Origin: a virus
Virus record (IMG/VR): IMGVR_UViG_3300010400_000153
Location: 1 to 21,258 of that record
Length of the DNA: 21,258 nucleotides
Strand: one strand, 5' to 3'
Positions 1-21,258 of the stretch are shown here, in pieces. The notes under the pieces are model-generated. The model was not told the DNA's origin, searched no databases, and worked only from the letters and a program-made list of their open reading frames with translations. A program made the position numbers and the translations under genes. How positions within the stretch are numbered: the stretch's first letter is position 1; every line of letters starts with the position of its first letter.

Positions 1-1
1 G

Positions 2-37
2 AGCATCATCGGTGTCACCAGGGGGGAGATGACATGA
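2..37 (+). CDS. 3' end of an upstream gene (partial)
   Basis: A frame open from the window edge ends in TGA at 35-37, overlapping the next start codon as ATGA. The visible tail reads SIIGVTRGEMT. The only support is the 4-base overlap, which is the normal junction in this operon. Nothing can be said about function. Confidence 0.4.
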   Translation, partial: SIIGVTRGEMT

Positions 38-351
38 TCGAGGGCGACGGACTGTGGATAGCCGAAGAACGAGGGTCGGCTGACTTCGTAGCCTGGAAGG
101 TCAAGGACATCAACATCCGCTTGGTCGCCACGCTGCGGGCCGAGTTGCGCACCGGAGAGTACAGCAAGGACGAATTACGGCGTGTCGAGCAGATGGCGGC
201 CACCAAAGCCGAAGCTATCGCCAGCGTGCCGCGCATGCTCGACCTGCTCTGGCAGGTCAACGAATCGCTGGTCGGACGTAACCCGGAAGAGGACAAAGTG
301 CTCGCCGAAATTCGCCTGCTTCTGAACTCCCTGGAACGAGGACAAAAATGA
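34..351 (+). CDS. Hypothetical protein, charged and helical
   Basis: This 105-residue protein starts at ATG 34 behind a strong purine-rich ribosome site (GGGGGGAG at 21-28). It is rich in Arg, Glu, Lys and Ala and looks mostly helical, with alternating charged and hydrophobic residues (RLVATLRAELRTGEYSKDEL and a Leu-rich end near residues 88-100). There is no signal peptide, membrane segment or Cys cluster. It overlaps both neighbours by 4 bases, so it is probably co-translated with the 236-residue unknown that follows. I do not recognise the family. Confidence 0.75.
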   Translation: MIEGDGLWIAEERGSADFVAWKVKDINIRLVATLRAELRTGEYSKDELRRVEQMAATKAEAIASVPRMLDLLWQVNESLVGRNPEEDKVLAEIRLLLNSLERGQK

Positions 352-1058
352 TTCAACTCTACGAAAATGCCTTGGCGCGGATCGCCGTGGACACCAAGGC
401 AGGTAGCAAGAGCGTTGCCGAGTACATCCCCCGGGCCGACTTCCTGGCCCGGATACGGGACCTGATCAAGAACATCGGGTTCAAGTGCGGGGAGGAACGG
501 CTGTCAACGACGCAGGACGGCACCGCGTTTACGGGTGCCGTCGAGGTCAAGAACGCCTTCGCGCCCCGCCTGACACGCCACTACAGGGCGTTCCTGGGGT
601 TCACGTTCTCGCACAACAACAGGAGGCCGTGCAACCTCTACGGCGGGATCGAGGGCCTTGAAAAGGCCGGTGGTACGTTCGTCTTCTCGCGCTACTACTT
701 GAACCGCAGGTTAGCGCGTGGTCCTCTGTTCGCCGCAGCAGAGGACCACATCTCCAAGTGGCTAGGTCGGGATTTGGAGACGTACCAGGACATCCTCGAC
801 GCGATGGACCGTTGCTGGCTGACACGGGCGCAGGGTGATGCGCTGGTGATGGAGACGCTGCGGAAGCATTACATCGTCTCCAGCCGATTGGTGAAGTTGG
901 AGATGCTGCGCGACGACGTCAACGGCGAGACGAGCAAGGAGTTGCTGATCAAGATGGACAAGGTGGTGGGGTATCATCCGCCCATCAGCAGTTGTCCGAT
1001 CAGCGATCAATTGAAGCGGATGTACGGCTGTTTCAAGGTCGTAACAGGAGCGAAGTAA
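348..1058 (+). CDS. Hypothetical protein (possibly DUF932-like)
   Basis: This 236-residue soluble protein starts at ATG 348, which overlaps the previous stop as ATGA. The centre has a stretch around LGFTFSHNNRRPCNLYGG (near residues 85-105) followed by a helical Arg/Glu-rich C-terminal half. The order of a 'G-F-x-x-S-N-N-R' strand followed by an arginine-rich helical region faintly recalls DUF932-type phage and plasmid proteins, but the usual Cys-x-Asn-Gly signature is not clear, so this is only a suggestion. It has no signal peptide or membrane segment. Its position upstream of a sigma-like factor and a helicase suggests a DNA-metabolism or early role. Confidence 0.75.
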   Translation: MIQLYENALARIAVDTKAGSKSVAEYIPRADFLARIRDLIKNIGFKCGEERLSTTQDGTAFTGAVEVKNAFAPRLTRHYRAFLGFTFSHNNRRPCNLYGGIEGLEKAGGTFVFSRYYLNRRLARGPLFAAAEDHISKWLGRDLETYQDILDAMDRCWLTRAQGDALVMETLRKHYIVSSRLVKLEMLRDDVNGETSKELLIKMDKVVGYHPPISSCPISDQLKRMYGCFKVVTGAK

Positions 1059-1062
1059 CTTC

Positions 1063-1302
1063 ATGAAAGTCAACGAGAAGATTCCGGCTCACACGATTGC
1101 TCTGGGAAACGTCAAGTGCTACATCCGCGAGAACGTAACGACAGAAGGGGTGGTGTGGTACAGCGCCACTCTCTTCCGCGAGTACGCGGATGACAAGGGC
1201 AGAGGCAGGAGCGGATCGTTCGGCGTACATGACCTGCTGGTGGTCGGTGAAGTGACGCGGCAAGCCTACATCTGGATCGATCAGGCTCTCAACAGGGAGT
1301 GA
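1063..1302 (+). CDS. Small conserved hypothetical protein
   Basis: This 79-residue protein has AGGAG about 12 bases before ATG 1063. The pattern of a beta-rich N-terminus, VVWYSATLFREY, a Gly/Arg/Ser stretch and then FGVHDLL...QAYIWI resembles a small uncharacterised protein seen in many bacteria and phages: a 'WYSVTLSRxYKDGDxW...SFGRDDLL..AQAHxWI' type, recalled from memory. Family function is unknown. It sits 3 bases upstream of the sigma-like gene and is probably in the same transcript. Confidence 0.75.
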   Translation: MKVNEKIPAHTIALGNVKCYIRENVTTEGVVWYSATLFREYADDKGRGRSGSFGVHDLLVVGEVTRQAYIWIDQALNRE

Positions 1303-1305
1303 GAC

Positions 1306-1761
1306 ATGGACCTCGACAGGGCGTACAGGGAAGTTAGAAGCGAGATCCTCGCGGTCGCCAGGGCGATGGCCAAGGGCCGAGTAGACCTCGCAGAGGAGTA
1401 CGAATCGCTTGGGTCATTGGCCTTCATGAGGGCGGTGACGACGTACAGGAGCGATTGCGGCTCGTTCGGCGGCTGGGTCAGGATCCAGACCATGAACCAC
1501 ATCCGGGCCAGCCGCAGACGCGAGGACTACCGGACGCACCGCCAACTGCCCGACGAGAAGGACGGACCGACAAGCGGGCTGGAGTTCATGGCGCTCTTGT
1601 CCAACGACGCCAGGGAGGTGGCGACCACGCTCATTGTCGAGGCGCAGGGCGACGTACGCTACGCCTTGATACGCGCCAAAGAGTACCTCTACGGCGTCAT
1701 GGGCCGGACGCGGTTCGAGTCTGCACTGAATGAAGTCAAACACCACTGCGGAGTAACTTGA
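1306..1761 (+). CDS. Sigma-70-like factor, short phage type
   Basis: This 151-residue protein (ATG 1306, AGGGAG 8 bases upstream) has a sigma region 2-like block at about residues 25-70: DLAEEYESLGSLAFMRAVTTY, then FGGWVRIQTMNHIRASRRR. This follows the usual layout of 'DLxQEgxLGLxxAxxxF...FxxWxxxxxxxxIRxxxRR', which binds the polymerase clamp helices and the -10 element. The C-terminal part (SNDAREVATTLIVEAQ...GRTRFESALNEV) resembles the degenerate region 4-like tail of short phage sigma-like proteins. It would redirect host RNA polymerase to phage promoters. Its stop overlaps the helicase ATG (TGATG). A variant copy of the scattered 13-bp palindrome lies in its last codons (1722-1734). Assignment rests on pattern only. 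Confidence 0.7.
   Translation: MDLDRAYREVRSEILAVARAMAKGRVDLAEEYESLGSLAFMRAVTTYRSDCGSFGGWVRIQTMNHIRASRRREDYRTHRQLPDEKDGPTSGLEFMALLSNDAREVATTLIVEAQGDVRYALIRAKEYLYGVMGRTRFESALNEVKHHCGVT
1722..1734 (-). repeat. Variant copy of the 13-bp palindrome
   Basis: Read on the minus strand, this is TTCATTCAGTGCA, matching TTCATTCAATGAA at 11 of 13 positions. It lies within the 3' end of the sigma-like gene, 27 bases before the helicase start. It is the weakest of six copies. Confidence 0.4.
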
Positions 1762-4187
1762 TGTTGCTGTCCACGCTTTTACCGTTTCAAGCCGACGGTT
1801 TGGAGATGATCGAGCGGTTCGGCGGTCGCTGTATCTTGGGTGATAGCATGGGACTTGGAAAGGCCCAACCCATGAACTCACTGGTCCTGACCCCGCAAGG
1901 CTGGGTCGAGATGGGATGCATCGTCATCGGTGAGCCGATCATCGGAAGAGACGGAAAGACGCATCACGTCACCGGGGTATTCCCTCAAGGCGTGAAGCAA
2001 GTCTACAAAGTCACGTTCCGCGACGGTTCCTGTGCGAGGTGCTGCGGAAGCCATCTATGGGCAGTCTCCAGCCCATCCGACCGCATGCACGACAAGCCGT
2101 CAAGAGTCAAGACTACGGAAGAACTGATAGACGACTTGACAATCACCAACGGCAACGCCAAGTGGTCGATCCCCATGATCGCCCCGGTGGAGTTCATTGC
2201 CCAAGACGTACCCCTCGACCCGTACCTCGTTGGCTTCCTGATCGCCAACGGCGGATTGACCACGAATACACCAAGGGTAACGATACCGGACCGAGAAACG
2301 CTTGACAGGATCGTAGAATTACTGCCGCAGGGAGTTGCACTCAAGCAGCACAACGCCATCGACTTCAGCATCTCGAAAACGAACGGCGTTGCCAGGAACG
2401 GCACCAACCCGCTGACCGAGATCCTTCGCAGCCTCGATTTGATGGGAAAAGGGTTCTCCGAGAAACGTGTTCCGTCTGCCTACCTACTCAACACGTCCGA
2501 GATCAGGCTCGCACTGCTAAGGGGCTTGATGGACGGCGACGGAAGTGTGTACGACGGGGGAGGCACCGTCGAGTACAGCACCGGCTCACGAATCCTAGCC
2601 AAACAGGTACGTGGGCTAATCCAGTCAATCGGAGGGGTTGCGCGGATCAAGGCGAAAGATACCTACTACACCTACAAAGGCGAAAGAAGGCGAGGGGCAA
2701 CGAGCTACAGAATCAACATCTCGTTGCCCGGACACGTTAACCCGTTCCTCCTATCCCGCAAGGCGAAGGCGTACAAACCTAGGACGAAGTACCAACCTAG
2801 TCGAGCCATCATCAAGATCGAGGAAGATGGTAAGGAGGAGTGCCAGTGTATTAGCGTCAGCGCTCCCGACAGCCTCTACATCACTAACGATTTCATCGTG
2901 ACACACAACACGGTGCAGTACCTAGCGTACGTCGATCGGCACCCCGAACTGCGGCCGGCGGTCATCGTCACCGAAGCCTCGCTCAAGGAGAACACCAGAC
3001 GCGAGTGCATGAAGCACATCGGCCTGAAGGCGAACGTCGCCAGCGGTACGAACGCGCCGATAGCGGGGACGTACAACGAACCGGTGACGGTCATCAACTA
3101 CGACATCCTGCGCGACTGGCTGCCGACCTTGAAGGCGCTGAAGCCCCGGTTGCTCATCTTCGACGAGGCGCAGGCGCTGCGTACGCCAACGACGATACGC
3201 TCCAAGGCCGCACGCAAGCTATCCCAAGGCGTGGATAAGATCATCTTCGCTTCGGGTACGCCGATCGAGAACAGGCCGTTCGAGTTCTGGTCCACCCTGA
3301 GCATGTTGGACGAAGCCGAATGGGGCAGCGCTCACCAGTTCGGGCACCGCTACGGCGGCGCACGCCGCAACCCCTTCAGCGGCAAGTGGGAGTTCAAGGG
3401 GGCTACGAACACCCAGGAACTCCACGAACGGCTGCGTGCCAAGTGCCTGATCAGACGACGTAAAGAGGACGTACTCAAGGACTTACCGCCGGTCACCCGC
3501 AGCGTGGTGCCGATCAAACTGGGGACCAAGGAGCGCAAGGAGTACCGCGAAGCGGAACTCGACGTGGTCAAGTGGTTGAAGAAAAACTACTCCCCGGAAG
3601 CCGCCGAGCGTGCGGTACGCACCGAGGCGATGCAGCGCGTGAACGTGCTGAAGCAGTTGGCCGCCCACCTGAAAGTACCCGGGGTCATCGACTGGCAGCG
3701 TACGTTCCTTGAGTCCGGCGAGAAGCTCATGATGTTCGGCTGGCATACCCGCGTGGTCGAGGAGTTGGCCGCGAGCGTCCGGGGCAGCGTCGTGGTCCAC
3801 GGCAGCGTACCGGTCAACAGGAGGCAGGAGCGCTTCGATTCATTCAATGAAGATCCGCGCTGCGTACTCTTCAGCGGGAACATGCAGGCGGCCGGTAAGG
3901 GATGGAGTTGCACGTCCTGCTCCAACGTTGCCTTCTGCGAGTTCGCCTGGAGTCCCGGCATGCACGCGCAGTGCATCGACCGCTGTCAGGGGTTGTATCG
4001 CGGGCAAGTGGGGATACCGACATCGGCTTACTTTCTGGTAGCCAGCGAAACCATAGACACCAAGGTATGCAAAGCCGTGCAGGCCAAATCCCGCAACGTG
4101 GATATGGTGCTTGACGGCGAGGTCACCGAGAGCGGGTTCGACGTGTTCGACTTGGTATGTGACATGCTGGTCAAGGGAGGTGACTAG
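1761..4187 (+). CDS. SNF2-type DNA helicase/translocase, intein-containing
   Basis: The gene encodes an 808-residue precursor, which becomes a helicase of about 459 residues once the intein is removed. Visible SF2/SNF2 motifs are Walker A GDSMGLGK|T (split by the intein), motif II IFDEAQALRT (near residue 468), motif III FASGTPIENRP (near 498), and motifs V-VI as FSGNMQAAGKGWS and QCIDRCQGLYRGQ near the end. The length and lack of accessory domains fit compact phage SNF2-like helicases, ATP-driven translocases that remodel DNA during replication or repair. ATG 1761 is chosen because it overlaps the previous stop; TTG 1758 is one codon upstream. A strong GGGAGG lies just before the stop and serves the next gene. 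A perfect copy of the 13-bp palindrome sits in frame at 3839-3851. Confidence 0.93.
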   Translation: MLLSTLLPFQADGLEMIERFGGRCILGDSMGLGKAQPMNSLVLTPQGWVEMGCIVIGEPIIGRDGKTHHVTGVFPQGVKQVYKVTFRDGSCARCCGSHLWAVSSPSDRMHDKPSRVKTTEELIDDLTITNGNAKWSIPMIAPVEFIAQDVPLDPYLVGFLIANGGLTTNTPRVTIPDRETLDRIVELLPQGVALKQHNAIDFSISKTNGVARNGTNPLTEILRSLDLMGKGFSEKRVPSAYLLNTSEIRLALLRGLMDGDGSVYDGGGTVEYSTGSRILAKQVRGLIQSIGGVARIKAKDTYYTYKGERRRGATSYRINISLPGHVNPFLLSRKAKAYKPRTKYQPSRAIIKIEEDGKEECQCISVSAPDSLYITNDFIVTHNTVQYLAYVDRHPELRPAVIVTEASLKENTRRECMKHIGLKANVASGTNAPIAGTYNEPVTVINYDILRDWLPTLKALKPRLLIFDEAQALRTPTTIRSKAARKLSQGVDKIIFASGTPIENRPFEFWSTLSMLDEAEWGSAHQFGHRYGGARRNPFSGKWEFKGATNTQELHERLRAKCLIRRRKEDVLKDLPPVTRSVVPIKLGTKERKEYREAELDVVKWLKKNYSPEAAERAVRTEAMQRVNVLKQLAAHLKVPGVIDWQRTFLESGEKLMMFGWHTRVVEELAASVRGSVVVHGSVPVNRRQERFDSFNEDPRCVLFSGNMQAAGKGWSCTSCSNVAFCEFAWSPGMHAQCIDRCQGLYRGQVGIPTSAYFLVASETIDTKVCKAVQAKSRNVDMVLDGEVTESGFDVFDLVCDMLVKGGD
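1863..2909 (+). mobile_element. Class 3-type intein with LAGLIDADG domain
   Basis: This 349-residue in-frame insertion lies between Lys and Thr of the helicase Walker A motif. It begins AQPMNSLVLTPQGW, with Ala at position 1 where most inteins have Cys or Ser, and ends VTHN, followed by Thr of the extein. It carries the class 3 residues: Trp in block B (HLW, codon 2058), Cys in block F (QCISV, codon 2847) and Thr before His-Asn (codon 2901). Class 3 inteins splice from the block F Cys rather than from residue 1. Two LAGLIDADG helices are present: LVGFLIANGG (2226-2255), with Asn where the catalytic Asp is expected, and LLRGLMDGDG (2514-2543), intact. Splicing should be functional because all junction residues are present; nuclease activity is doubtful. 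Confidence 0.93.
3839..3851 (+). repeat. 13-bp palindrome, perfect copy
   Basis: TTCATTCAATGAA: arms TTCATT and AATGAA around a central C. It lies inside the helicase coding sequence (codons for Ser-Phe-Asn-Glu) and is followed by GATC. Confidence 0.6.
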
Positions 4188-4439
4188 ATGAAAATAGTAG
4201 TGAAGGTCAACGACAACGCCAAGCCGCAAACCGCAAACGCATTCAACAAGTGGCTTGCTAGCCTGAGCAGCGAGCAGTACCAGGAACTGGCGGCACTTGA
4301 CCATACATACGATACGGAGACGGATCCACGGAGATACACCCCTACAGCCGGAATCATCAGGGATTGGATCGAAGATCACGGCGGTGATCGCGGTTGGTGG
4401 TACGTCTTCTACACCGTCGTGGAGAAGGACAATGAGTAA
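4188..4439 (+). CDS. Array paralogue 1 of 6 (DWIEDHGG family)
   Basis: This 83-residue protein has the strongest ribosome site of the array (GGGAGGTGA just upstream). It contains WLASLSSEQYQELAALD (residues 23-39) and RDWIEDHGGDRGWW (residues 59-72). It differs from the others by Asp in place of the second Glu of EEHGG. It has no signal peptide or membrane segment. As first gene after the helicase, it probably sets translation of the coupled array. The D-W-I-E-x-x-G block resembles the DWLEExG core of the planctomycete domain TIGR02996; that relationship is inference and the function is unknown. Confidence 0.85.
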   Translation: MKIVVKVNDNAKPQTANAFNKWLASLSSEQYQELAALDHTYDTETDPRRYTPTAGIIRDWIEDHGGDRGWWYVFYTVVEKDNE

Positions 4440-4686
4440 GCGCTATATCATAGGGCCAAGGACCCAAGTGGACAGGGAAGACTTCAAGTTCATGAGATGG
4501 TTGGAAAGCCTGTCGGAGGAGCAAAAGCAGGAACTGGGCAGCATCGATTACCCCAGCGGCCTAGTACCATCGGTGCGCGATCAAGGGAGCTACCGCGAAA
4601 TCGCCGCCGATTGGATCGAGGAGCATGGAGGGAAGCGAAGCTGGTGGTGGGCCATCCTAACCGAGATCGTAGAGGAAGACAAATGA
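4432..4686 (+). CDS. Array paralogue 2 of 6
   Basis: This 84-residue protein starts at ATG 4432, 8 bases inside the previous gene in another frame. An in-frame extension upstream is a shadow. It has WLESLSEEQKQELGSIDY near residues 23-40 and ADWIEEHGGKRSWWW near residues 61-75, and an acidic end (IVEEDK). The N-terminus MSKRY resembles that of paralogue 4 (MGKRF), consistent with duplication of whole genes rather than of a domain. Confidence 0.85.
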   Translation: MSKRYIIGPRTQVDREDFKFMRWLESLSEEQKQELGSIDYPSGLVPSVRDQGSYREIAADWIEEHGGKRSWWWAILTEIVEEDK

Positions 4687-4910
4687 TGTTACCCTTCAGG
4701 TTCTTCTTCACCGACCGGAAAACCGAGCAAGAGATCAGGCAGTGGCTTGAAACACTGACCGAAGCGCAAAGGCAGGAACTGGCGGCGATCGACAGCACGT
4801 TCAAATACGGCAGGAAGGGTAGCGATGATGTCAAAGCCGTCACGCAGGATTGGATCGAGGAGCATGGCGGTAATAGGGAATGGTGGATGGACTTCGAGGC
4901 GAGGGGATGA
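4683..4910 (+). CDS. Array paralogue 3 of 6
   Basis: This 75-residue protein starts at ATG 4683, overlapping the previous stop as ATGA; a second ATG at 4686 is equally possible. It has WLETLTEAQRQELAAID and QDWIEEHGGNREWW. The N-terminus MMLPFRFFF is more hydrophobic and aromatic than in the others but too short for a membrane segment. The C-terminal tail after the WW is only about 6 residues, the shortest of the set. Confidence 0.85.
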   Translation: MMLPFRFFFTDRKTEQEIRQWLETLTEAQRQELAAIDSTFKYGRKGSDDVKAVTQDWIEEHGGNREWWMDFEARG

Positions 4911-5173
4911 TGGGTAAGCGCTTCAAGATCAAGGTCCACGACTCGTACGACTACGATTACATCGAGAAGGAGCTTGTCACATTAGAGGAGTGGCTCGAAT
5001 CGCTGACCGAAGCGGAAATTCAAGAGCTAGGAAGCATCGACTTCGGCTACCATTACAACCAGAAAGAGGCCGCCGTCAAGCAGTCGATCACACAAGATTG
5101 GATAGAGGAGCACGGCGGTGAAAGGGAGTGGTGGCGGCTGTTCGAGACGCTCATCGTGGAGAAAAAGGAATGA
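4907..5173 (+). CDS. Array paralogue 4 of 6
   Basis: This is the longest member at 88 residues, starting at ATG 4907 (ATGATG, overlapping the previous stop). The N-terminus has a Tyr/Asp-rich stretch (DSYDYDYIEKEL), followed by WLESLTEAEIQELGSID and QDWIEEHGGEREWW, and a Lys/Glu tail. The pair EREWW is shared exactly with paralogue 5, suggesting these two are the most recent duplicates. Confidence 0.85.
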   Translation: MMGKRFKIKVHDSYDYDYIEKELVTLEEWLESLTEAEIQELGSIDFGYHYNQKEAAVKQSITQDWIEEHGGEREWWRLFETLIVEKKE

Positions 5174-5394
5174 AGTACAAGGTCGGTCCACGTCCCGGTT
5201 GGTCGGTTCACGGCGAACTAAATGATTGGCTGAACTCCTTGACGGAGAAGCAGATCCAAGAACTGGGCAGCATGGATTACGGCTCCGGCGGGTACGACAA
5301 CAGAGACATACGGCCGATTATAAAAGACTGGATAGAAGAGCACGGAGGCGAGAGGGAGTGGTGGATAGCCATCTACACGCAGGTGATCCGATGA
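5170..5394 (+). CDS. Array paralogue 5 of 6
   Basis: This 74-residue protein starts at ATG 5170 with an ATGA overlap. It contains WLNSLTEKQIQELGSMDY and KDWIEEHGGEREWW, and a short C-terminal tail (IAIYTQVIR). A Gly/Tyr/Asp-rich variable loop (GSGGYDNRD) separates the two conserved blocks, as it does in every member; the loop is the main site of divergence. Confidence 0.85.
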   Translation: MKYKVGPRPGWSVHGELNDWLNSLTEKQIQELGSMDYGSGGYDNRDIRPIIKDWIEEHGGEREWWIAIYTQVIR

Positions 5395-5630
5395 CGGAGC
5401 GCTACGCATTCAACTACTACGCCAACGCCTCCGAAGAGATGAAGCGGTGGTTTGATTCGCTCACCCAGGAGCAGCGTCAGGAGTTGGGTCGGCTCGACTA
5501 CAGGAACGGGGCGTACCCGGAACTTACGGAACCGCAGATAGTCATGGATTGGATCGAGGAGCACGGAGGCAAGCGCCTCTGGTGGAACATGTTCAACGTC
5601 TACATCGAGATCATTCAGTTCACGGAATAA
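5391..5630 (+). CDS. Array paralogue 6 of 6
   Basis: This 79-residue protein starts at ATG 5391 with an ATGA overlap. It has WFDSLTQEQRQELGRLDY, with Phe where the others have Leu, and MDWIEEHGGKRLWW, and a longer hydrophobic tail (VYIEIIQFTE). It is the last gene of the operon: a small hairpin and a new promoter follow immediately. Confidence 0.85.
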   Translation: MTERYAFNYYANASEEMKRWFDSLTQEQRQELGRLDYRNGAYPELTEPQIVMDWIEEHGGKRLWWNMFNVYIEIIQFTE

Positions 5631-5646
5631 AGCCGATTCACGGCTT
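5630..5646 (+). terminator. Short hairpin after the array (weak terminator)
   Basis: AAGCCG-ATTCA-CGGCTT forms a perfect 6-bp stem directly at the stop codon of array gene 6. Only a few T bases follow, and it abuts the -35 of the next promoter, so termination would be weak. Confidence 0.35.
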
Positions 5647-5672
5647 GTCCGACGCCGAACCAGTGTTATAGT
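5645..5672 (+). promoter_or_regulatory. Promoter for the ParB/KorB-like gene
   Basis: TTGTCC (5645-5650) and TATAGT (5667-5672) are separated by 16 bases in a 102-base gap. The match to the sigma-70 consensus is good at -10 and moderate at -35. Transcription would start near 5679, just before the hairpin at 5688. Confidence 0.55.
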
Positions 5673-5687
5673 ACAGGTAGCAGTAAA

Positions 5688-5710
5688 GGGTCCGGCACTT
5701 CGCCGGACCC
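5688..5710 (+). promoter_or_regulatory. Leader hairpin before the ParB/KorB-like gene
   Basis: GGGTCCGGC-ACTTC-GCCGGACCC is a perfect 9-bp stem with a 5-base loop. No T-run follows (TCGAATAAAG), so it is probably not a simple terminator. It would sit near the 5' end of the mRNA, 22 bases before the ATG, and could protect the transcript or tune initiation. Confidence 0.55.
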
Positions 5711-5732
5711 TCGAATAAAGGGAGTACGGATC

Positions 5733-6815
5733 ATGGCGACAGCACCGAAGGTTAACGCGGGGCAGGTGACTCAGGGGTCTTTCCTCTTCGTCGATCCCAA
5801 GCAGATCGAGAAGGGCAAGAACAGCCGCTTCTTCGAGTTCACGGACGACCAAGTGATGGAGTTGGTGGCGAGCTACGAGAGCGTGGACACGACCGGCAAC
5901 CCGCAGGGGCAGTTGGTCCCGATCGAGTGCCGCATCGTCGAGCCGTCCAAGCGGCTGGAGGTTCACGCCGGCCGCAGGCGGCTCGAAGCGGCTATCCGTT
6001 ACAACGAACTGCACCCCGACGAGCCGATGAAGATCAAGGTTCTGGTGACCCGGTGCAGCGCCGAGGAGGCGTTGGTCAGGGGCATCCGCAACAACCGCGA
6101 CGTCGCGGCCACCAGTTGGGTTGACGACGCCTTCAACCAGAAGCGCCTCCGCGAGGAGCACGGCTGGGCCGACACCAAGATCGCGGAGTTGTACAACCAA
6201 CAGCCGTCGGTCGTGTCGAGGCTGAAGAAGCTGACCGGGCTGCGGGGCAAGGTCTTGAAGCTGATCCACGAGGGCGTGATCGGCCTGGACGCGGGTTGCG
6301 ACCTGTCGGAGGTCGATGACATCTCGCAGGACGAGATCCTGCTGAAGATTCAGCAGATGCAGGACGAGCACGAAGCGGAGGAGAAGAAGCGCCGTGCGGA
6401 ACTGATCGAAGAGGCGGCGGCGATGCCTCAGGACCCGCCGTCTGCTAACGGCGACGGGGACAAGAAGGAGCCGGCCAAGAAGGGTCCGAAGGCACCCAAG
6501 GCGTCGGCAAAGCCGGCGGTCAACGGCCGTAAGAAGCCGGCCGAAACGCCCTCCCAGATCGTCAAGAAGGGCGTCCGCGCGGCCAAGGAGGCGGCGGCAA
6601 AGCCGGGCGAAGAGAAGAAGAAACAGCCCCGATCCCTCAAGGAGGTCAAGGACTTCTTCGGCGGGTTCGACGGGCCGCGCGAAGACCCCGCCGTCCGCAC
6701 GTTCGCCGGGCTGGTGATGGAGTGGGTCGAAGGTAAGATCACCGACCTGCGCATGACCAAGGTCATGAACGACATGATCTGCGAGAAGAAAGAGAAGGAA
6801 AAGGAGACGAAGTAA
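5733..6815 (+). CDS. ParB/KorB-like DNA-binding protein
   Basis: This 360-residue protein starts at ATG 5733 after GGGAG. Residues 15-110 match the ParB/Spo0J N-terminal domain, with the signature LEVHAGRRRLEAAIRYNEL (near 69-87), where ParB proteins have a 'xxxGxRRxxAa' box that binds nucleotide. A helix-turn-helix region follows at about 125-165 (RLREEHGWADTKIAELYNQQ, then PSVVSRLKKL). The C-terminal half is a Lys/Ala/Pro-rich linker (about 225-295) and an acidic-basic end. ParB-family proteins bind palindromic sites for partition or, as in KorB, for global repression. The gene has its own promoter and terminator, unlike most of the window. Function as partition protein or regulator is not decided by sequence. 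Confidence 0.85.
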   Translation: MATAPKVNAGQVTQGSFLFVDPKQIEKGKNSRFFEFTDDQVMELVASYESVDTTGNPQGQLVPIECRIVEPSKRLEVHAGRRRLEAAIRYNELHPDEPMKIKVLVTRCSAEEALVRGIRNNRDVAATSWVDDAFNQKRLREEHGWADTKIAELYNQQPSVVSRLKKLTGLRGKVLKLIHEGVIGLDAGCDLSEVDDISQDEILLKIQQMQDEHEAEEKKRRAELIEEAAAMPQDPPSANGDGDKKEPAKKGPKAPKASAKPAVNGRKKPAETPSQIVKKGVRAAKEAAAKPGEEKKKQPRSLKEVKDFFGGFDGPREDPAVRTFAGLVMEWVEGKITDLRMTKVMNDMICEKKEKEKETK

Positions 6816-6841
6816 CACGCACGGATAGCGTGGGCGGTTAT

Positions 6842-6865
6842 GAAGGGAGGAACGGTCCTCCCTTC
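6842..6865 (+). terminator. Rho-independent terminator after the ParB/KorB-like gene
   Basis: GAAGGGAGGA-ACGG-TCCTCCCTTC is a perfect 10-bp stem with a 4-base loop, followed by TTCATTC. A smaller stem (CACGC/GCGTG, 6816-6832) precedes it. The T-run is imperfect, but stem quality and position after a stop codon fit a terminator. Confidence 0.65.
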
Positions 6866-6878
6866 TTCATTCAGTGAA
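6866..6878 (+). repeat. 13-bp palindrome copy, intergenic
   Basis: TTCATTCAGTGAA, one mismatch from the perfect palindrome, directly abuts the terminator stem and lies 13 bases before the next ATG. It is followed by GTCGAGG, as is the copy at 17138, so those two share a 20-base identity. Confidence 0.6.
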
Positions 6879-6891
6879 GTCGAGGTGCGTC

Positions 6892-7248
6892 ATGGAACAC
6901 TGGATCTGGGACCGGGAGACGGACGAGATCAAGTCGGTAGACTTCATGACTTGGTCACGTTGGTACGAGAAGGCAAACCGCCACCTAGCCAAGGATAAGC
7001 CGTGCGAAGGCGTCATGGTATCCACGGTATTCCTGCCAGGGGACCACTCATTGGGAGATGAGGACGGTCCCATACTGTGGGAGACGATGATCTTCAGCGA
7101 CGGCGTTCTGCCGCACCTCGACGAATCGCAGTGGCGCTACCGGTCCAAGGAAGACGCGCTAGCGGGGCACGCCAACGCGATGGTCGAAGTCGAGCAGGCG
7201 ATCCGGGAACGGGAGCGGATGCAAAGGACAGCGGAAAGGAGGGGGTGA
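6892..7248 (+). CDS. Conserved phage-type hypothetical protein
   Basis: This 118-residue protein uses ATG 6892 after CGAGGTG; an upstream GTG start would cut into the palindrome. The sequence VSTVFLPGDHSLG, then PILWETMIF, then RYRSKEDALAGHANAM follows a pattern I recall from a widespread uncharacterised phage and bacterial family ('VSTVFLGLDH...PVLFETMVF...RYxTxxEAxxGH'). It is soluble with a charged helical end. The biochemical role of the family is unknown. Its stop overlaps the next start (TGATG). Confidence 0.8.
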   Translation: MEHWIWDRETDEIKSVDFMTWSRWYEKANRHLAKDKPCEGVMVSTVFLPGDHSLGDEDGPILWETMIFSDGVLPHLDESQWRYRSKEDALAGHANAMVEVEQAIRERERMQRTAERRG

Positions 7249-7988
7249 TGTGGAAGCCGATAACCGCTAGTGACGGCGGCCCGTTCATATGCTGCACCTG
7301 CCGCAGGCCGGGACGTGAGGCGCACTGGGCCACGGCCCCGAAAGGCACGCCGTGGCACGGAATAGCAGTCTGTCATACATGCGTCAGGACGGCAAGCAGG
7401 CGTAACCGGGAACATTGGGAGGGTGCTACCGTGGACAGTTGGCGCAAAGTCTGGCGCGAGGGGTTCTACCCGCTCTTGAGTAACGAAGCGATACAAGCAA
7501 TCTTCGAGGGTCTGCTGGCGGACGATAAGGCGCTGATCCAGGGCGCTACGACGCAACCGCCTCCTTTGCAAGCGGTGCAGGATTGGCCCTGCGAGGGGGC
7601 CGACATCATCGGCTACGGCGGTTGGAAGGGCGAAGGTCTGGAGACGGTAGGCGAGGTCGAGGAGTACTTCGCCCGGCTGTCGTTCGAGTGTGATAACCGA
7701 ATTGGAGAACCGGCCGGTTGCCGCTGGTTCCTCAACTGGTGGGATGAATCAACCCGCAGCGAGGTCGTGTTCAAGATGATTTGGGAGATCCGATACCTCC
7801 GGTATCGCGACATCATCAACGGCTCCTACGACCTCGCCAAATCGGCCATGCCCGGGGTGATGCTGGCGATCAGCGAGAAGCCGGAGGATACTTTCAATTG
7901 GACGGCGCTCGCTGACGTTCTGGAGGAGATCGGCTGGGACGCATCGGCCAAGGTCGTGCGCCACTGGGTAAAGGAGACGACCGGATGA
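7248..7988 (+). CDS. Hypothetical protein with zinc-binding N-terminus and LADVLEE-like C-terminus
   Basis: This 246-residue protein begins at ATG 7248, overlapping the previous stop. The N-terminal 45 residues have CCTC and CHTC pairs (near residues 15-18 and 41-44), a plausible zinc site. The middle is Trp-rich and unrecognised. The last 35 residues (FNWTALADVLEEIGW, then a helix ending VVRHW) resemble the 'ADxLEExG' segment common in planctomycete proteins. It overlaps the primase gene by 4 bases. Function is unknown; position suggests a replication accessory role. Confidence 0.75.
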   Translation: MWKPITASDGGPFICCTCRRPGREAHWATAPKGTPWHGIAVCHTCVRTASRRNREHWEGATVDSWRKVWREGFYPLLSNEAIQAIFEGLLADDKALIQGATTQPPPLQAVQDWPCEGADIIGYGGWKGEGLETVGEVEEYFARLSFECDNRIGEPAGCRWFLNWWDESTRSEVVFKMIWEIRYLRYRDIINGSYDLAKSAMPGVMLAISEKPEDTFNWTALADVLEEIGWDASAKVVRHWVKETTG

Positions 7989-8881
7989 ACCTGATCGAGT
8001 TCTTGGACGAGCACGACATCGATTACCGCCTCCCCGGGATGCACCACCACTGCTCCAACGGGTGGGTTAACCTCGACTGCCCGATGTGCTCGCCAGGGTC
8101 CGGGCACTTCCGGCTGGGCATCAACGAACGCTCGCACGCCTCGTGCTGCTACGTCTGCGGCAAGCAGAACACGGCGTTCATTCTCTCGCACGCGGCGGGC
8201 ATGAACTACGACGAATGCCGCAAGGTCATGGGCGGGATGAACGCCGCTAGGGTACGCAAGAAGCCCCGTGGCAAGCTGAAGATGCCGACGGGGACGTACC
8301 CGCTGAACACCGGGTCGGTCAACCCGGGCTACGGCGCTGGGGCGCACCGCGAGTACCTGCGGGGTAGAGGGTTCGACCCGGATGAGATCATGAGGACGTG
8401 GGGGGTTATGGCGACCGGCCGGGTATCTTCGCACCCGTGGTCGCTGGTCATCCCGATCGAGGACGAGCACGGCGAGGTGGTGAGTTTCACGACGCGGCAA
8501 CTGCACGACCGTGGCATACGCTACAAGTCGGCAGCGCCAGACGAGGAGGTAGTGAGTCACAAGGAGGTGCTCTACGGGGAGCGCTGGGCGTCTAACGCGG
8601 TGATCGTGGTCGAGGGTCCTCTGGATGCGTGGAGCATCGGCATGGGCGCGGTCGCCACGTTCGGGCTGGCGGTCACCGACGCGCAACTGGACCGGCTGTC
8701 GCGGTTCCCCCGCCGCGTCATCTGCCTGGACGCCGAAGGGTTCGCGCAACGCCGCGCAAACCGATTGGCGGATGCGCTGAGTTGTTTCCCGGGGGAAACC
8801 ATCTGCATCAAGATCGATTCGCCGGACCCGGGTAGCGCCACCCAAGAAGAGTTAACGGAGATCCGCAAATGGCTGGAGTAA
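7985..8881 (+). CDS. DNA primase (zinc finger plus TOPRIM)
   Basis: This 298-residue protein resembles short phage primases. Residues 19-60 form a CHC2-like zinc-binding domain: HHHC, DCPMC, a Gly-His-Phe strand and CCYVCG. After a basic linker comes a TOPRIM domain, with VIVVEGPLDAW near residues 203-213 supplying the metal-binding Glu, and ICLDAEGFAQ near 250, where the usual Asp-x-Asp is Asp-x-Glu. Such enzymes make RNA primers at the fork. The second-position Glu is conservative and could still bind metal. It lies with an initiator, a DnaB-type helicase and a clamp in the same window. Confidence 0.88.
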   Translation: MNLIEFLDEHDIDYRLPGMHHHCSNGWVNLDCPMCSPGSGHFRLGINERSHASCCYVCGKQNTAFILSHAAGMNYDECRKVMGGMNAARVRKKPRGKLKMPTGTYPLNTGSVNPGYGAGAHREYLRGRGFDPDEIMRTWGVMATGRVSSHPWSLVIPIEDEHGEVVSFTTRQLHDRGIRYKSAAPDEEVVSHKEVLYGERWASNAVIVVEGPLDAWSIGMGAVATFGLAVTDAQLDRLSRFPRRVICLDAEGFAQRRANRLADALSCFPGETICIKIDSPDPGSATQEELTEIRKWLE

Positions 8882-8886
8882 CCTAG

Positions 8887-9471
8887 ATGAGCAAGATCTA
8901 CCTCATTCATCCCGAGATGAACACGATTAAACTCAGCTACCACAAGGTCAACATCCAAGGCTACCCGAACCAGATGTATACCTTCGAGGTAGATAAGCCG
9001 ATCTTCCTGACCGACAAGGACCCGGCCTTGAATCGCAAGGGGCTGACGCTGGCGCAGGTGATCGAGCAGCAAGTCAACGAGGGGCCGTGGCTGCCGTTTC
9101 AGGTGCTGGCGGACCACTACGAGGAGGAAGGCAACCCGGCGTTCGAGCCGACGATCTGGGGGCTGCGGGCGCTGGTGCGCTACAAGCGGTTCCCGGTGAC
9201 CGACGACGGTAAGAAGTACCGCTGGATGGACCGGGATTGGTTCCCGCACAAGAACGACTACACGGTACTGCCCGCGTGCTGCCTGCCGCACAAGGTGGCG
9301 TTGGGGTTCGCGACCAACAAATCGGCGGTCATGAAGAACACGGACGCTCCGGACTACACAAAGTCGGTCGAGGAGCGAATTCATTCAATGAAGGATCACC
9401 GAACGCTGTTCGATGCGTTCATCGCGGCGGCCTGGGAGTGGGCCAAGCACCGGGAGGAGACGCTCAAGTGA
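8887..9471 (+). CDS. Hypothetical protein
   Basis: This 194-residue protein starts at ATG 8887, 5 bases after the primase stop. It is rich in aromatic residues and Lys, with YTFEVDKPIFLTDKDPAL near the N-terminus and two adjacent Cys near residue 125 (PACCLPHK). It has no signal peptide or membrane segment. I do not recognise it. A perfect copy of the 13-bp palindrome lies inside it at 9380, in a different reading frame from the copy in the helicase. Confidence 0.8.
   Translation: MSKIYLIHPEMNTIKLSYHKVNIQGYPNQMYTFEVDKPIFLTDKDPALNRKGLTLAQVIEQQVNEGPWLPFQVLADHYEEEGNPAFEPTIWGLRALVRYKRFPVTDDGKKYRWMDRDWFPHKNDYTVLPACCLPHKVALGFATNKSAVMKNTDAPDYTKSVEERIHSMKDHRTLFDAFIAAAWEWAKHREETLK
9380..9392 (+). repeat. 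13-bp palindrome, perfect copy
   Basis: TTCATTCAATGAA, identical to the 3839 copy but read in another codon frame (His-Ser-Met-Lys), so protein constraint does not explain the identity. Confidence 0.6.
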
Positions 9472-9581
9472 AGTGGAAAGAGGTGTTGTTCTTCGCCCTG
9501 CTGGCGGTCATCGCGGCCACGATCACTTACGCTTTCATCGCCGTCATATTCGAGATCGCCGGGGCCTTGCATTGGAGATAA
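9468..9581 (+). CDS. 37-residue single-pass membrane protein
   Basis: The GTG at 9468 overlaps the previous stop as GTGA, the same kind of junction seen elsewhere in this operon. The product is a short positive N-terminus (VKWKE) followed by about 26 hydrophobic residues (LFFALLAVIAATITYAF and onwards) and a short HWR tail. It is too small to assign; a role in membrane anchoring or lysis is possible but unsupported. Confidence 0.6.
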   Translation: MKWKEVLFFALLAVIAATITYAFIAVIFEIAGALHWR

Positions 9582-9584
9582 GAG

Positions 9585-9974
9585 ATGCACCTGATCATGA
9601 TGCTCGCGCTGGCTGCGCCGCTGCCGTTCCCGAAGCAGGGGCCGGAGTTCACTCCTGGGAACTACAACCTGACGTGGGGAGGCAAGGAGTACGCCCTCCG
9701 GCTGGTCAACCACCGGCATTACATCCTCTTCAACCGGGCGAAAGGGCTGTACGACGGGCACTCCGGTGATTGGGAGGTGGATAGGAAGGGACGCCTGCTG
9801 TTGTGGTGGGGTAAGCTGGACACGCTAGGGTGTCCGCCGGGGAGGAGGTTCGGCTACAGCAGCGCCGAAATGATCTACCTGCGCTATCTACCATCGGACC
9901 GGACGTGGGCCGGTAAGGGGTGGAGTGACGAGCGTCAGGAGTGGCTGAAGTACGAGCTAACCAGGGAGAAGTGA
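9585..9974 (+). CDS. Small secreted protein, planctomycete WGG type
   Basis: This 129-residue protein has a short hydrophobic N-terminus (MHLIMMLALAAPLPF) that looks like a signal peptide with cleavage after about residue 11-13. The mature part is beta-rich: GNYNLTWGGKEYALRL, then GDWEVDRKGRLLLWW. I recall similar small exported 'G-x-Y-x-x-x-WGG' proteins from Gemmata-like planctomycetes; their function is not known. It follows the tiny membrane protein by 3 bases and overlaps the next gene as TGATG. Confidence 0.75.
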   Translation: MHLIMMLALAAPLPFPKQGPEFTPGNYNLTWGGKEYALRLVNHRHYILFNRAKGLYDGHSGDWEVDRKGRLLLWWGKLDTLGCPPGRRFGYSSAEMIYLRYLPSDRTWAGKGWSDERQEWLKYELTREK

Positions 9975-10366
9975 TGAGTACATCGGTAGAGAGGCAGACA
10001 AGACACGCGGAGTACCTTCAAAGGTTCTCCATCGTGTTCCACGACATCCGGCAGATGATTGCCAGAGGGGAGTTGTCCTGTAAGGAGGCGTGGGTACTTC
10101 TGATGATCGACGAGTACGCCGTCCGGTGGAGTGGAGTCGATGATGTGCAAGATGGATTCGATGACGAGCACATTGCTGCCGAACTCAACCTAACTGCGCT
10201 GAAGGTAAGAGAGATAACCGGGAGGTTAAGGGAAGTAGATTTAGTCAGGCTCTGGAACTTCCGCTTCATCGGAAGTCGTGACGAAGGCAGTACGCTAGAG
10301 TCGAAGTGGTCGATGGAGGACAGGCTGAACGGCGTATGGCCTGAAGGGACCGAGCCTATTCCGTAG
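9974..10366 (+). CDS. Winged-helix protein related to the replication initiator
   Basis: This 130-residue protein starts at ATG 9974 (TGATG). Residues 35-100 (EAWVLLMIDEY, IAAELNLTALKVREITGRL, VDLVRLW) have the same layout as the N-terminus of the next, larger gene (EALLLMYVDH, LAKKLNLEVRQIQNIIAKM, IGLLARV). The pair therefore look like ancient duplicates, this one lacking the C-terminal domain. Such proteins may act as repressors or partners of the initiator. The downstream promoter begins immediately after its stop codon. Confidence 0.7.
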   Translation: MSTSVERQTRHAEYLQRFSIVFHDIRQMIARGELSCKEAWVLLMIDEYAVRWSGVDDVQDGFDDEHIAAELNLTALKVREITGRLREVDLVRLWNFRFIGSRDEGSTLESKWSMEDRLNGVWPEGTEPIP

Positions 10367-10395
10367 TTGACGATCAAGAACGGCATGGGTAGAAA
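10367..10395 (+). promoter_or_regulatory. Promoter for the replication initiator gene
   Basis: TTGACG (10367-10372) and TAGAAA (10390-10395) have an exact 17-base spacer in a 95-base gap. The -35 begins at the first base after the previous stop codon. The predicted start falls at the foot of the hairpin at 10399. Confidence 0.55.
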
Positions 10396-10398
10396 GAG

Positions 10399-10429
10399 GG
10401 GGCCGGTGAGCGACGAACTCACCGGCCCC
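10399..10429 (+). promoter_or_regulatory. Strong leader hairpin before the initiator gene
   Basis: GGGGCCGGTGAG-CGACGAA-CTCACCGGCCCC is a perfect 12-bp stem with a 7-base loop, followed by GAATCTAGC rather than a T-run. It lies 32 bases before the ATG, in the same promoter-then-hairpin order as at 5645-5710. It could also terminate the upstream operon weakly. Confidence 0.55.
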
Positions 10430-10461
10430 GAATCTAGCACCTTCTCCAGAAAGGCACTTAG

Positions 10462-11829
10462 ATGTCCGACAGACATCCTACGTCCGACCCCACCCTCCGT
10501 CAAGAATCCGAAGAAGAACATCAACTACGCTGCCGCCCTTCGTTCCCGGAAGAGATTCTCTTCCTGATCGAGGACGGAGAGGTCGGACACAGTGAGGCTC
10601 TCCTCCTGATGTACGTCGATCACCTCGTTCACACGCGGGGCGTCGGGTGTTTCGCGTCGAACGCCTACCTTGCGAAGAAACTCAACCTAGAAGTGCGGCA
10701 GATCCAGAACATCATCGCCAAGATGGTGAAGATCGGGTTGCTCGCGCGTGTGGGTACGATCAACCGGAATGGCAAGGATTTCAGGCTCATGGAGACGGCG
10801 TGGAGTCGCATCAAAAGGTTCGATGGGGTGCAATTGGTTGCACCGGAATTAACATCTGTACAGATGCAATCCGTAACACCTACACCCATGCAATTTTCTG
10901 CACACAGAGAGACTAGAGTAAATACAGAGATACTAGAGAGAGCGCGAACAGCCGCTGACGCGGCTGGTTCGGCGCACACGCGCAATGGAACACACACAAA
11001 GAACGGAACGCCACCCAGAGATAAAGTGGCGCGCGCGCAACAAGACAAATTCGAGCTAGGAATCAAACCGCCACCTGACGAATCGGAACCCGCTCGCTGC
11101 GCTCGCTGGTTCAAACGAATCGTCGAGGAGGTCAAGAAGACACCGTGGAACGTCTCCCTGCAAGAGGCGAAGCCTCACTTCGTTCGGCTGATCGCCAAAT
11201 GCAAGGGAGTCGTCACCGAGGTAACGGACGTGCTGGACTGGTGGGAAAAAAACCCCGATCAGTGGCGCTGCAAGACACCGAAGACGTTCTACGACCGGTT
11301 CGCGGATATGCAGGACAAGATGAAGAGGACAACCAAGCCTTTGATCACGATGCCGGATAAATCGACTCCGGTAATCCTCGAACCGGAGGTGGTCGAGATC
11401 GTAGACGAATTGAAGACGCTGGGCTGGCCCAAGGGCAGCCTCACCAACCTCCCCGAAGCGACCGCCAGGACGTACGACGCGATGAAGGCGATGTACTCGA
11501 AGCTGTACCGGGTCAAGAAGCGGATCGCCGAAGGCGACACCCTCCAAGGCCGGACGCCGATGGAGATGCGTGAACTTGCGCACTACATCGAGGAGGTGAT
11601 CGCCGTCATGGGGATGCATGCGCAGTCCGCCGCCACCCACTGGATGCGCAGCGTCCACAAGCGTGTCGCCAACTGGGCCGACTGGTCCGGTGACCTCAAG
11701 TCGTACGTCTTCTCGTACTCGAACAAGCAGTTCCTCTCCTTGCTCGCGGACGTATCGCGGCGGTACGATTCGGGGAACCCGAAATGGGTGCCGTTCTTTC
11801 TCGAATCGCTGGGCGTCCGCCCGGGATAG
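10462..11829 (+). CDS. Replication initiator-like protein (winged helix)
   Basis: This 455-residue protein starts at ATG 10462. Residues 28-115 are a winged-helix DNA-binding domain (EALLLMYVDH, NAYLAKKLNLEVRQIQNII, KIGLLARVGTIN). Residues 120-205 are a Thr/Asn/Arg-rich, low-complexity linker. The C-terminal part (about 215-455) is helical, with WFKRIVEEVKKTPWN and DVLDWWEKNPDQWRC reminiscent of DnaD-like or helicase-loader domains. By analogy with lambda O and DnaD-type phage initiators it would bind the origin and recruit the DnaB-type helicase encoded at 15407. The linker DNA holds the palindromes and direct repeats described under the candidate origin. Confidence 0.7.
   Translation: MSDRHPTSDPTLRQESEEEHQLRCRPSFPEEILFLIEDGEVGHSEALLLMYVDHLVHTRGVGCFASNAYLAKKLNLEVRQIQNIIAKMVKIGLLARVGTINRNGKDFRLMETAWSRIKRFDGVQLVAPELTSVQMQSVTPTPMQFSAHRETRVNTEILERARTAADAAGSAHTRNGTHTKNGTPPRDKVARAQQDKFELGIKPPPDESEPARCARWFKRIVEEVKKTPWNVSLQEAKPHFVRLIAKCKGVVTEVTDVLDWWEKNPDQWRCKTPKTFYDRFADMQDKMKRTTKPLITMPDKSTPVILEPEVVEIVDELKTLGWPKGSLTNLPEATARTYDAMKAMYSKLYRVKKRIAEGDTLQGRTPMEMRELAHYIEEVIAVMGMHAQSAATHWMRSVHKRVANWADWSGDLKSYVFSYSNKQFLSLLADVSRRYDSGNPKWVPFFLESLGVRPG
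10827..10938 (+). other. Candidate replication origin inside the initiator gene
   Basis: This stretch is low in GC for the window and packed with repeats. There is an inverted repeat GGTGCAA-TTGG-TTGCACC (10827-10844), a perfect 14-bp palindrome CATCTGTACAGATG (10853-10866) and three TGCAAT words (about 10829, 10865, 10889). Two 15-base direct repeats, ACAGAGAGACTAGAG (10904-10918) and ACAGAGATACTAGAG (10924-10938), lie 20 bases apart. It encodes the linker between two domains of the initiator, the place where lambda-type origins lie. Confidence 0.5.
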
Positions 11830-11903
11830 CGATTCCTGCTTCTAGGACTTTGTTTAACAGGCTGGAACGGTTCGACCCCATTATCGGGTAGATAAACATT
11901 CGC

Positions 11904-11920
11904 GAGGCCACACGGGCCTC
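11904..11920 (+). promoter_or_regulatory. Hairpin in the 11830-11946 gap
   Basis: GAGGCC-ACACG-GGCCTC is a 6-bp stem, 26 bases before the next ATG and again without a T-run. The rest of the 117-base gap is more AT-rich (TTTGTTTAAC, TAGATAAAC). I could not place a promoter with correct spacing there, although one is expected. Confidence 0.4.
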
Positions 11921-11946
11921 CTAGACGGCAAATCGGGGGTGATCGG

Positions 11947-12483
11947 ATGAACACCGAAGGTATGCGGACGCTGCTCAACACTCTGTGGTCCAAGGCGTAC
12001 CTAACGCCGGACTACGACAAGGCGCAGTGGGTCGAGTTGGAGAGGATGATGATCCAAGCCGGCCACGAGCACTTCGATCTGATGAACCAACTGCATGAAC
12101 TGGAGGCGCAGCGCGATCAACTTCACATCACGACGCCTACCGCCGAGTCGCTCGCCAAGCGGATCACGCGGTTGGAGGAGACGGTCGAAGGCATGCTCCC
12201 CCAGGTCGTCCAATCGATGCTACACACGATGCCGATCGGCAGCCTGTCGGTACACCCGGTCACCCAGAGGATGGCCCAAAACGACCCGGCCGAGGCCAAG
12301 CCGCTGCCGCCCCTGCCGGAACTGTCCGGGAAATCCTTGGCGGCGTGGAACAAGATCGCCAAGTTCGCCAGCCTGTGGACGATGGTCGAGACGAACAACT
12401 ACGACCAGCGCACCGTGAAGCAGATGGCCGAGGTCGAGCGGGAAATTAAAGAGGAACTGGGTAGACTTTACGGAGTGAAATGA
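11947..12483 (+). CDS. Hypothetical coiled-coil protein
   Basis: This 178-residue protein starts at ATG 11947 after GGGGGTGAT. Residues 30-85 are strongly helical (LMNQLHELEAQRDQL, then AKRITRLEETVEGML) with heptad-like Leu/Met spacing that suggests a coiled coil. A Pro-rich hinge (KPLPPLPELS near residue 118) is followed by another charged helix. There are no enzymatic motifs. It is the first gene of the operon running to 14110 and overlaps the zinc-ribbon gene as ATGA. Function unknown. Confidence 0.75.
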   Translation: MNTEGMRTLLNTLWSKAYLTPDYDKAQWVELERMMIQAGHEHFDLMNQLHELEAQRDQLHITTPTAESLAKRITRLEETVEGMLPQVVQSMLHTMPIGSLSVHPVTQRMAQNDPAEAKPLPPLPELSGKSLAAWNKIAKFASLWTMVETNNYDQRTVKQMAEVEREIKEELGRLYGVK

Positions 12484-12776
12484 TGCTCTGCTGCGGTAAG
12501 GAGCGCACCGGAAACTACTGCCCGGAGTGCGGCAAGGCGATGAACAAAGAGGCCGGGCTGCGGGGACTGTTGCGGCACGTCACCGAGCGGTTGGAGACGA
12601 TGACCAGAAAGGCCGCAGAACTGAAGAGGCAATACGACATCATCAGCGGCAACACGGACAACTACCACGCGGCAGAGAAGAAGAGGCGGATTCAAGCCTG
12701 GAAGGTAGCGCAGAAGACGGCTGACAAGTGGCAGGAGTGGCAGGAGGCGTTGATCAAGGCGATCGACGGGCCTTAG
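12480..12776 (+). CDS. Small zinc-ribbon and helical protein
   Basis: This 98-residue protein begins MMLCCGKERTGNYCPECGK, giving a Cys-Cys ... Cys-x-x-Cys set typical of a minimal N-terminal zinc ribbon, followed by a long charged helical region (residues 30-95). Many phage and bacterial accessory proteins have this form. The role could be nucleic acid or protein binding. ATG 12480 is chosen for its ATGA overlap with the previous stop; ATG 12483 is the alternative. Confidence 0.7.
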   Translation: MMLCCGKERTGNYCPECGKAMNKEAGLRGLLRHVTERLETMTRKAAELKRQYDIISGNTDNYHAAEKKRRIQAWKVAQKTADKWQEWQEALIKAIDGP

Positions 12777-12788
12777 GAGGACGGAGCG

Positions 12789-13244
12789 ATGGTGTGGTTG
12801 CTCGTAGCGTTCTACTTCGGCGCTAGCATCGTCATGTCGATCAACGCGGCGTATGACATGATCTACAACCCGGACTTCTGGCTGACCGAAGGGGACAAGC
12901 AGCGTGGCCTGAAGGAAGTGACGCCGGGCATGATGACCGCTGGCATGGTGACGGTGCTGCTAGTCGGTCCGGTCGTCGCCGCAGTGGTGTATTTCGCAAG
13001 GGTGTTCGCCGTTTTAAGGGAGTCGATGATGAGCGAGACTAAGAAAGAAGTCTGGATCAAGGGCGACAAGGTCCGCGCCAAGAACAACCACGTCACCGAT
13101 TTCGGCGACGAGGACGGGATCGTGGTCGGCGTCTACGGCGACGGCTACTGCGGCTTCGAGTGCCCCGAAGGGGTACTCACGGTCGGCTTCACCTCGACCT
13201 CGCACAAGGTCACCAGCCCGGCGACCGATTGGGTGCGCGTATGA
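12789..13244 (+). CDS. Two-segment membrane protein with soluble C-terminal domain
   Basis: This 151-residue protein (ATG 12789, GGAGGACGGAG upstream) has a first membrane segment at residues 2-20 (VWLLVAFYFGASIVM), a loop, and a second at about 48-76 (MMTAGMVTVLLVGPVVAAVV). A separate C-terminal part (80-151) looks like a small SH3/KOW-type barrel (WIKGDKVRAKNN, DGIVVGVYGDGY). An internal ATG at 13026, preceded by AAGGGAG, could give a free 72-residue soluble product. Function unknown. Confidence 0.7.
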   Translation: MVWLLVAFYFGASIVMSINAAYDMIYNPDFWLTEGDKQRGLKEVTPGMMTAGMVTVLLVGPVVAAVVYFARVFAVLRESMMSETKKEVWIKGDKVRAKNNHVTDFGDEDGIVVGVYGDGYCGFECPEGVLTVGFTSTSHKVTSPATDWVRV

Positions 13245-14110
13245 ACGAAGCGGAGTACTTCGAGTGCCGCAACCCGACGACGCTGCTGAACTACGCCGGC
13301 TTCGTCAACGACCGCAAGCTGCGTCTGTGGGTGTTCGCGATGTGCGCCCAGGCGCATAGCTTGGACTACGCAAGGAAGCACTACGCGAAGTGGGAGGACG
13401 GCGAGAGCGGGGGCATAGACGACGAAGACGCCCTGGTCGTAGCCGTGTCGCGAGACTGGTCGCTCTTCCCGAGCGAGGGGATAGATGCGCTGGAGCAATG
13501 TAACCTGTTCCGGGAGGTCGTCGGTAACCCGTTCCGGCCCGTATCGCTGCCGGAGAGCGTCCGGGGCGAGCCGACCGTGCGTGAACTGGCGCTCGCCGCT
13601 TACGAGCAGCGGAGGCGCATATGCGGACGCTGCAAGGGGAGGCTGGGACGTTGGGGCAGGGGCGAGTTCGACGCCGAATGGAAATCCTGTTCGGCGTGCG
13701 GCGGTGAAGGTTTAATCGATAACGGGACGCTCGACCCGGCCCGCCTCGCCGTCCTGTCCGACGCTTTGGAAGAGGCTGGGTGCCCGGCAGACGAACCTTG
13801 CCGTCGGTGCTACGGCCGGGGCATGGTGGCCGACCCGCCGGGAATGGAGGCGTTGCTGGACGCAGAGGCCGAGTCGGGCGCTCTGACCCTGTCGGGGGCG
13901 TGGACGCGGTGCCACATGTGTAACGGGAGTGGCCGCACCCCACATCCGATACTGGACCACCTGCGCATCGCGCCGAGCACGGACCATGTACGACGCTGCG
14001 GCACGGAGTTCAGGGGCTGCGCCCCTGAGTGCCCCAAAGACCGCTGGGAGCGCAACGGACCGCACGTTCGCGGATGCTGGGCGCTCGATCTGATCCTGTC
14101 CAAGGAGTAA
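13241..14110 (+). CDS. Gemmata-type protein with inserted CxxC zinc pairs
   Basis: This 289-residue protein starts at ATG 13241 (ATGA overlap). The frame of the protein follows a pattern I recall from many Gemmata genes: NPTTLLNYAG and DRKLRLWVFAMCA near the start, GNPFRPVSLPESV, TVRELALAAYEQR, LAVLSDALEEAGC, and GPHVRGCWALDLILSKE at the end. Set into it are DnaJ-like CxxC pairs (CGRCKGRLG, CSACGGEG, CRRCYGRG, CHMCNGSG), which could bind two zinc ions. The host-type skeleton is strong evidence for gene exchange with a planctomycete. Function of the bacterial family is unknown. Confidence 0.85.
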   Translation: MNEAEYFECRNPTTLLNYAGFVNDRKLRLWVFAMCAQAHSLDYARKHYAKWEDGESGGIDDEDALVVAVSRDWSLFPSEGIDALEQCNLFREVVGNPFRPVSLPESVRGEPTVRELALAAYEQRRRICGRCKGRLGRWGRGEFDAEWKSCSACGGEGLIDNGTLDPARLAVLSDALEEAGCPADEPCRRCYGRGMVADPPGMEALLDAEAESGALTLSGAWTRCHMCNGSGRTPHPILDHLRIAPSTDHVRRCGTEFRGCAPECPKDRWERNGPHVRGCWALDLILSKE

Positions 14111-14115
14111 AAACA

Positions 14116-14427
14116 GTGGAGCAAGTGACACCTAATCTGGGCCAACCGCCCGGACCGGACGCCCGCCGCGATGCGGTGCATATTGCCGTAGCGCCCGTCG
14201 TCGCCGCCGAAGCGATGCCGCCGGGGATGCACGTCACCCTCGACGGGGAGGGACATGCGATCGACCCCGGCCTGGGTAAGTCGATCGGCATCGTCGATCC
14301 GTTCCGCAAGGAGTGGGTCGATGTCGGCGAGACGTTCTGGCTGTTCCTGTACCCCAACACGGTGACGCATATACGTCATGCGTGGAATCATCCTGCCTTC
14401 AGAATAAAGATACCGGGAGTGGGGTAA
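14116..14427 (+). CDS. Conserved hypothetical protein (DPF / FWLFLYPNT type)
   Basis: This 103-residue protein starts at GTG 14116, 9 bases after AGGAG. It has RRDAVHIAVAPVVAAE, GKSIGIVDPFRKEW and FWLFLYPNTVTHIRHAW followed by HPAF. I recall this motif order from a conserved uncharacterised protein in tailed-phage genomes. The fold is probably a small beta protein. It ends one base into the HNH gene (TAATG). Confidence 0.75.
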   Translation: MEQVTPNLGQPPGPDARRDAVHIAVAPVVAAEAMPPGMHVTLDGEGHAIDPGLGKSIGIVDPFRKEWVDVGETFWLFLYPNTVTHIRHAWNHPAFRIKIPGVG

Positions 14428-14969
14428 TGAGAGCGATTTCCGGATTCTTTGGGTACTTCATCGACGACAGCGGGACGGTCTGGTCGATACGGGGGAAGGG
14501 TAAGCCTGGAGCACTTCGGGATGTGCCAGGACGCCTAAGAACGCAGGAGAACCAACACGGACACCCCTTCATCTACCTGAGAGTCAAGATGAAGAGGTAC
14601 AAATTCTACATCCACCGTCTAGTTCTACAAGCGTTCGTCGGACCGTGTCCGGAAGGGATGGAGTGCCGCCATCTGGACGGGAATCCTAGAAACAACAAGT
14701 TGACCAACCTGAAGTGGGGCACGAGGCAGGAGAACGAGAGTGACAAGGTCGCTCACGGGACTGGCAACCAGGGTGAGAGGAACGGTATGTCGAAGATAAC
14801 TTGGGAAGTCGCAGAGGAGATCCGCAAGCGTTACGCCAGCGGTAAAGAGACGCAGAAGGCTATCGGTATGGACTACGGGATAAGCGATGGGACCGTATGC
14901 AACATCGTCAACTACAAGGCGTGGACCTTCAAACCACGGATCCCGGAGGTAGCTAATGACACCCCGTGA
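14427..14969 (+). CDS. HNH endonuclease (homing type)
   Basis: This 180-residue protein starts at ATG 14427. The N-terminal region (GYFIDDSGTVWSI) resembles NUMOD4-like strands. The HNH core is YIHRLVLQAFVGPCPEG, CRHLDGNPRNNKLTNLKWGT and RQENESDKVAHG: His-Arg, His-Leu-Asp-Gly-Asn and Asn-Leu-x-Trp are the usual metal and catalytic positions. The C-terminus (SKITWEVAEEIRKRYASG, then a short HTH) fits a NUMOD-type DNA-binding module. Such enzymes are free-standing mobile genes that cut DNA to spread. Its end overlaps the next gene by 14 bases, suggesting insertion at a gene junction. Confidence 0.9.
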   Translation: MRAISGFFGYFIDDSGTVWSIRGKGKPGALRDVPGRLRTQENQHGHPFIYLRVKMKRYKFYIHRLVLQAFVGPCPEGMECRHLDGNPRNNKLTNLKWGTRQENESDKVAHGTGNQGERNGMSKITWEVAEEIRKRYASGKETQKAIGMDYGISDGTVCNIVNYKAWTFKPRIPEVANDTP

Positions 14970-15396
14970 AGCGTTCGAGTCGGTCCTAAGGACCAACCGC
15001 TACGACTGGGAGACGCGCAAGGTCTATAGCGATTGGTTGGAAGAGAACGGCTTCGATGACGAAGCAGCGGAGCAGCGCCTGTGGACGCCTGACTGGCAGA
15101 AGTCGATGGATTGGATGACGGAGTGCGCGGCCAAGATCCGGATGCCGGTCGAGGAGTTGATCAACCACGGCCGCGACTGGGTCGAGAACCACAACGGCGT
15201 GTACGGCGCGGACTTCGTCAAGCACGTCATCAGGGAGAAGGACGAGGAAACCGGCGAGGAGTGGGACGACGGCGGTAACGAGGCGCGTGACATAATGAGC
15301 GGCCTTTACCCCGAATTCTGGAGGCACTTCGAGATCGTTACCCGCACCACGGTCGATGACCGCAAGAAGGAATCCTTTTTCACCTGCTCGTGCTGA
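14956..15396 (+). CDS. TIGR02996-domain protein
   Basis: This 146-residue protein begins MTPREAFESVLRTNRYDWE, then VYSDWLEENGFDDEAA. This matches the TIGR02996 repeat-companion domain (pattern AFLxAIxxxPxDDxxRLxYADWLEExGxxxxA), described in Gemmata obscuriglobus and abundant in related planctomycetes. The rest is helical and acidic, ending FFTCSC. The domain's molecular role is unknown. It lies between the HNH gene and the DnaB-type helicase, 10 bases before the latter. Confidence 0.85.
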   Translation: MTPREAFESVLRTNRYDWETRKVYSDWLEENGFDDEAAEQRLWTPDWQKSMDWMTECAAKIRMPVEELINHGRDWVENHNGVYGADFVKHVIREKDEETGEEWDDGGNEARDIMSGLYPEFWRHFEIVTRTTVDDRKKESFFTCSC

Positions 15397-15398
15397 GG

Positions 15399-15411
15399 TT
15401 CATTCCATGAA
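15399..15411 (+). repeat. 13-bp palindrome variant over the DnaB-type start codon
   Basis: TTCATTCCATGAA, 12 of 13 matches to the perfect palindrome. It contains the ATG at 15407, so a bound protein would cover the helicase translation start on DNA. Confidence 0.5.
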
Positions 15412-16801
15412 AGCGGAGATAAGGGACGGATCCCCCGAGAGGCGGGTCGTCATAGGGATGATCATCAACGACGCGGTGCTGGGGCGCATCGCGTCACGCT
15501 GGACCAAGGGAGGGCTGTTCGCGTCCAAGTGGGCCAACCTCGTGGGTCAGTGGTGCGTGGATCACATGGAGCGCTACGGCCGCGCCCCGGGCCGGCAGGT
15601 CGAGGCGCTGTTCCATTCCTGGGCGGCGGGCAACGACCGCGAGGAGGAGATCACGCTGGTCGAGCGGTTCCTGCGCTCCGTATCCGACGAGTACGATCAG
15701 GGCGACAAGGCGGTCAACAGCGATTTCATCCTTGATGAAGCGGCCGAGTACTTCAACGAGGTGAAGCTGCGGAAGTTGCGTGACGCCATCGACGGCGACA
15801 TCGAGGCGCGCAAGATCAAGCAGGCGCTTGCGCGCTGGGATTCGTTCCAGCCGATCGAGATGGGCGCTGGCGGGTGGATCGACCCGTTCAGCGACGAGGA
15901 AGCCATACGCCGGATGCACGACCATTCCGGGGAATCCCTGCTGGAGTTCAAGGGTGGACTCAAGAAGTTCTTCGGCCGCACGTTCGCCAGGGATTCATTG
16001 GTCGCCATCTTGGCCCCGGAGAAGCGCGGCAAATCCTACTGGCTCCTACACTTCGTCTTCATGGCTTTGGAGCAGGGGTACAAGGTGGCGCTCTTCGAGT
16101 GCGGCGATCTGACCCAGGATCAGGTGATGCAGCGTCTCTACGCCCGCGCTGCGCGACGTTCCTTCAACGCCGGCAAGTACCTGATCCCGGTGAAGCTAGG
16201 CATCGAGGACGGTAAGTTGGTGGTCGAACAGGAGGAGTACGAGGACGATCGCGATATGACGCGGGCCGAATCCCAGGCGGCTGCGTCGCGCATGGTATCG
16301 AGGTTCGGCGGCGCTGGCAGTAAGTTCCGGCTCTCCGTCCACGCCAACTCCTCGCTGTCGGTCGGTGACGCGAGGTCGATCCTGGCACGCTGGGGCAGGG
16401 ACGGGTATACACCGGACTTCGTGTTCTTCGACTACGTCGATATCCTCGCGCCCATGTCCGGGGCGGCAGAGACACGCGACCAGATCAACATGAACTGGAA
16501 GCAACTCTCGCGCATGCGCCAGGAACTGCACGCCTGCGTCGTGACCGCCACGCAAGCGGACGCGGCCAGCTACAACGCCGACCTCTTGGACATGACCAAC
16601 TTCAGCGAAGACAAGCGTAAATACGCCCACGCCACGGCGTTTTTCGGGTTGAATCAGAACTCCAACGAGAAGACAAAGGGGGTTTATAGATTGAACATGC
16701 TCAACTCCCGAAGCGAGGACTTCAACAGGATGAAGATTTGCTATGCGGCGGGCTGCCTCTCCGTCGCCAACCCGTGCATCCTGTCCTACTTCGACGGGTA
16801 G
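15407..16801 (+). CDS. Replicative DNA helicase, DnaB type
   Basis: This 464-residue RecA-fold ATPase starts at ATG 15407; an in-frame upstream ATG would overlap the previous gene deeply. The N-terminal 150 residues are helical like DnaB NTD. The ATPase core has Walker A APEKRGKSYW (near residue 205), with Ala where Gly usually starts the loop, then VALFECGDLTQDQVMQRL, Walker B PDFVFFDYVDIL (near 345) and a sensor strand VVTATQAD (near 382). A late Arg/Asn-rich stretch may hold the arginine finger. It would form the hexameric fork helicase, loaded by the initiator at 10462 and paired with the primase at 7985. Confidence 0.88.
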   Translation: MKAEIRDGSPERRVVIGMIINDAVLGRIASRWTKGGLFASKWANLVGQWCVDHMERYGRAPGRQVEALFHSWAAGNDREEEITLVERFLRSVSDEYDQGDKAVNSDFILDEAAEYFNEVKLRKLRDAIDGDIEARKIKQALARWDSFQPIEMGAGGWIDPFSDEEAIRRMHDHSGESLLEFKGGLKKFFGRTFARDSLVAILAPEKRGKSYWLLHFVFMALEQGYKVALFECGDLTQDQVMQRLYARAARRSFNAGKYLIPVKLGIEDGKLVVEQEEYEDDRDMTRAESQAAASRMVSRFGGAGSKFRLSVHANSSLSVGDARSILARWGRDGYTPDFVFFDYVDILAPMSGAAETRDQINMNWKQLSRMRQELHACVVTATQADAASYNADLLDMTNFSEDKRKYAHATAFFGLNQNSNEKTKGVYRLNMLNSRSEDFNRMKICYAAGCLSVANPCILSYFDG

Positions 16802-16816
16802 AAAATAATTATTTTC
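16801..16816 (+). promoter_or_regulatory. Perfect 16-bp AT-rich palindrome
   Basis: GAAAATAATTATTTTC begins at the last base of the DnaB-type stop codon and precedes the promoter at 16820. It is a likely operator or protein-binding site; it could also end transcription weakly, as its 3' half is T-rich (ATTATTTTC), but without a GC stem. Confidence 0.5.
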
Positions 16817-16819
16817 CCG

Positions 16820-16848
16820 TTGATATCCGGGCACCGACCCCCTACTCT
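16820..16848 (+). promoter_or_regulatory. Promoter for the 16869-18676 genes
   Basis: TTGATA (16820-16825) is 5 of 6 to the -35 consensus. TACTCT (16843-16848) is a weaker -10 at a 17-base spacing. Confidence 0.45.
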
Positions 16849-16857
16849 GATAGGGGG
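16838..16857 (+). promoter_or_regulatory. Hairpin overlapping promoter and ribosome site
   Basis: CCCCCTA-CTCTGA-TAGGGGG is a 7-bp stem whose 3' arm merges with the purine-rich AGGGGGAGG ahead of GTG 16869. If transcribed, it could mask that ribosome site. It also spans the proposed -10, so it may instead be a DNA-level site. Confidence 0.4.
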
Positions 16858-16868
16858 AGGTAAGTCCG

Positions 16869-17486
16869 GTGAAGGTCACGGAAAACAACGCACGAAAGCT
16901 ACTCTTCGCGCTGGGGGCGAAGAACGCCCCCAGGTTCCTGCCCAAGGTGCTGGCCAAGCGCCTGGGCACGATCGAAACCGATTACAGCGACCGGGTCCGC
17001 ATGGCGGTCACGGACCCGACTATGTCCCGTATGATGCGGTCGATCATCGCCGCCGCGCGCATGCAGGAGCCGATCGAGATTATCACGGACAGGCCGACTC
17101 CGGTAAAGGAGACGCCCAAGGAGGAGTTCACCGAAACTTCATTCAGTGAAGTCGAGGAGGAAGAGGACGAGGAGGCCGTGCCGGTCCAGCCGACCACGAA
17201 GGAGCCGCCCAAACGCAAGCTACCCAAGGTCCAGCAGAAGACCGTGAGCAAGCCGCACAAGGAAGGCACTATCAAGCGGATGATCTTCGAGATGCTGGTG
17301 AAGGCGACCAAGAACGAGACGATGACCAAGGATTACATCCTCGACCGGCTGGCGGTCGAGTTCCCGGGCAAGCAGAAAATGTCTCTGGCGGCGTCCGTTA
17401 ACGGCATGCCTCACTGGCTGCCGCAGCACTACCCGTACGACGTCGTCAAGGTCGGCAAGGGCTACTACCTGGAACCGTGGGGATGA
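16869..17486 (+). CDS. Hypothetical protein with acidic linker and winged-helix-like end
   Basis: This 205-residue protein starts at GTG 16869, 8 bases after a strong GGGGGAGG. Residues 1-60 are a small helical domain (KLLFALGAKNAPRFLPKVLA). Residues 90-110 are an acidic run (EVEEEEDEEA). Residues 130-205 (KRMIFEMLVKATKN, KDYILDRLAVEFPG, then VVKVGKGYYLEPW) have a helix-helix-beta order like a winged helix. A possible regulator or replication accessory. One copy of the 13-bp palindrome lies in the acidic linker at 17138. Family not recognised. Confidence 0.75.
   Translation: MKVTENNARKLLFALGAKNAPRFLPKVLAKRLGTIETDYSDRVRMAVTDPTMSRMMRSIIAAARMQEPIEIITDRPTPVKETPKEEFTETSFSEVEEEEDEEAVPVQPTTKEPPKRKLPKVQQKTVSKPHKEGTIKRMIFEMLVKATKNETMTKDYILDRLAVEFPGKQKMSLAASVNGMPHWLPQHYPYDVVKVGKGYYLEPWG
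17138..17150 (+). repeat. 13-bp palindrome copy
   Basis: TTCATTCAGTGAA followed by GTCGAGG, identical over 20 bases to the intergenic copy at 6866. Here it encodes Ser-Phe-Ser-Glu-Val-Glu. Confidence 0.6.
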
Positions 17487-17851
17487 TCATGCCGCTCACC
17501 GTGAAGTTCGATAGCGAGTCGTGCGACAAATCCAAGAAACTCCTGACGGAACTGGAGGAGCGGTTCGACGACGGCGAGTTCAACGACTCGTTCGCCTACT
17601 TGCACGCCTTCTTCGACGCCGCAAAGGAGACGATCCAATCGAAGGTCACGCTGTTCGAGGGAAAGCGAGAGAACTACGAACTGCTCCACCCCGACGGCGA
17701 TACGTTGTTCTCCGGGGACTTGGCCGAGTGCCTGGAGAAGCGCCCCAAGACGGTAGGCGTGACCATCAACAGGAGTTCCGGCGACAAGCACGGACCGCCC
17801 GAGTACCGCTGGGACGGCAACGCATGGGTCTATTCGCCGGGGATAATCTGA
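17483..17851 (+). CDS. Hypothetical protein
   Basis: This 122-residue protein starts at ATG 17483 (ATGA overlap with the previous stop). It is acidic and helical in the first 60 residues (KKLLTELEERFDDGEF) and beta-rich at the end (PPEYRWDGNAWVYSPG). The C-terminal 'YxWxGxxWV' ending is common in small phage proteins. No signal peptide, no membrane segment. Function unknown; it overlaps the next gene by one base. Confidence 0.7.
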   Translation: MIMPLTVKFDSESCDKSKKLLTELEERFDDGEFNDSFAYLHAFFDAAKETIQSKVTLFEGKRENYELLHPDGDTLFSGDLAECLEKRPKTVGVTINRSSGDKHGPPEYRWDGNAWVYSPGII

Positions 17852-17970
17852 TGACAAAAGAGGAGGCGCTGGCGAGGGTCGTTGACAGCTTCGCCATGTT
17901 CGGCCTGATCGTCCTGTCGGTGCTGGCGGGGTTCATCGCCGGCAGATCGTCGAAGGCAAGTGAAGAGTGA
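17851..17970 (+). CDS. 39-residue single-pass membrane protein
   Basis: ATG 17851 overlaps the previous stop (TGATG). After MTKEEALARVVDS comes a membrane segment (FAMFGLIVLSVLAGFIAG, residues 14-31) and a charged tail RSSKASEE. It resembles the 37-residue protein at 9468 in size and design but not in sequence. Function unknown. Confidence 0.6.
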   Translation: MTKEEALARVVDSFAMFGLIVLSVLAGFIAGRSSKASEE

Positions 17971-18275
17971 GACACGGGAGGTGTAGGTTGAAGACAACCG
18001 GTCCGTCCATTAGCTGCACACTGACGGGTCAAGCCGGGTGTGAGCGAACTCTAGGGCCGGTTAGCCATGCTGCCTGCACCTCCCGCCATCTAGTCGGCCC
18101 CGGAGGTATGGAGGTACTCCATTTCCTTGTTGATGCCACCGTGACGCCGGGCACTAGCGGTGGACCCCGTCCGAGGGGGTATCCGGTGACGGGGACTGGG
18201 TCGGACTCCCGTGACATCACTTCCCAGCGGAGAGACGCAGGGACTTCCAGAATCGCTCGAATCGGAGATTCGTGA
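17967..18275 (+). CDS. Possible 102-residue protein within a structured segment
   Basis: The frame is open from GTG 17967 (overlapping the previous stop as GTGA) to TGA 18273-18275, which overlaps the next ATG (TGATG). Those flush junctions are the local norm and are the main argument for a real gene. A second start, TTG 17988, has GGGAGG six bases upstream. Against it: the product is unusually rich in Gly, Ser, Thr, Arg and Pro, uses more AGA, CGA and CTA codons than its neighbours, shows no recognisable domain, and the DNA is full of long inverted repeats. It may be a protein, an RNA, or both. Confidence 0.4.
   Translation: MRHGRCRLKTTGPSISCTLTGQAGCERTLGPVSHAACTSRHLVGPGGMEVLHFLVDATVTPGTSGGPRPRGYPVTGTGSDSRDITSQRRDAGTSRIARIGDS
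17971..18274 (+). ncRNA. Candidate structured RNA of about 300 bases
   Basis: A nested set of helices is visible. P1 pairs 17975-17987 with 18073-18085 (13 bp, one G-U). P2 pairs 17996-18004 with 18054-18062 (9 bp, one G-U). P3 pairs 18013-18021 with 18038-18045 (8 bp, one bulge). Separate hairpins follow: 18108-18122 (ATGGAG/CTCCAT), 18136-18163 (CCACCGT/GCGGTGG), 18164-18180 (ACCCC/GGGGT), 18189-18212 (ACGGG/CCCGT) and 18258-18272 (CGAATC/GATTCG). The 5' arm of P1 contains the GGGAGG ribosome-site-like sequence. No known RNA class was recognised. Confidence 0.45.
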
Positions 18276-18676
18276 TGAAAAGCTGTGACGTCTTGTTCGA
18301 GTGGGACCGGTCCGTATCCACGGAGATCGACCGGGTCGAGGTGTCGATCACGGTAGACGGAGTGACCACGAAGACCACCTACCCGGAGGAGGTGCAATCG
18401 TTCCAGATGCGCATCTTCGCCGGTTCCGGCGGGTCCTTCCAGGTCATCACCTACTCGCCCGACGGCATCCCGGTGATGTCCGAGGTCCACACGTTCTCGA
18501 TCGGGACGCTGGAGTTGCCGCAGCCGGCGACCAACCTGCGTCACAAGATCATCAACGTGATCGATGATACGGAACCTACTCCGACGCCACCGGAGCCGAC
18601 CCCGACGCCTCCGAACCCGGAGGAGCCGATCAACCCGCTGGTCATGCGCGCCAAACCGAAGCACGCGCGGCGGTGA
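18275..18676 (+). CDS. Ig-like fold protein with Pro-rich tail
   Basis: This 133-residue protein starts at ATG 18275; the GTG one codon earlier is an alternative. Residues 1-95 look like a single beta-sandwich: LFEWDRSVS, VEVSITVDGVTTKTTY, QSFQMRIFAGSGGSFQVI and VHTFSIGTLELP. They are followed by PTPTPPEPTPTPPNPEEP, a Pro/Thr hinge, and a basic end. Such modules occur in phage tail or decoration proteins and in host-surface binding proteins, but no structural neighbours are seen here. A hairpin (18258-18272) lies directly before the start codon. Confidence 0.75.
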   Translation: MKSCDVLFEWDRSVSTEIDRVEVSITVDGVTTKTTYPEEVQSFQMRIFAGSGGSFQVITYSPDGIPVMSEVHTFSIGTLELPQPATNLRHKIINVIDDTEPTPTPPEPTPTPPNPEEPINPLVMRAKPKHARR

Positions 18677-18682
18677 CGCAGT

Positions 18683-18758
18683 GCCTGGGGTAGCTCAGTT
18701 GGACAGAGCGACCCGCCATAATGGGGAAGCGCGTGGGTTCGATCCCCACCCCCGGGCA
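18683..18758 (+). tRNA. tRNA-like gene with abnormal anticodon arm
   Basis: The acceptor stem CCTGGGG/CCCCGGG (18684-18690 with 18750-18756, one G-U) can extend by G18683:C18757, which recalls the extra pair of tRNA-His. The D arm GCTC-AGTTGGACA-GAGC and T arm GTGGG-TTCGATC-CCCAC are canonical, and T8 and A9 are present. In the anticodon arm only three pairs form (C28-C30 with G40-G42); 27/43 are A-A and 31/39 are G-G, and position 33 is C instead of U. The loop reads CCATAAT, so the anticodon is uncertain (ATA by numbering, CAT by eye). No CCA is encoded. Confidence 0.6.
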
Positions 18759-18787
18759 GTCGAGACGGTTACAAACGGAGGTCCAAG

Positions 18788-19942
18788 ATGGAATTCAATA
18801 AAGAGACGCTGAAGAACGCCAGGAGCATACTGTGTACGTTCAGGGAGGCGTGTGGGTTGCTTCACGACAAACAGCAGGAGAGGCTGAACTACATGGCGGA
18901 CTTCCTCGAAGCGGTCGAGAAGTCGATGGGACGCCATGACTGGGGGAACGGGGTTAGCGCCCTGGCGGACATGTGGCAGCGCTGGAAGGCGGACATGGAG
19001 AAGGCGGTGGCGGCACTCGCACCGCCCAAGGAGAACAGCAAACAGCATGCCAAGTTCATCATCATCGACGACCCGGTGGAGGAGTGGGTCATCCGGTCCT
19101 CCCTGTCGTCGGGGCCGTACGGCGGCAAGCAGTACGTCTCGCCTAGAACTGCTGGTACGGACTGGACGTGGGACGGCGACATCGTACACGCGATGAAGTT
19201 CGCCGACAAGGCGGCGGCGCATCACCATATGCGCAACTTCAACCGGGACGTCTACGAGGTCCACCGCACCATCGACCTCAAGGACAAGGAAGAGAACTGG
19301 GTGATCCGCACCGGTCAGAAGGGGAGCTACTCGTTCGTAGCCAAGGACGCCAGCAAGTTTAGCTGGACCGGGGCTGCGGAGAACGTCCGGTTCTTCACCT
19401 ACGAGGACGCCTGGAGGTTCACGCGCACGCTCCCGGGGCCGTACGAGATCGTGAAGACGCCGCTGGTCCAGAAGAAGACCAAGACGTGGGTCATCGCGAT
19501 GGTGGATAGCAGTAAGTTCCTTGTCGAGGCCAGCGAAGACGGGGCCACGACCCGCTGGTCCGACAGCCTCAAGGAGGCCAAGAGGTTCACGTCGGAGGAG
19601 TCGGCGCAACTACGCAGCAAGATTTACACTCCGACGAGGGTGCTGGACGCGGAGAAGATGACCGACGCTTCCCTGACGACGGTCTACACGGGTGATAAGG
19701 TGGACAAGATCGAGCCGAAGAAGAGTTACTTGATCGTCTCCACGGTCGTTCGATCTAGCACGTCGAAGATCTTGATAAATAAGGTCTACTGGTCGGAATC
19801 CGGTGAAGGCGGTTGGAACAGCAAGATCGACCAGGGCGTTACCGTGTTCGATGACAAGGACAAGGCCGAGGCCCGTGCCAAGCAACTGTCCGGCCGCGAA
19901 CCGTGGGGGTTCAACACGCCCGTAGTCGAGGAGTACGCATGA
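18788..19942 (+). CDS. Protein with four degenerate WVI repeats
   Basis: This 384-residue protein starts at ATG 18788 after GGAGG. Residues 1-85 are helical. From about residue 98 a unit of roughly 60-70 residues recurs four times, starting EEWVIRSS, ENWVIRTG, KTWVIAMV and KSYLIVST. The first three units continue through an aromatic strand and a Trp (TDWTWDGD, SKFSWTGA, TTRWSDS), and an 'A-x-x-F' helix (AMKFADKAAAH, FFTYEDAWRF, AKRFTSEESAQ, VFDDKDKAEAR) recurs in all four. This suggests four small alpha-beta modules in tandem, perhaps for protein or nucleic acid binding. No enzyme motif; family not recognised. It overlaps the next gene as ATGA. Confidence 0.8.
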   Translation: MEFNKETLKNARSILCTFREACGLLHDKQQERLNYMADFLEAVEKSMGRHDWGNGVSALADMWQRWKADMEKAVAALAPPKENSKQHAKFIIIDDPVEEWVIRSSLSSGPYGGKQYVSPRTAGTDWTWDGDIVHAMKFADKAAAHHHMRNFNRDVYEVHRTIDLKDKEENWVIRTGQKGSYSFVAKDASKFSWTGAAENVRFFTYEDAWRFTRTLPGPYEIVKTPLVQKKTKTWVIAMVDSSKFLVEASEDGATTRWSDSLKEAKRFTSEESAQLRSKIYTPTRVLDAEKMTDASLTTVYTGDKVDKIEPKKSYLIVSTVVRSSTSKILINKVYWSESGEGGWNSKIDQGVTVFDDKDKAEARAKQLSGREPWGFNTPVVEEYA

Positions 19943-20178
19943 GTACGCCGGTTTACAAAGTGTTTACCGGGTACGCTTGTGGGGAGAAATCGTTATCCAG
20001 CCTGATCCACGGCGCGCTGAACAAAGCCGTAAACCAATGTATCAAAGAGGGCTACGTCGTGGTGTCGCACGACGTAGCGCCGAGTGGGGTGGACGGCGGC
20101 TTTCTTCAGTGCATCTCCAGCGTCTTGGGGCGTATACCGGAATCGAGGGATTCGACGAGTGAAAATACTCAAGGATGA
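19939..20178 (+). CDS. Small hypothetical protein
   Basis: This 79-residue protein starts at ATG 19939 (ATGA overlap). It has a Tyr/Phe-rich start (PVYKVFTGYACGEK), a helix (HGALNKAVNQCIKEGYVVVSHDVAPSG is split over residues 24-50) and a polar tail. Its end overlaps the clamp gene by 20 bases in another frame, a longer overlap than usual here, so the true stop context suggests tight coupling. Function unknown. Confidence 0.6.
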   Translation: MSTPVYKVFTGYACGEKSLSSLIHGALNKAVNQCIKEGYVVVSHDVAPSGVDGGFLQCISSVLGRIPESRDSTSENTQG

Positions 20179-21166
20179 TTTCTTGCACGCCCTGGAGTCC
20201 GTCACTCCAGGGCTGTCGCATAAAGACACCATCGAGCAGTCCAGTTGCTTCGTGTTCAAGGGCGGACAGGTCCACACTTTCAACCAGAAGGTCTACTGTC
20301 GTTGCGATCTGGAGTTGGGCGTCGAGGGCGCTGTTAGCGCCAAGCCGCTCCTCAAACTCCTGACCAAACTGACCGATGAATCGGTGAGCGTCTCCGTCAA
20401 GGACGGGCACTTGCGGATCAAGTATCAGGACGGTGCCATCAATCACCGTCTGCAACAGGAGATCCTCCTGCCGGTCGATCAGGTGCCGCACCCGGATGAG
20501 TGGCTGCCGCTGCCTGAGCAGTTCTCCGATGCGCTAGATCTGGTGCAGGAGTGCGCGGGAACAGACCTCAAGAAGTACGTCACGACCTGCGTCCACGTCC
20601 ACCCCAAGTATCTGGAGGCGACCGACAGCGTTCAGGCGGCGCGCTACCGTCTGAAGACCGGGGTTAAGACCCCCTGCATAGTGGAGCGCGACACTCTCAA
20701 ATGCGTGGTCGCCAGCGGCGTATCCGAAGTGGCCGAGTCGGAGTCGTGGCTGCACTACCGCTCCAAGGAGGGGCTGGTGATCTACTGCCGGCGGATGCTC
20801 GAAGAGTACGCCGACCTGGGCGACTGCTACTTGGTCGAAGGAGATCGCGCCGTCTTGCCCAAATCGCTCGCCGAAGCGGCCGATAAGGCCGAGGTGTTTT
20901 CGAGCGAGGACAAGGACGACGGGCGGTTGCTGGTGGAGATCCGCTCCGGCCGTATCAAGGTGTTCGGCCAGGGCGTTTCCGGGTTCGCGGAGGAGTTCAA
21001 GGACGCCGCGTACGAGGGGCCGGATTTGAAGTTCCTGATCGCGCCCAAGATCTTGACGCGGATCGTGGAGAAGGGGCAGGAGATCATCATCGGCCCGACG
21101 CGCATCATGATCGACGGCGGCAGTCACCGGTACGTTACGGCCCTGGCACCACCGGAGGAGAAGTGA
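20159..21166 (+). CDS. DNA sliding clamp, beta-subunit-like
   Basis: This 335-residue protein starts at GTG 20159, with GAGGGA 7 bases upstream; an ATG further upstream in frame would run deep into the previous gene. The start (VKILKDDFLHALESVTPGLS) and the succession of beta strands with SAKPLLKLLTKL, then VSVSVKDGHLRIKY, follow the domain 1 pattern of bacterial DnaN (MxFxxxRxxLxxAxxxVxx...). The length fits three clamp domains. The clamp would tether DNA polymerase to the template. Sequence similarity to host DnaN is low, typical for a phage clamp. TGATG links it to the next gene. Confidence 0.75.
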   Translation: MKILKDDFLHALESVTPGLSHKDTIEQSSCFVFKGGQVHTFNQKVYCRCDLELGVEGAVSAKPLLKLLTKLTDESVSVSVKDGHLRIKYQDGAINHRLQQEILLPVDQVPHPDEWLPLPEQFSDALDLVQECAGTDLKKYVTTCVHVHPKYLEATDSVQAARYRLKTGVKTPCIVERDTLKCVVASGVSEVAESESWLHYRSKEGLVIYCRRMLEEYADLGDCYLVEGDRAVLPKSLAEAADKAEVFSSEDKDDGRLLVEIRSGRIKVFGQGVSGFAEEFKDAAYEGPDLKFLIAPKILTRIVEKGQEIIIGPTRIMIDGGSHRYVTALAPPEEK

Positions 21167-21258
21167 TGACGGATGACGCGAAGCCCCGGATCACCGTGGG
21201 CGGGGTCGAGATGATCAACATCGGCACGTTCGAGGGCAAGCCGTTGGTCCGCATCGCC
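21166..21258 (+). CDS. Start of a gene cut by the window end
   Basis: ATG 21166 overlaps the clamp stop (TGATG), with GGAGGAG just upstream. The first 31 residues read MTDDAKPRITVGGVEM, then INIGTFEGKPLVRIA. Too short to assign. Confidence 0.7.
   Translation, partial: MTDDAKPRITVGGVEMINIGTFEGKPLVRIA

Follow-up and report, generated by a model that had tools for sequence, protein, structure and literature searches.

The window, the whole stretch of DNA that we analyzed, is a 21,258-base IMG/VR virus record whose likely genes lie on the + strand. They include a weak sigma-factor-like match and genes for an SNF2 helicase, a ParB-like protein, a primase, a replication initiator, a DnaB-like helicase, and a polymerase clamp. 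Six small genes fill positions 4188-5630, between the SNF2 helicase and ParB-like genes. This array and the features discussed with it are as follows:

1758..4187, + strand, SNF2-type helicase, directly upstream of the array
4188..4439, + strand, copy 1 (g1), 83 residues; its start adjoins the helicase stop codon
4432..4686, + strand, copy 2 (g2), 84 residues; overlaps copy 1 by 8 bases
4683..4910, + strand, copy 3 (g3), 75 residues; ATGA overlap with copy 2
4907..5173, + strand, copy 4 (g4), 88 residues; ATGA overlap; AlphaFold2 model, pLDDT 83.6
5170..5394, + strand, copy 5 (g5), 74 residues; ATGA overlap
5391..5630, + strand, copy 6 (g6), 79 residues; ATGA overlap; closes the run
5645-5672, + strand, promoter-like match TTGTCC-16-TATAGT with an extended -10, in the gap that separates the array from the ParB-like gene; at a level expected by chance
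5733..6815, + strand, ParB-like protein gene, downstream of the array
14956..15396, + strand, TIGR02996-like domain gene; 24.7 bits, E 1.5e-5, under the 29.05-bit cut-off

All six array ORFs are intact and follow one another in the same direction, with the end of each copy overlapping the start of the next. The junction between copies 1 and 2 is an 8-base overlap, and the remaining four are 4-base ATGA overlaps. A purine-rich stretch precedes every internal start; in a simple count of Shine-Dalgarno matches, only the first and last starts of the array stand out against random positions. The six proteins are acidic, with a pI of 4.7-5.2 and a net charge of -3 to -10; a DNA-mimic inhibitor would be expected to have a DNA-like surface of strong negative charge. 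In the gap before the ParB-like gene, just after the promoter-like match, lies a strong 10-bp GC-rich hairpin with no T-run (5687-5711), which could be a terminator or a leader structure. On the other side of the array, the SNF2 helicase carries an in-frame LAGLIDADG, intein-like insert at its Walker A motif (GDSMGLGK / T), which begins with Ala and ends with HN before the T.

The copies share 31-49% pairwise identity, and every pair scores far above 200 shuffles (lowest z 19, mean z 23). The original prediction of six tandem, coupled paralogous genes encoding 74-88 residues is borne out by these scores and by the six overlapping frames. Conservation is concentrated in two blocks, W-L-x-x-L...E-L...D and D-W-I-E-[ED]-H-G-G-x-R-x-W-W. 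Across the six copies and two relatives described below, 14 columns are invariant (W29, L33, E40, L41, D45, D64, W65, I66, E67, G70, G71, R73, W75, and W76 in copy 4 numbering), a result that comes from eight sequences in two carriers only. Both blocks had been proposed to be invariant around a variable loop. They are conserved, but not to that degree: block 1 reads WF in copy 6, replaces its first Q with E in copy 4, and shows S/T and A/E changes, while copy 1 reads DWIEDHGG in place of D-W-I-E-E-H-G-G. The loop does vary, but so do the N-terminal 20-25 residues and the tail.

Synonymous change among the copies is saturated, with dS undefined or above 1 for all pairs and dN at 0.34-0.86. Because identical residues often use different codons and dN is lower than dS wherever both can be computed, the copies are old duplicates whose core has been kept by purifying selection. 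The selection for diversity suggested earlier would fit the separate multi-copy expansion in two unrelated phages that is described below. The shuffle z scores and the codon and divergence analysis speak against chance similarity and against one duplicated ORF as origins of the array, and both were rejected.

An AlphaFold2 model of copy 4, built on the eight-sequence alignment, is confident (pTM 0.75) and has a strand-four-helix-strand fold: a strand at 5-10; helices at 20-32, 35-49, 52-68, and 73-78; and a strand at 79-85. DWIEE closes the third helix, HGG makes the turn, and REWW opens the fourth helix. Foldseek found no neighbor of this model at E ≤ 0.001, with best matches at E 2.6 in the PDB and 2.2 in BFVD. 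Likewise, none of the six copies has a significant match to Pfam, NCBIfam, PHROGs, PADLOC, or the PDB; the best profile matches reach E 0.008 in PHROGs and, below the cut-off, 0.036 in Pfam, with zero in PADLOC. Profile searches of known families and phage collections thus link the array to no known family, and its earlier description as unrecognised holds for all of these libraries.

We found no relative in INPHARED phages, PLSDB plasmids, or 392 Planctomycetota genomes (E ≤ 0.01); one plasmid gives a weak match (E 0.07) under an annotated integrase. The 95 Limnoglobus family genomes gave only weak matches to the array profile, and looser DW...WW and WL...QEL pattern scans returned the known contig and chance matches only. 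No close relatives of the phage itself were found in IMG/VR through the ParB-like protein, SNF2 helicase, or DnaB-like helicase, or in the 95 Limnoglobus family genomes through the clamp and ParB-like protein. Among the collections searched, IMG/VR alone holds an array relative: two profile-based searches and three pattern scans there yielded one contig, IMGVR_UViG_3300010400_000031. This second carrier is 42.5 kb long and has two tandem, ATGA-linked copies of the family:

7971-8213 and 8210-8446 (L002 of the second carrier), copies r1 and r2, 68.8-69 bits against the six-copy profile

One row of alignment A2 has an extra T because its start was taken as 7968. The arrays of the two contigs thus belong to one family and are tandem and ATGA-linked in both, but they differ in copy number and in their neighbors. 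BLASTP of the second carrier against the window revealed no other gene convincingly in common. The gene upstream of r1 and r2 is joined to them by an ATGA overlap and contains a degenerate TIGR02996 motif, LLVLADYIEEHG (12.5 bits, E 0.097). The second carrier also encodes a terminase and a DUF1559 protein whose N-terminus is of the prepilin type. The DUF1559 family is abundant in planctomycetes. Elsewhere on this contig (G001, L006/L007), 36422-37012 and 40271-40846 are 59%-identical paralogues about 3.8 kb apart.

The two copies of the second carrier are 58% identical and group together with support of 96/91 and 92%, matching no particular pair among the six window copies. Since they group together, no single window copy corresponds to either of them. 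Their placement indicates that each of the two phages multiplied its copies on its own, or homogenised them. Because both carriers hold several copies, repeated expansion seems to be characteristic of the family and not accidental.

The array proteins had also been said to resemble TIGR02996, the NCBIfam model named 'rpt_mate_G_obs', which spans 45 positions and has a curated cut-off of 29.05 bits. This domain is abundant in Gemmataceae and also occurs in Archangium and deltaproteobacterial assemblies; our paper searches returned no description of it or of a 'repeat-companion domain'. Judging from the TIGR02996-like gene at 14956-15396, which is the array profile's next-best match within the window (E 0.0023), the host is likely a Gemmataceae planctomycete. 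None of the six copies matches the NCBIfam model at E ≤ 1, and a home-made model gives them 4-11 bits. Membership of the array proteins in TIGR02996 was rejected on model score, as they miss the 29.05-bit cut-off.

In a profile-profile comparison with TIGR02996 domains, the eight-sequence alignment scores 24.7-26.3 over 20-22 columns (probability 61-64%), compared with a maximum of 17.1 in 100 column-permuted controls. Of the weak array-profile matches in the 95 Limnoglobus family genomes (E 0.01-0.05), four of six are TIGR02996 proteins aligned in register, and 94 TIGR02996 ORFs as a class clearly outscore other ORFs. When the motif was held fixed and the flanks were shuffled, scores dropped little (median p 0.08-0.33). 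What the two share is D-W-[IL] followed by EE-x-G; the full P-R-L-V-[YF]-A-D-W-L motif is not found in the array, which has no P-R-L-V-Y-A. The likeness is therefore a helix-turn motif of about 10 residues, better than chance. The resemblance originally predicted stands above chance but extends only to the residues around DW[IL]EE-x-G, and the idea of adapted host domains survives as a lead rather than as family membership, since no copy passes the TIGR02996 model.

Structural models place this motif similarly. In a modeled TIGR02996 domain of three helices, DWLEE ends the second helix, GD makes the turn, and the next helix carries R-A-E-F-I-R. Judged by secondary structure alone, the region around the motif agrees with that of copy 4, except that the next helix of copy 4 is short and leads into a strand. 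The [x]DW[IL]EE-x-G[GD] motif, at a helix end before the turn to the next helix, is common to both, but TIGR02996 is without the WLxSL...QEL block, the RxWW, the extra helix, and the two strands of the array proteins. TIGR02996 matches here are mostly parts of longer proteins, whereas the array proteins stand alone. Common descent of the two is possible from these sequence comparisons. A further weak lead comes from the TIGR02996 model, whose weak PDB matches include several TPR proteins (E above 2); it shares short helices and tight turns with such helical-hairpin modules. The array protein itself, with no PDB neighbor, is not a repeat protein.

We tentatively favor the reading that the array encodes a phage-restricted family of protein-binding modules. 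Each would combine one conserved face with variable surfaces, and multiple copies would be retained so that several partners can be bound. These small, acidic, single-domain proteins would have expanded in tandem and be made from one translationally coupled transcript beside the replication genes. The DWIEEHGGxRxWW face could be structural, a shared docking surface (for each other or for one common partner), or both, while the variable N-terminus, inter-helix loop, and tail might give each copy a partner of its own. As a set, the copies could engage several host or phage proteins early in infection, for example as adaptors or inhibitors. This reading accommodates the coupled array, similarity far above chance, a conserved core with a variable N-terminus and loop, old copies under purifying selection, two tandem copies on a second, otherwise unrelated contig, and a confident fold without known neighbors. 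The motif and its helix-turn-helix placement resemble TIGR02996, whose modeled domain has the weak TPR matches, and the gene coupled to the pair in the second phage has a degenerate TIGR02996 motif. On the other side, the old duplicates may have diverged by drift and not through selection for diversity, the TPR-like matches are weak, the charged face, strictly conserved as it is, could instead serve catalysis or bind nucleic acid, and only two carriers and eight sequences stand behind the conservation. A bolder version seems unlikely: here the phage would have taken the helix-turn core of a domain expanded in its planctomycete host, remodeled it as a novel stand-alone fold, and amplified it into diversified binders of several host proteins.

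The same observations can be arranged differently. The copies might assemble through the DWIEEHGGxRxWW face into a fixed hetero-oligomer, perhaps with the SNF2 helicase or ParB-like protein. Translational coupling is typical of co-assembling subunits, the putative interface is conserved, and the array sits between the helicase and ParB-like genes; we nevertheless consider this doubtful, as the copy number is six in one phage and two in the other, the 42.5 kb of the second carrier contain no helicase or ParB-like homologue, and a fixed complex would not predict that r1 and r2 fit no particular pair of the six. A similarly guarded view applies to the proposal that the phage carries its own copies of the host's TIGR02996 domain and uses them as decoys of, or to compete for, host proteins with that domain. 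The profile-profile score above all permuted controls, the in-register genome matches, the high scores of TIGR02996 ORFs, and the DW[IL]EE helix end before a glycine turn in both models all speak for it. However, no copy reaches the TIGR02996 model at E 1, the array's extra helix and two strands are missing from the TIGR02996 model, and flank shuffles around a fixed motif score nearly as well, so convergence on a short helix-turn motif is possible.

It is improbable that the genes are tandem duplicates that persist for dosage, or do little, and have diverged by drift. Phages often carry small tandem duplicates, and no function was found, but 14 columns remain invariant over eight sequences even though synonymous change is saturated, none of the six frames is broken, and two unrelated phages each hold the family in more than one copy. 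An anti-defence role, with each copy blocking a different host defence protein, would be a special case of the binding-module reading and would suit small, acidic, multi-copy, rare, accessory-like proteins. We regard it as unlikely, given that no match in PADLOC or to a known inhibitor was found and that the array lies in a replication operon rather than a recognised anti-defence island.

Whatever its role, the family matches nothing in the databases, no neighbor of its predicted fold turned up in the libraries searched, and its range is two phage contigs that are otherwise unrelated. If, as in the binding-module reading, the copies bind different host proteins, they could be used to discover what planctomycete phages need to control, and might help to explain TIGR02996, which is widespread in Gemmataceae.

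Several further features of the window lie outside the array. The nearby proteins encoded at 9974-10366 and 10534-11829 resemble each other by eye in the region of a replication-initiator helix-turn-helix; the libraries searched gave no match for the first, and HTH_36 and O-like initiators for the second. The ORF at 13160-14110 contains several cysteine-pair, zinc-binding-like motifs and bears a weak resemblance to the central domain of DnaJ and to phage Q antiterminators (PHROG E 8.5e-5). At 18683-18758, ARAGORN predicts a tRNA-Tyr with the unusual anticodon AUA, and the same stretch has an Rfam tRNA match.
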